A program made the position numbers and the translations under genes. This document shows, piece by piece, positions 1 through 64,000 of a stretch of DNA of 64,000 nt (position 1 is its first letter; every line of letters begins with the position of its first letter). Below the pieces are notes generated by a model. It was not told where the DNA came from, did not search any database, and saw nothing but the letters and a program-made list of their open reading frames with translations. This DNA comes from Indolivaga macrotermitis (lineage in GTDB: Bacteria; Bacteroidota; Bacteroidia; Bacteroidales; Dysgonomonadaceae), in assembly GCF_900128985.1 (NCBI RefSeq), contig NZ_FQUC01000010.1, positions 1-64,000 on the forward strand, read 5' to 3'.

Positions 1-10
1 AGAGAGAGAG
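1..10. repeat. (AG)n microsatellite, copy 1 (cut by window start)
   Basis: The window opens with five AG units and then the same sequence that follows the longer tract at 2937-2988 (ACGCATCACTTGCGTTAAC). The tract very probably continues to the left of the window, so its length cannot be read here. Confidence 0.85.
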
Positions 11-468
11 ACGCATCACTTGCGTTAACTAAACAGAATTTTTCTAAAATACAAATTTTCCTATTGTGTCAAAATAACGGAGCATTTTTTTATGCTTTCG
101 TTTACTTCGTGGTATATATCCAATTCCAAATAAGTTGGTTCGGTAAGCTGTACCGGATAGAATCATTGTTGTTTTGTTGTCGTTCGAAAACTACTCCGGA
201 TAACCATTTACCAATAAGCCAACTGCCTATTGCAGCAGGGTGCAGTGTATGCACTTTGCTGCTTTTCTTTCAAATGATCAATAAATTCGGTGCTGAAAAT
301 CAACAACTCTTTATAAAAACAACAAGAGGGTCTGAGGCCCCAACAACTCAAATTGAAATGACAATGAAAAAGAAATGTTTGCCTTTGCTGGGTATATTCT
401 CGTTCGGGATATTCCATGCACAGGTAGGAATCAACACACAAAACCCACAGGGAATTTTCCACATTGAT
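11..468 (+). repeat. Duplicated leader, copy 1 (5' UTR plus signal-peptide codons)
   Basis: This block repeats at 2989-3630. Bases 62-270 align without gaps to 3022-3230 with nine substitutions, and similarity resumes at 296 and runs about 100 bases into the coding sequence. It contains ACGC/GCGT at 11-25, a CGGTA/TACCG hairpin at 141-155, and a strong stem at 232-262. A frame is open from a TTG at 64 into the gene, but the substitutions fall on all three codon positions (four third, three first, two second; six of nine change the residue), so I read it as an untranslated structured leader. Copy 1 lacks the insertion seen in copy 2. Confidence 0.8.
232..270 (+). terminator. Terminator-like hairpin in leader copy 1 (possible attenuator)
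   Basis: GCAGCA (232-237) pairs with TGCTGC (257-262) and GTGCA (240-244) with TGCAC (250-254), with a 2x2 internal loop and a GTGTA loop, followed by TTTTCTTT. The stem is identical in copy 2 (3192-3222). The layout is that of an intrinsic terminator placed about 100 bases before the start codon. Attenuation is inferred. Confidence 0.5.
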
Positions 469-1149
469 GGGAAGAGTGACAACTCTTCTACCCCAACAGT
501 AACACAACAATTGAATGACTTTGTTATACTTAGTAATGGCAATGTAGGAATCGGGACACTAAATCCCTCTGCTAAATTAGTTATCGAAGATGGAGCCACT
601 GCTGTGAATCCTAAATCTGTACTGAAAATTGTAGACCCCAATGTGAAAAAGGATAGGGTTATGACTGCCATCAACTCTAATGGAGAGGCTACATGGCAGG
701 ATTATGAATATCAGGGAAAAATAGGACAGGTATATTCAACAACATCGCTTCCGGCACAAACATTTCCGGCAGCTATAACCGCAATAAACGGTTGGAGTTT
801 TACAATACCGGAAGAAGGATATTATGCTTTTGATATCCGTTGGTGGGCTACTTATTCGGCTGTGACTTCGGGGGCGGTAGCTGTTACTGCTACTCATTTC
901 TACTTAAATGTAAATGGAACTACCATGGATCAGTATGAAACATATAATACAATTAATACATCTCTTGGGAATCGTTTAACAGCCTATTTTCCCCTATACT
1001 TCGATGCAACTGCTGCTGATGTGGGTAAAACCGTAACAATCAGTGTTCGTCCCGGAATCTCTCCGGCATCGGCAGGACAGTCGACACAAAACAATACTAC
1101 AATCCCTTGGACAACGAGTAAGATAACTGTAAAACGTATGGATATATGA
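364..1149 (+). CDS. Secreted stalk-and-head protein 1 (cassette 1, head family A)
   Basis: 261 residues from ATG 364; an in-frame ATG at 358 is also possible. Residues 1-20 are a signal peptide ending FHAQ. Residues 21-112 form the shared stalk: VGINTQNPQGIFHID, NGNVGIGTLNPSAKL near 59-72, and a segment ending NGEATW. Residues about 118-261 form a beta-rich head with GYYAFDIRWWATY and a final strand SKITVKRMDI. The fold resembles a C1q/TNF-like jelly roll by eye, which is inference. GNVGIGT-type repeats are common in Bacteroidetes secreted and fibre-like proteins. It is the first gene of a three-gene operon and its stop overlaps the next start by four bases. No lipobox and no evident type IX secretion C-terminal domain. 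Function unknown. Confidence 0.8.
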   Translation: MKKKCLPLLGIFSFGIFHAQVGINTQNPQGIFHIDGKSDNSSTPTVTQQLNDFVILSNGNVGIGTLNPSAKLVIEDGATAVNPKSVLKIVDPNVKKDRVMTAINSNGEATWQDYEYQGKIGQVYSTTSLPAQTFPAAITAINGWSFTIPEEGYYAFDIRWWATYSAVTSGAVAVTATHFYLNVNGTTMDQYETYNTINTSLGNRLTAYFPLYFDATAADVGKTVTISVRPGISPASAGQSTQNNTTIPWTTSKITVKRMDI

Positions 1150-1907
1150 GAAATATTCTTGGTATATTAATTTTAACGGCTTTACCGGTAATGGCGCAGA
1201 TAGGTGTCAATACCGAAACACCTTATACCCTGTTTCATCTGGATGCCCGTTATACAGCGACAACAACCAATCCGGATAACGCCGTTCCTTCTAATATTCA
1301 GCAACAAGATGATGTTGTAATCACAGAAGATGGTAAAGTCGGTATTGGAACGATAACCCCGGGTGCGAAATTTGAAGTGAATACCCAAAACGTAGCCGGT
1401 ATGTATCCTTTACAGATTACAGATACCAGTGATCCCACAGGTAAAGTTTTGGTTTCGGATAGTAATGGAAATGCTCTGTGGACAAAAGTCCAGCCTCCCC
1501 GGGGAACCGTATATCCCATTATTGATATACCTGCCTCTACAATACCTGCTGGATCGGAGCAATTGGTGCCGAATAGTGAATTTACGGTACCGCATGATGG
1601 CTTTTTCTCGTACGAAATACGTTGGTGGTCTTATTATAGTGCAGCATATGCAACAGCTTCGCGTATCAGTATAGTGTTGATACTGAAAAGAAACGGGGTT
1701 ACAGTAGACTCATTCAGGTATCAGACTCCTTTTATAGGATCATCGGCTATAACAAGTTATATTCCATTGTATTCTACAGCCAATGCTAATGACAAGCTGG
1801 CTCTATATATACATTCTGTAGAAGGACCGGGCAATGTGATGACTCAAACAACACGTCAATGGACTACTCCTCGAATTTTAGTAAAAGAATTACAAATGAA
1901 TTTTTAA
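1146..1907 (+). CDS. Secreted stalk-and-head protein 2 (cassette 1, head family A)
   Basis: 253 residues, starting in an ATGA overlap with the previous stop, which implies translational coupling. Residues 1-18 are a signal peptide ending VMAQ. The stalk has IGVNTETP, then DVVITEDGKVGIGTITPGAKF and GNALW. The head has VPHDGFFSYEIRWWSYYSA and ends TPRILVKELQMNF, matching the IRWW and terminal-strand signatures of its two operon neighbours. Family-level function is unknown; a surface-exposed structural or binding role is inferred from architecture only. Confidence 0.8.
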   Translation: MRNILGILILTALPVMAQIGVNTETPYTLFHLDARYTATTTNPDNAVPSNIQQQDDVVITEDGKVGIGTITPGAKFEVNTQNVAGMYPLQITDTSDPTGKVLVSDSNGNALWTKVQPPRGTVYPIIDIPASTIPAGSEQLVPNSEFTVPHDGFFSYEIRWWSYYSAAYATASRISIVLILKRNGVTVDSFRYQTPFIGSSAITSYIPLYSTANANDKLALYIHSVEGPGNVMTQTTRQWTTPRILVKELQMNF

Positions 1908-1917
1908 AACAGTGGAT

Positions 1918-2700
1918 ATGATTAAATACATTATAATAGGGTTATTTACAATGATTTGCTATTGTGTGTCGTATGCGCAATGTATAGGTATCAACACCCG
2001 TAATATGCCGACCGGAATGCTAGTCGTTGTAGACGGAAGTGGAGATAATAGCCTTTCTCCATCTGGTGTGGAAATTCAAAACGATGTAGTAATTAATGCC
2101 AGAGGGAATGTCGGAATCGGGATGCACAATCCTTTGGCAAAATTAAGTATCGATAAAGGGAATGCAAGCTATCCTATCCGGATTATAGACGGTTATCAGG
2201 AAGAGGGAAGAATGCTTACCTCCGATGATTCGGGAAATGCAAATTGGCTGTCTGTTGCCCCATCTACAGGCAGTATAGAGGCTATTATATCTTTACCCAC
2301 ACAGAATATAGCGTACAGTAACTATACCATTCCGTTAACAGGATCTGAGTTTGTCGTACCTACCGATGGGTACTATATATACGAAGTCAGATGGTATGGC
2401 AAGTATTCAACTGCACCAAGTAGTCAGGCCATGACTACTTCTCACTTTAGACTGACTCTGGATAATAATATTGTTGATGAATACGAAGCTTATATGGATA
2501 TTACTACGGAAACGAACGACGCTGTTGCATTCTTTACCGCTCTGGCTACCAAGGCTCAAAAAGGACAAAGGTTGGCTTTGATAAATAGATTGGGGTTTGG
2601 ACCCGGTAATGCATCCGGTGGTTATATGCAGATAACTGATTATGGAACAGGCGATCCCAGAACCTCAAAAATCATAGTGAAGCGATTAAATATGCGATAA
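1918..2700 (+). CDS. Secreted stalk-and-head protein 3 (cassette 1, head family A)
   Basis: 260 residues from ATG 1918, chosen over a GTG at 1912 because it opens directly with the signal peptide (MIKYIIIGLF, ending SYAQ). The stalk has CIGINTRN, DVVINARGNVGIGMHNPLAKL and GNANW, with IGM replacing the usual IGT. The head has VPTDGYYIYEVRWYGKYS and ends TSKIIVKRLNMR, close to protein 1. Last gene of cassette 1; an intrinsic terminator follows at 2713-2758. Function unknown. Confidence 0.8.
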   Translation: MIKYIIIGLFTMICYCVSYAQCIGINTRNMPTGMLVVVDGSGDNSLSPSGVEIQNDVVINARGNVGIGMHNPLAKLSIDKGNASYPIRIIDGYQEEGRMLTSDDSGNANWLSVAPSTGSIEAIISLPTQNIAYSNYTIPLTGSEFVVPTDGYYIYEVRWYGKYSTAPSSQAMTTSHFRLTLDNNIVDEYEAYMDITTETNDAVAFFTALATKAQKGQRLALINRLGFGPGNASGGYMQITDYGTGDPRTSKIIVKRLNMR

Positions 2701-2712
2701 ATAAATTGGAGA

Positions 2713-2758
2713 ATAGGGAGGATATGACTTGAAGAATAGTATACCTCCCTGTTTTTTA
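2713..2758 (+). terminator. Intrinsic terminator of cassette 1
   Basis: AGGGAGG (2715-2721) pairs with CCTCCCT (2744-2750), with an additional inner ATA/TAT, followed by G and six T. It separates cassette 1 from the promoter of cassette 2. Confidence 0.75.
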
Positions 2759-2793
2759 CTATTTGGATCACAGATCCGATAAAGTTATCTTTT

Positions 2794-2824
2794 TTTGTTA
2801 AAATCAAAACATTCCTTATATTTG
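2794..2824 (+). promoter_or_regulatory. Promoter of cassette 2, upstream of the (AG)26 tract
   Basis: TTTG (2794-2797), a 19-base spacer, then TATATTTG (2817-2824): an exact match to the Bacteroidetes -33/-7 consensus. Start of transcription would be near 2831, which puts the AG tract and the whole leader inside a 5' UTR of about 700 nt. Confidence 0.7.
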
Positions 2825-2935
2825 CCATACAAACAACCTATTACAATCTCTGAATGACTCAGGTTTTCACACATAAAAATATCAATAATGATCTAAATTT
2901 TAACAGTTTAGATTTGATATTGTGTGCTGAAATAT

Positions 2936-2990
<55 letters not shown>

Positions 2991-3191
2991 GCATCACTTG
3001 CGTTAACTAAACAAAATTTCTTATTGTGTCAAAATAACGGAGCATTTTTTTATGCCTTCGTTTACTTCGTCGTATATATCCATTTCCAAATAAGTTGGCT
3101 CGGTAAGCTGTACCGGGTAGAGTCATTGTTGTTTTGTTGTCGTTCGAAAACTACTCCGGATAACCGTTTACCAATAAGCCAACTGTCTATT

Positions 3192-3230
3192 GCAGCAGGG
3201 TGCAGTGTATGCACTTTGCTGCTTTACTTT
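3192..3230 (+). terminator. Terminator-like hairpin in leader copy 2
   Basis: Same stem as 232-262 with no substitution in either arm, followed by TTTACTTT instead of TTTTCTTT. The weaker U run could change read-through relative to copy 1, which is inference. Confidence 0.5.
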
Positions 3231-3253
3231 CAACCAATTAATAGCCATTTAAA

Positions 3254-3417
3254 CACAAAGGCACTAAGACATAAAGGTTTTATTCAAAGACGTACTGTAG
3301 GGGTAAGGCTCTGCTTTACCCATTGTCCTGAAATACAATATAGAGCCCTTTGCGCCTACTTCGTGCCCTTTGTGATAAAGTACACATTATCGGGCAAAGA
3401 AGAACCCTACCCCTACA
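3254..3417. mobile_element. Small non-coding inverted-repeat element (MITE-like) in leader copy 2
   Basis: It lies within the stretch absent from copy 1. CACAAAGGCAC (3254-3264) is inverted at 3363-3374 (GTGCCCTTTGTG, one extra base), and TGTAGGGGTA (3296-3305) is perfectly inverted at 3408-3417, so two inverted repeats interlock. A local palindrome near 3300-3327 adds structure. No transposase, and target duplications are not clear. Similar cacaaaggcac-type repeats are scattered in Bacteroidetes genomes, as far as I recall. Confidence 0.5.
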
Positions 3418-3460
3418 ATCACCACATTCAAAATCAACAACTCTTTATAAAAATAACAAA

Positions 3461-3502
3461 AAGGTCTACGACCTTAAAAACAACAAAAGGGGGTGCGACC
3501 CC
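3461..3502. repeat. Two tandem short palindromes
   Basis: AAGGTC-TAC-GACCTT at 3461-3475 and GGGGT-GCG-ACCCC at 3490-3502, each with a three-base loop. The same AAGGTC-N3-GACCTT shape recurs perfectly at 62427-62441 and imperfectly at 7808-7822 and 53179-53193. Confidence 0.6.
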
Positions 3503-3524
3503 AACAACTCAAATTGAAATGACA

Positions 3525-4358
3525 ATGAAAAAGAAATGTTTGCTTCTGCTGGGAATATTCTCGTTCGGGATATCCCATGCACAGGTAGGAATCAACACGC
3601 AAAATCCGCAAGGAATTTTCCATATCGACCCTCAGGCGGATACTTCCGGTACTTCGGGGAGTGGAGACGATGTGGTAGTAAAAGACAATGGTTATGTCGG
3701 GATCGGAACGGTTGACCCTGTATCCCGGATACATATCAAAACACAAGGTACTGCCACTTCTCCCGAAACTGGTTTTATCCTTGAAGATGGAAATCAAAGT
3801 GAAGGGAAGATACTCACTGCTATTGATGATACCGGTCTTGCCACGTGGAAAGAACTCGTCGTCTTTGATGCTGTGATGTTTAATAGATCGACCAGTTCTC
3901 CTAATTTGAATCTTGAAACGAATCCTAATTTCTATGCGACAAATTCCACAATAACTTTATCTCCTGGGCGTTGGGTTGTTCTGGTTGTAATGTTTATAAC
4001 AACCAGAACCGCTACCGTTACTGCGTATTATGGGAGTGATCAATTTGGAGTGAGCGCTACTTTTTCGGATCCAACCCTCTTGGCAAATAATGGACAACCA
4101 TTGAATAATATTAGAACTTTGGATTTAGAAGGTTTCGGTGTTGTGTCGGGTCAGTTCTGGACAGGCTACTATTCTGGTATTCTTACAGGTTCTGTTATTA
4201 TCAATAATAAATCTAATGCAGACAAAGTATATTATTTTATGGTGGGAAATATAGAATACAATGGAAATTCAGCTCCTGCCGGACTTTATATAGGAGGTCC
4301 TGGAGGAGGTTGGGGAGAAGATAATATTGTAGCTTATCGCATTCCTCGCGAATTATAA
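3525..4358 (+). CDS. Secreted stalk-and-head protein 4 (cassette 2, head family B)
   Basis: 277 residues from ATG 3525 (ATG 3519 possible). Residues 1-35 are nearly identical to protein 1, including the signal peptide ending SHAQ and VGINTQNPQGIFHID. The stalk continues with DNGYVGIGTVDPVSRI, FILEDGNQ and GLATW. The head differs from cassette 1: it has ATNSTITLSPGRWVVLVVMF, then GYYSGILTGSVIINNKS and KVYYFMVGNIEYN, ending NIVAYRIPREL. First gene of the second three-gene operon. Function unknown; the new head joined to the same N-terminus suggests module exchange. Confidence 0.8.
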   Translation: MKKKCLLLLGIFSFGISHAQVGINTQNPQGIFHIDPQADTSGTSGSGDDVVVKDNGYVGIGTVDPVSRIHIKTQGTATSPETGFILEDGNQSEGKILTAIDDTGLATWKELVVFDAVMFNRSTSSPNLNLETNPNFYATNSTITLSPGRWVVLVVMFITTRTATVTAYYGSDQFGVSATFSDPTLLANNGQPLNNIRTLDLEGFGVVSGQFWTGYYSGILTGSVIINNKSNADKVYYFMVGNIEYNGNSAPAGLYIGGPGGGWGEDNIVAYRIPREL

Positions 4359-4382
4359 ATAACGAAAGAAAATAGTATTGTA

Positions 4383-5183
4383 ATGAAAAATATATTTGTT
4401 TTACTTTTCTTGCTGTTAGGTGGAATCATTTATGGGCAGGTATCTATAAACACCCTTAATCCTTTGTCAGGAGTTTTACATATCGATTCGTCGGGTGATA
4501 ATGGCACTGGTACACCTACGTCGGTTCAAACGTCAGATGATATTTTTATCTCTAATAGCGGTTATGTAGGTGTCGGACATGCTGTTCCGCAGGCTCAGTT
4601 TCATCTCAAAACCTCTGATCAATATAATGGTTCTATTAAGATAGAGGATGGGTCACAGTTTAATGCCCGTGTTTTAAGGTCGGATGCTAATGGAAAGTCT
4701 GTCTGGGCATATGCCGGGGAAGTGCAGACAGTATATGCTCAACTTGGTTCCGGGATAAATGTATTGTTGAGTACAATAAATGTTGCAGTGGATATATTTA
4801 CTGATACTCAGGGATATATTTACCTCAATCCCGGAATGTGGCTTGTTACATGTTCGATGTCGTTGAATTTCCAAACCTCAGAAACAACGAGCTTACTTTA
4901 TCGGTGTTGGATAAGAAGTTCCTTTTCGGATATTGCAGGAGGAAGTTATTCGGCCGATATTGTAGGCCCAAAGTATGCTTCGGGAGTTGCTTATTCTATA
5001 GGATATGGTCAGTTGAATGGTTTTATTGTCATCCACAATCAAACATCTGCTATCAAGCGGTATTACTATGTGTTGGCATATTCATCAAAGGTGAATTCTC
5101 CTACCGACAGTATTCTGATGAATTTTGCAAAAGGAGGGGTAGAAGGCAACACTATTATTGCTTATAAAATGAAAGATAATTAA
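4383..5183 (+). CDS. Secreted stalk-and-head protein 5 (cassette 2, head family B)
   Basis: 266 residues. The signal peptide ends IIYGQ. The stalk has VSINTLNPLSGVLHID, SGYVGVGHAVPQAQF (a degenerate GxVGIGT motif) and GKSVW. The head has GYIYLNPGMWLVTCSMSL, GQLNGFIVIHNQTS and KRYYYVLAYS, ending NTIIAYKMKDN, matching proteins 4 and 6. It lies 24 bases downstream of protein 4 and three bases before protein 6. Function unknown. Confidence 0.8.
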   Translation: MKNIFVLLFLLLGGIIYGQVSINTLNPLSGVLHIDSSGDNGTGTPTSVQTSDDIFISNSGYVGVGHAVPQAQFHLKTSDQYNGSIKIEDGSQFNARVLRSDANGKSVWAYAGEVQTVYAQLGSGINVLLSTINVAVDIFTDTQGYIYLNPGMWLVTCSMSLNFQTSETTSLLYRCWIRSSFSDIAGGSYSADIVGPKYASGVAYSIGYGQLNGFIVIHNQTSAIKRYYYVLAYSSKVNSPTDSILMNFAKGGVEGNTIIAYKMKDN

Positions 5184-5186
5184 GAT

Positions 5187-6038
5187 ATGGAAGATATACT
5201 ATTTTTATTCAGGATAAGAGTAATAGCTATATTTATAGTTATGATGATAACATCACAGTTTACACATGCTCAGATAGGGATTAATACGGATTATGTAGCA
5301 AATAATCTGATATTGCAGATAGATTCGAAGAGGAATAATCCTTCAGACGGCACAACACCTTCTGCTTCCCAGGCATTGGATGATGTCGCAGTTACGAATA
5401 CTGGTAATGTCGGTATCGGGACTCTTACTCCACAAACGAAATTACATATTGTGACAGGCGGTACTACTTTATCACCTAATCCACAGTTCAGGCTCGAAGA
5501 TGGGTTGCAATTGACTAATCGGGTTTTGACATGTAATGCACAAGGTATCGGTTATTGGGAAGATTATGTTCCCGGTGCATCACAGGGTGTGTGGGATACT
5601 TCGGGAGTTAGCATCTCAGGTAGTGAAACTTCCTTTGTGAATACAAAAGCTAAAATCAGCCTTGATTCGGGTAGCTGGGCGATCTTTTATGCCTTGATAG
5701 TGGAAATTGATACACCTGGTATGGCTTCGAATGGAAACCGGATATTGGTTAAAACATCATTGGCTGATGATACTACTTTATACAACTCAGGTATAAACGG
5801 GTTTCCTACTACTGATATCTCAGGTGGAGGTACTTATTACGAGTATATTGTATGGCAGTATGGGAAAAGTGTTTTAGTCGGGAGGTATGTTATCAATAAT
5901 ACAACTACCGGATCGAAAGATTATTATCTCATTGCCGGATCGGTATCTAATCCGGGAGCGGTTACCGGTATTACTTTGGTTAATGTTGGAAAAGAGGTTG
6001 AAGGATCGAGCTTTTTCGCTTTCCGGGCTAAAGAGTAA
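5187..6038 (+). CDS. Secreted stalk-and-head protein 6 (cassette 2, head family B)
   Basis: 283 residues. The hydrophobic N-terminus ends THAQ, a slightly long signal peptide for the family. The stalk has IGINTDYV, DVAVTNTGNVGIGTLTPQTKL and FRLEDGLQ. The head has KISLDSGSWAIFYALIVEI, GKSVLVGRYVINNTTTGSKDYYLIAGSV and ends SFFAFRAKE. Last gene of cassette 2, followed by a bidirectional terminator at 6052-6085. Function unknown. Confidence 0.8.
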   Translation: MEDILFLFRIRVIAIFIVMMITSQFTHAQIGINTDYVANNLILQIDSKRNNPSDGTTPSASQALDDVAVTNTGNVGIGTLTPQTKLHIVTGGTTLSPNPQFRLEDGLQLTNRVLTCNAQGIGYWEDYVPGASQGVWDTSGVSISGSETSFVNTKAKISLDSGSWAIFYALIVEIDTPGMASNGNRILVKTSLADDTTLYNSGINGFPTTDISGGGTYYEYIVWQYGKSVLVGRYVINNTTTGSKDYYLIAGSVSNPGAVTGITLVNVGKEVEGSSFFAFRAKE

Positions 6039-6051
6039 AGATGATAGACAT

Positions 6052-6085
6052 AAATAAAGCCGGCAAAATGAAGCCGGCTTTATTT
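6052..6085. terminator. Bidirectional intrinsic terminator
   Basis: AAATAAAGCCGGC (6052-6064) and GCCGGCTTTATTT (6073-6085) form a perfect 13-bp stem, serving cassette 2 on the plus strand and the converging lipoprotein gene on the minus strand. Confidence 0.85.
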
Positions 6086-6102
6086 GTATTTTTGAGTTAG
6101 TC

Positions 6103-6690
6103 TTATTTACCTCCGAATGTAAAGCTTACCGGAATAGCTACCGGCGATGTAATGCTTTGTCCTGCGATTACAAATGTAGGTTTCAGTTGTACTTTCACAT
6201 TTGACTGCTGAGAACCTATTCCAATGAAATTCTTAGCAATATTCTGAACTGCATTTTTCGAATCACCAGTCATTAATGTGGCCAGATCAACACCAATATT
6301 CAAAGGCAATGTCTGTGTACTGCCTCCGGCAATATTCAATGCCTGGTTCACTTGTCCTGTGGTGAACTGAATGTCATCAATACTGATAACATATTGCAAT
6401 CCGTTAAGAGCTGCAGTTGCTGTATTCGGATTTTTAATATCCAGATTAAGAGTAAAGTTCATAGGAATAGAAGATGCGGTACCTCCTAGAATCGAAATAA
6501 GTTTAGGCAAATTGGTTGCCGAAATGCCATTCGACAGATTCATTCCCGAAACCGTCAGGTTCGAAATGTTTTTGTACTCATACTCGCATTGAGTAAGGTT
6601 ATATGCACTCGAAAGGCTGTTTCCTGTTGTTCCACACCCCGAAAATAGTATTGATACGAACAATACTAAACTTAAAATCTTTTTATTCAT
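6103..6690 (-). CDS. LEA14-like (LEA type 2) lipoprotein
   Basis: 195 residues. The N-terminus is a lipoprotein signal with lipobox FSGC (Cys19). The rest is a beta-rich domain with MNFTLNLDIKNPNTATAALN near residue 80 and PVAIPVSFTFGGK at the end, the pattern of LEA type 2/WHy domains. In bacteria these are single-copy periplasmic lipoproteins of unclear role. It is transcribed divergently from nothing nearby on its 5' side except the minus-strand Smr gene ending at 6730. Family assignment is by motif only. Confidence 0.65.
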   Translation of the reverse strand: MNKKILSLVLFVSILFSGCGTTGNSLSSAYNLTQCEYEYKNISNLTVSGMNLSNGISATNLPKLISILGGTASSIPMNFTLNLDIKNPNTATAALNGLQYVISIDDIQFTTGQVNQALNIAGGSTQTLPLNIGVDLATLMTGDSKNAVQNIAKNFIGIGSQQSNVKVQLKPTFVIAGQSITSPVAIPVSFTFGGK

Positions 6691-6729
6691 TTTATGTTGT
6701 TGTTAAAAGTCTCGCATGTTGGTTTAAAA

Positions 6730-7776
6730 TTATTTTATGGTAACCATAGTTGCTCCGAAACCATATTCGCGGAACGATGCGTCTTGTATGTAGGTGTGTT
6801 TGTATTTATTCTTAAGTTCGTCGAGAATCGCTTTTTTGAGTACACCTTCTCCTTTTCCGTGTATGAAAACGATTTTTTGTCCTTTGTTCGATTTGTTCTC
6901 GTCCATTATTTCCCTGAATTTACTCAACTGATAATCGAGTATATCCGATGCTTCCAAGCCGGCTGTGGAGTCAACAAGTTCATCGATATGCAGGTCTATT
7001 TCGAGAATAGGAGAGGTTTCTTTCTTTTTTGCGGGTTGTATTCTGGGACGTTCCGATTGTTGCTTTTCCCTCATTGCCACAGCTAGTACTTCCGGCTCTA
7101 TGGTAAGTTCTTTTTCAACCAGATCTTTCTTCATCAGGTAGTAGATGATCGCATTTTCGTCGAAATAATCATTATCCCTGAAACTGTGCAGCTTATAAAA
7201 CTTAACGGTATCCAACCGGATTTCGGCTGAACACGGATTCTTTAAACTGAAAGGTTTATCTTTTTTGAAAGCTATAAATTGTACACAGATCTTTTCCAGA
7301 TCATTGAGATCGGTTTTATTAAACTCTTCCAGAAATATTTTTGTATTAGGCTCTATTAACCCTGCGGCGCGGCTGACCCATCCATGGTCATTCCTGCTCA
7401 TATAGTTGTATGAAAGGAAGTAGTTACTGTCGTTCACCAGATAGCATTCGTACGCAGTGGTCGAAAGGCTCTTTTCGTCTAATGGCAGGTAGGCAAGACA
7501 AGCTGTAATAAGGTCTCCCTCTTTGGTTTCGATAACAGGAGTGTCTTCTTCGGGTTTTTCCTGATAAGTTTTCTGTGTTGGTTCCGTTACATTCTGTGGT
7601 TTAACAGACTGCCTGACCTGAGTATCGTGGGCAGGTTCTATAACTATACATTCGCGGATTAGTACCGGGGTGTCAAATCCGTCATCATCAACAATTACAA
7701 CATCTTTACCTTGAAACCCTTTTACTATACCACCTCCTGTTGTATTCAGAAAGCGAACTTTATCACCTATCTTCAT
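6730..7776 (-). CDS. DUF2027/Smr domain protein
   Basis: 348 residues. Residues 1-50 (MKIGDKVRFLNTTGGGIVKG) form an SH3/KOW-like start typical of DUF2027. A middle domain follows a charged linker. The C-terminal 90 residues are an Smr domain with DLHIDEL and the FIHGKGEG loop. Smr domains occur in MutS2 and act on nucleic acids, often as endonucleases or in ribosome rescue; what this architecture does in Bacteroidales is not known to me. A short palindrome (7808-7822) lies just upstream of its start. Confidence 0.8.
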   Translation of the reverse strand: MKIGDKVRFLNTTGGGIVKGFQGKDVVIVDDDGFDTPVLIRECIVIEPAHDTQVRQSVKPQNVTEPTQKTYQEKPEEDTPVIETKEGDLITACLAYLPLDEKSLSTTAYECYLVNDSNYFLSYNYMSRNDHGWVSRAAGLIEPNTKIFLEEFNKTDLNDLEKICVQFIAFKKDKPFSLKNPCSAEIRLDTVKFYKLHSFRDNDYFDENAIIYYLMKKDLVEKELTIEPEVLAVAMREKQQSERPRIQPAKKKETSPILEIDLHIDELVDSTAGLEASDILDYQLSKFREIMDENKSNKGQKIVFIHGKGEGVLKKAILDELKNKYKHTYIQDASFREYGFGATMVTIK

Positions 7777-7837
7777 GATGCGTTTTATATACTTGCAAAA
7801 TAATAAAAAGGCCTGTGACCTTAAATCTCTTTTATAC

Positions 7838-8061
7838 TTCGTGCAAAGTTGAATAATTTTGACGGATAAACAAGAGAAAGGACATGGCTCTTTGCTGTGC
7901 TTTTAGGAATTATAACAATTAACCCTGTTTCTGAAATTTCGTTTGTTGTGTTCTATATACTTTTTTATTCGTATAAAGTTGAGTAATTTTGATGGACAAA
8001 CAAAAGAGAGACATTATTAACTCTTGTCTTTATTCTAGTAATTATATTGGTTATACCCTAT
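7838..8061 (+). promoter_or_regulatory. Duplicated promoter region upstream of the queA-like gene
   Basis: A block of about 90 bases beginning 7838 recurs beginning 7968, spaced about 130 bases. Both copies carry AAGTTGAnTAATTTTGA, which contains an exact TAnnTTTG -7 element (7854-7861 and 7984-7991). A canonical TTTG -33 is not seen; the region upstream is T-rich. Two tandem transcription starts for the downstream gene are inferred. Confidence 0.5.
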
Positions 8062-8064
8062 CAG

Positions 8065-9285
8065 ATGGAATCATTAGACCCTCGTCAAATACATATTAAA
8101 GACTACAATTACAACCTGCCCGATGATCGTATCGCTAAATATCCTTTGGAGGAAAGAGACAGTTCTCGTCTACTGGTTTATAAAGAGGGTAGGATAACGG
8201 ATAGTTCTTTTACTACTCTTCCTGATTTTTTACCATCGGATAGCCTGATGATCTTTAATAATACGAAAGTTATTCAGGCTCGGATGTATTTTCAAAAATC
8301 CACAGGGGCACAGATTGAGATTTTTTGCCTTGATCCGTATGAGCCGCATGATTATAATCTGGTATTTCAATCAACCGGATGTTGTTCATGGCATTGTCTG
8401 GTTGGTAACCTTAAGAAATGGAAGGAAGGTAAACTATCGAAAAGTATTACTATCGGAGGACAAGAGGTGCTGATAACCGTAGAACGTAAACATTCGGCTG
8501 GAAATACACATATAATCGAATTTGCATGGGATAATTCGCAATTTACTTTTGCCGATATACTCGATTCGTGTGGCGAATTGCCTATTCCGCCTTATTTAAA
8601 CCGCGATACGGAAGAAAAAGATAAAGAAACTTATCAAACATTATATTCTAAAATAAAAGGGTCTGTAGCAGCACCTACTGCCGGATTACATTTTACGGAA
8701 AGGGTATTTGCTGACATCAACAAGAAAGGAATAAAGACAGATGAAGTTACGTTGCACGTAGGTGCAGGTACTTTTAAGCCGGTTAAGAGTGAATTGATAA
8801 GTGATCACGAGATGCACTCAGAATTTATCTCGGTGCGTCGTGAGACTATCGAAAATATATTGAATCATCAGGGGAATATTATCGCTGTTGGTACTACTTC
8901 TGTGCGCACTATCGAAAGCCTGTACCATATCGGTGCAGCATTGGAAAAAGACCCGTCTCCCGGATATCTATTAGTGAAGCAATGGCAGCCGTACGAAGAA
9001 ACAAACTCTACTATTACTAAAGAGCAGGCTTTACAAAATATTTTGGATTATCTGGATAGTCATTCGATGAAGGTGTTGTTGGCTGATACACAAATAATAA
9101 TTGCTCCGGGCTACGAATTTAAAATAGTGAAAGGTATAGTCACTAATTTTCATCAGCCACAGAGCACTCTCTTATTATTGGTTTCTGCTTTTGTAAAAGG
9201 TGATTGGAAGACTATCTATAATCACGCACTAACTCACGATTATCGTTTTCTGAGTTATGGTGATTCGTCGCTATTGCTTCGATAG
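8065..9285 (+). CDS. queA: QueA-family S-adenosylmethionine:tRNA ribosyltransferase-isomerase
   Basis: 406 residues from ATG 8065, preferred over a TTG at 8047. The family transfers the ribosyl part of SAM to preQ1-modified tRNA in queuosine synthesis. Visible motifs are LIMFNNTKV-type sequence (here SLMIFNNTKVIQAR) near residue 70, the signature VAAPTAGLHFT near 205, LHVGAGTFKPV, VGTTSVRTIE and TNFHQPQSTLLLLVSAF. It is longer than classical QueA (about 350), resembling the longer paralogue seen in many Bacteroidetes, so true substrate specificity is uncertain. Its last 74 bases overlap the convergent deacetylase gene. Confidence 0.75.
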   Translation: MESLDPRQIHIKDYNYNLPDDRIAKYPLEERDSSRLLVYKEGRITDSSFTTLPDFLPSDSLMIFNNTKVIQARMYFQKSTGAQIEIFCLDPYEPHDYNLVFQSTGCCSWHCLVGNLKKWKEGKLSKSITIGGQEVLITVERKHSAGNTHIIEFAWDNSQFTFADILDSCGELPIPPYLNRDTEEKDKETYQTLYSKIKGSVAAPTAGLHFTERVFADINKKGIKTDEVTLHVGAGTFKPVKSELISDHEMHSEFISVRRETIENILNHQGNIIAVGTTSVRTIESLYHIGAALEKDPSPGYLLVKQWQPYEETNSTITKEQALQNILDYLDSHSMKVLLADTQIIIAPGYEFKIVKGIVTNFHQPQSTLLLLVSAFVKGDWKTIYNHALTHDYRFLSYGDSSLLLR

Positions 9286-9925
9286 TTTCAGGCGTATATT
9301 CAGCCAGTCCTTCTTCTATTGTTTTAAAAACATAGCCTTGTTCTTTCAGCCATTCGATAGCCAGAGGTAAAGCATATTTCATATTCTTTTCAGCTTTTAC
9401 TGAATCATGGAATACTATAACAGAACCGTTACGGGCGTAATGCTTCACGTTATCAAGAACTTCTTCCGGAGTCTGGCGTTTACTGTAGTCTCTGGTCACG
9501 ACATCCCATAGAATTATGTGGTAATCCTTTCTCAATTTGAAAAACTGGGGAAGTCTCATATGTCCGTGTGGAGGGCGAAATAAAGTAGATTTGATATATT
9601 CCGCAGCTTTTTCCGTGTTCTTAATATAATTCTTCGAAAGTGTTCTTATACCCTGTACGTGGTTAAATGTGTGGTTGCCCACGGTATGCCCTCTTCTCAA
9701 TACTTCTTCGTATTCTTCAGGGTGCTTTTTGACATTATCTCCTACACAAAAAAAAGTAGCTTTTATATTGTACCTATCCAATAGGTCAAGTACCCAGGGA
9801 GTAATCTCCGGTATAGGGCCATCGTCGAATGTGAGGTATATTACTTTTTCTTCTTTGCTTGGCATTCTCCATATTCCTCCCGGAAAGAGAAACCTGTAAA
9901 AGAAGGGTGGTTGCTCTATGAACAT
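9212..9925 (-). CDS. Polysaccharide deacetylase (NodB homology, CE4)
   Basis: 237 residues. NodB motifs are in order: TFDDGP near residue 30 (catalytic base and metal Asp), HTVGNHTFNH (metal His pair), FRPPHGHMR, and a C-terminal VIVFHDS. Such enzymes remove N- or O-acetyl groups from peptidoglycan or other polysaccharides. The metal site DHH set is intact. No clear signal peptide, though the short N-terminus has FFYRFLFPGG. The 3' end overlaps the queA-like gene by 74 bases on the opposite strand. Confidence 0.85.
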   Translation of the reverse strand: MFIEQPPFFYRFLFPGGIWRMPSKEEKVIYLTFDDGPIPEITPWVLDLLDRYNIKATFFCVGDNVKKHPEEYEEVLRRGHTVGNHTFNHVQGIRTLSKNYIKNTEKAAEYIKSTLFRPPHGHMRLPQFFKLRKDYHIILWDVVTRDYSKRQTPEEVLDNVKHYARNGSVIVFHDSVKAEKNMKYALPLAIEWLKEQGYVFKTIEEGLAEYTPETIEAIATNHHNSENDNRELVRDYR

Positions 9926-9958
9926 TGTTTTTAAACTATATAAATAACATCCAGTTAC

Positions 9959-9983
9959 AAAGGTCAGAAAATTCCCGACCTTT
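9959..9983 (-). terminator. Intrinsic terminator of the DUF2723 gene
   Basis: AAAGGTC (9959-9965) pairs with GACCTTT (9977-9983) just past the stop of the minus-strand DUF2723 gene. The arms are the same as in the short palindromes listed elsewhere but the loop is longer. Confidence 0.5.
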
Positions 9984-10003
9984 ATACTAGATGCAATTTT
10001 TTC

Positions 10004-13000
10004 TTATTCGTTGCTTCGCGCTGCATATTCTTGTAATAATGCAGGACTATATTGTTGCATCAACTGCATCGATTTGCGTGAAAGATCCTCTTCAAGTTTT
10101 TGTATATCAGATCCTTCTTCGGCCATATAGTATCCGCGAATAGAGACGTCCGTTAGATTTTTAAGAGCATAATTTCCTAATGTTGATGCCCTGTTCTGGA
10201 AATATTTTTCTACATATCCTTGCAATTTCTCAATCATTGCTTTGTATTCTGCTGTTTTCCCGTTTTGCTGATAAACCATAGCTATACGGAGCATGTTGTC
10301 GTAATACTCGCGAATGTCGGCAGTACTGTTATTCATTTGCGAAGGACTCAGGCGATTATACCAGTTTAATGATTGTTCCGAACGGTCTTGTATTATTTTT
10401 CTGATATTATCAGCTTTTTCAGGTTGCTCAAGTTTATAGTAGAAATCAATAAATGAAACCGATTCTCCTCCCATAGGAACTGTAGCTGCCGGAATTGATT
10501 TAAGACAGTGCTCAAGGGCTGATAATGCTTTGTCTTTTTTGCCTTCTGCTATTAACGCCGAAATCAGTTCTCCGAACATAATACGGAATGTTTTGCTTGT
10601 GCGGGTATTATTTTCATCCAGATATACTTTCGGATTTTCAATTCCTCCCCATTTAAACTTGTTCACCATATTGTCGTATGCAACCTCGGTATTTACACCT
10701 GTTTCGTTCACAATACCTGGAGTAACTCTGTATGCCATACCTTCAAGAGAGAAGTTTCTTTGTTTCAGGTTCATATACATATCGGAGCCTACTGTGGTTG
10801 CAAAATAGATAGGGCGTTCCCAATTTCCTTTGTTGATATTATTCAGCATTTCCATGATCATCAGTTCCTGACGGTAAATAACGCTTTTTCCTCCTAGATT
10901 GATAAACATAAATGGCAGAGGCTTGCTGTTCAATGCTTTCCAGTCTACTTTACTGGTATCGACTTGCATATAGAGAAGATTACCCGGAACAACGAGTTCG
11001 TTGTCGCCTTGTATGAACGGATTTTTAGGAACATAGCTGTAATTGTTTCGCAGTATGTTCATCAGTTCATCTAAAGGAACAGTATCGGTAAATGCACTCT
11101 GGTCATAGTATGCTCCCAGATTATAGTTTTGTTCACCTACTTTACTCATCCATGAGTTACTTGACCCTTGGTCTAATTGCTGCTTCAGATAAGCTTCTAT
11201 CTGCTCTTTAGTGATTACATATGCGTATTGACCCTTGTCTCCGATATAGTGGGCTTTGTCCCATTCGATCGGCAAAGGAGGCGAATCGTAAGATTGACGG
11301 CGCATCTGGTCTACATACCAATCTGTTTGCAGATAGCTGAGGTTAGATACACGTACATCTGTTCTAAAACCTTCTACTTCCTGTGCATACCAAAGAGGGA
11401 ATGTATCATTGTCTCCGTTGGTGAATATTATACCGTTTGGAGCTACGCTTCGCAAATAGTTCATCCCGAAATCGCGTACTGTATAACGGTTCGAGCGGTC
11501 GTGGTCGTCCCAGTTTTGCGATGCCATCTGGATCGGTACTAAAAGTCCGATAATGGATACTACTGCTGCGGCAGCTGTTTCGGGGATATAACGCTTGGCT
11601 AATGTCCATATTCCGGCAATACCCAGTCCTATCCAGATACTGAAAGCATAGAACGACCCTGCATATGCATAGTCACGCTCGCGAGGCTCGTATGGTTTCT
11701 GGTTCAGATAAAGGACTATGGCAAGACCTGTCATGAAGAATAGCATGAAGGTGATCCACATCTGTTGTTCTCCTTCTTTTTTTCTCGACAGTTGGAATAT
11801 TATCCCGATGATTCCTAATATGAGAGGTAACATGTAATAAACATTGTGCCCTTTGTTGTCTGCAATATCGGGTGGAAGGTTATCTTGTGGCCCTAAGCCC
11901 AAAACATGTTCATCTATAAAGCTGATACCTGTAATCCAGTTTCCGTTACTGATGCCACCCATTGATTGAATATCGTTCTGACGGCCGGAGAAGTTCCACA
12001 TAAAATATCTCCAGTACATGAAATTGATCTGGTAAGAGAATAGGTATTGTACATTTTCGAAGAATGTAGGCGGAATTTTAGGATCGGTTATTCCTCCCCA
12101 GTTTTTGTAACCCGAGATATGCCTTGGGTCATCAGAATACATACGGGGGAAAAGCATTGTATTTGTATAATCGTAAGAAGGTGATTCACTGGCAACGAAA
12201 TAGCGGTCTTTTTCGTCCGGTGATTTTTTTACGATTTTGTCAAATTTCTTTTTCTTGGAGCTTTCAATAGCTCTGCCGTTATAATCGCGTTTTACGTCAG
12301 AAGCATAAGTCCGTCCGTAAAATAGGGGAGAATCTCCGTATTGTTCGCGGTTCAGATAATCAGTCAGGGAGAATACATCTTCGGGCGAGTTCTGATCCAT
12401 CGGGGTATTAGCTGCCGAACGGATAGGTATCAGTGCGAAAGAAGAGTATCCTATCAGTATTACTAACAGACATAGTAGCGAAGTGTTTACCATGCGGAAA
12501 GTAACTTTTTTGCTTTTCACACAGAAGAAGATTAGTCCGCCTAAAAGTACAATCCACAGTAACCAATTGGATCCGATAAATGTGATTCCCGAAAGAACCA
12601 TACTTAGTATAAACGCTATTTTAGCTCTTTGAAGATTACCTTTAGCCGATAGGGTTTCGTATAAGCCCCATATTATGGATACGAATAATAGAATCAGGTA
12701 AACGAATACTCCCGAGTTGTAAGGTAAGCCAAGTGTGTTTACAAAGAACAGCTCGACCTGACCTCCGACTTTGGTAAATCCGGGAATAATACCGTACATA
12801 AGTACGACGATGAGCCCAATTGAGCCTATAAGTGCTAATAATATACCTTTAAAGTTTGGTTTTTCTGCTTTTTTGAAATAGTAAACCAGTACGATAGCAG
12901 GGATACAAAGAAGATTCAGCAAGTGAACGCCTATTGATAGCCCCATCATATAAGCAATCAGTACCAGCCATTTATCAGAACCTTCCTGATTGGCTCTGTT

Positions 13001-13498
13001 TTCCCATTTTAGTATCAGCCAGAATACCAGAGCGGTGAACATAGACGAGTATGCGTAAACCTCACCTTCGACGGCTGAAAACCAGAATGTATCTGAGAAT
13101 GTATATACTAAAGCTCCTACAAGACCCGAGCCAATGATGGTGATCATTTCGCCCATAGTCATTTCTTTGGAGGTATCACTGTAGACCAGTTTTTTTGCAA
13201 GATGTGTAATTGTCCAGAATAAGAACAAGATAGTCAATGCGCTGAGTAAAGCCGACATGGCATTAACCATCATAGCTACTTGCGACGGATCGGACGCAAA
13301 GAGTGAAAAGAATTTACCTGTCAACATGAAAAAAGGAGCGCCGGGAGGGTGTCCTACTTCGAGTTTATAAGCGGAAGTGATGAATTCGCCGCAATCCCAA
13401 AAACTGGCAGTAGGCTCTATTGTCATCAGGTAAACAACGGCCGCTATTACAAAACTTAACCATCCGAAGACATTGTTGACTAAGTTGTATTTTTTCAT
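10004..13498 (-). CDS. DUF2723 multi-pass membrane protein (protein O-mannosyltransferase-like, TMEM260 family)
   Basis: 1164 residues from ATG 13498 (GTG 13504 possible). The N-terminal half is a multi-spanning membrane domain opening with FWDCGEFITSAYKLEVGHPPGAP, where the Asp-Glu pair fits the acidic catalytic motif of GT-C glycosyltransferases. The middle has periplasmic stretches (NLPPDIADNKGHN) and GIIFTNGDNDTFPLWYAQEV; the C-terminal 200 residues are helical. DUF2723 proteins are widespread in Bacteroidetes and related to the human TMEM260 O-mannosyltransferase. A role in protein or glycan glycosylation is inferred from that relationship. Confidence 0.75.
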   Translation of the reverse strand: MKKYNLVNNVFGWLSFVIAAVVYLMTIEPTASFWDCGEFITSAYKLEVGHPPGAPFFMLTGKFFSLFASDPSQVAMMVNAMSALLSALTILFLFWTITHLAKKLVYSDTSKEMTMGEMITIIGSGLVGALVYTFSDTFWFSAVEGEVYAYSSMFTALVFWLILKWENRANQEGSDKWLVLIAYMMGLSIGVHLLNLLCIPAIVLVYYFKKAEKPNFKGILLALIGSIGLIVVLMYGIIPGFTKVGGQVELFFVNTLGLPYNSGVFVYLILLFVSIIWGLYETLSAKGNLQRAKIAFILSMVLSGITFIGSNWLLWIVLLGGLIFFCVKSKKVTFRMVNTSLLCLLVILIGYSSFALIPIRSAANTPMDQNSPEDVFSLTDYLNREQYGDSPLFYGRTYASDVKRDYNGRAIESSKKKKFDKIVKKSPDEKDRYFVASESPSYDYTNTMLFPRMYSDDPRHISGYKNWGGITDPKIPPTFFENVQYLFSYQINFMYWRYFMWNFSGRQNDIQSMGGISNGNWITGISFIDEHVLGLGPQDNLPPDIADNKGHNVYYMLPLILGIIGIIFQLSRKKEGEQQMWITFMLFFMTGLAIVLYLNQKPYEPRERDYAYAGSFYAFSIWIGLGIAGIWTLAKRYIPETAAAAVVSIIGLLVPIQMASQNWDDHDRSNRYTVRDFGMNYLRSVAPNGIIFTNGDNDTFPLWYAQEVEGFRTDVRVSNLSYLQTDWYVDQMRRQSYDSPPLPIEWDKAHYIGDKGQYAYVITKEQIEAYLKQQLDQGSSNSWMSKVGEQNYNLGAYYDQSAFTDTVPLDELMNILRNNYSYVPKNPFIQGDNELVVPGNLLYMQVDTSKVDWKALNSKPLPFMFINLGGKSVIYRQELMIMEMLNNINKGNWERPIYFATTVGSDMYMNLKQRNFSLEGMAYRVTPGIVNETGVNTEVAYDNMVNKFKWGGIENPKVYLDENNTRTSKTFRIMFGELISALIAEGKKDKALSALEHCLKSIPAATVPMGGESVSFIDFYYKLEQPEKADNIRKIIQDRSEQSLNWYNRLSPSQMNNSTADIREYYDNMLRIAMVYQQNGKTAEYKAMIEKLQGYVEKYFQNRASTLGNYALKNLTDVSIRGYYMAEEGSDIQKLEEDLSRKSMQLMQQYSPALLQEYAARSNE

Positions 13499-13504
13499 AT
13501 TCAC

Positions 13505-13858
13505 GATCAGATAATTAGACTAGCTATTGCCTTCGCAACACGCTAAATGTGACTTTTTCTTTTTCAATCAAGGTGCAAATATAGTTAATTGAATGGAACT
13601 AAAGCCTTTCATTATTCTTTTTTAAGGTCTTAAATTCTGTTTATTCGCTGTGTTCTGCCCTTTTATGTAATGATTTTGCGTAATTCTGGTCTTTCTTGCT
13701 TCAATCTATCCTAGATTTTCTTCTTAAAGGTTATTTCTAATAACCTCTTCTTTGTACCTATTGTCAGGTTTTCAGATTCGAGGCCTATTGGCTTGTTGAT
13801 ATGTATATCAATGAATCTTAAGGATATTCTTATACTTATCCTGTTGAGGAATTCCGTT
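13505..13858. other. Intergenic region upstream of the DUF2723 gene
   Basis: About 350 bases with no coding frame I trust. It holds a perfect 8-bp hairpin, AGGTTATT (13728-13735) and AATAACCT (13739-13746), probably ending the minus-strand small-membrane-protein transcript. The remainder should include the promoter of the DUF2723 gene, but I see no clear -33/-7 pair. Confidence 0.4.
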
Positions 13859-13957
13859 TCAGAATTTCAGGCACTTGTATATGAAGAAGGCTATAAGGAT
13901 AATGGCAATGATCCGGTAAACGATAATGAGTCTTTTTAGTTTTTTCGATTCTTCCAT
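13859..13957 (-). CDS. 32-residue single-span membrane protein (small ORF)
   Basis: ATG 13957 to TGA 13859 encodes 32 residues: a charged start (MEESKKLKRL) followed by a hydrophobic helix (IIVYRIIAIILIAFFIYK) and a short Cys-containing tail (CLKF). It starts 12 bases after the stop of the 115-residue membrane protein on the same strand, so the two are probably cotranscribed. Basic residues before the helix suggest an inside N-terminus. No function is recognised; it would be missed by length cut-offs. Confidence 0.55.
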   Translation of the reverse strand: MEESKKLKRLIIVYRIIAIILIAFFIYKCLKF

Positions 13958-13969
13958 AATTAAGGGTAT

Positions 13970-14317
13970 TTATCTGAAAGGCCGTCCGGATCCCATGCTA
14001 TATAGAAAAAAGAGAATCCCCGATGCAATTATCAAGTACGGGATAAGGATATATTTCATAAGTGATGTTATAAAGGAGAGTTTGAAGTATGTTTTACTAC
14101 CTTTTGTATAGCATTGCCGGGCTATAGATGTGAGTGTCCACATGAAGACTGGTATACCTATAAAAATCCCTGTTAATAGGAACATTTCGGATAATCCATC
14201 CCTGTCAGGAAAATAAGTGCTGGCAATGCCAACAGAAGATAAAAAGATAATTATAAGTAGGCTGATAATAGTCAGAAATATCCTTTTCTCTTCTTCTGGA
14301 GTGGTGTTTATATTCAT
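13970..14317 (-). CDS. Small three-span membrane protein, unknown function
   Basis: 115 residues. Three hydrophobic segments are seen: about 14-34 (IISLLIIIFLSSVGIAS), 43-63 (MFLLTGIFIGIPVFMWTL) and 83-108 (SLMKYILIPYLIIASGILFFL). The N-terminus is polar (MNINTTPEEEKR). I recognise no family. It lies between trxA and the 32-residue membrane ORF, all on the minus strand; trxA has its own terminator, so this gene likely has its own promoter. Confidence 0.6.
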   Translation of the reverse strand: MNINTTPEEEKRIFLTIISLLIIIFLSSVGIASTYFPDRDGLSEMFLLTGIFIGIPVFMWTLTSIARQCYTKGSKTYFKLSFITSLMKYILIPYLIIASGILFFLYSMGSGRPFR

Positions 14318-14374
14318 TATTCTTGAGGTGTAGTATTATTTCTATAGCCTATAAAGGAAGAGAATTTTTAATAA

Positions 14375-14412
14375 ATAAAAAAGCGTCCACTTTTTTAAGT
14401 GAACGCTTTTGA
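14375..14412 (-). terminator. Intrinsic terminator of trxA
   Basis: AAAAGCGTCCACTT and AAGTGAACGCTTTT form a stem with one mismatch around a short T-rich loop, directly after the trxA stop on the minus strand. Confidence 0.75.
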
Positions 14413-14418
14413 TGAAAT

Positions 14419-14760
14419 CTATATGATTTTAGTTTCGATAGATGATTGTAATTGACTATTGATTTTTTCTACCAATACTGATTTTTGAGCAGCTCCTACT
14501 TGTTTATCTACTACTTCTCCATTCTTAATGAATAAAATTGTAGGGATATTGCGGATACCGTATTTTGATGTAATCTCATCGTTATTGTCTACATCTACCT
14601 TACCGATAACTGCTTTGTCGGCATATTCTCCGGCTAGTTCTTCTACGATTGGGCCTACCATACGGCATGGTCCACACCATTCTGCCCAAAAGTCGATAAC
14701 CACCAATTTGTCTGATTTTAGGACTTCTTCAAAAGTCGCATCTGTAATTTCTAGTGCCAT
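14419..14760 (-). CDS. trxA: Thioredoxin
   Basis: 113 residues, close to the usual 105-110. The redox motif WCGPC is at about residues 29-33 within DFWAEWCGPCRM, and the cis-proline segment is RNIPTILF. It is cytoplasmic, with no signal peptide. It keeps protein thiols reduced and supplies electrons to reductases. It lies 73 bases downstream of dnaE on the same strand, an arrangement common in Bacteroidales, and is followed by a terminator. Confidence 0.95.
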   Translation of the reverse strand: MALEITDATFEEVLKSDKLVVIDFWAEWCGPCRMVGPIVEELAGEYADKAVIGKVDVDNNDEITSKYGIRNIPTILFIKNGEVVDKQVGAAQKSVLVEKINSQLQSSIETKII

Positions 14761-14833
14761 TTGTTTAATTTATTTTTTAGTTATTTCTCTACTATAATAC
14801 AAAGATAACTAAAGTATCTTTATCTGTAAAATA

Positions 14834-17800
14834 TCAATTAATCCTGAACAGGACATTGTCGTTTTGCTCCAAATAGTCTATTAACTCCTTTCTTATATTG
14901 ATCTTAATACCTCTGGCGAAAAGCTCGATTTTCATGTTTTTCTCGCCGTCTACTACTTCAAAATATAACAGTGAATTTCCGGGATTGTTCTTGGTGAGTG
15001 TCGACAGTTCTTCTACCATCGTTGCATTCATTTCGTGAATAGGTAAGGTGATGGTTATTTTCTCGATCATCGAGTCTTTTACATCCGGAAGCAACTGTAT
15101 CGAATTGATCTTTAACTCCAGTTGGTTTTCGTTAAAACGCCTTCCCTGTACCCGTCCTTTTACATATACATAAAGTCCCGGGCGTCCGTATTTTGCAAAA
15201 TTGATATAGTCATCGCCGAATAGCGGAATTTCGCCACTACCGGTAAAGTCTTCTATCTTGATGATCATGTAAGGCTTACCTGTTTTGGTAATCCCTTCAC
15301 GAACTCCGGCGACTAATCCCCCGAATGTGACCTCCTTGTTTTTGAGGGCATCTTTGTCTTCGATGTCAGCCATACCTACATTACACCCGTATTTTAGGGC
15401 AATGGCGAATTCATCGAGAGGGTGAGCCGACAGATAGATACCTATCAGTTCGCGCTCTTTGTTGAGGCGTTCCAGATCAGACCATCGTTCGGCTTTTATT
15501 ATCTCGGGATGTGCTATCTCTACAGCAGCGTCTCCCCCGAATAAAGAATTTGTAGCCTGAGCTTTATCCACCTGATATTTATTTCCGTACCTGATAAGGA
15601 GATCAATAAATGTTTCGCTTTTGCCATTCATTACGAAAAACTGTTCTCTGTGCATTTCGGGGAAGTTATCGAATGCTCCGGCTAGTGCCAGTGATTCTAT
15701 ATTCTTCTTATTGCAAGAGGTAAGGTTGACACGTTCTACAAAGTCGAATATGTTTTTGAACGGGCCGTTCTTGGTTCTTTCTTCTATTATATTGTTTACA
15801 GCTCCTTCGCCTACTCCTTTTATGGCAGCCAGCCCGAAACGGATATCACCTGCTTTGTTGACAGAGAATTTGAGAAATGATTCGTTTACATCGGGTCCGA
15901 GTACATTCATTTCCATGGCCTTGCATTCGTCCATGAATTTCGTGATTTCTGTAATGTTCGACAGATTTCGCGAGAGTACGGCGGCCATGTATTCCGGTGG
16001 ATAATTCGCTTTTAGCCATGCTGTCTGATAGGCTACCCATGAGTAACAGGTGGCATGTGACTTATTGAATGCATAAGAGGCGAATTTTTCCCAGTCGGCC
16101 CAGATTTTATTGAGGGTTTTTTCCGAATGACCGTTTTTCTTACCTCCGGCAAGGAATTTCTCCTTCAGGGCATTCATCTTATCAATAAGCTTTTTCCCCA
16201 TTGCTTTACGCAACTCGTCTGATTGACCACGGGTGAAATCGGCCAATAGACGGGACAGAAGCATCACCTGTTCCTGATATACGGTAATACCGTATGTGTC
16301 GTTGAGATACCGTTCCATGACAGGAATGTCGTAACTGATCTCTTCCTGACCGTGTTTACGGGCGATAAATGATGGTATATAGTCCATAGGACCCGGACGG
16401 TACAGAGCATTCATCGCAATAAGGTCTTCGAACTTACTGGGTTGTAGTTCTTTCAGGTACTTTTGCATACCGGCGGACTCGAACTGGAATGTTCCGGTTG
16501 TTTTTCCCAGACTATAAAGCTCGTAGGTTTTCGGGTCTTCGAGCGATATGGTGCTTATGTCTATGTCTTCTCCTGTAGTGTGCTTAATGTTTTCTATGGC
16601 TTCTTTTATAATAGATAGGGTTTTCAGCCCTAAGAAGTCCATCTTTATCAATCCGGTTTCTTCGATAACAGAACCTTCGTATTGCGTTACAAGCATTGTT
16701 TCGCCGGTTTCTTTATCTTCGGCTGTACTTACGGGAACTACATCCGAAATAGCTCTTTGCCCGATAATTATACCACAGGCGTGTACTCCCGTATTACGGA
16801 CATTACCTTCAAGCATTTGGGCATATTTGAGCGTATCACGCATTACTGTGTCGTAACTGTTAGCTGCATCTTTCAGTTCGGGTACATATTCGATAGCATC
16901 ACGAAGTGTGACTTTTTTCTTATCCGGAATTTTATCCGGCACGAGTTTAGCCAAGCGGTTCGACTCGGATAGAGGTAATTTTTGTACACGGGCAACGTCT
17001 TTAATGGCCGATTTGGTTGCCATTGTACCGTATGTAATAATGTGTGCTACACGCTCCTGTCCGTATTTGTCGGTTACCCAGCGTAATACCTCGCCACGTC
17101 CGTCGTCGTCGAAGTCGATATCAATATCGGGCATCGAGATACGGTCGGGGTTAAGGAAACGCTCAAAAAGTAAGTCATACTTAATCGGGTCTATATCGGT
17201 AATACCCAGACAGAAAGCAACTGCCGATCCTGCTGCCGATCCACGACCGGGTCCTACGGCTACTCCCATTTTACGGGCGGCAGCTATAAAGTCTTGTACT
17301 ATGAGGAAATATCCGGGAAATCCCATTGTTTTCATCACACTGAGTTCGAAATCGAGCCGCTCTTTAGTTTCCTCATTCATGTTCGGATAGCGCGATTCTG
17401 CTCCTATCATGGTAAGGTGTGCCAGATAATCGGCTTCGAGCTTGATACGGATTACTTTATCGTATCCTCCTAAACGATGGTATTCTTTTTCTCCGAATTC
17501 GGTAATTAAGTCCTGCTCGGAATATTTTGTTTTGTAATCTTCTTCAGTTCCAAACGAAGGATCAATATCGAAGAAGGGCATCAATGCATCCGAATCAATA
17601 GAATAGAATTCTACCTTGTCTGCAATCTCCAAAGTATTTGCTAACGCTTGAGGAACGTCGCCGAACAACTGATTCATTTCGGCAGTTGTTTTCAGCCATT
17701 CCTGTTTAGTATACCGCATCCGCTTCGGGTCGTCAAAGTCTTTACCTGTGCTCAGACATATCAGACGGTCGTGCGCATCGGCATCCTCTTCGTTTACAAA

Positions 17801-18571
17801 ATGGGTGTCGTTGGTTGCTATCACTTTTACTCCCAGTTTTTCGCTGATCCGGAGTAATTCTTTATTTACTCTTTCCTGCAGTGGATATGCTTCGAGGTTT
17901 GAATCGGGGCGTGATGTTTTATGCCGTTGAAGTTCGAGGTAATAATCTTCGCCAAACAGGTTTTTGAACCAAAGAACGGCTTCTTCCGCGGCTTCGATAT
18001 CCCCATTGGTAATTTTCTTCGGAACTTCTCCTCCCAGACAGGCAGACGATACTATCAGCCCTTCGTGATGTTTCTCCAATAATTCCTTATCGATACGGGG
18101 ACGCATATAGAAGCCATCGGTCCAGCTTTGAGAAACCAGTTTTATCAGATTCTTATATCCGGTCAGGTTCTTGGCAAGAACAACAAGATGCCATCCGCTC
18201 ATATCTTGCTTACCTTCTTTCAGCTTGTGATTTCTGCGTGCGACATAGCACTCACAACCTAAGATAGGCTTGAACAAGTGGGATTCTTCATCTTTTAGTT
18301 TTTGTGTAAGTTCCTCTATCTGTTTTTGGTCACCTTTGCTTTCGGCTTCTTTCAAATCCTTTTTGATCTCTTTGATAGCGGCAAAAACAGGCCCGTTCTT
18401 TTTCTTTACGTAGTTGTAAAATTCTTTGATCCCAAACATCGACCCATGATCGGTAAGGGCTATGGCTTTCATTCCGTCGCTTTTAGCCTTGTCCACAATC
18501 CGCGAAATGCTTGCTTGTCCATCCAGCAAAGAGTACTGCGAATGGACATGTAAATGTACATATGGTTGCAT
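14834..18571 (-). CDS. dnaE: DNA polymerase III alpha subunit
   Basis: 1245 residues. The N-terminal PHP domain opens HLHVHSQYSLLDG and has ALTDHGSMFG. The polymerase core has VGPGRGSAAGSAVAF and the catalytic acidic motif PDIDIDFDDDGRG near residue 480. The OB domain (KNKEVTFGGLVAGVREG, KTGKPYMIIKIEDFTGSGEI) lies near 1000-1070. It copies the chromosome as part of the replicase. A Lys/Glu-rich helical insertion sits in the PHP domain at about residues 55-95; comparable insertions occur in related species as far as I recall. It is followed by trxA. Confidence 0.95.
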   Translation of the reverse strand: MQPYVHLHVHSQYSLLDGQASISRIVDKAKSDGMKAIALTDHGSMFGIKEFYNYVKKKNGPVFAAIKEIKKDLKEAESKGDQKQIEELTQKLKDEESHLFKPILGCECYVARRNHKLKEGKQDMSGWHLVVLAKNLTGYKNLIKLVSQSWTDGFYMRPRIDKELLEKHHEGLIVSSACLGGEVPKKITNGDIEAAEEAVLWFKNLFGEDYYLELQRHKTSRPDSNLEAYPLQERVNKELLRISEKLGVKVIATNDTHFVNEEDADAHDRLICLSTGKDFDDPKRMRYTKQEWLKTTAEMNQLFGDVPQALANTLEIADKVEFYSIDSDALMPFFDIDPSFGTEEDYKTKYSEQDLITEFGEKEYHRLGGYDKVIRIKLEADYLAHLTMIGAESRYPNMNEETKERLDFELSVMKTMGFPGYFLIVQDFIAAARKMGVAVGPGRGSAAGSAVAFCLGITDIDPIKYDLLFERFLNPDRISMPDIDIDFDDDGRGEVLRWVTDKYGQERVAHIITYGTMATKSAIKDVARVQKLPLSESNRLAKLVPDKIPDKKKVTLRDAIEYVPELKDAANSYDTVMRDTLKYAQMLEGNVRNTGVHACGIIIGQRAISDVVPVSTAEDKETGETMLVTQYEGSVIEETGLIKMDFLGLKTLSIIKEAIENIKHTTGEDIDISTISLEDPKTYELYSLGKTTGTFQFESAGMQKYLKELQPSKFEDLIAMNALYRPGPMDYIPSFIARKHGQEEISYDIPVMERYLNDTYGITVYQEQVMLLSRLLADFTRGQSDELRKAMGKKLIDKMNALKEKFLAGGKKNGHSEKTLNKIWADWEKFASYAFNKSHATCYSWVAYQTAWLKANYPPEYMAAVLSRNLSNITEITKFMDECKAMEMNVLGPDVNESFLKFSVNKAGDIRFGLAAIKGVGEGAVNNIIEERTKNGPFKNIFDFVERVNLTSCNKKNIESLALAGAFDNFPEMHREQFFVMNGKSETFIDLLIRYGNKYQVDKAQATNSLFGGDAAVEIAHPEIIKAERWSDLERLNKERELIGIYLSAHPLDEFAIALKYGCNVGMADIEDKDALKNKEVTFGGLVAGVREGITKTGKPYMIIKIEDFTGSGEIPLFGDDYINFAKYGRPGLYVYVKGRVQGRRFNENQLELKINSIQLLPDVKDSMIEKITITLPIHEMNATMVEELSTLTKNNPGNSLLYFEVVDGEKNMKIELFARGIKINIRKELIDYLEQNDNVLFRIN

Positions 18572-18593
18572 ACGTTAGTTAATCTTTTATGCT

Positions 18594-18630
18594 ATAAAGG
18601 TACTCTTTTTTGAAGAAAGAGTACCTTTAT
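18594..18630. terminator. Perfect 15-bp hairpin between ribF and dnaE
   Basis: ATAAAGGTACTCTTT (18594-18608) is perfectly complementary to 18616-18630. It follows the ribF stop on the minus strand and precedes dnaE, so it probably terminates the HAD-ribF transcript. Confidence 0.75.
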
Positions 18631-18685
18631 ATATAATCGAAAGTTTTGATCGGTTTATCAACAAGCGGCTAATTTTTTGTTGCTA

Positions 18686-19636
18686 TCAGCTGCCACTATC
18701 GCTTTGGTGCTTGCGTTTATCCAATATCTTCTTCACATTTACTTTGTCCTGGTAAATATGTTTTTTTAATGTTTCCAGATCCGGGAACTTTTCATCAGGA
18801 CGGACAAACTCTACAAATTCTACCGAAAGATATTTTCCGTATAAATCTTCGTTGAAGTTGAAGATATTAACCTCGAGACTGATATTATCTCCATTATGCA
18901 GGGTAGGGCGTTTGCCTATATAGAGCATTCCTCCATATTTTCGGTCTTCTATATGCACTCCTACCGCATATACACCGAATGCCGGAACAACCTTAAAGTC
19001 TTCCCATATCTTGATATTAGCAGTAGGGAAGCCTATGGTACGCCCGACTTTGAAACCTTCTATTATCTGCCCCGATATGGTATAGTTGTAGCCCAACAAT
19101 TGGTTGGCTTTTTCGATATCGCCTTCGCCTAACAGGCGCCGTATACGTGATGAACTGACGTGGACACTCGGGCTCAGCTCTTCGGCTTGGATAACTGTCA
19201 TCCCAACTTTGGCTCCGTATTCTTTATATTCTTCAAATCCGTCTTCACGATTGTGTCCGAACCGATGGTCATGACCTATCAAGAGTGTGTCTACCTGAAG
19301 TTCTGCCTTTAGTACTTTTTGTATAAAGTCCCGTGCCGACATCATAGACATTTCTTTTGTAAAGTCGAGAACTTTACAGTAATCAACGCCGGTAGTTTCT
19401 ATGCGTCTGATCTTTTCTTCGAATCCACATAGTAAGGCTGGCTGGTAATCGGAGTTTAGCACCCGGCGCGGATGTACCGGGAATGTAATAATGGCCGACG
19501 GCAAATTCCTTTTGAGTGCTTCTGCTTTTAGCTGTTCTATCAGGAACTGGTGTCCGGTATGGACTCCGTCGAAAAAGCCGATAGTGGCTACTAACGGCTT
19601 GTGATTTATCTTATTTTCAGCATCCAGAATCTGCAT
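18686..19636 (-). CDS. ribF: Bifunctional riboflavin kinase/FAD synthetase
   Basis: 316 residues, the normal size. The N-terminal adenylyltransferase domain has IGFFDGVHTGHQFLI and IGHDHRFGHNREDG. The C-terminal riboflavin kinase domain has GRTIGFPTANI and ends DLETLKKHIYQDKVNVKKIL. It makes FMN and then FAD from riboflavin and ATP. It starts 11 bases after the HAD gene stop, so the two form an operon, a common pairing where the phosphatase may act on a flavin-pathway phosphate (inference). Confidence 0.93.
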   Translation of the reverse strand: MQILDAENKINHKPLVATIGFFDGVHTGHQFLIEQLKAEALKRNLPSAIITFPVHPRRVLNSDYQPALLCGFEEKIRRIETTGVDYCKVLDFTKEMSMMSARDFIQKVLKAELQVDTLLIGHDHRFGHNREDGFEEYKEYGAKVGMTVIQAEELSPSVHVSSSRIRRLLGEGDIEKANQLLGYNYTISGQIIEGFKVGRTIGFPTANIKIWEDFKVVPAFGVYAVGVHIEDRKYGGMLYIGKRPTLHNGDNISLEVNIFNFNEDLYGKYLSVEFVEFVRPDEKFPDLETLKKHIYQDKVNVKKILDKRKHQSDSGS

Positions 19637-19647
19637 GTATGCCTCCT

Positions 19648-20268
19648 TTATTTTTCGAAAACTTTTCTTAAATCCTGAGTTTGATCTACCAGATATGTTT
19701 TAAATCCGAACTTTTCGGCTGCATCCAGATTTGACTGTCCATCATCGAGAAATAATGTTTCTTCGGGATTGATTCCGGCAGCAATTACAGCTTCGAATGA
19801 TTCTTTCGATGGTTTTGTATGTCCTATTTTATATGACATAAATGTCTCATCAAAAAAATCCGATAGGGTTTCGCCTGTTGTTGTAAATGTATCCGAATGT
19901 GCCCATTCCATTATTATCGGGTTGGTATTACTTAACAGATACAGATTATAATCTTTACGTAAGTCTCTGAGTAACTGGAAACGGTATTCGGGTATACCTC
20001 CCAAAAAGCCAAGCCATCCCGAATCTATATCTTTGTCGGAAATATTTTTCCCTGTCATTTTACGTAATTCGTCATAAAACTCTTGTCTGGTTATGGTACC
20101 TTCTTCAATACCAAGAAATATCCCTTTCTGACGGAACTCGCCCAGATATTCTTCTATGTTGTCGACTCCTATTTCTTTGAAGCGTTTTATTGCTCCTTCT
20201 TTATTTATATCGACGATAACCCCGCCAAAATCGAAAAGTAAATTTTTGATACCTGTCAAATTTCCCAT
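19648..20268 (-). CDS. HAD-superfamily (subfamily IA) hydrolase
   Basis: 206 residues. Motif I is FDFGGVIVDINKE (nucleophile Asp; the usual second Asp is Gly, as in YihX-type enzymes), motif II is LYLLSNTN, the Lys motif is IGHTKPSKE, and motif IV is LFLDDGQSNLDAA. It is a small cytoplasmic phosphatase of the alpha-D-glucose-1-phosphate/FMN phosphatase type. Substrate is not determinable. It is the first gene of the ribF operon. Confidence 0.85.
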   Translation of the reverse strand: MGNLTGIKNLLFDFGGVIVDINKEGAIKRFKEIGVDNIEEYLGEFRQKGIFLGIEEGTITRQEFYDELRKMTGKNISDKDIDSGWLGFLGGIPEYRFQLLRDLRKDYNLYLLSNTNPIIMEWAHSDTFTTTGETLSDFFDETFMSYKIGHTKPSKESFEAVIAAGINPEETLFLDDGQSNLDAAEKFGFKTYLVDQTQDLRKVFEK

Positions 20269-20339
20269 AATGTTTATAATTGTTTGATAGATGGTACGAA
20301 GGTAAGCATTAATTAGTGAAATCGGAGCAGTGGCTTTTT

Positions 20340-20390
20340 TTTCTAAAAGAAACAGGAGATAAAACTGCCAAATTTTACCTCCTGTTCTTT
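20340..20390 (-). terminator. Intrinsic terminator of ggt
   Basis: AACAGGAG (20351-20358) pairs with CTCCTGTT (20379-20386), extended by TAAAA/TTTTA, with a pyrimidine run on the minus strand beyond it. It lies just past the ggt stop. Confidence 0.7.
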
Positions 20391-20391
20391 T

Positions 20392-22065
20392 TTAATAGCC
20401 TGCCACTGTATCATCTCCTCTCGGGTCTGCTCCTCCTTCGAGTGTATTGTCGGGTTTAACGATTACAGATTCAATTCTTCCGAATGGTTTTCTGGAAGTG
20501 ATCTTATACCCTTTTGTCTCGAGATACTTTCGGGTACTTTCCGATATTGCTCCGTCTTCGACTTGTATTTCATCAGGTAGCCATTGATGATGGAAACGTG
20601 GCGCTGATACTGATTCCTGCGCACTGAGACCATGCTCGATATTATTGATAATTGCCTGAAAAACAGATGTAATAATTGTTGATCCTCCAGGAGTTCCGAC
20701 AACCATGTATAGAGAACCTTCTTTTTCGAGAATAGTAGGCGTCATCGAGCTGAGCATACGTTTTCCTGCAAGAATTGAGTTGGCTTCATTGCCGACCAAA
20801 CCGTACATATTAGGGATTCCGGGCTTTACGGAGAAATCGTCCATTTCGTTATTCAGAAGAAATCCGGCTCCTCCGACTACAACTTTCGATCCGTATGATC
20901 CGTTGAGGGTTGTAGTAATGGAAACAGCATTACGGTCTTTGTCGATTATAGAGTAATGAGTGGTTTGATCACTTTCGTATGGCATGAATCCGATCGGTTT
21001 GATTTCGAAGCTGGGAGTTGCCTTGGTGAAATCGATATCGGACATCCGCCTTACGATGTAATTAGCTTCGAGAAGTTCTTCTTGAGGAACTTTAAAAAAA
21101 TCAGGATCACCCAGATATTCAGCTCTGTCGGCATATACCCGGCGCTCTGCTTCAACGATAAGTTGTATTGTCGAGTCTTCCTGAAATCCCCATTTGCTGA
21201 CTGGATATTTTTCTATAGCTTTCAGTAATGTAATCAGTGCTATCCCTCCGCTCGAAGGGGGTGGCATTGATATAACTTTATAGTTTTTATAATCGGCTGT
21301 TACCGGATTTCGCCATACAGCTTTGTATTTTTCTAAATCGGAGTGGGTGATGATTCCATTGCTCCGTTGCATTTCGGCAACTATTTTGTCTGCAACCTCT
21401 CCTCTATAGAAGCCGTCACATCCTTTTTCGGCTATCAGTTTTAATGTATTAGCCAAATCGGGTTGTTTCAGGGTATCTCCTTTATTCCAGCCCTGATTTT
21501 TGATGAGGGCGCATCCGTCAGGATTATATTTGATGAAGAATTCTTGGTTTCGATTGAGTTCGTCGACTTGCATATCTGTTATCTGGAACCCATTTCTGGC
21601 TAGTTCGATCGCCGGTTCAAGTAATTTGCTCCAAGCTAATTTTCCATATTTTTTATGGGCTTCCACCATTCCGGCAACAGTGCCTGGTACTCCGGCGGCA
21701 AGACCTCCGTATAAACTCTTGTCTGTAATTGCATTTCCGTTTTCATCGAGATACATATCATGATGGGCTTTTTCAGGAGCGGTTTCGCGGTAATCTAAAG
21801 CAGCCGTCTCTCCCTTTGCCGAGCGGTAAACCATAAATCCTCCACCCCCGATATTTCCTGCATTGGGATACACTACAGACAACGCAAATTGTACTGCTAC
21901 GGCGGCATCTATAGCGTTACCTCCTTCTTTTAATATTTCTATGCCGACTTCCGATGCCAAAGGATGTGCTGTAACAACCGCTCCATTCGGATATGTTGCA
22001 GTAATGTTTTGAGAAGGCAGTAAAATACTTATTAATAAAAGCAGAGAGAGTATTTTGATCTTCAT
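20392..22065 (-). CDS. ggt: Gamma-glutamyltransferase
   Basis: 557 residues from ATG 22065, chosen because it opens with a signal peptide (MKIKILSLLLLISILL); an upstream in-frame start at 22104 would bury it. Family motifs are GGNAIDAAVAVQFALSVV, GGGGFMV and the autocatalytic cleavage region with QTTHYSIID, where the Thr before His is the expected nucleophile, plus GGAGFLLNNEMDDFS. It cleaves gamma-glutamyl bonds such as glutathione in the periplasm. It lies downstream of a TonB receptor on the same strand but behind a hairpin. The C-terminus (GADPRGDDTVAGY) is typical. Confidence 0.92.
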   Translation of the reverse strand: MKIKILSLLLLISILLPSQNITATYPNGAVVTAHPLASEVGIEILKEGGNAIDAAVAVQFALSVVYPNAGNIGGGGFMVYRSAKGETAALDYRETAPEKAHHDMYLDENGNAITDKSLYGGLAAGVPGTVAGMVEAHKKYGKLAWSKLLEPAIELARNGFQITDMQVDELNRNQEFFIKYNPDGCALIKNQGWNKGDTLKQPDLANTLKLIAEKGCDGFYRGEVADKIVAEMQRSNGIITHSDLEKYKAVWRNPVTADYKNYKVISMPPPSSGGIALITLLKAIEKYPVSKWGFQEDSTIQLIVEAERRVYADRAEYLGDPDFFKVPQEELLEANYIVRRMSDIDFTKATPSFEIKPIGFMPYESDQTTHYSIIDKDRNAVSITTTLNGSYGSKVVVGGAGFLLNNEMDDFSVKPGIPNMYGLVGNEANSILAGKRMLSSMTPTILEKEGSLYMVVGTPGGSTIITSVFQAIINNIEHGLSAQESVSAPRFHHQWLPDEIQVEDGAISESTRKYLETKGYKITSRKPFGRIESVIVKPDNTLEGGADPRGDDTVAGY

Positions 22066-22093
22066 TTTAGTCTCAAATTTTGTTTGTCGGTAA

Positions 22094-22130
22094 AAGAAAA
22101 CCACCGGATTATGATAAAATAATCCGGCGG
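22094..22130 (-). terminator. Intrinsic terminator of the 926-residue TonB receptor
   Basis: CCACCGGATTAT (22101-22112) pairs with ATAATCCGGCGG (22119-22130) with one G-T type mismatch, followed on the minus strand by TTTTCTTTT. It separates the receptor gene from ggt. Confidence 0.75.
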
Positions 22131-22154
22131 TTGTTCAGTTTAATTTATCATAGA

Positions 22155-24935
22155 TTATATGGTCAAACCAATTCTGGCAAAAACATAGCGTCCGTTAAAT
22201 CCGAATTGCTGGCCTGTACGCGAGTAGATAAAGTATCCTGCACCTCTATTCCCTGCATTGTTCTTATCAGGATAAATATCGAAAACGTTGTTGGAGCCTA
22301 CACTTAGTTTCAGGTTTTTATTGAAATCATATCCTACAACAAGGTCTGTTATTATTCTCGGATCGTATGTCTGGGCATCTGCTTCTATGTTGGTGGCTGC
22401 ATCGGTTGATCCGAAGTAGACATTGCGAAGCAGGAATGACCATTTGTCGAGGCTATAGTTCAAAGAAAGGTTTACCTTCACTCTCGGAGTAGCAGATTCT
22501 ATATAAATCCGGCTGGCCCTGTCCAGATAAGAGTTTTCTTTTCCGGCTAGTATGGTTGACGAGTGTACATCTCCTACAACATTTGTTTTTGAGAATGTTC
22601 CGGAAAGGTCTATTCTCAGATTTCCTTTTCCTAACTGATCTTGATATGTCAGTACTGCATCAATTCCTTTAGTTTCAGTATCAATTGCATTGGCAAAGAA
22701 ACGGGCTGATGATGCTCCTACCTGATACAGTAGTTGATATATTTCTTTGTCTTGGGCAGATGCTTCAGCCGCATTGCTTCCTGTGAATTGTCCTGTATAG
22801 ATAATGCGGTCATCGATGCGGATAAAGTAACCATCGACAGTAGCTTTGAACTTTCCGAAGTTGGCTGTAAGGCCTCCGCTCACGCTGAATGATTTTTCTT
22901 CTTTCAGTTTAGGTATACCCAGTAATTTGGCTGCACGGCTATCGTTAGTGAATGTTCCTGATTGTACAATTACCCCGTCAGTCCATACGCTGGATGTTGC
23001 ACTAAAGTAACGTTGATGAAGAGATGGAGCCCTGAATCCTGTATTGGCTGCTGCCCGAACCGAAAGTATATCATTAAACTTGTAACGGGTAGAGAGTTTC
23101 CAATTTAATGTAGAACCGAAGTCCGAATAGTTTTCGAAACGCAAAGCTCCGGCTACTAACCATTGAGGAGTAAAGTTTACTTCCACATCGCCGTATGCAG
23201 CAAAAGAAGAACGGCGTGCATCGACTGCATTTTCGGGTCTGAATCCGGGGAATGCCTGTGCTCCGCCTGCATATGCAGAACCATTTTCGGCGAACAGTGT
23301 CTGAACCGATCCATTGATATCCGATACGTATATAGGATTGCCATCGGCATCAGTTCCTATCTGTGTAGCTTTTCCGTAATCGCGGTAAGACGATTCCTCT
23401 CCTTGACGGATAATGTAATTTTCATATCTGTGTTCTAATCCGAAAGCCACATTTACACCCGATAAGGCATCTGCAAAATTACGGTCTATATCTAAGTTGG
23501 TTGTATTTTGAGTAAAGCTGTATCCTCCGGCATCGAAACTGGTAGGAGAACTTTTTCCTAATGATGCATTCAAGCTGTTTTCGGTTGTAAAATCTATCTT
23601 GTTGTTGCCATAGGTGTTTGAAAAATCGACATTCCATCCCGATACTTTCCCTCTTATACCTGTCGCAAGTGACTTGTCGTAGTTGTTGGTTACGATTAAA
23701 GGTAAATATCCATCGGGATATATTTCAGAAATGTTTTGGGTAAGCTGAGCCGGCTGACGTCTGAATGCCGTAGATTCTCCCTGACGATAGTTTAATCCAC
23801 CGAAAGCATAAAATTCGGTTTCATTCTTCACCGGTATTACACTGTTGAAGAATAATGCGCCCCCTCTGCTTTCCGATTGTCCGATACGCGAAACATAGTC
23901 GGCTCTGGTTTCACCTCTACGTGCTAATTCTTCGTCTGTGATATCCGCTCCGGTAGGATTAGGATAAAGGTCGGGTCTGTTATAGTCGGTAAATATTGTT
24001 CCTGTAAATTCTTTCTGGCGGTTGGTTGGTTTACGGTAATTATACACCCCGGCCAGGTTAAGGAAACCTCCTTTATCTCCGAGTTTGATTCCGTAATTGG
24101 CATCTACATCTACTCTTTCCCCGTCAATATCCCCTTCCGAATTTCTGGATATATTAGCACCTGTTGAAGCATTGAATTTTAGCTGGTCGGTCGAATCTTC
24201 AAGGATAATATTGATAACTCCGGCAATGGCATCAGATCCGTATTGTGCTGCTGCTCCGTCGCGAAGAACTTCTATACGTTTAATAGCTGAAGTTGGAATT
24301 GCATTCAGGTCGGCTCCTACCGATCCTTTACCCACTGTTCCGTTTATATTGATAAGGGAAGTGGTATGGCGCCGTTTCCCGTTGATTAATACGAGTACCT
24401 GATCGGGTCCTAACCCTCTTAATGTGGCAGGATCGATATGATCGGTTCCGTCACTGATAACCTGTGTGTTTGAATTGAAAGAAGGAACTACATAATTGAG
24501 TATTTGTGTAAGTGAAACCTGAGGAACGTCTTTCAAAGTTTGTCCGTCGATAACATCTACAGGAACCGGAGTTTCGAGACGTGAGCGTCCGCCACCGCGT
24601 GAGCCTAATACCACAACCTCACCCAGCTCTTTGGATGATAACTCAAAATCTTGTTTTCCGTCTTGATTCTCTTCAAGCCTTACGTTCGCTGTTTTTTGAT
24701 AATAGCCAAGATAGCTTGCAGCCAGAGTGTATGTTCCGGGAGCAGTATTTATCTCATAGTTTCCGTTTTCGTCGGTTACTGTATTGATGTTAGTACCCTC
24801 TACTCTGACTATTGCTCCGGCCAGAGGAGTTTCGTGGTCATGAATATTTCCTTTTATTGAGATTGTTTTCTGTGCGAAAAGTGTAGATGATCCTATTGCT
24901 AAAAGTGCGAATACTGAGTATATTATTTTTTTCAT
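22155..24935 (-). CDS. TonB-dependent outer-membrane receptor with N-terminal carboxypeptidase-like domain
   Basis: 926 residues. A signal peptide ends LFAQ. Residues about 25-105 form a CarboxypepD_reg-like domain (GNIHDHETPLAGAIVRVEG, TYTLAASYLGYY). The plug follows with VPVDVIDGQTLKD, LRGLGPDQVLVLINGKRRH and IKRIEVLRDGAAAQYGSDAIAGVINI. The remainder is the beta-barrel (DILSVRAAANTGFRAPSLHQRYF). It imports an unknown ligand using TonB energy. No SusD partner is adjacent; the next gene on the strand is gamma-glutamyltransferase, which might hint at a peptide-type ligand, weakly. Confidence 0.9.
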   Translation of the reverse strand: MKKIIYSVFALLAIGSSTLFAQKTISIKGNIHDHETPLAGAIVRVEGTNINTVTDENGNYEINTAPGTYTLAASYLGYYQKTANVRLEENQDGKQDFELSSKELGEVVVLGSRGGGRSRLETPVPVDVIDGQTLKDVPQVSLTQILNYVVPSFNSNTQVISDGTDHIDPATLRGLGPDQVLVLINGKRRHTTSLININGTVGKGSVGADLNAIPTSAIKRIEVLRDGAAAQYGSDAIAGVINIILEDSTDQLKFNASTGANISRNSEGDIDGERVDVDANYGIKLGDKGGFLNLAGVYNYRKPTNRQKEFTGTIFTDYNRPDLYPNPTGADITDEELARRGETRADYVSRIGQSESRGGALFFNSVIPVKNETEFYAFGGLNYRQGESTAFRRQPAQLTQNISEIYPDGYLPLIVTNNYDKSLATGIRGKVSGWNVDFSNTYGNNKIDFTTENSLNASLGKSSPTSFDAGGYSFTQNTTNLDIDRNFADALSGVNVAFGLEHRYENYIIRQGEESSYRDYGKATQIGTDADGNPIYVSDINGSVQTLFAENGSAYAGGAQAFPGFRPENAVDARRSSFAAYGDVEVNFTPQWLVAGALRFENYSDFGSTLNWKLSTRYKFNDILSVRAAANTGFRAPSLHQRYFSATSSVWTDGVIVQSGTFTNDSRAAKLLGIPKLKEEKSFSVSGGLTANFGKFKATVDGYFIRIDDRIIYTGQFTGSNAAEASAQDKEIYQLLYQVGASSARFFANAIDTETKGIDAVLTYQDQLGKGNLRIDLSGTFSKTNVVGDVHSSTILAGKENSYLDRASRIYIESATPRVKVNLSLNYSLDKWSFLLRNVYFGSTDAATNIEADAQTYDPRIITDLVVGYDFNKNLKLSVGSNNVFDIYPDKNNAGNRGAGYFIYSRTGQQFGFNGRYVFARIGLTI

Positions 24936-25253
24936 TTGTCGGTTTTTTATTTGATGTTGAATTTTATTGTTACTGAAAACTGATAAATCAACAACATCGC
25001 ATGAAAACCGATTGCGTTTTTATTTTTAAAAAACTGAGATGGAGACTTACTCCTAAAATGCGTTCGTTTCTTCTCTTTTTGTCTAATCTTGTAAGCTCCA
25101 TAGCTGCGTTGTTTCAATAATTTTATTGAGACAAAGGTATGTAGTGTTAATAAGTATGAAAATACCATAGATTAGGTATATTTCTTTGAGAAAAAAAGAA
25201 CCCCTGCCTTTCTACATTAAGGCAGGGGCTTTTATATTGGAATAGCTATTTGT
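24936..25253. promoter_or_regulatory. Leader/promoter region of the TonB receptor
   Basis: On the minus strand a -7 element TACCTTTG (25132-25139, an exact TAnnTTTG) lies 190-200 bases before the receptor start, with TTTC instead of TTTG about 18 bases upstream. This gives a long A/T-rich 5' UTR. A short 73-residue frame here looks spurious. The terminator of the next gene (25190-25232) occupies the right side. Confidence 0.45.
25190..25232 (-). terminator. Intrinsic terminator of the membrane Nudix gene
   Basis: CCCCTGCCTT (25201-25210) and AAGGCAGGGG (25219-25228) form a perfect 10-bp stem followed on the minus strand by a long T run. Confidence 0.85.
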
Positions 25254-26381
25254 TTATTGTTTTACTGTTTCTTTTTTCGCAAGTTCGGCCTGGATTACTA
25301 CATTCTTCAGATATTCGTATTCTAGCTGAAAACATTCCGAGAATATTTTGTCATCGGCAAAGCTTTCTTCAATTTGTTTGGTTGTCCAGAATTTACCATT
25401 AAGGAGGCTTATGCTTTTTAATTGGCTTTCGGTCTCGATACGTGCCACAAATAAAAATATTAACCGTTTGGTGTTTTCGTTCTCAAAAACATATTTGATA
25501 AGAAAATTGAACGGTAATTCCTGCATATTCAATAGTCTCGATATACTGTTGCGGACAGCTATATTAATCTCGTGATTGAATAGCATATACTTTTCGAAAG
25601 GATGGTCGTAGGTTCCCGGATCAAGAGGGGCAGAGTCTGATCTTTTCTGGAGATATATTTCTCCGTTATGGATCAATGCTACTCTGACAACCGGATGCAT
25701 AAACCTGTTTTTCATTTTCGATGAAACCGAACGCGCTATCCGTCCTGTTACCTCGCCTGATTCATTTACGATCGGCAGCCATTCTTCTTTTCTTAGTTGC
25801 TTGATTATACTCCGGGTTTTTACTTCTTCATAGATTATAATAGTCACGAGTATGGCTATGGGTATAATACAGTATATGGTTAAGCTGGCTTCCCACAAAT
25901 ATTTTTGAGGCTTTAAGAATGAAAAGATCAGTATTGCAAAAAGGTAGAGTGTTATTGTATATTGGGTTAATCTGGCTATTTCAAATATTTCGCTTAAAAA
26001 TGTTTTTTGTACAATACTTTTTTTCTTCCCTAAATAGAGGCTGATATATGTTTTGGATAATCGGCTTATAAAGAGTATTGTTGTAAACGTAACAAAGTAA
26101 AGCACAAGGTAAAATACCGGCGGAAAATCTTGCAAGTCAGACAATAATTTGACTATCAGTGTTATACCTAATGCAATAGAATTGAATAGAAAAATAAGCC
26201 CGCAAACACTTGCCTTTGTGTATAGTCTTAACGCTATATCTATAAGTATCGAAAATACTATAGATATGCTAAGCGAGTAAAGGACATTATTAGTTGTCCA
26301 AAACAGGATAATGTAAAGTATTCCAGTAATCAATCCTAAAGAGGGGTTGATCAGATACTTTTTTATGCCTTTTGTTATCAT
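25254..26381 (-). CDS. Polytopic membrane protein with C-terminal degenerate Nudix domain
   Basis: 375 residues. Residues 1-185 hold about six or seven hydrophobic segments. Residues about 205-360 look like an isopentenyl-diphosphate-isomerase/YfcD-type Nudix fold: LPIVNESGEVTGRIARS, HPVVRVALIHNGEIYLQKRS, then GTYDHPFEKYMLFNHEINIAVRNSI where a Nudix box (GX5EX7REXXEEXG) is expected. The REXXEE catalytic glutamates are absent, so pyrophosphohydrolase activity is unlikely. A membrane-anchored binding or sensing role is inferred. It is transcribed alone, with terminators on both sides. Confidence 0.65.
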   Translation of the reverse strand: MITKGIKKYLINPSLGLITGILYIILFWTTNNVLYSLSISIVFSILIDIALRLYTKASVCGLIFLFNSIALGITLIVKLLSDLQDFPPVFYLVLYFVTFTTILFISRLSKTYISLYLGKKKSIVQKTFLSEIFEIARLTQYTITLYLFAILIFSFLKPQKYLWEASLTIYCIIPIAILVTIIIYEEVKTRSIIKQLRKEEWLPIVNESGEVTGRIARSVSSKMKNRFMHPVVRVALIHNGEIYLQKRSDSAPLDPGTYDHPFEKYMLFNHEINIAVRNSISRLLNMQELPFNFLIKYVFENENTKRLIFLFVARIETESQLKSISLLNGKFWTTKQIEESFADDKIFSECFQLEYEYLKNVVIQAELAKKETVKQ

Positions 26382-26694
26382 ATATGTTTGAAATATTCCT
26401 AGGCCATGTTATAGCAAAAATAACCATTTTGTGACATGCCTAAATGTCAATTTTTCTTTTTTTAGTCTTAGCGTTGTCAACTTTTGGTTTTATATAAACA
26501 ACTGATTTTACCTTTTGTTTATATAAAAGAGATTTAAAAGTAATATATTAAAGTTATTATTCAGCTATAGAGTACAATATAACAAGCCATATTTGGAAAA
26601 TATTTCTTTTTGCCAATAGAGAAGGGATTAAAAATAGAGAACCCGTCTGGGTTCTCTGCCTTATTGTTAGGTATTTATGGTAAAATAAGATTTT
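26382..26694. other. Intergenic region with DPP IV terminator
   Basis: 313 A/T-rich bases between two minus-strand genes. The only structure I can support is the terminator at 26628-26656; the part near 26382-26560 presumably carries the promoter of the membrane Nudix gene, but no full consensus pair is visible. Confidence 0.4.
26628..26656 (-). terminator. Intrinsic terminator of the DPP IV gene
   Basis: GAGAACCC (26637-26644) and GGGTTCTC (26649-26656) form a perfect stem with a GTCT loop, followed on the minus strand by TATTTTTAAT. Confidence 0.75.
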
Positions 26695-28857
26695 TTACTG
26701 GTTGGTGAGGAAATTGATAACTTTTTGATATAAATAAGCCCTGTTGTTTTCTCCTAAAATAGAGTGATTGAGATCGGGGAAAATAAATAAGTCAAACTGT
26801 TTATCAGCTTTGATTAAAGCGGAAGTATAATCTATGGTATTCTGGAAGTGAACATTATCATCAGCCGTTCCATGTATGAGTAGCAATTTGCCAGATAGGC
26901 TGGATGCCAGATCTATTGGAGATCCGTGTCCGTAACCTGTAGGGTTTTGCTGAGGAGTACGCATATATCTTTCGCTATAAACCGAGTCGTAATAACGCCA
27001 GTCGGTAACGGGAGCAATTGCAATTCCTGATTTAAAGACACCTTTGCTGCGGCTGAGGCTCATCAGTACAGTATACCCTCCATAACTCCAGCCCCATATT
27101 GAGATATTGGCAGGATCGATGTATGATAACGTTCCGAAATATTTAGCAGCGGCTATCTGGTCGTCCGATTCTTTGATCCCGAGGTTCATGTATGTGCATT
27201 TGCGGAACTCCTGTCCACGGGCACCTGTTCCCCTTCCATCCACAGAAGCAACTATATACCCCTGATTGACGAGATAATGTACCCAGTCTATATTAAAGCG
27301 GTCTAATACTTCCTGTGAGTCGGGCCCACTATATTGAACCATAAGTAATGGATATTTTTGCGATGGGCTGAAGTTAGCCGGCTTCATAATCCAAGCATTC
27401 ATATCTGTTCCATCTGCTCCTTTTACAGTGATGAATTCTTTCTTTGGGATTCCGGAAGAGGCTACCTTGCTTTGCAGGGCTTTGTTGTCTTCCAATATTC
27501 GTAACTCTTTTCCTGACGCATCGTTTAGTGTTACTAAATTAGGGGTTGAGGCATCAGACCAGTTGTTTATAAAATACTTGCCATTAGAACTGAATTTTGC
27601 AGTATTATATCCGGCTTTAGGAGTAAGCTTGCTTTTGGTATCTTTTGTGATATCTACTTTGTATATTGATCTTTGTAGCGGGCTGTCTTCTGCTGCCTGA
27701 TAGAATACTGTTTTTGACACAGGGTCACAAGCAAGTATCTCAGTCACATCGTAGTTGCCGGAAGTTAGCTGTTTTTGTTCCACACCGGCCATCGAATATA
27801 AATAGATATGGCTGTATCCGCTTTTCTCACTGATATATGTAAACTGATCACCTATGAAATGGATAGAGTGCAAGAAGTCGTAATTAATGTATCTGTCGTT
27901 TTGCTCCTTTAATGCGAGTTTACTTATAAGCGAACGTGGGTCTGCAAAATAGAGGTTGAAATCGTTCTGTTCCCTGTTCAGGGTCATTACTGCCAGTTGC
28001 GAGTTGGGTGCGAAAACTATCCGGGGAATATATTCAAATGATGTATTTGCCGGAAACTTAATCTCGCGTATTGTTTTTGATTCTATATCAAATATATTAC
28101 ATCCGACCTTTGAGTTAGCCTCGCCTGCTTTTGGATATTTGAAGGAGGTGAGGGTCGGATAAAGTTGTCTTTTGAAATACTGAAATGAGAATTCCGGGAC
28201 TTGCGTTTCGTCGAATTTTACAAAGGCCAGTAGCTGATTGTCGGGCGAGAAGTCCATTAGTTCTGTAATAGAAAATTCTTCTTCGTATGCCCAGTCTGTG
28301 GCTCCGTTGATGATTTTCCCGAATGATCCGTCTTTCGTTATTTGCGATTCGGTGTTGTAATCGAATTTGGCCAGCCATATATTATTGTCTAAAACGTAAG
28401 CTAACATCCGTCCGTCACGAGAAAAAACAGGCGATTGTTGTTTTCCTTTGTTTTCTGTCAGTTTTCTGACCAAGTTGCGGCGTATGTCGAAGTAATAATA
28501 GTCGGCTTTGAAAGAACGCCTGTATATAGGCTCACTGCCAGTGTATACAAGTAAGCGGTTTTCGTCGGGGCTTATCAGGTAACCTTCGAAGTTGGATATA
28601 TTACAGTCGCGGGCCGTAGCGACATCAAAAACTGTGGCAACCGGTTGGCCTGTTTTATATGAATATTTGACTATTTGTGTCCGCTCGTTATTAGGCTGAT
28701 AATAAAATTCACCATCAGCCGACGAAACTGTCGCTGGTACATTCATGGGGCGATATGCTCCCGATGTAATATCTTTCAGGTTTAGCGATTGGGCGAAAGA
28801 ACAAGTCGCTATCATAAGTGCAAGAAGCAAAAAACAAGCTTTTTTCATACTTTTCAT
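26695..28857 (-). CDS. Dipeptidyl peptidase IV (S9B family)
   Basis: 720 residues; an ATG at 28848 is an equally good start. A signal peptide ends CSFAQ. The beta-propeller occupies roughly 30-460, with WAYEEEFS supplying the Glu pair that holds the substrate N-terminus. The C-terminal alpha/beta hydrolase has GWSYGGY (nucleophile Ser), GTADDNVH (Asp) and DLNHSI (His). It removes X-Pro or X-Ala dipeptides from peptides in the periplasm or on the surface. An exact -7 element (TATATTTG on the minus strand, 28872-28879) lies about 15 bases upstream, so the leader is very short. Confidence 0.92.
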   Translation of the reverse strand: MKSMKKACFLLLALMIATCSFAQSLNLKDITSGAYRPMNVPATVSSADGEFYYQPNNERTQIVKYSYKTGQPVATVFDVATARDCNISNFEGYLISPDENRLLVYTGSEPIYRRSFKADYYYFDIRRNLVRKLTENKGKQQSPVFSRDGRMLAYVLDNNIWLAKFDYNTESQITKDGSFGKIINGATDWAYEEEFSITELMDFSPDNQLLAFVKFDETQVPEFSFQYFKRQLYPTLTSFKYPKAGEANSKVGCNIFDIESKTIREIKFPANTSFEYIPRIVFAPNSQLAVMTLNREQNDFNLYFADPRSLISKLALKEQNDRYINYDFLHSIHFIGDQFTYISEKSGYSHIYLYSMAGVEQKQLTSGNYDVTEILACDPVSKTVFYQAAEDSPLQRSIYKVDITKDTKSKLTPKAGYNTAKFSSNGKYFINNWSDASTPNLVTLNDASGKELRILEDNKALQSKVASSGIPKKEFITVKGADGTDMNAWIMKPANFSPSQKYPLLMVQYSGPDSQEVLDRFNIDWVHYLVNQGYIVASVDGRGTGARGQEFRKCTYMNLGIKESDDQIAAAKYFGTLSYIDPANISIWGWSYGGYTVLMSLSRSKGVFKSGIAIAPVTDWRYYDSVYSERYMRTPQQNPTGYGHGSPIDLASSLSGKLLLIHGTADDNVHFQNTIDYTSALIKADKQFDLFIFPDLNHSILGENNRAYLYQKVINFLTNQ

Positions 28858-28931
28858 GATTTTCTACAATACAAATATACATTCTTTCGCAGTAGAATCT
28901 TATCTTCGTTCTCATAAAAAGCTATATTGTA

Positions 28932-29342
28932 ATGATAAATGAAGTCCCATACGATCAGGTTCTGGAAATAAGACATAAGGTAATGTATCCCGATAAACCC
29001 AAAGATTCAGTTATTCTTCCCGATGACAAAAAAGGGTTACATATTGGATACTATAAAGACGATAAGCCGGTAAGTATTGTTTCTCTTTTCCTGAATTTGG
29101 AAACGAAGGAGTTGCAGTTTCGTAAATTAGCTACACTGGTTGAATTCCAAAATAGAGGGTATGGATCTCAGTTGGTACGCTGGATATTGGATTATACAAA
29201 GGATCTTCAATTTCCCAGAGTATGGTGTAATGCCCGTGTTGAGAAAATTGATTTTTACAAAAAGTTTGGTTTTACCGAAACCGATCAGGTATTCGAGAAA
29301 AATGGCTTTAAGTATGTGGTTTTAGAAAAATGTTCTTTCTGA
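28932..29342 (+). CDS. GNAT-family N-acetyltransferase
   Basis: 136 residues. The acetyl-CoA pyrophosphate-binding motif is EFQNRGYGSQLVRWIL near residue 72. The ending GFTETDQVFEKNGFKYVVLEK is typical of small GNATs that act on amino acids or small amines. Substrate is unknown. It is divergent from the DPP IV gene and convergent with rnc, with four bases between stops. Confidence 0.85.
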   Translation: MINEVPYDQVLEIRHKVMYPDKPKDSVILPDDKKGLHIGYYKDDKPVSIVSLFLNLETKELQFRKLATLVEFQNRGYGSQLVRWILDYTKDLQFPRVWCNARVEKIDFYKKFGFTETDQVFEKNGFKYVVLEKCSF

Positions 29343-29346
29343 CCTT

Positions 29347-30177
29347 TTATTCTTTAGCTTCGGAGTCGGTTATGTTTTCTTCCTGATTATCTTCTCTTAG
29401 CTGTAATTCTTTTTCTTTGAGAATAAGGATTTCTTTCATGAAATCTTTATCGAAATTGACTTTTTGATAGGTTGCTTCCGCCGCTTTCTGTTGCGATTCT
29501 TTTTTCGAAAAACCTTTACCTGTTCCGCATTCGATATCGTAGATATAGATGGTTGTAACAAAAACCGGGTTGTTATTGTCGTCGACAAACGACTCTATTA
29601 ATCTGAACTCTACCGGAATTTTGTGTTTTTGACCCCATTCTATTAGTCTCGATTTGAAATTGACTTCCTGTTGTGCTACAGATTCTATATTCAGATATGC
29701 CTGTATAAGCCTCTCGTGTACAAAGCGTTTTGCCACGCGGTATCCCTGATCCAGATATATTGCCCCGATCAGAGCTTCGAGGGCATTTCCGTACATGTGG
29801 GTTTTATGGTTTGCTGTTTTTGCCGAGGATTTTATAAGACGGTCCAGTCCAAGATCCAAGGCCAGCTTATTCAGTGTTTCCCGCTGAACTATTTTGGATC
29901 GCATATTGGTAAGAAAGCCTTCTTTCTTGTACTCAAACTCTTTGAATACGATATCAGCAACGATGGCATCGAGTATCGCATCCCCTAAAAATTCGAGGCG
30001 TTCGTTGTTTATCCAGCGTCCGTCCTTCATTTTTATAGAGGAAGATTTATGCAATAGGGCTTGCTCGTACAATGTTATATTATACGGATAGAAATTAAGT
30101 ATTTTGTAGAAAGAAATATAAGGCTCTTTCCGTTTTTGAGGAAAAAGCCTTACAGTTCGGTATAGTTTCTTAAGCAC
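29347..30177 (-). CDS. rnc: Ribonuclease III
   Basis: 276 residues, longer than E. coli (226) because of N- and C-terminal extensions. The catalytic signature is NNERLEFLGDAILDAI near residues 57-72, with GNALEALIGAIYLDQG supplying the second acidic cluster. The double-stranded RNA-binding domain follows at about 175-245 (KSRLIEWGQKHKIPVEF, GKGFSKKESQQKAAEATY). It processes rRNA precursors and structured RNAs. It is the last gene of acpP-fabF-rnc, three bases after the fabF stop. Confidence 0.95.
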   Translation of the reverse strand: MLKKLYRTVRLFPQKRKEPYISFYKILNFYPYNITLYEQALLHKSSSIKMKDGRWINNERLEFLGDAILDAIVADIVFKEFEYKKEGFLTNMRSKIVQRETLNKLALDLGLDRLIKSSAKTANHKTHMYGNALEALIGAIYLDQGYRVAKRFVHERLIQAYLNIESVAQQEVNFKSRLIEWGQKHKIPVEFRLIESFVDDNNNPVFVTTIYIYDIECGTGKGFSKKESQQKAAEATYQKVNFDKDFMKEILILKEKELQLREDNQEENITDSEAKE

Positions 30178-30180
30178 TTC

Positions 30181-31443
30181 TTACTTCTTAAACTTCTTCA
30201 CAATTACACATGCGTTATGACCACCAAATCCAAATGTATTTGAAAGTGCGGCTCTAACTTCTCGTTTCTGAGCTTTATTGAATGTAAGATTCAATTTGTA
30301 ATCGATTTCAGGGTCTTCGTCTCCTTCTGTAAAGTTGATAGTTGGAGGAACGATGTCGTTCTGAACGGCGAGTGTAGAAAATATAGCTTCAACTGCGCCG
30401 GCAGCACCTAACAAGTGACCTGTCATTGATTTGGTTGAACTTATATTCATATTATATGCATGATCGCCAAATACCTCCTTGATTGCTTTGATTTCCGAAG
30501 GGTCTCCTACAGGTGTTGATGTTCCGTGTACATTGATATAATCAATTTCACTTGGATCCATATTTGCGTCTTGGAGTGCATTTCTCATTACCAGTTTAGC
30601 ACCTAAGCCTTCAGGGTGAGATGCTGTAAGGTGATAAGCATCGGCAGACATTCCGCCACCTACTATTTCTGCATATATTTTAGCTCCACGAGCTAAGGCA
30701 TGTTCAAGCTCCTCAAGTACTAAACAGGCAGCACCTTCTCCCATCACAAATCCGTCGCGGCTTGCGCTGAAAGGGCGTGAAGCTGTCTCCGGAGAGTCGT
30801 TACGGGTAGACAAAGCCGTAAGGGCATTGAATCCGCCAACACCGGATATGGCTATCGCTGCTTCTGCACCACCAGCTATCATTACATCTGCTTTTCCTAA
30901 ACGGATAATGTCAAATGCCGAAATAGCGCTGTGGGTAGATGAAGCACATGCTGATACTGTTCCGAAGTTTGGCCCGCGAAGGCCATGTCTCATTGAAATA
31001 AGGCCTGATGCTATATCCGATATCATCTTAGGGATGAAGAACGGATTGAATTTAGGGCCTAATTCGATATGAGTAAAGTAGTTTGCTACTTCTTCTTCGA
31101 ATGTTTTAATACCGCCGATTCCCGCAGAAACAATAACACCGACTCTATCCTGATTTACTTTTTCGAAATCAAGACCGGCATCGGCAATCGATTCTTCTGA
31201 TGCAGCAACTGCAAGTTGGGTATATCTGTCTGCTTTGCGAAGTTCTTTACGGTCGAAGTATTTACCAGGATCGAAATCTTTTACTTCACAAGCAAATTGG
31301 GTTTTGAACTTTGATGCGTCGAATTGAGTAATGGGGCCGGCTCCACTAACTCCGTCGATGGCATTTTGCCATGATGTTTTCACATCATTACCAATCGGAG
31401 TTACTGCACCCAGACCCGTTACTACTACTCTTTTTAATTCCAT
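30181..31443 (-). CDS. fabF: Beta-ketoacyl-ACP synthase II
   Basis: 420 residues. The catalytic triad is visible: Cys in VSACASSTHS near 165, His in INVHGTSTPVGD near 305, and His in TKSMTGHLLGAAG near 340. It elongates acyl-ACP in fatty-acid synthesis in the cytoplasm. It lies between acpP and rnc, the standard bacterial order, and 24 bases after acpP. Confidence 0.96.
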   Translation of the reverse strand: MELKRVVVTGLGAVTPIGNDVKTSWQNAIDGVSGAGPITQFDASKFKTQFACEVKDFDPGKYFDRKELRKADRYTQLAVAASEESIADAGLDFEKVNQDRVGVIVSAGIGGIKTFEEEVANYFTHIELGPKFNPFFIPKMISDIASGLISMRHGLRGPNFGTVSACASSTHSAISAFDIIRLGKADVMIAGGAEAAIAISGVGGFNALTALSTRNDSPETASRPFSASRDGFVMGEGAACLVLEELEHALARGAKIYAEIVGGGMSADAYHLTASHPEGLGAKLVMRNALQDANMDPSEIDYINVHGTSTPVGDPSEIKAIKEVFGDHAYNMNISSTKSMTGHLLGAAGAVEAIFSTLAVQNDIVPPTINFTEGDEDPEIDYKLNLTFNKAQKREVRAALSNTFGFGGHNACVIVKKFKK

Positions 31444-31467
31444 AATTTGTTATTAGTGGAAAAAAGA

Positions 31468-31704
31468 TTATTTTGCGTTAGCTTCAATATAAGAAACAGC
31501 GTCTCCTACAGTTGAAATTTTTTCAGCTTGGTCATCAGGAATAGAAATACCGAATTCTTTTTCGAATTCCATGATAAGTTCTACAGTGTCAAGCGAGTCA
31601 GCACCTAGGTCGTTAGTGAAACTTGCAGTATTAGTAACTTCTGTTTCTTCAACACCTAATTTATCAACGATAATAGCTTTAACTCTTGATGCTACGTCAG
31701 ACAT
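31468..31704 (-). CDS. acpP: Acyl carrier protein
   Basis: 78 residues, acidic. The phosphopantetheine attachment Ser is in [12 protein letters not shown]. It carries acyl chains for fatty-acid synthesis and is the first gene of the acpP-fabF-rnc operon. Confidence 0.97.
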
Positions 31705-31756
31705 AACTTTTTGATTTTAATTATTAATATAAATTTTATTTCTATTTTTGTCGATG

Positions 31757-31789
31757 CAAAGTAAACGTATTTTACTAATACGATACAAA
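31757..31789 (-). promoter_or_regulatory. Probable acpP promoter
   Basis: On the minus strand TTTG (31786-31789), a 21-base spacer, then TTACTTTG (31757-31764), one base off the TAnnTTTG consensus. The start would give a leader of about 45 nt. Confidence 0.5.
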
Positions 31790-31859
31790 TATTTTGCCTA
31801 GAAAATTCGTTAAAACTGCACATTTTATGTTTTTGTGTGCAAAATTATAATTCCCGATT

Positions 31860-32423
31860 ATGCTGCGTGTCGCTATTTTTGCATCCGGATCTGGTTCTAA
31901 TGCCGAGAATATTGTTCTGTATTTCAAAGAGAGAGGTATTTGTGCAATTGATACTATAATCTCAAATAAACCTGATGCTTATGTACACGAGAGAGCAAAA
32001 AAGTTGGGTGTGGAATCTATTACTTTTTCGAAAAATGATTTCTCAGAGGGTGACAAAGTTCTCCAATATCTGAAATTGCGCCAAATAGATTTTATTGTTT
32101 TAGCCGGATTTTTACTGAAAGTTCCCCAAAATCTCATAGAAGCTTACCCTGATAAGATTGTAAATATACACCCTGCGCTTTTACCGAAGTTTGGAGGAAA
32201 AGGTATGTATGGCGATAATGTACATAAAGCTGTGATTGAAGCCGGAGAAAAAGAATCGGGTATCACTATCCATTATATAAATGAGAATTATGACGAGGGA
32301 GGTATTATCTTTCAGGCTAAATGCGATGTCCTTCCCGGAGATACATACGAAGATGTTGCTGATAAAGTGCATAAACTCGAATACGAGCATTTCCCGAAAA
32401 TCATAGAGTCTATTCTCAAATAA
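31860..32423 (+). CDS. purN: Phosphoribosylglycinamide formyltransferase
   Basis: 187 residues, typical of PurN. Motifs are FASGSGSNAENI (substrate loop), LAGFLLKVP, and NIHPALLPKFGG with the catalytic Asn-His, then DEGGIIFQ with the Asp. It formylates GAR with 10-formyl-THF in purine synthesis. It is divergent from acpP and followed by its own terminator. Confidence 0.94.
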   Translation: MLRVAIFASGSGSNAENIVLYFKERGICAIDTIISNKPDAYVHERAKKLGVESITFSKNDFSEGDKVLQYLKLRQIDFIVLAGFLLKVPQNLIEAYPDKIVNIHPALLPKFGGKGMYGDNVHKAVIEAGEKESGITIHYINENYDEGGIIFQAKCDVLPGDTYEDVADKVHKLEYEHFPKIIESILK

Positions 32424-32431
32424 ATTTATAG

Positions 32432-32457
32432 AAGAGCAAACCAATTGCTCTTTTTTA
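32432..32457 (+). terminator. Intrinsic terminator of purN
   Basis: AAGAGCAA (32432-32439) and TTGCTCTT (32445-32452) followed by a T run. Confidence 0.8.
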
Positions 32458-32521
32458 TTTGGAGCGAATGTCTATATTTGCGGTCAATTCATTTAACCTT
32501 AATTATTAACACACTTGAAAA

Positions 32522-33502
32522 ATGAAAAATTTTCCAGACTCATCAAAAACTTATAGAGTATTATTCTCCTTTTTATTGTTATTTGCTTGTGTTTCTTTAT
32601 CTGGACAGATCCATACTGATCAGAATGGAATAAAAACCTCTGTTCTTTATGCTATTTCTGCAAATCAGGCGCAGGCACGGCGTTTTGAAGTTGCTACTAT
32701 TGGTTATAACTCATACCATTGGCAATCTACAGGAATATTGATTGTTGAATTATTTAATAGTCATTATGGAACGGGATATGAGAAGTATACTGTGGAAATA
32801 GGTTATAGTCAAGGAGCACAGGGTGATCCAGTGGTGAAATTGATTGATTCACAAGGAATGTATCATTATGCCAAAGTTACTTTAGGAGAACCTTACGATT
32901 TATCTACTAGTTATAATAATCAGAAAAACAGAGCAATCCCTGTTTATGTAGATGTCAAATATCATAGTACATACAAAGTTAGATTAACTTATTTACGGGC
33001 TAGAGTAAATGATGTTACTACATTGAATCAGATTAAAATACATGAAACCCCTACACCAATTGATATTCCGGATTTTACAATACCTACAACCCTTGATAAC
33101 CATATTAGAGTAGCCGGAACCGGAGACCACTATATTACAAATGGTAATGTGGGTATTGGTACTTCAACTCCTAAAGAAAAGCTGGATGTTGCCGGAACTA
33201 TCAGAGCCAAAGAGGTAAAAGTAGAAATTAATGCCGGAGCCGATTATGTTTTCGATAAGGATTATGATCTGAAACCATTATCTGCCATAGAAGAATTTGT
33301 AAGTGAGAATAAACATCTGCCCGAAATTCCATCCGAAAAAGAAATGCAGGAAGATGGTTTGAGTGTAAATGAATTCCAAATCAAGTTATTAAAGAAAATA
33401 GAAGAACTTACACTATATATTATTGAACAAGATAAAGCGATGAAGACTCAGAACAAAAATATTGAAAGACTTCAACAAGAATTGGACAAGTTGAAGCAAT
33501 AA
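32522..33502 (+). CDS. Secreted protein with beta-sandwich, VGIGT stalk motif and C-terminal coiled coil
   Basis: 326 residues. A signal peptide ends LSGQ. Residues about 30-200 are beta-rich (RFEVATIGYNSYHWQ, GILIVELFN), followed by TNGNVGIGTSTPKEKLDVAG near 218 and the LKPLSAIEEFVSENKHLPEIPSE segment common in Bacteroidetes fibre-like proteins. The last 50 residues form a coiled coil (LKKIEELTLYIIEQDK, NIERLQQELDKLKQ), probably a trimer or dimer. It shares only the GNVGIGT motif with the six paralogues at the window start. Function unknown; a surface structural role is inferred. Confidence 0.8.
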   Translation: MKNFPDSSKTYRVLFSFLLLFACVSLSGQIHTDQNGIKTSVLYAISANQAQARRFEVATIGYNSYHWQSTGILIVELFNSHYGTGYEKYTVEIGYSQGAQGDPVVKLIDSQGMYHYAKVTLGEPYDLSTSYNNQKNRAIPVYVDVKYHSTYKVRLTYLRARVNDVTTLNQIKIHETPTPIDIPDFTIPTTLDNHIRVAGTGDHYITNGNVGIGTSTPKEKLDVAGTIRAKEVKVEINAGADYVFDKDYDLKPLSAIEEFVSENKHLPEIPSEKEMQEDGLSVNEFQIKLLKKIEELTLYIIEQDKAMKTQNKNIERLQQELDKLKQ

Positions 33503-33522
33503 TAGAATTAGATAAAATATTA

Positions 33523-33557
33523 AAAAGCCCACAGAACTAATATCTCTGTGGGCTTTT
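33523..33557. terminator. Bidirectional intrinsic terminator
   Basis: AAAAGCCCACAGA (33523-33535) and TCTGTGGGCTTTT (33545-33557) form a perfect 13-bp stem between two converging genes. Confidence 0.88.
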
Positions 33558-33563
33558 GCTTTT

Positions 33564-36500
33564 CTATTTTATCACACTGATAGTGTAACTGTAAGAATAT
33601 TCTTTTGCTTTGAACCGGTATTGATCGAGAGGTGTAGCTCCCCATGAGTTTAAACCGGCAACTCCCCGTTGAAACAAGTCGATACATAATACGACTTCGT
33701 TTCGGGGTAAAACGTCGGATGCGTGTTGTTGTTTCTTGGTCATACCCGGGTCTAAATCTTCGGGCTTGTTATTGGTTGCACTTACCGAAAGAGGCTGTAA
33801 ACCATCGATACGAATACCCTTCTTTTCGTTATTTTGTAGGGTTAACCAACGGACATCGGTTTTGTTACCTGTTTCCTGCGGACGGAAATATGGGTATGCC
33901 TGTTCTTCTACTTTTCCGGACCAGATGCCCATAAAGGTATCGTAATGGCGGTCTACATAGTTTTCCCAAGGTCCTCGGCCGTACCAGGTAAATTCGTCCA
34001 TGTTTTTAGGAAGGGTCATCAACATACCGAATCGCATCATCTCCGGCAGATCATCCGAGAGGGCTTTGTAACGCGCATTGATGGTCAGGTTTCCGTTTTC
34101 ACTCACTATGTACGTGAGTTCTACCTGTGCTTCTATTCCCTGCAATTTTGCAAGATATGATAAAGAAGCTCCTTCACTCGTTTTCAGTATGCCTTTGTAT
34201 GTATATGTCACATTATATCCTGCTGCATCCCATAGGCGCAGTTTGTATTGTGATCCGTCTCCGAAATCATTATCGGTAGGTGCTCTCCAGAAATTGAGGC
34301 GCGGAAGTTCGTTAAAAATACGGTTTCCGTTGTCAGTCATATTTATGAGAGCTTTATTGTCTTTAGTTGAAAACTCGTAGGTGAGTGTTCCTGATTTGAT
34401 TATGATCTTTCCGTCAGGTTTTTCTACTGTTAATAAGCCTGAATAGCTCTTTTGAGTGAAATAATTATTGTCTTTGAAAGCAAATTCTTCTTTGGCTACT
34501 TCGAATCCGGCAGGAAGAAAATCGGTCTTTTCTTTATTATAAGCGAATACCTGTAGAAAATATTCCACACCTGTATCGAAAGAAAGTTTAGGTAAGTTTA
34601 GTTTCACTTCTTTTTGACTATCTGCAGAAACGTTTGCTTCGAAATTCTGTTCGGCTACCTTCTCTCCATTTTTTAATAATACCCATTTGTATGAATAGTT
34701 TTTGGAGGTGAGATCCGTGAATTTGAAGTCGTTGATAATAGTTATCACTCCGTTATTCAAATCTTTCGCTTTAAACAGGATATTCTGATATACTTTTTTT
34801 ACGATATGGGTGTGTGGCAGGTAAGTCTGATCGGGAGCGATTACTCCGTCCATACAGAAATTTCCATCATTCATTTTATTATAACCTTTCAGGTCTCCAC
34901 CATAGGCAAAATACTCACGGCCTTGTTCGTCTTTTGTTTTGTATCCATGATTGTACCATTCCCATATAAAACCTCCCTGCATATTCTTGCTGCTTCGCAT
35001 AAGATCCCAGTAATCCTGAAAGTTACCCATACTGTTTCCCATGGCGTGAGCATATTCGCACATAATATACGGGCGTCCCAGATTTTTCTTTGCATCTTCT
35101 ACCATCGAATTCCATGAAGGGTACATAGGAGCAAGGATATCGGTATTACGTGCGCTATTGGATGTATTGCGGTAATTGAATGGCTGTTCGTACTGCACAG
35201 GACGGCTATTGTCGCGAGCTTTTGCCCAGTCATACATATCGAAAAAGGCTGTGCCGTTACTTGCCTCATTACCCAATGACCAGAATATGACAGATGGGTG
35301 GTTTTTATCTCTTTCGACCAGTCTTTGTATACGGTCCAGATGTGTTCCGTGCCATTGGGGATTATTTGCGACATTGTCTGGTCCGTAGCCTAATCCGTGA
35401 GATTCCAGATTGGTTTCATCTACGAGGTAGATACCGTATTGGTCACATAATTTGTACCAAAGGGGTTGCTGCGGATAGTGGGAGGTACGCACGGCATTTA
35501 TGTTAAGCTCTTTCATTAGCTGTAGGTTTCGTATCATTTCTACCCGGGTCACAACCTGACCGGTATTGGTATTGAACTCATGCAGGTTTACCCCTTTGAA
35601 ATATATCTTTTTACCATTGATGAATACTTGGCCGTCTTTTATTTCTATTTTCCGGAATCCGATTTTGGTTGAAGTGCTTTCTATAATTTTATCGTTTCCA
35701 TCTTTTAAAGTGATCAGAAGTGTGTATAGATTCGGGGTTTCTGCAGTCCATTTGAGGGGCGAAGATATTGATCCGGATAAGCTTATTTGCGCTATATCTC
35801 CGGCAGGTATGGCGATTAGGTGAGATTTTGATAATACCCTTTTTTCCGATTTGTCTAAAATTGCGACTTCCACTTTTTGTGTTTTTACATTGTCGGAATA
35901 ATTTTTCAATGACAGATCAATGCTGAATAAGCCGTTTTTATAATTTTTGTCCAGATCGGGATGGGCGAAAAAATCTAATATGCGGGTTTCGTCTGTACTA
36001 TATAGGTATACACTCCGGTTGATTCCTCCTAATCTCCACATGTCCTGATCTTCGAGATATGATCCGTCGCTAAACTTATGTACTTCACAAGCAAGTGTAT
36101 TTCTTCCTTTCCGGATATAAGGTGTTATATCAAACTCGGCAGGGCTTTTAGAATTCTCGGTGTAACCGACTTCCTGTCCGTTTACCCATACATACATTGC
36201 ATTAGTTCCTCCTTCGAAGTGAAGGAAAACACGCCGTCCATCCCAATTTTCGGGAATGTCAAATGTATGGCGGTATACTCCTACAGGCGCATCCTCCCGG
36301 TCAATGAAGGGTGGATTTTTGGGAAATCCAAAACCAATATTTACGTACATTGGGATCCCGTATCCGTTGAATTCCCAATTTCCGGGGACAGGCATATTGC
36401 CCCATTGGCTGATATCGAAATTTTCTTTATAAAATCCGTCGGGGATATCTGCGGGTTTCGGTGCCCAGAAGAATTTCCATATGCCATCTAATGATTTATA

Positions 36501-36686
36501 GTATGGCGAAGATGTATAATTGTCTTCGATTGCTTGTTCTTCTGTTGCATATGGTAGAGAGGTTGCCCGGGTTGCTTCTTTATTCACAGCAAATATCTCG
36601 GGGTTTTCCCAATTCGGAGCCGGTTGTTGTGCTGACAGGAGTAGGTTTGCTGTCAAGAATATGGACAGATACAGAGTTTTTATCAT
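33564..36686 (-). CDS. lacZ: GH2 beta-galactosidase (LacZ-type)
   Basis: 1040 residues, as in E. coli LacZ. A signal peptide ends LLLSAQ, so it is exported. The sugar-binding domain has VPGNWEFNGYGIPMYVN. The acid/base Glu is in FWSLGNEASNG near residue 470, and the nucleophile Glu in MCEYAHAMGNSMGNF near 540. Near 600 there is GGFIWEWYNHG, and the C-terminal domain has WYGRGPWENYVDR. It hydrolyses terminal beta-galactosides in the periplasm. An exact -7 element (CAAAGATA at 36731-36738, read on the minus strand) lies about 45 bases upstream. Confidence 0.93.
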   Translation of the reverse strand: MIKTLYLSIFLTANLLLSAQQPAPNWENPEIFAVNKEATRATSLPYATEEQAIEDNYTSSPYYKSLDGIWKFFWAPKPADIPDGFYKENFDISQWGNMPVPGNWEFNGYGIPMYVNIGFGFPKNPPFIDREDAPVGVYRHTFDIPENWDGRRVFLHFEGGTNAMYVWVNGQEVGYTENSKSPAEFDITPYIRKGRNTLACEVHKFSDGSYLEDQDMWRLGGINRSVYLYSTDETRILDFFAHPDLDKNYKNGLFSIDLSLKNYSDNVKTQKVEVAILDKSEKRVLSKSHLIAIPAGDIAQISLSGSISSPLKWTAETPNLYTLLITLKDGNDKIIESTSTKIGFRKIEIKDGQVFINGKKIYFKGVNLHEFNTNTGQVVTRVEMIRNLQLMKELNINAVRTSHYPQQPLWYKLCDQYGIYLVDETNLESHGLGYGPDNVANNPQWHGTHLDRIQRLVERDKNHPSVIFWSLGNEASNGTAFFDMYDWAKARDNSRPVQYEQPFNYRNTSNSARNTDILAPMYPSWNSMVEDAKKNLGRPYIMCEYAHAMGNSMGNFQDYWDLMRSSKNMQGGFIWEWYNHGYKTKDEQGREYFAYGGDLKGYNKMNDGNFCMDGVIAPDQTYLPHTHIVKKVYQNILFKAKDLNNGVITIINDFKFTDLTSKNYSYKWVLLKNGEKVAEQNFEANVSADSQKEVKLNLPKLSFDTGVEYFLQVFAYNKEKTDFLPAGFEVAKEEFAFKDNNYFTQKSYSGLLTVEKPDGKIIIKSGTLTYEFSTKDNKALINMTDNGNRIFNELPRLNFWRAPTDNDFGDGSQYKLRLWDAAGYNVTYTYKGILKTSEGASLSYLAKLQGIEAQVELTYIVSENGNLTINARYKALSDDLPEMMRFGMLMTLPKNMDEFTWYGRGPWENYVDRHYDTFMGIWSGKVEEQAYPYFRPQETGNKTDVRWLTLQNNEKKGIRIDGLQPLSVSATNNKPEDLDPGMTKKQQHASDVLPRNEVVLCIDLFQRGVAGLNSWGATPLDQYRFKAKEYSYSYTISVIK

Positions 36687-36805
36687 GGTAGCAGGTCGTT
36701 ATGAAAGTTAAATAATTATTGTACTCTACACAAAGATAAGAACTTCTGTATAAGGATGTGAATACAAATCATTCTAAAACGAATAGATTCCGGGCAATAA
36801 TATAA

Positions 36806-36833
36806 AAAGACAGCTCTTTTGTGAGCTGTCTTT
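36806..36833 (-). terminator. Intrinsic terminator of the M20 peptidase gene
   Basis: AAAGACAGCTC (36806-36816) and GAGCTGTCTTT (36823-36833), perfect 11-bp stem with T run on the minus strand. Confidence 0.85.
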
Positions 36834-36854
36834 CCCATTTTTATATTTTGGTAA

Positions 36855-38396
36855 TCAATATTTAGTCATCAGTTCTTTGAAGTACCATATCATCTTTGCA
36901 AAATTGTCGAGAGTGATATGTTCGTTTTCATTATGAATCGATCGTTGTTCTGATAGGCTTAAGTTGAGCGGCATGAAACGATAGATATTATCACTTACCG
37001 ATTGGTACTTGTATGCATCGGTTCCGCCGATAGTAATATATGACGATACAATGGCTTTGGGATATAATTCGGCCATCGTCTTTTTGATAATTTCGAAACC
37101 TCTTGTATCCAACGATGAAATAGCAGAAGGTTCACGGGCTGAAATAGTTTCAATTTCTACATTATAACCCTCACAGAGTTTGTCAACATGTTTTTTTACA
37201 TCATCCACTGTTTCGCCCGGAAGAATCCGGAAGTTAACAGTTACTTCTGAAACCGAAGTCAATACATTTGCAGCATCGCTACCTTTTGCCATACTGATAG
37301 CTGTGGTTGTGCGAATCAGTGCATTTGAAGAAGGACTTTTACTGAATGTGCTGATCAATAGTGGTTTCAGAGCCCATTGATTGGCAATAGCTACCTGTGA
37401 TGCAAAATTCATTTCGCCTCCGATATTGTCAAGGAATGAGGCAATAGGAGATATAATTTTAGAAGGCATCTGGTTGTTATTTAATTTTTCTATTATCTCG
37501 GCAGCATATACCAGCGAACTTTTGGCAGGGGGCATAGATGCGTGTCCTCCTATTCCGTGGACTTTTATCCGAAGAGTGAGAAATCCTTTTTCACCGATAC
37601 CGACCAATCCCAGTGGCTTTTGTATAGATTCTAACGCAGATCCTGGTGCGGCAATAATTCCTCCTTCGTCATAAACGGCGTCGAATGTCAGATCTTGCTG
37701 TTTAAAATATTCGGCGATTTGGATAGCTCCCTGGCGGCCTCCGACCTCTTCGTCATGTCCGAATGCAAACCAGATATCTCGTTCGGGTTGAAACCCTTGT
37801 GCGATAAGTGTATCTGCTGCTTCAAATAGTGAGAATAGCATACATTTCATATCAAGTGTACCCCGTCCGTAAATACGCCCGTCGGCTACTGCTCCGGAAA
37901 ATGGCGAATAGTCCCATTTTGATTGTATAGTGTCGGCAGGAGGGATAACTGCATCTCCGGGACGAAATATGGTATCACTTGCAGTTTCTGTTTCGGGATT
38001 ATAACCGATAACTGGAACTACATCGTAATGCGAAAGGAATAATATTGGTTTCAAATCGCTGTTTTTTCCTTTCCAATGGAAGACCAGCCCGTATTTATTG
38101 ACTGTAATAGTATCCATTGCTTTGTATATTTCGGGATATGCTTTAGGCAGGTATACTTTGAAATCATCAAAAGGTTTGAAGTATGTGTCCTCATAGACCT
38201 CTGTGCTGACAGTAGGGATACGTATTCCTTCGGCAAACCGCTTGATTGATTTTTCTGTTAATGGAGTTTCAGGAGTTTGTCCCTCTTGGACAGTATCTGT
38301 TTTAAGGAAAGGATAAGTCAAAGTCCTGATTACTAGAATTGCGATAAAGATCACCAATAATGCAGCTATAACCATAGCTATCTTTTTTATATTCAT
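36855..38396 (-). CDS. M20-family metallopeptidase (carboxypeptidase S/PM20D1-like)
   Basis: 513 residues. A single N-terminal hydrophobic segment (about 7-27) anchors it or serves as signal. Metal and catalytic motifs are LFLSHYDVVPV, GRGTLDMKCMLF and FGHDEEVGGRQG, then GGTDAYKY and SIHNENEHI near the C-terminus. The dimerisation domain has GIGGHASMPP. The architecture with an N-terminal helix matches yeast carboxypeptidase S and PM20D1, which act on peptides or N-acyl amino acids. Substrate is unknown. Confidence 0.88.
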   Translation of the reverse strand: MNIKKIAMVIAALLVIFIAILVIRTLTYPFLKTDTVQEGQTPETPLTEKSIKRFAEGIRIPTVSTEVYEDTYFKPFDDFKVYLPKAYPEIYKAMDTITVNKYGLVFHWKGKNSDLKPILFLSHYDVVPVIGYNPETETASDTIFRPGDAVIPPADTIQSKWDYSPFSGAVADGRIYGRGTLDMKCMLFSLFEAADTLIAQGFQPERDIWFAFGHDEEVGGRQGAIQIAEYFKQQDLTFDAVYDEGGIIAAPGSALESIQKPLGLVGIGEKGFLTLRIKVHGIGGHASMPPAKSSLVYAAEIIEKLNNNQMPSKIISPIASFLDNIGGEMNFASQVAIANQWALKPLLISTFSKSPSSNALIRTTTAISMAKGSDAANVLTSVSEVTVNFRILPGETVDDVKKHVDKLCEGYNVEIETISAREPSAISSLDTRGFEIIKKTMAELYPKAIVSSYITIGGTDAYKYQSVSDNIYRFMPLNLSLSEQRSIHNENEHITLDNFAKMIWYFKELMTKY

Positions 38397-38595
38397 ACTG
38401 TTTTTCTTTTTCGAATGTATTTTACCGGTTATTCTGGTATCTCTGAATATGAGATATCCGCATTTTCTGCCCGGTTAATTATTTTTTGTTAAAACAAATA
38501 TGAAATAAGAAATGTTTTATGATGTAACTGATATTGTTGTGAATATGTGTATTAAAGGGGGTTATCGCAAATTGTAATGCAGGGTTGCTATAGGT

Positions 38596-39396
38596 TTATT
38601 CAAGGATAAGAAAACCGTCGGTTAATGCCTTTTCGTATTTTTCCTTATCAAAAGAAAATAGAGCCGAATCTTTTACTCCAAATTTCTTACTTACTTCATC
38701 CAATTTATATACAAGTCCGGCAGCCAGCATTTTTCGCTGAAAATTACGCCTGTCGAGTTTCTTCTGTAGTATTGTCTCGAAAATAATGCGCATTTCTGTC
38801 ATTGTAAATTTCTCGGGTAAAAGTTCATAGCCGATAGGAGATATAGAAAGGCGTATACGTAGTGTATACAATGCTTTTTCTAAGATTTCGTTGTGATCTG
38901 AGTATAGTTCGGGGATATCTTTAAGATCGAACCATGCAATTTCCTCGTCTTCATTTGTTTCTATTTTGACTTTCGAGTATTCGACCAGTGCATAGTAACC
39001 AATGCTGACAAACCGTTGCATCAGCCAATGTTTTTCCCTGTCTTTCGGGTTTTCGAAGCCACGCAGAATAAGCATCTCCTCGTTCTCCGGTAGTTTAGTC
39101 CTCTTCCAATCTCCGAATGTATGGAATTGCTTCAAATATACATTTTCTAGACCTGTCCTGTTTTTCAGTACCCTGTCGGCAGCAGTATCTATACTTTCTT
39201 CTTTTCCGACGAATCCACCCGGTAGCATCCATTGGGTATAATATGAAAATTTGTTTAGTAAAACTTTCATATTACCATCATGAAATCCAAATATTACACA
39301 GTCAACAGACACTCCTTGCTGGAGAGAATCGCCATCGATTTGCAGAACTTTAGAACCTGCATACGATTTTTTGCTAGTATGTTTATCAGTAGGCAT
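38596..39396 (-). CDS. Nudix-winged-helix transcriptional regulator (AraR/NrtR type)
   Basis: 266 residues from ATG 39396 (GTG 39405 possible). Residues about 25-165 are a Nudix fold with GGFVGKEESIDTAADRVLKNRTGL; aligned to GX5EX7REXXEEXG, the REXXEE residues are RVLKNR, so catalysis is probably lost. Residues about 180-260 are a winged helix (FTMTEMRIIFETILQKKLDRRNFQRKML). In Bacteroides, regulators of this build (AraR) sense arabinose; NrtR relatives sense ADP-ribose. It is divergent from the GH3/TonB operon and is the natural candidate to control it (inference). A -7 element TACCTTTG (39422-39429, minus strand) lies just upstream. Confidence 0.82.
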   Translation of the reverse strand: MPTDKHTSKKSYAGSKVLQIDGDSLQQGVSVDCVIFGFHDGNMKVLLNKFSYYTQWMLPGGFVGKEESIDTAADRVLKNRTGLENVYLKQFHTFGDWKRTKLPENEEMLILRGFENPKDREKHWLMQRFVSIGYYALVEYSKVKIETNEDEEIAWFDLKDIPELYSDHNEILEKALYTLRIRLSISPIGYELLPEKFTMTEMRIIFETILQKKLDRRNFQRKMLAAGLVYKLDEVSKKFGVKDSALFSFDKEKYEKALTDGFLILE

Positions 39397-39405
39397 TTGA
39401 GACAC

Positions 39406-39862
39406 AAAATTTTCTGATTTTCAAAGGTACAATAACCCTTTAACAAATTCTAGGTATTTAGCATATTTTAACCACACATGTATAGTTATGCTGTAAAACA
39501 TATTTCTTTTAAAAGTCCTTATTCTCACTCGATTTATTGACCTAATATCGTCTAATTCTACCTCCTGCACATTTTTTAGATTTGGAAATAAAAATTTATT
39601 ATCGTTATATTTGCGTCTAATCAACACATCAATGTGTTTGAAAACGCATCATTGAGTTTGTGGGACGCTTTTTGCTTGATGCTAATTTCAACCTGCTTAC
39701 AGAATTATAAGATTTAAGATCATGAGACACCTCTTCCCTTCTTTTATTTAACAAAAAGCCCGGATTGTGTGGTCTAAAAACGACATCTATTTAAAAATAA
39801 CATAGCCAAAATCAATTTGGTCTAATCAAAAGCGAACCTCAGGTTTAACGAACTGAAAAATT
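39406..39862 (+). promoter_or_regulatory. Control region and long leader of the GH3/TonB operon
   Basis: TTTG (39581-39584), 21 bases, TATATTTG (39606-39613) is a full consensus promoter. Predicted start is near 39620, giving a leader of about 240 nt. Right at the start sits a palindrome ACACAT-CA-ATGTGT (39624-39637), a plausible operator for the divergent regulator. Further on, GCATCA (39646-39651) and TGATGC (39676-39681) could pair across the leader. No coding frame of note. Confidence 0.6.
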
Positions 39863-42190
39863 ATGAAAAAAACATTAGTCGGAATTTTTGCGTTGCTTGC
39901 ATCTCTTTCAGCGCAGGGGCAAAATGGTTCTACCTTCAACATCGTAGAAAATGATAATGGGGCGACCCTCGGGTACTCACCGAACTCTGGTGTGAAAATA
40001 ATAACGGTCAATGGATTAAAATTCAAAGATCTGAACAAAAATGGAAAACTGGACAAATACGAAGACTGGCGCCTACCGGCAGATGAACGAGCCAAAGACT
40101 TGGCTAAACGTATGACTGTAGAACAGATTGCGGGTTTGATGTTATACAGCGGACACCAATCGTTGCCTTCGGCAGCAAGTGGTTTTGGAGCCGGAACTTA
40201 TGGCGGAAAAATTTTTGCAGAAAGTGGACTTCAGGCATGGGCGCTATCAGATGCTCAGAAGGTATTCTTAAAAGACGATAATCTAAGACATGTTCTTATT
40301 ACGAAAGTTGAAAGCCCGGAAGTTGCTGCCCGTTGGAACAACGAAATGCAGGCATGGGTGGAAGGTGTAGGATTGGGAATTCCTTGTAATACCAGTTCAG
40401 ATCCTCGTCATTCGGGTCAGGCAGCAGGAAACACGAAAGCTGAGTTTAATGCCGGAGCAGGTGGTGCTATCTCTATATGGCCCGACGGACTGGCAATGGC
40501 GGCTACATTCGATCCATCCATTACAAAACAGTTTGGGAACATCGCAGCTCAGGAATACCGTGCATTAGGTATCGGAACAGCTTTGTCTCCACAGATAGAC
40601 TTAGGAACAGAGCCCCGTTGGTACCGCATCTCTATGACATTCGGCGAAAGCCCTGAATTGGCAACAGATATGGCAAGAGCATACATTGATGGTTTCCAGA
40701 CTTCAACCGGAAAAGATGAAATAAAAGACGGTTGGGGATACAAGAGCGTAAATGCAATGGTAAAACACTGGCCGAGCGGAGGCCCTGAAGAGGGTGGACG
40801 TGACGGACACTGGGCTTTCGGTAAATTTGCCGTATATCCCGGAAATAATTTCGAAACTCACTTGAGACCGTTTACCGAAGGTGCTTTCAAATTGCAGGGA
40901 AGTACGGGTATGGCTTCAGCTGTAATGCCATATTACACTATCAGTTATAATCAGGCTAAAGATGGTACCAACTATGCGAATGGTTTTAGTAAATATATTG
41001 TAACTGACTTGTTGAGAGAAAAATATGGTTACGACGGTGTTGTGTGTACCGACTGGCTTATAACAGGAGACGAAGGCGCAACACCGGATCAGTTTATGGG
41101 TAAACCATGGGGTGTAGAAGATAAGTCTATTGCCGAAAGACATTACATCGCACTAATGGCCGGAATGGATCAATTCGGAGGAAACAATGTAATGGGGCCT
41201 ATCATCGAAGCTTATGATATGGGGATAAAAGAGCATGGCAAAAACTTTATGAGAAACCGTTTCGAGCAATCGGCAGTTCGTCTTTTAAAGAATATTTTCC
41301 GCCTTGGTCTATTCGAAAATCCGTATTTGAATCCACTGGAAACTGCAAAAATTGTGGGTAACCCCGATTTTATGCAAGCCGGTTATGATGCACAGGTAAA
41401 ATCCGTTGTGATGTTGAAGAACAAATCAAAAGTCTTACCTATCAAAGAAAAGAAAACAGTATATATTCCTAAGAATTATTATCCTTCTACAAAGAGCTGG
41501 TGGGGAGACTGGTCTAATCCTTCTTTAGATTATCCGGTAGATATCAATATGGTGAAGAAATATTACAATGTAACAGAAGACCCTAAAAAAGCAGACTTTG
41601 CCATAGTATTTGTATCGAGTCCATACAGTAATAACGATGGGGGAGGTTATGACCTGAATGACAGAAAAGAAGGTGGTAATGGGTATGTGCCTATCTCTTT
41701 ACAATATTCTACTTATACGGCAGTTGATGCCCGTGACCATAGTATCGCAGCCGGAGACAAGGTTATTGACCCTACCATCAAAGACCGTGGATATAAAGGT
41801 AAAACAGTTACGGCATCGAATACAATGGATCTGTCTACAATCTTGACTACAAAAAATCAAATGGGAGAAAAACCGGTGATTGTTGTCGTGAATTTGGCTC
41901 GTCCGATGGTATTTAATGAGTTCGAACATCGTGTTGATGGTATCGTAGCCCGTTTCGGAATAGGAGAACAACCTGTATTGGATATTATCTCAGGTAAATA
42001 TGAACCATCGGGATTATTGCCGGTACAAATGCCTGCAAATATGTCTACTGTAGAAAAACAAGCTGAAGATGTACCTTATGATATGGAATGTCACAAAGAT
42101 ACAGAAGGCAATGTATATGATTTCGCTTACGGGCTTAACTGGAAAGGTGTGATAAAAGATGCACGTACAGCGAAATATTCAAAAAAATAA
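39863..42190 (+). CDS. GH3 beta-glucosidase-like enzyme with EF-hand-like N-terminal loop
   Basis: 775 residues. A signal peptide ends QGQ. Residues about 50-70 read FKDLNKNGKLDKYEDWRLP, a DxNxNGxLDxYED calcium-loop pattern before the GH3 barrel. The barrel has MVKHWPSGGPEEGGRDGHW (the conserved KH of GH3) and the nucleophile Asp in YDGVVCTDWLI near residue 398. The second alpha/beta domain follows from about 500 (QVKSVVMLKNKSKVLPI). No C-terminal fibronectin-like domain. It probably hydrolyses beta-glucosides in the periplasm; exact linkage is not readable. Confidence 0.88.
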   Translation: MKKTLVGIFALLASLSAQGQNGSTFNIVENDNGATLGYSPNSGVKIITVNGLKFKDLNKNGKLDKYEDWRLPADERAKDLAKRMTVEQIAGLMLYSGHQSLPSAASGFGAGTYGGKIFAESGLQAWALSDAQKVFLKDDNLRHVLITKVESPEVAARWNNEMQAWVEGVGLGIPCNTSSDPRHSGQAAGNTKAEFNAGAGGAISIWPDGLAMAATFDPSITKQFGNIAAQEYRALGIGTALSPQIDLGTEPRWYRISMTFGESPELATDMARAYIDGFQTSTGKDEIKDGWGYKSVNAMVKHWPSGGPEEGGRDGHWAFGKFAVYPGNNFETHLRPFTEGAFKLQGSTGMASAVMPYYTISYNQAKDGTNYANGFSKYIVTDLLREKYGYDGVVCTDWLITGDEGATPDQFMGKPWGVEDKSIAERHYIALMAGMDQFGGNNVMGPIIEAYDMGIKEHGKNFMRNRFEQSAVRLLKNIFRLGLFENPYLNPLETAKIVGNPDFMQAGYDAQVKSVVMLKNKSKVLPIKEKKTVYIPKNYYPSTKSWWGDWSNPSLDYPVDINMVKKYYNVTEDPKKADFAIVFVSSPYSNNDGGGYDLNDRKEGGNGYVPISLQYSTYTAVDARDHSIAAGDKVIDPTIKDRGYKGKTVTASNTMDLSTILTTKNQMGEKPVIVVVNLARPMVFNEFEHRVDGIVARFGIGEQPVLDIISGKYEPSGLLPVQMPANMSTVEKQAEDVPYDMECHKDTEGNVYDFAYGLNWKGVIKDARTAKYSKK

Positions 42191-42219
42191 ATCATTTACC
42201 ATAAAACACAATATATAGA

Positions 42220-44460
42220 ATGAAAAAATCAGTAAAGAAAGTATCTCTTATTCTAGCTTTGGGTGGGTTTTTTGTAGGAGGTATCAATGCTCAGGAGAAA
42301 GCAGCGCAAGATACAACGAAGGTAAAAGAAGGCGACCGTAACATGATGCTTAACGCAGCATCTGCAAACTCGGGTCCCCGTGAAGTAAATGTTGGTTTAC
42401 CTGCTACTGTAGGTGGTACAACCGTATTGGAAAATAACCTGCCTGTTGTATACTTCTACTGGCCTGAGTTCCCTTACAAATCGTGGCGTATGGATGCTAT
42501 GACCAATGGGGTTAAGGTAAGAGATCTTGGACAAACTGCTATTCATGTTGGTGATGTAGGTTTTTCTATGGATACATACGATAATTTAGGAACGGATAAT
42601 TTCAGAGGAAGCGGAAGTCTTGGTTCTAATCACTTTGGTTTGATCAAACAGGATTTTAATGTAAGCGGGCCTCTTGGAAACGGATTCAAATTCTCGCTGG
42701 GAACTTTTATCAACTTTGACCCGGGTACGTACAAGAATAAATATACCGAGAGATATTACAGCGACCAGACTGTATTATTGAAAGGTGCATTGAGCAAAGA
42801 TTATACTTTCGGTAATGGTAAAGGTTCTATTGCACTGATGTATAAGTATGCCAGTTCTAAAGGTATGTCTACTCAGTTATCAGCTCCTTATATCTATAAA
42901 AAAGACGGATCGGTTAAGGAACTGGATGGTTTCAAAATCGGAGGAGATTCGTATGTATCAGGTCAGACATATGATTTATTAGATTCTTATTCGGGAAAAC
43001 GGGTTGAACGGGATGCGTTGAATGATTATGGCTCTGAAACGCATACAATTGATTTGATAGGTAAAAATAATTTTGATAACGGATTGTACTTCAATTATAT
43101 TGTTCGTGCACACTCAGCCAGAACAGGAGCATTTCTTCCTGTAATGACAGGTGTTTCCGGCAGTGAGGCGGGTAAATATACTTATGCGGATACCGGAGAA
43201 GAATATACAGGAAACAATGTGCAAACAGTAATGGTTATCGCATCCAGAAAGACTCCTATCAAGTCTCTTACTTCAACATTCGAAGTAGGTAAAAAATCGG
43301 GAAGACATAGTTGGAATGTAGGTTTGAATGCGTGGGTTTATGATATCAATAAATTTTTATCAGAGTCAACCATGTTCTATCAGGAAGTTTCTGCTAACCC
43401 CAGACGTCTTGTTGGTGCAAGCGGAAGTACTTATTTCAGTGATGGTAACGAATATCATGACGGTACAGAAACCAAAACAGCTTTGTTTGCTACAGACAAA
43501 TGGGAAATATCGGATGTATTTACTTTGAATTTGGGTGCTCGTCTTGAATACCAGGCATTGAGGGGTAACTATATTGATAAGACTACTATTGTAAGTGGTA
43601 TTCCGTATATGGATAACAAAAAGACTGATATTGATGAAAATTTCCTGAATAAAGCTTTCATGGCTAGTGCCGTTTATAAAATGACAAGATCGTTCGGCCT
43701 GCTAGGAGAATTGACTTATAACGAGCAAGCCGGACACTTGGAAAACTATTCGGCAGGTAACTATCCTGACCTGAAACATTCTAAAATACCGGGAGCTACA
43801 TTGGGGTTATTCTACAATCACCCGATGGTAAGTGTCGTTTCTAAAGCAACTTATATTCAGAAAGATAATTACAGAAGTACTGTAAACTTTACAAATCCTA
43901 ACGATATCAGTCAGGTAAACCGTGCAGCAGTAAAATATGATATTCAAACAATCGGATGGACTACAGACGTAGTTGCAACTCCGTTCAAGAATTTCAACCT
44001 GCACTTCTTGTTGACTGTTCAATCTCCTAAGTATAAAAACTATGCAGGAACTGTAGAATTTGCAAGTGGAAATGTTGATTATAGTTTCAATGATAAAATC
44101 GTAAATAAGGTTTCTAAAGTTTTGATCGAGATCGACCCAAGCTACCAATGGGAGAAAGTTCGCATTTGGGCTAGTGCACGTTATTTCAGTAAAACGTATG
44201 CCAATTTGTCTAACTCATTACAATTGGCAAGTCGTTGGGAAACATTCGCAGGGTTGAATTATTCTTTCAACAAGAATCTTGATTTCAGTGCAACTTTTGT
44301 GAATTTATTGAATCAACGTGGTGCTCAGGGAACCATTTCGGGAACAGACCTACTTACTGACGAACAGGTTGATGAGAAGGTAGGAGCCGACGGTATTGTC
44401 GTGTCAGGAACGTATATCCGTCCGTTTACAGCAGAGTTTGGTATTAAATATAGATTTTAA
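42220..44460 (+). CDS. TonB-dependent outer-membrane receptor without SusD partner
   Basis: 746 residues. A signal peptide ends INAQ. There is no N-terminal carboxypeptidase-like domain; an apparent plug region (REVNVGLPATVGGTTVLENN, FNVSGPLGNG) leads into repeated beta-strands ending FGIKYRF, the terminal aromatic typical of outer-membrane barrels. A barrel-like WETFAGLNYSFNKNLDFSATFVNLLNQRG segment precedes the end. It lies between two GH3 genes, 29 bases after the first, and probably imports their substrate or products. Plug motifs are atypical, so family assignment is moderate. Confidence 0.75.
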   Translation: MKKSVKKVSLILALGGFFVGGINAQEKAAQDTTKVKEGDRNMMLNAASANSGPREVNVGLPATVGGTTVLENNLPVVYFYWPEFPYKSWRMDAMTNGVKVRDLGQTAIHVGDVGFSMDTYDNLGTDNFRGSGSLGSNHFGLIKQDFNVSGPLGNGFKFSLGTFINFDPGTYKNKYTERYYSDQTVLLKGALSKDYTFGNGKGSIALMYKYASSKGMSTQLSAPYIYKKDGSVKELDGFKIGGDSYVSGQTYDLLDSYSGKRVERDALNDYGSETHTIDLIGKNNFDNGLYFNYIVRAHSARTGAFLPVMTGVSGSEAGKYTYADTGEEYTGNNVQTVMVIASRKTPIKSLTSTFEVGKKSGRHSWNVGLNAWVYDINKFLSESTMFYQEVSANPRRLVGASGSTYFSDGNEYHDGTETKTALFATDKWEISDVFTLNLGARLEYQALRGNYIDKTTIVSGIPYMDNKKTDIDENFLNKAFMASAVYKMTRSFGLLGELTYNEQAGHLENYSAGNYPDLKHSKIPGATLGLFYNHPMVSVVSKATYIQKDNYRSTVNFTNPNDISQVNRAAVKYDIQTIGWTTDVVATPFKNFNLHFLLTVQSPKYKNYAGTVEFASGNVDYSFNDKIVNKVSKVLIEIDPSYQWEKVRIWASARYFSKTYANLSNSLQLASRWETFAGLNYSFNKNLDFSATFVNLLNQRGAQGTISGTDLLTDEQVDEKVGADGIVVSGTYIRPFTAEFGIKYRF

Positions 44461-44477
44461 GTTTTTGATGACAAGTA

Positions 44478-44510
44478 TATTAAGGAGGGGATAAGTCCTC
44501 TCCTTAATAA
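44478..44510 (+). terminator. Weak hairpin within the GH3/TonB operon
   Basis: ATTAAGGAG and CTCCTTAAT arms (about 44479-44507) with inner partial pairing. No long T run follows. It may stabilise or partially terminate the transcript after the receptor gene. Confidence 0.4.
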
Positions 44511-44528
44511 TTTAAACAGATAAAAACT

Positions 44529-46838
44529 ATGAAAAAAAATTATTCTATTTTATGGGTGCTCCTTGTTGGTATACTCTTTACACAGTGTAAAGATGTCACA
44601 TCATCGGCACCGCAACTGGGGCAAGCCCCTATAGATAGTGTTATTGCTGCAATGACACTCGAAGAAAAAGCATTATTGGTTGTCGGAAGCGGGATGGAAG
44701 GTCTCGAAGGGAATGAAGAACGTCAGGCTCCCGTAGTAGGTGAAACTAAGAAAATTGTACCCGGAGCTGCGGGAACAACTATCGCTATAGAACGATTGGG
44801 TATACCTGCTATTGTTGTAGCTGACGGTCCTGCAGGATTACGTATATCTCCAACCCGTGATAATGATGATAATACTTACTATTGTACAGCTTATCCTATC
44901 GAAACAGCTTTGGCTTCTTCATGGAATGTCGAACTTGTGGAGGAAGCAGGAAAATCTGTCGGTAACGAAGTTCGCGAATACGGAGTAGATGTGCTTCTGG
45001 CTCCGGCATTAAATATACACCGCCATCCTCTGGCAGGACGTAATTTCGAATATTATTCGGAAGACCCGCTCATCTCAGGAAAAATGACGGCTGCTATGGT
45101 AAAAGGTGTTCAATCGAATGGTGTAGGAACTTCTATCAAGCATTTTGCAGCTAATAATTCTGAGACCGAAAGACAAGGTCTGGAAACTAAAGTTAGCCAG
45201 CGCGCATTGCGTGAGATATATTTAAAAGGCTTTGAGATCGCAGTCGAAGAATCTCAACCTTGGACAGTAATGTCTTCTTATAACAAGATCAACGGAGTTG
45301 ATGCTTCGCAAAGTGTAGACCTGTTGACTACTGTACTTCGTGATGATTGGGGCTTCAAAGGATTGGTTATGACTGACTGGTTTGGAGGATACGATCCTGT
45401 TAAACAAATGATTGCCGGAAATGATCTTCTGATGCCCGGAACTAAAAAACAAAAAGACCTGATTGTAGCAGCTGTTACAAACGGAATTTTAGACGAAAAA
45501 GTTCTGGATAGAAATGTTAAGCGTGTTTTAGAACTGATACTGGAAACTCCTCGTTTCAAAAAAGAAGCATTTTCAAACAAACCCGACCTAAAAGCGCATG
45601 CAATAGTGTCGCGGAATATAGCTACAGAAGGAATGGTATTGTTGAAAAACGATAATAATGCACTTCCTCTTACGGATGTGAAGAATGTGGCTGCTTTTGG
45701 TTTCAATTCATACGATTTTATAGCCGGAGGAGCCGGTAGCGGTGAAGTGAATAATGCATATACTGTATCGCTGGTAGAAGGGCTTGCTAATGCCGGATAC
45801 ACTCTGGATACGGAATTGGTAGATGTATATAAAAAATACATGGAGGTGGAAAAACCTAAAGTTCCACAGCCTAAGACTTTTAAAGATCCGGTTATTGCCA
45901 TACCCGAAATGGCTGTTGATATGTCTTTGATAGAGAAAAAGGCTGAAACAACAGATGTTGCTTTTATCAGTATAGGTCGTATATCGGGCGAGTTCAGAGA
46001 CCGTACACTTACTAATGACCAATACAAGATAGGTGATTATTATCTTACTCAGACCGAAAAAGATTTGATCAAGAACGTATCTAAGGTATTTAAGGCAAAA
46101 GGAAAGAAAACAGTGCTTATCCTTAATATAGGAGGAGTTGTAGAACTTACAGAAGTGAAGGATGCACCGGATGCAATACTTCTTGCATGGCAACCCGGAC
46201 TGGAAGGCGGAAATGCTGTTGCTGATATCTTAAGTGGAAAAGTGAATCCTTCGGGAAGACTGGCTACAACTTTCCTTGCAAACTATAAAGATGTCGCAGC
46301 GAAAGATTTCCCGGGTACGCCTGTTGAGAAACCGACTCAAATTGATTATGCAGAAGGTATTTATGTAGGTTACCGTTATTATGATAAGTTCAATATCAAA
46401 CCATTGTATGAGTTTGGTTATGGGTTGTCTTATACAACTTTTGAATATTCGGATTTGAAAGTTAGCCGTGAAGGCAATACTGTGAAAGTGAGTTTGAATG
46501 TTAAGAATACGGGTAGCCGCGAAGGTAAAGAGGTTGTACAGGTATATGTTGCTGCACCTAAGGGGCAGTTAGATAAACCGGTTCAGGAGTTGAGGACATT
46601 CGGGAAAACCAAACTTCTTAAACCGGGCGAATCACAGTCGTTTGCATTTGAGCTGAAAGATAAGGATATTGCTTCTTTCAATGAGAGCCTGTCTGCCTGG
46701 GTGGTAGAAAAAGGGCAATACGAGGTTCGTATAGGAGCATCATCCAGTAATATCAAACTAAAAGCACCATTTGTGGTAGACAGCGATGTTAATGTATTGA
46801 AGGTTAATAATGCTCTGGCTATGCAAGGTGCAAAATAA
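44529..46838 (+). CDS. GH3 beta-glucosidase, lipoprotein, with C-terminal fibronectin-like domain
   Basis: 769 residues. Lipobox FTQC gives a lipoprotein. Conserved barrel motifs include VADGPAGLR, NIHRHPLAGRNFEYYSEDP and IKHFAANNSE, and the nucleophile Asp is in GLVMTDWFGG near residue 283. The alpha/beta domain has GMVLLKNDNNALPL and LAWQPGLEGGNAVADIL. The C-terminal fibronectin type III-like domain has NTGSREGKEVVQVY and RIGASSSN. It hydrolyses beta-glucosides at the cell surface or periplasm. Third gene of the operon. Confidence 0.92.
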   Translation: MKKNYSILWVLLVGILFTQCKDVTSSAPQLGQAPIDSVIAAMTLEEKALLVVGSGMEGLEGNEERQAPVVGETKKIVPGAAGTTIAIERLGIPAIVVADGPAGLRISPTRDNDDNTYYCTAYPIETALASSWNVELVEEAGKSVGNEVREYGVDVLLAPALNIHRHPLAGRNFEYYSEDPLISGKMTAAMVKGVQSNGVGTSIKHFAANNSETERQGLETKVSQRALREIYLKGFEIAVEESQPWTVMSSYNKINGVDASQSVDLLTTVLRDDWGFKGLVMTDWFGGYDPVKQMIAGNDLLMPGTKKQKDLIVAAVTNGILDEKVLDRNVKRVLELILETPRFKKEAFSNKPDLKAHAIVSRNIATEGMVLLKNDNNALPLTDVKNVAAFGFNSYDFIAGGAGSGEVNNAYTVSLVEGLANAGYTLDTELVDVYKKYMEVEKPKVPQPKTFKDPVIAIPEMAVDMSLIEKKAETTDVAFISIGRISGEFRDRTLTNDQYKIGDYYLTQTEKDLIKNVSKVFKAKGKKTVLILNIGGVVELTEVKDAPDAILLAWQPGLEGGNAVADILSGKVNPSGRLATTFLANYKDVAAKDFPGTPVEKPTQIDYAEGIYVGYRYYDKFNIKPLYEFGYGLSYTTFEYSDLKVSREGNTVKVSLNVKNTGSREGKEVVQVYVAAPKGQLDKPVQELRTFGKTKLLKPGESQSFAFELKDKDIASFNESLSAWVVEKGQYEVRIGASSSNIKLKAPFVVDSDVNVLKVNNALAMQGAK

Positions 46839-46875
46839 GGTCACAAGCCTTTAACAGATCAAGAATACACAAAAT

Positions 46876-47640
46876 ATGAGAAAAGTATTTTTTAGTTTAG
46901 TTTTCCTATTAGTTTCAATATATAGCTTTGCGCAGTTTACCAGCGCAAGCTATATGTCGAACGGCTTTACATTGCCTTATCAGGTAATGTTTCCTCAAAA
47001 CTATGATGAGTCTAAAGCTTATCCGCTGGTAATCTTATTGCATGGTGCCGGAGAGCGGGGTAACGACAATGAGAAGCAGTTGACACATGGAAAACAATTC
47101 CTTATCGATAATTTCCAGTCAACTTATCCTGCTATTGTAATAGCGCCACAATGTCCTCTCGAAAGTTATTGGTCAAATGTTGAAAGACATCAGGTTGGAC
47201 GAAAAATGTCTATGACTTTCGGACTTACCGATCAACCGACAGCAGCTATGTCTACCTTGATGAACCTGATTCAAAACTGGGTTTCTTCGGGTTCTGTAAA
47301 TACCCGTCAGGTTTATATCGGCGGCCTTTCGATGGGAGGAATGGGTACACTTGAGTTATTATGGCGTATGCCTCAAACTTTCACCGCAGCTTTTGCTATT
47401 TGCGGGGGAAGTGATCTGGATAAGCTTCCGGTATATGCAAAACATACACCCTTGTGGTTATTCCATGGTGATGCGGATGTGGTTGTATCGGTCAATAATT
47501 CAAGGAATATTAATAAACGTCTGCTTGAACTGGGTGGTGAGGTTAAGTATACCGAATATCCGGGAGTTAACCATAATAGTTGGGAGAATGCATTTCAGGA
47601 AAAAGAACTTGCTTCGTGGTTATTTCAACATAAAAAATAA
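46876..47640 (+). CDS. Exported alpha/beta-hydrolase esterase
   Basis: 254 residues. A signal peptide ends SFAQ. Features are VILLHGAGERGND (oxyanion loop), GGLSMGGMGT (nucleophile Ser near 156), HGDADVVVSV (Asp) and YPGVNHNSWENAF (His). The build matches the phospholipase/carboxylesterase group often found with glycoside hydrolases, where it removes ester decorations. It is last in the GH3/TonB operon before a strong terminator, which supports a glycan role (inference). Confidence 0.85.
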   Translation: MRKVFFSLVFLLVSIYSFAQFTSASYMSNGFTLPYQVMFPQNYDESKAYPLVILLHGAGERGNDNEKQLTHGKQFLIDNFQSTYPAIVIAPQCPLESYWSNVERHQVGRKMSMTFGLTDQPTAAMSTLMNLIQNWVSSGSVNTRQVYIGGLSMGGMGTLELLWRMPQTFTAAFAICGGSDLDKLPVYAKHTPLWLFHGDADVVVSVNNSRNINKRLLELGGEVKYTEYPGVNHNSWENAFQEKELASWLFQHKK

Positions 47641-47677
47641 AACCCCTTAATTTTTCATCACTTTCAATTTAATTCTT

Positions 47678-47717
47678 ATCGCCTTGTCATTTGATTTTAT
47701 GACAGGGCGATATTTTT
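47678..47717 (+). terminator. Intrinsic terminator of the GH3/TonB/esterase operon
   Basis: ATCGCCTTGTCAT (47678-47690) pairs with ATGACAGGGCGAT (47699-47711), one mismatch, followed by TTTTT. Confidence 0.8.
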
Positions 47718-47809
47718 ATACTCTAAAAAAAAGATATTTTACTCCTGTTCTCATATGTTTTAGTTTTTCTTTGTATTATTGTAATGTGAACACTTATTTT
47801 TACCATGCC

Positions 47810-49738
47810 ATGAAAAAAAACATTTTAACCTTAGGATTAGTAGTGGTGTCCACTTTCTTATCCGCCCAAACAGTAAGCAGTCCCGATGGAATGCTGAAAG
47901 TAGAAATTAAAACGTCCGATAACAAGTTGTTTTACAATGTACGTTATCAGGATAAAGTCATGCTCGAAGATTCTCCACTAGGGCTTGAAACCAGTATCGG
48001 AGATTTTGCAAATACATTAGTACCTGTAAACTCAGTCCAAAATAAAATTGATGAAGAGTATATCTTGCCTCATGGTAAAGCCAGCCTTATACAATATCAG
48101 GCAAATCAGCTTATATGCAGTTATACTAATGGAGGTGTTGATACACTACAGGTTATATTCAATGTAAGTAACAATAATATAGCTCAATCTTATCGGGTAG
48201 CATCAAAGAATAAAGTCCGTTGTATTGTACTAAAAGAAAATACTGGGTTTAAATTACCTCAAACTGCAACAACATTTATTACTCCTCAGGCACCTTGGGG
48301 AAGTGGTTGGCAAGCGACAAAACCAAGTTATGAAGAAGAATATACAGTAGACGAACCGGTTGGAAGAAAATCTACTTACGGATTGGGATATACTTTTCCT
48401 GCCTTATTCCACCGAGGTAATGATGGTTGGGTTTTGATTTCTGAAACAGGGGTAACCAGTAATTATGTGGGAACTAAACTGAGTGAAGGTACAAGTGATG
48501 GATTATATATGATTTCATTTCCTGAAAAAGAAGAGAATGCAGGAATAGGAGAACAGGGAGTTTCGGCTGCATTACCATTGACTACCTCTTGGAAAACAAT
48601 TACAGTTGGCGAAACCTTAAAACCTATTGTAGAAACAACTATATCATATGATGTGGTAAAACCTGTAATAGAACCTACTCAGGTATATAAAGCGGGAAAA
48701 TCTTGCTGGAGCTGGCTTGTGTGGCAGGATAATAGTGTTAACTATGATGATCAGATTAAATTTATTGACCTTGCTTCGAAAATGAATATCGAGTATGTTC
48801 TGGTCGATGGTTGGTGGGATACACAAATAGGAAGGGATCGGATACCTTCATTAGTAGCTTATGCCCGGTCGAAGGGGGTTGGTATTATCCTCTGGTATAA
48901 TTCGAATGGCTCGTGGAACGACGCTCCTCAGACCCCTCAGGATAGAATGGATACAGCTCCGGCGCGTCAGCGTGAGATGGCCTGGCTGCAATCGATAGGA
49001 GTAAAGGGGATTAAAGTGGATTTCTTCGGTGGAGACAAGCAAGTTACTATGAGGCTATACGAAGATATACTTACCGATGCAAACCGTTGTGGTATCCATG
49101 TAAATTTTCATGGGGCGACTTTACCCCGTGGATGGGAAAAAATGTACCCCAACCATATGACGAGTGAAGCCGTATTAGGTTCCGAAAATATTATTTTCCA
49201 GCAGAAATACGCCGATATGGAGGCCTTTACAAGTACTATACTTCCTTTTACAAGAAACACAACAGCTGCAATGGACTTCGGACCTTTGTATCTGAATAAA
49301 ATATTGTCTAAGGATCAGAAAAAAGGATCGAAACGTGTAACAACGGATGCTTTTCAGTTGGCAACGGCTGTTATCTATCAGTCGGGAATACAACATTTAG
49401 GAATTACGCCTAATATATTAGATGAACAACCTGATTATGTTCTGGACTTTATTAAATATGTTCCGGCAACCTGGGACGAAACACGTTTCGTTGATGGATA
49501 TCCCGGTAAATATGTTGTAATGGCTCGCCGTACCGGTAATCAGTGGTATATAGCTGCTACCAATGCTGAAAAGTCGGCTAAGACTCTTAAATTATCTTTG
49601 CCATGGCTGGCAGGTAAGCAACTGAATATGATAAGTGACCGGCCGGATGGTTCTGCTGCCAATGAAAAAGTAGTGGTAGGAAAGGATGGTTCTGTTACTA
49701 TTAAGATGGAGTCGTCAGGTGGAGTTGTTCTGTTTTAA
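47810..49738 (+). CDS. GH97 glycoside hydrolase, probably retaining (alpha-galactosidase-type)
   Basis: 642 residues from ATG 47810, where the signal peptide begins (ends FLSAQ); an in-frame extension to 47684 is rejected. The N-terminal beta-domain has SSPDGMLKVEIKTSDNKLFY. The barrel has GKSCWSWLVWQ, YVLVDGWWD, GVGIILWYNSNG and GVKGIKVDFFGGDKQ, followed by HVNFHGATLPRGW and MTSEAV. In retaining GH97 members the nucleophile is an Asp in a KVDF-type motif, while inverting members use Glu elsewhere, so retention and alpha-galactosidase activity are inferred. It is outside the preceding operon. Confidence 0.88.
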   Translation: MKKNILTLGLVVVSTFLSAQTVSSPDGMLKVEIKTSDNKLFYNVRYQDKVMLEDSPLGLETSIGDFANTLVPVNSVQNKIDEEYILPHGKASLIQYQANQLICSYTNGGVDTLQVIFNVSNNNIAQSYRVASKNKVRCIVLKENTGFKLPQTATTFITPQAPWGSGWQATKPSYEEEYTVDEPVGRKSTYGLGYTFPALFHRGNDGWVLISETGVTSNYVGTKLSEGTSDGLYMISFPEKEENAGIGEQGVSAALPLTTSWKTITVGETLKPIVETTISYDVVKPVIEPTQVYKAGKSCWSWLVWQDNSVNYDDQIKFIDLASKMNIEYVLVDGWWDTQIGRDRIPSLVAYARSKGVGIILWYNSNGSWNDAPQTPQDRMDTAPARQREMAWLQSIGVKGIKVDFFGGDKQVTMRLYEDILTDANRCGIHVNFHGATLPRGWEKMYPNHMTSEAVLGSENIIFQQKYADMEAFTSTILPFTRNTTAAMDFGPLYLNKILSKDQKKGSKRVTTDAFQLATAVIYQSGIQHLGITPNILDEQPDYVLDFIKYVPATWDETRFVDGYPGKYVVMARRTGNQWYIAATNAEKSAKTLKLSLPWLAGKQLNMISDRPDGSAANEKVVVGKDGSVTIKMESSGGVVLF

Positions 49739-49801
49739 TTTTATACTGTCTCAAAAGTAGAATAAAAGTTTCTGGGTATACAGGCCCGAAGAAAAAGCAT
49801 A

Positions 49802-49842
49802 GAAAAAGGAGCTTGCCCGACTTTGGGAATAGCTCCTTTTTC
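49802..49842 (+). terminator. Intrinsic terminator of the GH97 gene
   Basis: GAAAAAGGAGCT and AGCTCCTTTTTC arms enclose a partly paired loop. Its loop and downstream arm overlap the promoter of the next gene. Confidence 0.75.
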
Positions 49843-49851
49843 TTATTTTTG
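49822..49851 (+). promoter_or_regulatory. Promoter of the Crp-family regulator
   Basis: TTTG (49822-49825), 18 bases, TATTTTTG (49844-49851). The two boxes lie inside and just after the terminator of the preceding gene. Confidence 0.55.
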
Positions 49852-49908
49852 TATTACCCGTCCTAAAATAAAATAGGTTGACACAAAAAAACTAATTAAT
49901 GAAAAGTT

Positions 49909-50493
49909 ATGTTCACTAAATTGAAAGCACACTTCAAGTCGAAAGTATCACTGACAGAAAATGAATTGGAGCTAATTGACAAATATTTTGAAGTTAGAGA
50001 TTTCAAAAAGAAAGATTTTCTATTAGAAAGTGGGAAAGCTTGTGATTTTATTGGATATATAGAAAAAGGAACAATCAGACATTTTCATATTAAGGATGGA
50101 GAAGAAAATACCTGTGACATATCTTTTAGCGGGCATTGGATTACAGATTTTCAAAGTTTTACCAACTGCTGCAATTCTGTAATGAATTTACAGGTATTGG
50201 AAGAAACTACAGTTTTCATTATTTATAAAGAAAATCTGTATAAACTATATAAAGAGTGTAACAAGTATGAAACATTTGGGCGATTAATGGCTGAGCAGGT
50301 TGCACAAAGGGCAACAGAGATAGCGATGTCGTTATCTTCTGATAAACCTGAGGAAAGGTTTCAAAAGTTGATTAAAACGCAACCTGAATTATTTCAGCGT
50401 ATATCACAAAAATATATTGCGAACCTTTTGGGTATAAAGCCCGAGAGTTTAAGTAGAATTAGGAAAAGAATATTAAGTAATTCAAAACCTTAA
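49909..50493 (+). CDS. Crp/Fnr-family transcriptional regulator
   Basis: 194 residues. Residues about 20-120 form the cyclic-nucleotide-binding-like barrel (KKKDFLLESGKACDFIGYIEKG), lacking the classical cAMP-binding RxS motif. Residues about 150-190 form the helix-turn-helix (ISQKYIANLLGIKPESLSRIRKRI). Such short Crp relatives in Bacteroidetes often act as local activators with unknown ligands. It is followed by a gene of unknown function with a Crp-like palindrome between them. Confidence 0.88.
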   Translation: MFTKLKAHFKSKVSLTENELELIDKYFEVRDFKKKDFLLESGKACDFIGYIEKGTIRHFHIKDGEENTCDISFSGHWITDFQSFTNCCNSVMNLQVLEETTVFIIYKENLYKLYKECNKYETFGRLMAEQVAQRATEIAMSLSSDKPEERFQKLIKTQPELFQRISQKYIANLLGIKPESLSRIRKRILSNSKP

Positions 50494-50535
50494 CTTAAGT
50501 CATCGCTTCGTAGTCAACCTGATGTATAATTTTAC

Positions 50536-50553
50536 CTCTGAAAATAATCAGAG
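50536..50553. promoter_or_regulatory. Crp-like palindrome CTCTGA-N6-TCAGAG
   Basis: A perfect inverted repeat with six-base centre, the same geometry as TGTGA-N6-TCACA. It ends five bases before the start codon at 50559. It could be bound by the adjacent Crp-family protein as DNA or act as an RNA hairpin at the start site; which is not decidable here. Confidence 0.5.
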
Positions 50554-50558
50554 ATAAA

Positions 50559-51293
50559 ATGGACACTTCAATCTTACAAATTCAAAAATTGGATATATCG
50601 ATAATCAAAACTTTTGAGCATCAGCTAGAGGATGTAATGGAAATTATTGATAAAGAGCAATTAAAAGCCAAACTAAAAGAGGTTGAGAAAGACTATTCAA
50701 CGAAAGCTAGTGAAATCAATACAGTAAGGAAAGGCATTATCTATCATGAAACAGCTCTTAACTTGTCTTTCTTCTCGAATACTGAATATAAAGGATATGC
50801 GAAAAAGAGTTTTGATATTTTGAGTATGCTTTATAATTCATCGACAACAACCAGAGAGCTTTTACCATTTATATCATCTTATCAGGCTTCTGCATTAGCA
50901 TTAATGGCTTCCGAGACAAACAACCTGATTAAATTATTTCAATCATTCTCATTATTTGACGATGCTGTCAGGAAATACGCTGATATCAGCTATTTACCTG
51001 AGTTTATGAGAGGGAGTGTAGCAGAAAATATTCCCAAAATATTCTTTTGGCTTCATAAATACGGTAAAATTGATTTTCAGTCAATAATCGATAAATATAA
51101 TTTAAACAACGATTATGCTAATCGGAAAATTATGAGTTTTACTTACTGGGCTTGGGCAAAACAACGACAAGATAAGAGATATGTAACACAAGCTAAAGAG
51201 TATCTTGAACGTGCCATTACATTAGATCCCAATTATCAGGCAGGGAGGCAAAGGAGCGAACAGCTTCTAAAAATGTTTAGAGAGAAATACTAG
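50559..51293 (+). CDS. Helical protein of unknown function, partner of the Crp regulator
   Basis: 244 residues. I recognise no family. It is mainly helical with a Lys/Glu-rich segment at about 30-55 (DKEQLKAKLKEVEKDYSTK), and a C-terminal TPR-like helix pair (YVTQAKEYLERAITLDPNYQAG). No signal peptide or membrane span. Its start codon lies right after the Crp-like palindrome, and it follows the Crp gene by 65 bases, so regulation by that protein is plausible. Confidence 0.6.
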   Translation: MDTSILQIQKLDISIIKTFEHQLEDVMEIIDKEQLKAKLKEVEKDYSTKASEINTVRKGIIYHETALNLSFFSNTEYKGYAKKSFDILSMLYNSSTTTRELLPFISSYQASALALMASETNNLIKLFQSFSLFDDAVRKYADISYLPEFMRGSVAENIPKIFFWLHKYGKIDFQSIIDKYNLNNDYANRKIMSFTYWAWAKQRQDKRYVTQAKEYLERAITLDPNYQAGRQRSEQLLKMFREKY

Positions 51294-51338
51294 GTTAGTT
51301 TCATGCATCCAATACTTCTTCTTAAAAGATTTAGTTCC

Positions 51339-52046
51339 TTACTTTTTATTTTTTTTGGTCTGTTCTTTTGTCAGGTTCTGGATATCTTTTAGGGAGAACT
51401 CTCCTAAGAATCGTATTACACTAACTTCCGATCCGTCTTCGGTCAGCATTAGTAATTCCGATTTCTTATCGTTAGAGTTTTTCTTCAGATAGAAAGCTGT
51501 TTTGGAATCCTCATCTTTTACCAACATTAATGTCTCATAGTTGCCCGATCTTACAAGCCTGTCGGTAGTTGCCCGCAATGTATTGGATGCGCTACGCCCT
51601 TCGGCAGAATATACTTGCAAGGTTTCCAGTTTACCGGCTATCTTTCCGATATTTACTCCGGGCATATCCATATTATTCATCATTCCCAGCATCGACTTTG
51701 TTATATAAACCACCTCTATCCCTTTAGTATTTGCCAGATCGTGGAAAACATCCCTGTTTTGATTGGAAGATGAAGCTTTACTCTGGTTATCTTTCTGGTC
51801 GCCTATGTTATACGAGTAACTGTAGTAGTTTTCGTCTGTATCCAGATTTAATGTTATCAAACCGTCTATATTCAATCCCTCTAATTCGGCTTGTAGGCCT
51901 GCCATATCCTCCTTTAGGCCTTCCAGTCCCAAAGCGACTTCTTCTGATATTTTACTTAAGTTTACGTCTATCTTTACTTTATTCTGAGCATATTGGGGCG
52001 AGATTCCCAATACGAGTAAGACTAATATAACCACCCACTTTTTCAT
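51339..52046 (-). CDS. DUF4252 protein 1 (exported)
   Basis: 235 residues. A signal peptide ends QYAQ. A beta-alpha region with LEGLKEDMAGLQAELEGLN precedes a DUF4252-like part (KGIEVVYITKSMLGMM, RSGNYETLMLVKDEDSKTAFY, SEVSVIRFLGEFSLKDIQNLT). Function unknown in the family. Its start overlaps the anti-sigma-like gene stop by four bases, so it is the last gene of the sigma operon. A second, shorter DUF4252 gene sits at the other end of the same cluster. Confidence 0.75.
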   Translation of the reverse strand: MKKWVVILVLLVLGISPQYAQNKVKIDVNLSKISEEVALGLEGLKEDMAGLQAELEGLNIDGLITLNLDTDENYYSYSYNIGDQKDNQSKASSSNQNRDVFHDLANTKGIEVVYITKSMLGMMNNMDMPGVNIGKIAGKLETLQVYSAEGRSASNTLRATTDRLVRSGNYETLMLVKDEDSKTAFYLKKNSNDKKSELLMLTEDGSEVSVIRFLGEFSLKDIQNLTKEQTKKNKK

Positions 52047-52588
52047 AACCGTATATTATTTTTATTCATTACCTTATTTACTCTGTCAACATTATCTTGT
52101 ATGGATTCTACTTGCTGAAGCCCTTTGTTTAATTTGTTGGAGACCAGTAGCATTACTTTCTGAGTTTCACGATAAGCATCTTCCGGATCGGAATAAGTAT
52201 CTACAACTGCGTACTCCTGATGTTGCCCCATTCCTTTGTAGAGGAATATTCCGGCGGTTATCATGATAGCAATACAGGCGGCAATGCCTGATACCCATTT
52301 CCAATGTATATGTATTGATTTGCGGATAGGGCGAGATGTGCGATTCTCTTCTTTATCAAGCTTATCAACTAAAGAGATTAGTCTGCTTTCGAGATGATAA
52401 GGAGCTTCTTCGTTTTTCCTGCTATAGATTTCCATGAACATTTTCTGCTCTATATCCATCCAGTCGGGTACATTCTCCGATTTAAAAAAATCCAGTAGAA
52501 TTTTTTCTTCGTCGAGGGTAGTAGTACCTCCATAAAACGAAGTGATAAGTTCCTCTATATGTTTAATATCTATATTCTTCATGTCCAT
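52043..52588 (-). CDS. Single-span membrane protein, probable anti-sigma factor
   Basis: 181 residues. The N-terminal half is cytoplasmic and helical, with a start resembling small anti-sigma domains (HIEELITSFYGGTTTLDEEKILLDFF). One membrane span is at about 95-115 (WVSGIAACIAIMITAGIFLY), followed by a periplasmic helical tail (QQVESIQDNVDRVNKVM). It overlaps the sigma gene by 26 bases and the DUF4252 gene by four, the coupling expected of a sigma/anti-sigma pair. Assignment rests on context and topology. Confidence 0.7.
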   Translation of the reverse strand: MDMKNIDIKHIEELITSFYGGTTTLDEEKILLDFFKSENVPDWMDIEQKMFMEIYSRKNEEAPYHLESRLISLVDKLDKEENRTSRPIRKSIHIHWKWVSGIAACIAIMITAGIFLYKGMGQHQEYAVVDTYSDPEDAYRETQKVMLLVSNKLNKGLQQVESIQDNVDRVNKVMNKNNIRL

Positions 52589-53078
52589 ATTGACTATAAA
52601 ACAGTTCTTTTATTTTTTTTCTGGCTCTTGATAACAGTACCCTGACATTAACGCTGGTCAGTCCCATTATCTCCTCTATTTCTTCAGACGAGCAATCGTC
52701 AAAGTGCCTTAACCTTATTACTTGTTGTTGCTGTTCAGGCAATTGTTTCATTATATTTTCAATATAATTTATTTCTTCTTTATGCTCGATGTCCGAAACC
52801 GTCTCTAACTGGTCGGCCAACTGCAAACCTTCGGATGATTGTGACGGATGCCGGGCTTTCGAGCGAAGAAAATCGAGACACAAATTTTTTAAAATTGTAA
52901 CACAATATGATTCTGCATTATCGACCAGAGCAAGTTCGTCCCTTTTGTTCCACATTTTGATATACGCCTCCTGCACAAGATCTTCGGCATCACATACGTC
53001 TTCTACAAGGCGGTATGCTACTCTGAACATCTTCTGATGATAGGGTATATATTTTTCTTTAAATGCAGATGAATCCAT
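52563..53078 (-). CDS. ECF-type RNA polymerase sigma factor
   Basis: 171 residues. Region 2 has YHQKMFRVAYRLVEDVCDAEDLVQEAYIKMW, with the DAEDLVQE core. Region 4 has LPEQQQQVIRLRHFDDCSSEEIEEIMGLT and SVNVRVLLSRARKKIKE. It redirects RNA polymerase to a small regulon, probably including its own operon. Anti-sigma-like and DUF4252 genes follow, so the signal is probably envelope-related (inference). Confidence 0.93.
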   Translation of the reverse strand: MDSSAFKEKYIPYHQKMFRVAYRLVEDVCDAEDLVQEAYIKMWNKRDELALVDNAESYCVTILKNLCLDFLRSKARHPSQSSEGLQLADQLETVSDIEHKEEINYIENIMKQLPEQQQQVIRLRHFDDCSSEEIEEIMGLTSVNVRVLLSRARKKIKELFYSQYGHEEYRY

Positions 53079-53191
53079 CCGGGAACTGAACTTCTTTTTT
53101 GATTAAGTAAAAGTAAGTATTAATGATATGTTTTCATGAATAACTATCAGTTATATTTATACTTACCCGAGCAATAAAAAGGCCTGATACC

Positions 53192-53680
53192 TTATTTCTT
53201 CTTCTTTTTTACACCATATTCCTTCGTCAGGTCAGCTAAATCGTCAAACGAAAACTTGCCGTTTAGTTTTACTATGGATGGTTCTTTGCCTCCTGCCGAT
53301 ACAATATATAATTCGCGAATTTTCTTCTTCTTGGTTTTAGATAGAATATAGACGTCGTCTTTATCGTCTTTTACTCTCATCAGCAGGTCATAATCGCCCA
53401 TCTTCATATTAGACACATCATTTGCAAATCTTTTTTTGTCACCGGATGTGCAATCGCTTAAATCCAATACCTGAACCGAACTTACCTTTCGGAAAACTTT
53501 CGATTCACTATCGTTTGTCGAAACCATTTTCATCATCGAAAATAAGAATTTGCGCAATTTTACATTTTCGGCTTTCGGCACTTTCGAATAACAGGTCATC
53601 AACTCATCTACATTATGGGCTGAGGCTGAAAACCCCAACAACATAAAAAAGCAAATATATACTATTGATTTCTTTCCCAT
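53192..53680 (-). CDS. DUF4252 protein 2 (exported)
   Basis: 162 residues. A signal peptide ends ASAHN. The body has LFSMMKMVSTNDSESKVFRKVSSVQVLDLSDC and MKMGDYDLLMRVKDDKDDVYILSKTKKKKIRELYIVSAGG, closely parallel to the second half of the DUF4252 protein at 51339. A shared ending (KLNGKFSFDDLADLTKEYG) confirms the relationship. It lies 113 bases upstream of the sigma gene on the same strand. A degenerate short palindrome abuts its stop. Function unknown. Confidence 0.75.
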   Translation of the reverse strand: MGKKSIVYICFFMLLGFSASAHNVDELMTCYSKVPKAENVKLRKFLFSMMKMVSTNDSESKVFRKVSSVQVLDLSDCTSGDKKRFANDVSNMKMGDYDLLMRVKDDKDDVYILSKTKKKKIRELYIVSAGGKEPSIVKLNGKFSFDDLADLTKEYGVKKKKK

Positions 53681-53834
53681 TGTATGTTCTTTTCTTGTAA
53701 GACGAAATATGAAAGGCAGATGTTACAGAGTTTTATATTTTTTGATAATCTTTTTTTATCTTTGTGTGCATCAAGGTTCAGAAACTGCCTGAAGTTATCG
53801 GTAACTGTCTTTACTTTAATATAAAACAAAATCC

Positions 53835-55352
53835 ATGACCGAAAAAATCATTATTCTTGATTTTGGTTCACAAACCACTCAATTGATTGCCAGACGCATC
53901 CGCGAATTGAATACCTACTGCGAAATAGTTCCCTACAACAAGTTCCCCCAAGATGATACTACTGTAAAAGGAGTAATCCTTTCGGGTAGCCCGTTTTCAG
54001 TAAACGACAAGGATGCATTTTATACAGACCTGAATGATATCCGTAAAAAATATCCACTTTTGGGAATATGCTATGGTGCCCAGCTTTTGGCTCATACCTC
54101 TAATGGTAAAGTTGAAAAAGGAGATTCACGTGAATATGGACGTGCACATCTGGTTACGATAAATAACGATCTATTATTTGACGGAATCAAAGAAGGTTCG
54201 CAGGTATGGATGTCACACGGTGATACTATTACTGTATTGCCTGCCGATTTTAAAATTATAGCCAGTACGGAAGATGTACAGGCGGCTGCTTATAAAATAG
54301 ACGGAGAACAAACATGGGGTGTACAGTTTCATCCTGAGGTGTACCATTCAACAGATGGAACCAGAATTCTTAGCAATTTTCTGAATATTTGCGGATGTAA
54401 AAAGGACTGGACTCCGGCATCGTTTGTAGAGTCTACTGTGGCTGAATTAAAGGCGCAACTGGGTGATGACAAAGTCATACTGGCATTGTCCGGAGGTGTT
54501 GATTCTTCCGTAACGGCCGTGCTTCTGAATCAGGCAATAGGCAAAAACCTGACGTGTGTCTTTGTTGATCACGGCCTATTGCGTAAAGGAGAATTCGAAA
54601 GAGTGTTGAAAGATTATGAGCACCTTGGACTAAATGTAATCGGTGTAGATGCTAAAGAACGTTTTTATAAGGCTTTAGCCGGCGTTAGTGATCCTGAACA
54701 AAAGAGAAAGATTATAGGTAAAGGTTTCATCGATGTATTCGATGAGGAAGCCCACAAACTGAAAGATATTAAATGGCTCGGACAGGGTACTATTTATCCT
54801 GATATTATTGAGTCTCTTTCCATTACCGGAACTGTGATAAAATCGCACCATAATGTGGGAGGATTACCCGAAAAAATGAATCTGAAGTTAGTAGAACCTC
54901 TCCGTTTATTATTCAAGGACGAAGTTCGCCGTGTAGGGTTGGAGATGAATATGATGGAGCACCTGATCAAACGTCATCCTTTCCCCGGGCCGGGATTAGG
55001 TATCCGTGTTCTTGGTGATATTACTCCCGAGAAAGTGGAGATATTGCAAAATGCCGATGATATATACATGCGTATGCTGAATGAATATCATCTGTACGAT
55101 CAGGTATGGCAAGCCGGGGCTATTTTACTTCCTGTAAAATCGGTTGGAGTAATGGGTGATGAACGTACATACGAATTCACTATAGCTTTACGTGCGGTAA
55201 CGTCTACGGATGCAATGACTGCCGACTGGGCACATCTTCCTTACGAATTTTTAGCTAAGGTATCGAATGAGATTATCAATAAGGTAAAAGGGGTAAACCG
55301 GGTAGTTTATGATATATCGTCTAAACCACCGGCAACCATAGAGTGGGAATGA
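53835..55352 (+). CDS. guaA: GMP synthase (glutamine-hydrolysing)
   Basis: 505 residues. The glutamine amidotransferase has the nucleophile Cys in [11 protein letters not shown] near 77, and His/Glu in FHPEVYHS. The ATP pyrophosphatase P-loop is [14 protein letters not shown] near 218. The dimerisation domain ends [17 protein letters not shown]. It converts XMP to GMP. An exact -7 element (TATCTTTG, 53757-53764) lies about 70 bases upstream. A terminator follows. Confidence 0.96.
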
Positions 55353-55373
55353 TAAAATAGCAAGTTATATTTT

Positions 55374-55408
55374 TCGCCTTGAATGTATTTTCAAGGCGAT
55401 TTTTTTTA
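55374..55408 (+). terminator. Intrinsic terminator of guaA
   Basis: CGCCTTGA (55375-55382) and TCAAGGCG (55391-55398) followed by a run of T. Confidence 0.85.
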
Positions 55409-55507
55409 TACGGAAGTTAATATCCGGAATCGATTATGCAGAGAACATGAAGTAAGATTCTCTAAACGATGTATTTTTTGTAACTTTGTGCCTCCAAATC
55501 CATATGT

Positions 55508-58294
55508 ATGTCAGAAGGAAAAAATATTATTATAAAGGGAGCACGTGTAAATAATCTGAAAAATATAGATGTTGAGATTCCCCGCAATAAGTTTATAGTT
55601 ATCACCGGCTTATCGGGATCAGGTAAGTCGTCGCTTGCATTCGATACATTGTATGCCGAAGGTCAGAGACGTTACGTCGAAAGTCTTTCATCATACGCCC
55701 GTCAGTTCCTGGGGCGGATGAACAAGCCCGAATGCGATTATATAAAAGGTATACCGCCGGCTATTGCTATTGAGCAAAAGGTGAGTTCTCGTAACCCGAG
55801 ATCTACGGTCGGAACCTCTACCGAGATATATGAATATTTACGTCTGTTGTTTGCCCGTATTGGAAAGACTATCTCTCCTGTTTCGGGAGAAGAGGTTAAG
55901 AAACATCAGGTAAAAGATATACAAGATAAGATGCGTACCTTCCCCGAAGGTACACGACTGGCTATCCTTTCGCGTATTATCCTCAGAGACAACCGTGAGT
56001 TTGCCGATCAGCTGGATATCCTTCAAAAAGAAGGGTTCTCGAGAGTCGAGGTCAAAGGTGAGTTTGTGCGGATAGACGAACTCTTGGAATCGAAGAAAAA
56101 AGTCAGCAATGCCGATACTTTACTTGTTATTGACCGTTTAAGCGTATCGCAGGATAAAGCTACTATGAACCGTTTTTCGGAATCTATAGAAACTGCTTTT
56201 TTCGAAGGAGAAGGCGAATGTGTTGTCCGTTACTATACCGAAAAAGGAACCAAGACATATAACTACTCAAAACGATTCGAAGCGGATGGTATCCAGTTTG
56301 AAGAACCAACCGAAATGATGTTCAGCTTTAATAATCCGATAGGAGCTTGTCCCGAATGCGAAGGCTTTGGTAGGGTATTAGGTATAGACGAGGATCTGGT
56401 TATTCCAAATAAAAGCCTGTCGGTTTACGAAGATGCTGTATTTTGCTGGAAAGGTGAAAAGATGAGCGAATGGAAAAAAGAATTTATACAGTCTGCTGTT
56501 CCCAAAGGTTTTCCTATTCACCGTCCGTATTTCGAACTGACCGAAAAAGAAAGAGATCTGCTTTGGCACGGAGCACCCGGAGTATTCGGGATAGATGCCT
56601 TCTTTAAAATGCTGGAGGAGAACCAATATAAGATACAGTATCGTGTAATGCTCGCCCGCTATAGGGGTAAAACAACCTGTCCGGCCTGTAAAGGTGCCCG
56701 GCTCAAGAAAGAGGCTTTGTATGTAAAAGTGGGAGACCGGACTGTTGCCGATTTGGTATTGATGCCTGTTACGGACTTGTCGGACTTCTTTAATAATCTG
56801 AAACTGAACGAAACAGATGCAGCTGTAGCTAAGCGTCTGCTCACTGAAATAAATAACCGTATCAAATTCCTGCAAAATGTAGGTTTGGGTTATCTGACTC
56901 TGAATCGTCTTTCCAACTCGCTTTCGGGAGGGGAAAGCCAGCGTATAAATCTCGTGACATCATTGGGTAGCAGTCTTGTCGGTTCCTTGTATATTTTAGA
57001 TGAACCGAGTATCGGTCTGCACTCGCGTGATACCGATCTGCTCATAAATGTTTTGCGTGATTTGCAGGCATTAGGTAATACAGTGATTGTTGTAGAGCAT
57101 GATGAAGAAATTATCCGCGCTGCCGATTATATTATCGATATAGGCCCTAAAGCAGGACGTCTGGGTGGTGAGGTCGTATATCAGGGTACTGTTACCGACC
57201 TCGATTCAAAAAGTAAAAGCTATACGGTGCAATACCTTACAGGTAAGGAGAAAATAGCTGTTCCTAAACAACGCCGTAAATGGAATAATTACATAGAAGT
57301 AAAGGGTGCCCGTCAGAACAACCTGAAGAATGTAAATGTAAAATTTCCGCTGAATGTAATGACTGTAGTGACCGGAGTCAGCGGATCGGGAAAATCGTCT
57401 TTGATCTGCGAGGTGCTTTATAATGCGTTACTGAAGGTCTATAAAGAATCAAGTGGGCAGATCGTTCAATACAATGGATTGGAAGGTGATTTGAAACTGA
57501 TTAAGAATGTAGAGATGGTAGACCAGAATCCGATAGGGAAATCGTCTCGTTCCAATCCCGTAACCTATATTAAAGCATATGATGAGATAAGAAAGTTATA
57601 TGCTGACCAGCAGTTGGCAAAACAGATGCATTTTACACCTGCGTACTTTTCTTTCAACGTAGAAGGCGGACGATGCGAAGAGTGTAAAGGTGAAGGTCAG
57701 ACGACCATCGAGATGCAGTTTATGGCAGATATCACTCTCGAATGTGAAGCATGTAAAGGAAGGCGGTTTAAGCAGGAAATACTCGATGTAGAATATCGGG
57801 GCAAGAGCATTTATGATATTTTAGAGCTGACTATAGACGAAGCAATCGAGTTTTTCAGTGAAGGGAAAAACAGTACTGAAAAGAAAATCGTAAAACGACT
57901 CCAGTCTCTACAGGAAGTAGGGTTGGGATATATTAAGATGGGGCAATCGTCATCGACCTTGTCAGGAGGTGAGAACCAGCGCGTAAAACTGGCTTCTTAT
58001 CTGGGTGAAGATAAGACGGAGCCTACCCTGTTTATTTTTGACGAACCGACTACGGGTCTCCATTTTCACGATGTGAATACTTTGCTTAAAGCATTTGACT
58101 CCCTTATTAAGAAAGGGCATACCGTTATTATTATAGAGCATAATATGGATGTGATCAAATGCGCCGATCATATAATTGATATAGGTCCCGAAGGAGGAGT
58201 AGAAGGCGGACATGTTGTATTTGAAGGAACTCCCGAGAAACTGATCAAAGAACCTAAATCGTATACAGGTAAGTTTCTGAAAGACAAATTATGA
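55508..58294 (+). CDS. uvrA: Excinuclease ABC subunit A
   Basis: 928 residues, full length. Two ABC ATPase cassettes are seen: Walker [14 protein letters not shown] near 33 and [13 protein letters not shown] near 625; signatures [11 protein letters not shown] and [11 protein letters not shown]. Zinc-binding Cys pairs occur at [16 protein letters not shown] and at [16 protein letters not shown]. It finds bulky DNA lesions and loads UvrB in nucleotide-excision repair. An exact -7 element (TAACTTTG, 55481-55488) lies 20 bases upstream of the start. Confidence 0.97.
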
Positions 58295-58515
58295 TAGAAC
58301 AATAAAATGAAATCAATACTCTGCGCCGTATTGTAGCTGTTTTATTTTTGTAATACGCACATCCGGAATGTATTGGTTTCATTATAAAAAAAAGAGAAAA
58401 GGCCGGATAATATTCATAAATATACACGTTATAAAGATATACAGAAAAGGCTTCCTTAATATTCCTTAGAGAATTCGACACACTAATTGAAAAACAAAAT
58501 ATAAACGGAGAATAT

Positions 58516-58869
58516 ATGGAATTACGACCTATAGATTCTTATTTTTTGCAACATAATGATCATATTAATGTTTGCCTGCAATTCCTGAGACAGCACATCC
58601 TTAACCTTGATGAGAATATATCGGAATCGTGGAAATACGAAATGCCCTTTTTTGTGTATAAGAAACAGATGTGCTGTTATCTTTGGGTACACAAAAAACT
58701 TAATCAACCTTATATAGGTATTGTTGAGGGAGCTTTGGTAAATAATCCGGCACTGATACAGGAGGGAAGAGCCCGAATGAAAATATTGTTGATCAATCCG
58801 TATGAAGATTTGCCGATGGAAACAATTAATGATATACTACAACAAATGCTGGCCATATATAAGAAATAA
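58516..58869 (+). CDS. DUF1801 (YdhG-like) small protein
   Basis: 117 residues. The pattern ISESWKYEMPFFVYKKQMCCYLWVHKK, then NPALIQEGRARMKILLINPYEDLPMETI, matches the DUF1801/YdhG family, whose fold resembles frataxin-like or TBP-like domains. No enzyme activity is established. It is cytoplasmic and stands alone between uvrA and a VWA lipoprotein gene. Confidence 0.75.
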   Translation: MELRPIDSYFLQHNDHINVCLQFLRQHILNLDENISESWKYEMPFFVYKKQMCCYLWVHKKLNQPYIGIVEGALVNNPALIQEGRARMKILLINPYEDLPMETINDILQQMLAIYKK

Positions 58870-58966
58870 AAAATCTGAGTGATTTTTACTTTTTTGTTGA
58901 TCCGTTTTATGGAAATTACGCGGCCTGTTACTCTACTTAGGTAAGTACAATCAAAAACCATGCGTA

Positions 58967-60361
58967 ATGAAGAAAACACTTTTACTATCGATCGGATTAC
59001 TAGCGCTAATCCTGGCAACAGCTTGTTCTAACAGAAACAAGAATAATCCATCGGGTGACGATGGTCAGACTACCGAAAATATCTCCGACGAAGGGGTTCT
59101 TACATGGGAACTATCAGCAAATAATCAGTATTGGGATAAGAACGAAAAGGACACGTACCTTTATATTTCGGTAAAGGTAGCAGGTAAAGAGAAAAAAACA
59201 GAGAAGAAACGTGTTCCCCTCAATATCGCATTAGTACTCGACAGAAGCGGTTCGATGGAAGGTGATGCCATGACTTATGCAAAAGAAGCTGCCAAATTTG
59301 TAGTCAGGCAATTGTCGTCCGAAGATATACTATCGATAGTCAATTATGATGATATTGTCGAAGTTACCTCTCCTTCGCAGCCGGTCAAAAATAAAGAAGT
59401 ATTAATACAAAAGATAGACGAAATCTATGCTCGGAGTTCAACCAACCTGAGTGGAGGAACCCTCGAAGGTTACAAGCAGGTTGCAAGTACGAAAAAATCG
59501 AACTATGTGAACCGTGTGCTTTTGTTGACCGATGGTTTGGCTAACGAGGGTATAATCGATCCTGCACAATTGAAAAAAATAGCATCATCTAAGTTTCAGG
59601 AGTCAGGGATTGCTCTCTCTACTTTTGGTCTTGGAGCTGAGTATGATGAAGACTTATTGACACAAATGGCCGAATCGGGCCGTGGAAACTACTACTACAT
59701 TGACAAAGCCGATAAGATAGCTGATATTTTTGCAAAAGAGTTAGACGGACTACTGAATGTAGTTGCACAAAGCAGTACCATTACTATTGTATTACCTCCT
59801 AACACTACATGTGAGAAGGTGTACGGTTATCCTTTTGTTGAGGAAAACCGTAGGGTGACAATTGCATTTAACGATGTGTTTGCCAAAGAAGACAAAGTAG
59901 CTCTTTTGAAAATAAAACTGAATGGAACTAGCGCTGAAAACCTCGATTTTCCGGTTGAATTAAACTTTATAGATGCAGAAACATTTGATTCGAATAACGT
60001 CAAGAAGAACTTGAAAATACAGGCTACAAAAGATAAAGCACTTATTAAAGAGCATAAAAATAAAAAGGTAGAAGAGCTGATAGCATTATTTGAGGCAACA
60101 GATACATTCGACCTGATTCTTTCGGATGTAGATAAGAATGACTATAATGCCGCTAAAAATAAGGCTACTTCTGCTATAATCCGGTTAAAGGAAATTCAAA
60201 AAGAAACTCCATCCGAAGAACTGCAAAAGCAAGAACAGAAAATGCAGGAATATCTGGATAATATGGACGAGATGAAAGAAATGGAACGCGAAGAGAAATT
60301 AATGCTCCAGAAGTCGACGAAGAATGATAATTATTCGATTAAGAAAATGAAAAAGCAATAA
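58967..60361 (+). CDS. VWA-domain lipoprotein
   Basis: 464 residues. A lipobox (ATAC) ends the signal peptide. The von Willebrand A domain spans about 80-270 with an intact MIDAS: DRSGSM, a Thr in the SSTNLSGGT segment, and LLTDG. A beta domain follows, and the last 100 residues are charged helix (KQEQKMQEYLDNMDEMKEMEREEK), probably coiled coil. VWA lipoproteins of this type bind protein ligands through a metal ion; partner unknown. A palindromic terminator follows the gene. Confidence 0.88.
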   Translation: MKKTLLLSIGLLALILATACSNRNKNNPSGDDGQTTENISDEGVLTWELSANNQYWDKNEKDTYLYISVKVAGKEKKTEKKRVPLNIALVLDRSGSMEGDAMTYAKEAAKFVVRQLSSEDILSIVNYDDIVEVTSPSQPVKNKEVLIQKIDEIYARSSTNLSGGTLEGYKQVASTKKSNYVNRVLLLTDGLANEGIIDPAQLKKIASSKFQESGIALSTFGLGAEYDEDLLTQMAESGRGNYYYIDKADKIADIFAKELDGLLNVVAQSSTITIVLPPNTTCEKVYGYPFVEENRRVTIAFNDVFAKEDKVALLKIKLNGTSAENLDFPVELNFIDAETFDSNNVKKNLKIQATKDKALIKEHKNKKVEELIALFEATDTFDLILSDVDKNDYNAAKNKATSAIIRLKEIQKETPSEELQKQEQKMQEYLDNMDEMKEMEREEKLMLQKSTKNDNYSIKKMKKQ

Positions 60362-60371
60362 AATAATATTT

Positions 60372-60425
60372 TTATCCATATAGCCCTTCAGGTAAGAACC
60401 AGACCGAAGGGCTGTATGGATTATT
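60372..60425 (+). terminator. Intrinsic terminator of the VWA gene
   Basis: TCCATATAGCCCTTC and GAAGGGCTGTATGGA arms (one G-T type mismatch) around a 15-base loop, downstream of the stop. Confidence 0.7.
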
Positions 60426-60496
60426 TAAGGTTAATATTCAAAAATAAAATCATCATAAAACACAAACTGTAAATATCTTAAGTAATTCTACAAATT

Positions 60497-61249
60497 TTAG
60501 CAATCTGTTTTTCTCCCGATAAAGAAAGCATATCCGTAATGCTTGCCGAACTTCTCATACAAATCTATTTCTTTATCTATATTCTGAATTAATTGTTGTG
60601 CGAAAGGGTCGTCGGGATACTTTTTCAGGAAACTCTCAAAACCGTCTTCCAACGGGCAATAATGGTTCCACCAGCATTCGTCGGGCATCACGAAATAAGA
60701 GACAGGTAAAAAACCTGTTTTTCTTAGCTGTTCAATTCTGCTTGTGACAGGTGCTATTTCATTCTCATTCTTTCTCCAGAAATCAATTATTGCTGTTGGC
60801 GGATTGTCTGTAAGCCAGCAATAAGCACATATTACAATATAGCCATCCTTCTTTATAAATTTGTTCCATTCGTTGAGGGCATAATTAAAACCAATCTTGC
60901 TAGCCTGATATTCCGACCAGATAATATCATACTCCTCGTTCATAAACGGTAGATTATCGGGCGAAGCCAATACCGGATGTATGTATCTGTCCAGATTCTG
61001 CCGTTTTAGTTCATGCTCTACCGATTGGATATACTCCGGTATAAAATCGATGGCTGTAATAGGCTGATGGGTGGCTTCGTAGAGTATTACTGTCTGTAAG
61101 CCTGTTCCACAACCAATATTGGCTATCTTTTGTACGCGCGGAAGTCTTTCAACGAAGCTGAGAGCCTTTATCGTCGACTGATAGCTATTGGGAGCCAAGC
61201 TCCCTGCATGCAGATAGAAATCTGCAATCAAGTTGCCCGGTATTCCCAT
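60497..61249 (-). CDS. Class I SAM-dependent methyltransferase
   Basis: 250 residues. SAM motif I is IANIGCGTGLQTVIL near 43; motif II has AIDFIPEYI; motif III-like DIIWSEYQASKIGF. Substrate unknown. It starts eight bases after the stop of the OafA-type acyltransferase gene on the same strand, so they form an operon. A pairing of a methyltransferase and an O-acyltransferase suggests modification of a lipid or glycan, weakly. Confidence 0.82.
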   Translation of the reverse strand: MGIPGNLIADFYLHAGSLAPNSYQSTIKALSFVERLPRVQKIANIGCGTGLQTVILYEATHQPITAIDFIPEYIQSVEHELKRQNLDRYIHPVLASPDNLPFMNEEYDIIWSEYQASKIGFNYALNEWNKFIKKDGYIVICAYCWLTDNPPTAIIDFWRKNENEIAPVTSRIEQLRKTGFLPVSYFVMPDECWWNHYCPLEDGFESFLKKYPDDPFAQQLIQNIDKEIDLYEKFGKHYGYAFFIGRKTDC

Positions 61250-61256
61250 TTATCAT

Positions 61257-62384
61257 TTATTTTAAAAAGCGTTTACGTAACCACTCTCTGACCGGCAGGT
61301 CGTATAACTTCATAGTCGAATAAGCGACAACTATACAAACAGCAGCGGCTAATAATCCGTAGGGCCATGATTCTTCCAGCGTATAGCCGTTGTTTGTAAC
61401 CCATGCCATGTATATGTATATTATCGGGTAATGGGTGATGTAAATAGGGTAGGATATGTCTCCCAGAAATTTACAAAGTAAGGATGCTTTCTTTCCATGT
61501 ACTTTTCCGCCTGCGCCCAGCCAAACAATAAGAGGGAACATGATGATAAGGCAAAAACATTCATATAATCCGTTTACCCACAAGATGTCGCTATTGAGAC
61601 GGGGCATAGCCAATAAGATAACCAGCAGGATACTTGCTGTAAGAAACGCATTTTTAGTATATCGTAATTTTCCGATACGGGCTAGTAATAGTCCTGCCAA
61701 AAACGGGAAAGCAAGACGGGTGAATCCAATTCGCAATTGAGTAGGATCATCGATAGTCCATCCTCCGATAATATCTCCATTAGGATTCGTGAGAGCATAT
61801 TGAATGGTAAACCCAGCTGCCACTACAACTAATATAGCCAGTACTACCTTTGATAAGTGACGGAAAACAAGTGCATAAAGTATGTTTGCTATATATTCGA
61901 AGAATAAAGACCATGCCGGCCCATTAAGCGGGTGCATTTCGTTCCATCCTCTAATATCTAATCCTTTGCCAACCGGTATCAGCGTGAATCCGATTACCAT
62001 CACCAGTAGCATTTTCCATATGGGTACTTCGGATATTCCTCCCCAGCCTAAGTCGGGCGAATCCTGAAAATAGAACAGCAATGCCCCGATAAGGGAGCCG
62101 ACTATAATCATCGGTTGCAAACGGATGACACGGCGCTTGAAGAAGTCTTTTAAAGTCATCCTTCCCCAGCGGTCATCATAGGCATAACCTATTACATAGC
62201 CGGATAGAAGGAAGAAAAAGTCTACAGCTAAATACCCATGGTTGATGATTTGTTTGGTATGGTCTCCTCCCGAGTGTATTTCGAAAACATGGAAAAGGAC
62301 AACCAGCACAGCAGCTACACCACGTAATCCGTCGAGTATCTCGTAGTGAGGTTTGGATTCTGCTAAACTTATTGATCGAGTCAT
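61257..62384 (-). CDS. OafA-type membrane O-acyltransferase (acyltransferase 3)
   Basis: 375 residues, about ten hydrophobic segments. Family start is LDGLRGVAAVLVVLFHVFEIH with the catalytic His, then LAVDFFFLLSGYVIGY and RVIRLQP. Such integral inner-membrane enzymes transfer acetyl or other acyl groups onto polysaccharides, peptidoglycan or antibiotics. It is the first gene of a two-gene operon with the methyltransferase. Confidence 0.9.
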   Translation of the reverse strand: MTRSISLAESKPHYEILDGLRGVAAVLVVLFHVFEIHSGGDHTKQIINHGYLAVDFFFLLSGYVIGYAYDDRWGRMTLKDFFKRRVIRLQPMIIVGSLIGALLFYFQDSPDLGWGGISEVPIWKMLLVMVIGFTLIPVGKGLDIRGWNEMHPLNGPAWSLFFEYIANILYALVFRHLSKVVLAILVVVAAGFTIQYALTNPNGDIIGGWTIDDPTQLRIGFTRLAFPFLAGLLLARIGKLRYTKNAFLTASILLVILLAMPRLNSDILWVNGLYECFCLIIMFPLIVWLGAGGKVHGKKASLLCKFLGDISYPIYITHYPIIYIYMAWVTNNGYTLEESWPYGLLAAAVCIVVAYSTMKLYDLPVREWLRKRFLK

Positions 62385-62426
62385 AATTATAAAAGAAAAG
62401 ATTATATTGAATAAATTGGGTGTAAA

Positions 62427-62441
62427 AAGGTCGGCGACCTT
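62427..62441. repeat. Short palindrome AAGGTC-GGC-GACCTT
   Basis: A perfect copy of the 15-base palindrome type at 3461-3475, flanked by A on the left and TTA-like sequence on the right as there. It lies between the divergent acyltransferase and AraC genes. Confidence 0.6.
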
Positions 62442-62528
62442 ATTTGCAAAAATAAGACTAATCTTGCAATGTTATTTGTTTTATTTTTGGATAGACTTGT
62501 CTTATATTTGTATTGAATGTGATTTTAG

Positions 62529-63398
62529 ATGAAAAGAGAGAGAAATATAAAGTATGGACCTACACTCGAGTCAGAAGGAAGATCCTTTTTTCTGGACCAT
62601 GTCCATATCAGATGGGATAACCAGATTACTTTGCATCAGCAGGATTCGTGGGAACTTTCGTATGTTATTACCGGAAGAGGTGTACGGGCAATCGGAGATA
62701 TTATAGAGCCGTTTATAGAGGGTGAGGTTATACTGATACCTCCCCATATACCGCATTGCTGGACATTTGATGAATCGATACACGATAGCGAGGGCAAGAT
62801 AGAGAATATAACTATTGCTTTTTATGATAAATTGCTCGAAGAGTCTTATCGGGTTTTTCCTGAATTGTCTGATGTAATCAGGAAGATACGGCAAAAGCAG
62901 AACGCAATTTCGTTTTCGGGAGAAACTTTGACGAAATTACAAACGGTAATGACATCTATGGCATCCGAAAGTCATGCCGAAAGGGTTTCGTCTCTGATCA
63001 GGATATTGAATCTGATAGCTTCTCCTGATACTGCTGATATTGTGGGACGTCCGGTCATGGAAGATAAGAAAGCCCGAAAGATGCAGCTTATATATTTGTA
63101 TGTGATGAACAATTATCAACACAATATTTCATTGGATGAAATTGCTCAATTTGCAGGAATGGAAAAGGCTTCATTTTGTGTCTTTTTTAAGAAGATGGCG
63201 AATAAGCCTTTCTTTAGTTTTCTGACTGAATACAGAATAGGATCATCTTGCCAGATGTTATTAAAGACGTCTGATTCCATTTCAGAAATTTGTATCGCGT
63301 CGGGGTTTAGGGATGTGCCTTATTTCAACCGTGTATTTAAGAAAGCAAAGAATATGACTCCCGGAGAATATCGGAAAAACCACCAAATGGAACTATAA
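62529..63398 (+). CDS. AraC-family transcriptional regulator with cupin sensor
   Basis: 289 residues. The N-terminal cupin-like sensor has SWELSYVITGRGVRAIGD and LIPPHIPHCWTFDE. The C-terminal pair of helix-turn-helix motifs has ISLDEIAQFAGMEKASFCVFFKK and ISEICIASGFRDVPYFNRVFKKAKNMTPGEYRK. It probably senses a sugar or related ligand and activates genes not seen here. It is divergent from the acyltransferase/methyltransferase operon, which may be a target. Confidence 0.9.
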   Translation: MKRERNIKYGPTLESEGRSFFLDHVHIRWDNQITLHQQDSWELSYVITGRGVRAIGDIIEPFIEGEVILIPPHIPHCWTFDESIHDSEGKIENITIAFYDKLLEESYRVFPELSDVIRKIRQKQNAISFSGETLTKLQTVMTSMASESHAERVSSLIRILNLIASPDTADIVGRPVMEDKKARKMQLIYLYVMNNYQHNISLDEIAQFAGMEKASFCVFFKKMANKPFFSFLTEYRIGSSCQMLLKTSDSISEICIASGFRDVPYFNRVFKKAKNMTPGEYRKNHQMEL

Positions 63399-63412
63399 AT
63401 AGGATAAAAAAA

Positions 63413-63443
63413 GAGGACAGATAATTATTATCTGCCCCTTTTT
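63413..63443. terminator. Bidirectional terminator between araC-type gene and DAHP synthase
   Basis: CAGATAAT and ATTATCTG arms flanked by GG/CCC, with A run left and T run right, between converging genes. Confidence 0.75.
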
Positions 63444-63460
63444 AGCTTTGTAAGTGCTGG

Positions 63461-64000
63461 TTATTTATTCAATATATCCAGTTGTACACGTACTGATTCT
63501 TCGTGGATAGCTTCCAGAATAACACGCATAAATTCAGGATTCATTTTCATTTCGGTTGCCTGAGCAATGCGTTTAGAAAGAATTTCATCATAACGGTCGG
63601 TTTGCACTATTGTCATACCGTGCTCTTTCTTAAAAGTGCCTATTTCCTGAGAGATACGCATGCGTTTAGCTATCAGTTCCAGTAATTGGTCATCCAGTTC
63701 ATCTATTTGACGGCGCAATGCTGTCAGGTCTTCTGTGGTTTGTTTATTGCCATCGCGAATAACCAGATTCGCAAGAATTTCTTTTAAGCGGGGAGGCGTT
63801 ACTTGCTGAGCAGCATCACTCCATGCACAATCAGGATTGCAGTGAGTTTCGATAATCAAGCCTTCGAATCCCAGATCCATAGCCTGTTGTGACAGAGGCT
63901 GGATCAAATCGCGTTTACCTCCGATGTGGCTAGGATCGCAGATGATAGGAAGATCAGGGTAGCGGCGTTTCAATTCGATAGGAATATGCCATTGAGGCAG
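63461..64000 (-). CDS. Bifunctional DAHP synthase/chorismate mutase, C-terminal part
   Basis: The visible 179 residues run off the window end, and the frame stays open to base 64000 (LPQWHIPIELKRRYPDLP), so the 5' part is missing. CDPSHIGGKRDLI and IETHCNPDCAWSDAAQQV are the end of a DAHP synthase (KDSA/AroG-type) barrel. Residues after a linker (LRRQIDELDDQLLELIAKRM) form an AroQ-type chorismate mutase. The fusion couples the first and a late step of aromatic amino-acid synthesis and is typical of Bacteroidetes. Confidence 0.9.
   Translation of the reverse strand: MPQWHIPIELKRRYPDLPIICDPSHIGGKRDLIQPLSQQAMDLGFEGLIIETHCNPDCAWSDAAQQVTPPRLKEILANLVIRDGNKQTTEDLTALRRQIDELDDQLLELIAKRMRISQEIGTFKKEHGMTIVQTDRYDEILSKRIAQATEMKMNPEFMRVILEAIHEESVRVQLDILNK

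What the first reader, a model, noticed from the sequence alone, without database searches (positions are those of the whole stretch)
1..6040. Two microsatellite-headed cassettes of secreted stalk-and-head paralogues
Two operons of three paralogues each sit in tandem, each headed by an (AG)n tract and a near-identical leader that runs into the signal-peptide codons. The N-terminal part is constant while the C-terminal head is one family in cassette 1 (IRWW-type) and another in cassette 2 (GRWVV/IINN-type). A constant expression and export module joined to swappable heads, with a hypermutable tract, looks like a variable surface-protein system. The window starts inside an AG tract, so further cassettes may lie upstream. 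The sequence facts are direct; variation and surface exposure are inference.
Basis: partly seen in the sequence, partly recalled or inferred. Interest (0 to 1): 0.82.

Follow-up and report, generated by a model that had tools for sequence, protein, structure and literature searches.

The report
Slippery-repeat switches silencing fibre-protein operons
In Dysgonomonas bacteria, many operons for secreted, fibre-like proteins each sit behind a short leader gene with a slippery AG repeat whose length probably decides whether the operon is read or cut short, so a cell could carry a large, mostly silent stock of switchable surface proteins.

Summary
The two cassettes are real and belong to a genome-wide, genus-wide system. 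The (AG)n tract lies inside a small leader ORF (MTxIFTHKNINNxLNFNSLDLxLCAEIL(ER)n) behind a Bacteroidota-type promoter box. About 215 nt downstream is a strong, covarying intrinsic terminator, then usually a three-gene operon of secreted stalk-and-head proteins. Right after the tract both wrong frames hit stops; one frame alone stays open to the terminator. I found 124 such leader ORFs in five Dysgonomonas genomes. Of 106 with a detected terminator and exactly one crossing frame, 103 are set in a short frame and 3 in the crossing frame (P about 5e-15 against 1/3). One further copy of the own genome, cut by a contig end, is in the crossing frame. Random placement of the same substitutions would leave 11% of leaders open; 98% are. 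Best explanation: a phase-variable transcription attenuator; the long frame lets ribosomes cross the terminator (ON), short frames leave it OFF. This mechanism is experimentally supported for Streptococcus gallolyticus pil1. Here it is dinucleotide-based and multiplied to 16-43 loci per genome. Cargo: stalks resembling Bdellovibrio fibre Bd2133, with jelly-roll heads; also a SusC/D pair. Expression, within-culture switching and surface exposure are untested.

The parts
2817..2824 (+). TATATTTG, match to the Bacteroidota -7 box TAnnTTTG (consensus recalled), 37 nt before the leader-ORF ATG
   Evidence: TAnnTTTG found 75-180 nt upstream of the tract in 110 of 121 leaders, mostly 37-38 nt before the usual ATG position; 11 of 121 on the other strand of the same stretch
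2854..3006 (+). leader ORF of cassette 2 in its present (short, read as OFF) phase, 50 aa: MTQVFTHKNINNDLNFNSLDLILCAEIL(ER)n...THHLR*
   Evidence: profile A1 of 37 copies
2937..2989 (+). (AG)26.5 tract inside the leader ORF, the frame switch
1..11 (+). 3' end of the AG tract of cassette 1; its promoter and leader ORF lie off the contig
2985..4358 (+). the one frame open after the tract of cassette 2: crosses the terminator and runs in frame into gene 1 (not the present phase)
1..1149 (+). the corresponding open frame of cassette 1
3092..3184 (+). hairpin 1 of leader 2, apical region with TTGTTGTCGTTC (3134-3145)
   Evidence: fold -29.2 kcal/mol, z -3.1, 1 of 200 shuffles as good; outer stem with changes on both sides kept paired across 5 genomes; model R1 hit 3069-3231 (this sequence was in the model's alignment)
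133..224 (+). hairpin 1 of leader 1
   Evidence: R1 hit 109-271 (also in the model's alignment)
3192..3222 (+). intrinsic terminator of leader 2 (13 bp stem, 5-nt loop, then TTTACTTT)
   Evidence: -21.6 kcal/mol, z -5.0, 0 of 200 shuffles; covariation
232..262 (+). intrinsic terminator of leader 1
358..1149 (+). cassette 1 gene 1, signal peptide + stalk + TNF/C1q-like jelly-roll head
1146..1907 (+). cassette 1 gene 2, same head family
1918..2700 (+). cassette 1 gene 3, same head family
3519..4358 (+). cassette 2 gene 1, signal peptide + stalk + second head family
4383..5183 (+). cassette 2 gene 2, same second head family
5187..6038 (+). cassette 2 gene 3, same second head family
6050..6087 (.). 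hairpin with T-run after cassette 2, likely end of the operon (next to the convergent gene 6103-6690)

Best explanation
Each cassette is controlled by a phase-variable, translation-dependent transcription attenuator. Transcription starts just upstream of a small leader ORF. Ribosomes enter the ORF and read the (AG)n tract as (Glu-Arg)n. The number of AG units modulo 3 sets the frame after the tract. In two phases the ribosome stops within a few codons, about 215 nt short of a strong intrinsic terminator; the terminator folds and the operon stays OFF. In the third phase the leader ORF continues across the terminator, the hairpin is prevented, and the operon, usually three secreted fibre-type subunits, is transcribed (ON). 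Slippage of the tract moves a cell between states. Shown by sequence: leader ORF, tract position, stops in two frames, one frame crossing the terminator, covarying terminator, strong depletion of the crossing phase, different tract lengths at orthologous loci. Inferred: that the long frame is ON, that switching happens in culture, that the proteins are surface adhesive fibres.
For: (1) 124 AG-tract leader ORFs in five genomes of the genus; 117 of 121 with enough upstream sequence have an ATG 81-90 nt before the tract, and 110 of 121 have the -7 box. (2) 96 of 100 leaders with a detected terminator have exactly one frame free of stops through the terminator end, 4 have none; 3.4 of 100 expected in dinucleotide shuffles. 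In the fuller set 104 of 107 (L088 left out) are open; placing the observed substitutions at random leaves 11% open over 250 ordered pairs, observed 98%. (3) The crossing frame's stop lies beyond the terminator end in 103 of 106; in the 103 short-phase loci the stop lies 184-570 nt (median 216) before the terminator; both short frames stop within 39 nt of the tract in 105 of 106. (4) Terminator and hairpin 1 covary: 15 of 19 pairs have changes on both sides that keep the pair, in 43 of 99 extracted leaders. (5) Only 3 of 106 tracts are in the crossing phase, P 5.5e-15 against 1/3; the two other phases hold 56 and 47. The earlier, overlapping count gave 4 of 100. (6) The crossing frame's relation to gene 1 is free: it stops before gene 1 in 39 of 85, is in frame in 24, overlaps it in another frame in 22, so reaching past the terminator, not making a fused protein, is what is kept. 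(7) The same logic with a different terminator precedes a SusC/SusD pair. (8) The same mechanism is experimentally supported at S. gallolyticus pil1 (PMC3894217, abstract and passages).
Against: No expression data or reads: ON/OFF is read from frames only. 3 of 107 leaders have a stop before or inside the terminator in the best frame, and L088 was left out of that count because its longest frame ends far short. 18 of 124 leader ORFs are outside the 106: 16 without a detected terminator, several of them cut by contig ends, plus L088 and L089, where two frames pass the terminator start. L108, without a terminator detected by the script, is in its longest frame. Two leader ORFs are broken by a stop at the tract start (L189, L195) and were not counted. 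Codon tests give only weak protein-level constraint (leader ORF pN/pS 0.74, against 0.90 and 0.67 in the two shifted frames; long frame 0.65), so part of the leader conservation is nucleotide-level. The conserved motif before the terminator was not found in 21 of 100 leaders. Coupling of ribosome and RNA polymerase in Bacteroidota was not tested. Loci are related by descent, and one pair in the count (L143, L197) may be one locus.
Confidence: 0.82

Rival explanations
1. The long frame turns the operon on by translational coupling (the leader ORF ends near the gene 1 start and ribosomes re-initiate), and the terminator matters less.
For: In 39 of 85 leaders the crossing frame ends before gene 1, 31 of those 39 within 3-42 nt.
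Against: In 46 of 85 it fuses to gene 1 or overlaps it out of frame, yet the frame still crosses the terminator; the terminator covaries across species.
Confidence: 0.15
2. The switch makes alternative proteins: the long frame adds an N-terminal (ER)n extension to the first fibre protein.
For: In both window cassettes, and in 24 of 85 leaders, the long frame runs in frame into gene 1.
Against: 61 of 85 are not in-frame fusions; a long extension would bury the signal peptide (inference); weak amino-acid constraint in the long frame.
Confidence: 0.04
3. Polarity reversed: the short frames are the expressed state and the long frame shuts the operon off (ribosomes running over the gene 1 start).
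For: Nearly all loci are in a short phase in sequenced genomes; genes mostly on would look the same.
Against: In the short state a covarying terminator lies untranslated ahead of the genes; in 39 of 85 loci the long frame never reaches gene 1; the S. gallolyticus case has the opposite polarity.
Confidence: 0.08
4. The leader is mainly a repeated recombination substrate that lets heads be swapped between cassettes, the AG tract being a by-product.
For: Leaders look alike within a genome and differ between most genomes, while head families are shared across genomes (by eye), which suggests homogenisation; not tested formally.
Against: Does not explain the single open frame, its phase depletion, or the terminator.
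Confidence: 0.05

Closest known systems
Streptococcus gallolyticus pil1 (and pil3) phase-variable attenuator, Danne et al. 2014, PMC3894217
   Same: Repeat inside a leader ORF; repeat number sets the frame; short peptide stops before a terminator, long peptide reaches it; by experiment long = high expression (abstract and passages)
   Different: Pentanucleotide GCAGA, two loci in the passages read, two of three phases long, short stop 39-49 bp from the terminator; here AG dinucleotide, another phylum, 16-43 loci per genome, one phase long, about 215 nt, an extra conserved hairpin, cargo mostly trios of secreted stalk-and-head proteins. No sequence comparison with pil1 was run
Mycoplasma gallisepticum vlhA GAA-repeat family (PMC6258824, search listing with start of abstract only; the rest recalled)
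   Same: Large family of surface proteins, each behind its own variable short repeat, few expressed at a time (recalled)
   Different: There the trinucleotide repeat is in the promoter region; here it acts through reading frame and a terminator
Bdellovibrio mosaic adhesive trimer (MAT) fibres, Bd2133 (PMC10769870, passages; PDB 8ond)
   Same: Stalk profiles match Bd2133 (E 3e-15 and 1.3e-13); constant fibre with differing tips
   Different: About 250 aa here against about 1000 aa for Bd2133; usually three subunits per operon; phase-variable control; the S74 domain was not specifically sought, and Pfam showed none in the six window proteins
TNF/C1q-like jelly-roll proteins, among them the lectins BC2L-C (2wq4) and PLTL (9ib7)
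   Same: Cassette 1 model matches them by Foldseek (E 8e-5 and 3e-4, prob 1.0)
   Different: 7-8% identity; the single best match is a phage baseplate protein (9f4b, E 2e-5) and many birnavirus capsid jelly rolls score alike, so the lectin reading is not specific; model of moderate confidence (pLDDT 72)

Membership tests
Phase-variable leader-peptide attenuator (S. gallolyticus pil1 type) | Leader ORF downstream of a promoter, containing a repeat whose unit is not a multiple of 3 | tested here: met
   124 loci; ATG in 117 of 121 and -7 box in 110 of 121; promoter activity itself not tested
Phase-variable leader-peptide attenuator (S. gallolyticus pil1 type) | Intrinsic terminator between leader ORF and first gene | tested here: met
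   not detected by the script in 16 of 124
Phase-variable leader-peptide attenuator (S. gallolyticus pil1 type) | Repeat number decides whether the leader ORF stops short of, or reaches, the terminator | tested here: met
   106 of 124 loci have exactly one crossing frame; openness selected
Phase-variable leader-peptide attenuator (S. gallolyticus pil1 type) | Long leader peptide raises transcription; leader-ATG or terminator mutants lose control | not testable with these tools
   needs RNA or reporters
Phase-variable leader-peptide attenuator (S. gallolyticus pil1 type) | Repeat number varies within a clonal culture | not testable with these tools
   only differences between orthologous loci of different species were seen
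Mosaic adhesive trimer (MAT) fibres | Homologous trimeric beta-stalk | tested here: inconclusive
   profile hits to Bd2133 8ond meet homology; trimer not modelled
Mosaic adhesive trimer (MAT) fibres | About 130-aa conserved beta-rich domain after the signal peptide, long fibre | not tested
   same-head trio proteins here are mostly 230-320 aa; the domain was not searched for
TNF/C1q-like trimeric heads | Jelly-roll fold | tested here: inconclusive
   Foldseek one search supports it for cassette 1 (52 matches at E 0.001 or better, TM to target up to 0.68); cassette 2 weaker (8 matches, best Pgp3 4jdo E 1.7e-4, then 4-1BBL 6cpr)
TNF/C1q-like trimeric heads | Trimer and ligand binding | not testable with these tools
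   no multimer prediction or binding assay on hand

The most novel reading that the evidence does not exclude
Dysgonomonas carries a genus-wide antigenic-variation-like repertoire: about 16-45 operons per genome, most encoding a three-subunit (possibly heterotrimeric) lectin-tipped fibre, all run by copies of one frame-reading attenuator of independent origin from the streptococcal one, and kept almost all OFF so that single cells express at most a few fibres, with the same device also used for a nutrient-uptake (SusC/D) operon.
Probability: 0.4. Interest if true: 0.9.

Novelty: new variant of a known kind. Interest (0 to 1): 0.8.

Why it matters
Repeat-driven attenuation has one experimental report that I recognised among the listings (open-licence PMC papers only; other listed papers were not read). 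Here it appears in another phylum, multiplied to many loci, and natural replication (124 loci) lets the frame rule be tested statistically. It predicts ON/OFF states of each operon from sequence alone, so one RNA-seq plus long-read data set could confirm or kill it. It would also give a large switchable surface repertoire, relevant to phage, immune and inter-bacterial contact (inference).

Tried and rejected
Rfam: one match in 1-7000 at E up to 1, CrcZ at E 0.16, far below its cut-off. Pfam and NCBIfam: nothing above curated cut-off for the six cassette proteins; PHROGs gave weak tail-fibre matches (E about 1e-4) for three of the six. The leader as a protein-coding domain: codon tests weak. 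In-frame fusion protein: rejected as the general function. A first signal-peptide regex missed most genes and was replaced. Spread outside the genus: profile A1 in 6 of 101 family genomes (five of this genus, the own one included, and a single hit in G015 of another genus) and 2 of 393 order genomes drawn evenly (both this genus); attenuator model R1 in 5 of 101 family genomes, all this genus (28 candidates scored per genome, stricter filters). One genus genome (G004, 62% complete) had no match. Leaders seen but not in the 124: L101 (interrupted tract), L122 at 8665 (6 units), L192 and L193 (too near an end), all four in a short frame; L207, which repeats L137; L189 and L195, broken by a stop. 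Which cassette the crossing-phase leader at the end of contig C2 drives (C14's first cassette or the window's cassette 1) could not be settled. Second structural aligner: library absent.
Full report
What is there. The window is the first 64 kb of contig C24 of a 4.66 Mb genome. Two tandem trios of secreted-protein genes lie at 358-2700 and 3519-6038. A leader query has 42 matches in the own genome, some partial, and several contigs end in AG tracts.

The tract is inside a gene. Upstream of the tract lies a small ORF of about 28 codons, consensus MTxIFTHKNINNxLNFNSLDLxLCAEILER, which the AG tract continues as (Glu-Arg)n. 117 of 121 leaders have an ATG 81-90 nt before the tract, 4 do not; 110 of 121 have TAnnTTTG, mostly 37-38 nt before the usual ATG position (11 of 121 on the other strand). 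That this is the Bacteroidota -7 box is recalled. In the window the leader ORF of cassette 2 is 2854-3006 with the tract at 2937-2989. Two further leader ORFs, L189 and L195, carry a stop at the tract start.

Three frames, one of them special. Behind the tract both other frames meet a stop within 39 nt in 105 of 106 leaders, often with TAACTA nearby (58 of 106). One frame stays open, in nearly all for about 80 codons or more. The leader DNA differs strongly between species groups, yet the pattern is the same. 96 of 100 leaders with a detected terminator have exactly one frame without a stop up to the terminator end, 4 have none; shuffles give 3.4 of 100. Because leaders share ancestry, I also placed the observed substitutions at random: 11% would still be open, 98% are (250 ordered pairs of equal length, mean divergence 0.22; 104 of 107 leaders open, L088 left out).

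A terminator in the path. A conserved TTGTTGTCGTTC-type motif lies 57-59 nt before a hairpin with a T-run in 78 of 100 leaders (none found in 21, 63 nt in 1). In the window the hairpin folds at -21.6 kcal/mol (z -5.0), and an independent scan lists both copies first among 8 terminator-like sites (4.9 expected). An alignment of 43 hand-picked leaders of 99 extracted gives 19 pairs, 15 with changes on both sides that keep pairing, in the terminator and in the outer stem of a preceding hairpin. The long frame ends beyond the terminator in 103 of 106 leaders; in the 103 short-phase leaders the reading ends 184-570 nt before it (median 216).

Which state are they in? Of 124 leader ORFs in five genomes (G000 43, G002 25, G001 23, G005 17, G003 16), 106 have a terminator and exactly one crossing frame. 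Three of 106 are in the crossing phase (L117, before a SusC/D-like pair; L122, 8 units; L184, 13 units), P 5.5e-15 against 1/3; the two short phases hold 56 and 47. An earlier overlapping count gave 4 of 100 (L088, L117, L122, L124); L088's longest frame does not in fact reach its terminator, and L124 lies beside a run of N and is not counted further. Outside the 106, the copy at the end of contig C2 (L052) is in the crossing frame as far as the contig goes, and the SusC/D copy L108 is in its long frame. In the single-contig genome G005 none of the 17 counted, nor L101 with its interrupted tract, is in the crossing phase. Four uncounted leaders that I could read (L101, L122 at 8665, L192, L193) are all short. 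The window's cassette 2 is in a short phase; cassette 1's tract is cut off and its state is unknown.

What is selected is crossing, not a peptide. In 85 loci with a terminator and a first gene with a signal peptide by heuristic, the crossing frame stops before gene 1 in 39, is fused to it in 24, overlaps it out of frame in 22. Codon constraint is weak. This fits a ribosome that must cross the terminator, not a special peptide or fusion.

Cargo. Of 108 tracts with listed genes (one of them in G015; two, L105 plus strand and L122 at 1873, are not leaders), 48 have three genes of one head family, 22 a trio of the 193/500/195-aa type, 4 an A/B/A trio, 8 two alike, 16 a long gene first, 10 other. 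The same-head trios fall in seven head clusters, five of them in more than one genome. By a simple heuristic 250 of 288 proteins have a signal peptide. Stalk profiles match the Bdellovibrio fibre Bd2133 (E 3e-15 and 1.3e-13). The cassette 1 model (pLDDT 72) matches jelly-roll proteins: first a phage baseplate protein, then TNF/C1q-like lectins, virus capsids and C1q domains. Cassette 2 (pLDDT 77) gives weaker matches, best to Chlamydia Pgp3 and 4-1BBL. Three paralogues per operon and trimeric relatives suggest a heterotrimer; that is inference. A SusC/SusD pair at L092 (Pfam) and its relatives at L108 and L123 sit behind the same leader ORF with another terminator, in whose loop the long frame stops (read by eye).

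Comparison. The nearest known system is S. gallolyticus pil1 (PMC3894217; abstract and passages read), where the model is experimentally supported. The architecture here meets its sequence-level features; expression is not testable here. Searches for other cases listed no other paper that I recognised as this mechanism; the other listed papers were not read. Dysgonomonas with phase variation returned no paper. These searches cover open-licence PMC papers only.

Distribution. Of the 6 genomes of the genus that are held (the own one included), 5 have the leader profile; the sixth, G004, is 62% complete. One further family genome has a single hit (G015), and in the order 2 of 393 genomes match, both of this genus. 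The attenuator model is confined to the genus among 101 family genomes. So the device looks like a genus-level invention that expanded.

Verdict. New variant of a known kind, on an unusual scale.

Noticed in passing
L092 (5766 on), L108, L123; L117; L145: The same AG leader ORF precedes SusC/SusD-like pairs (Pfam run for L092 only); one orthologous locus has 34, 39 and 26 AG units in three species, one of them in the long frame. A single leader-like ORF before a similar pair is in another genus (G015).
   Followed up: partly
L107:3001 on: An AG leader ORF precedes a hybrid two-component regulator gene (1356 aa; Reg_prop, HATPase, response regulator, AraC HTH by Pfam); its frames are not cleanly one-open.
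   Followed up: partly
L180, L181, L182, L183, L185, L186, L187, L198, L200, L202, L203: Copies of the hairpin-plus-terminator element with no AG tract in the 330 nt shown upstream; some follow a cassette-like gene closely. Possibly switchless or locked attenuators.
   Followed up: no
window 174-185 and 3134-3145, and most leaders: The apical region of hairpin 1 holds a strongly conserved TTGTTGTCGTTC; its role (pause site, factor binding) is unexplained.
   Followed up: no
window 3241-3430: Cassette 2's leader carries an extra stretch between terminator and gene 1; similar inserts recur in other leaders and stay open in the long frame.
   Followed up: no
window 1-11; contigs C2, C14, C24: The one crossing-phase leader seen in the own genome sits at the end of contig C2 and may feed the window's own cassette 1 or contig C14; the assembly does not resolve it.
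   Followed up: partly
L122:3749 and L184:1146 (both - strand): Two of the three counted crossing-phase tracts are the shortest of the 106 (8 and 13 units), perhaps stabilised ON states; a shorter uncounted tract (L122 at 8665, 6 units) is in a short frame.
   Followed up: partly
window 6103-7776: Downstream neighbours on the other strand: a LEA_2-domain gene and a DUF2027-Smr gene; ordinary.
   Followed up: no
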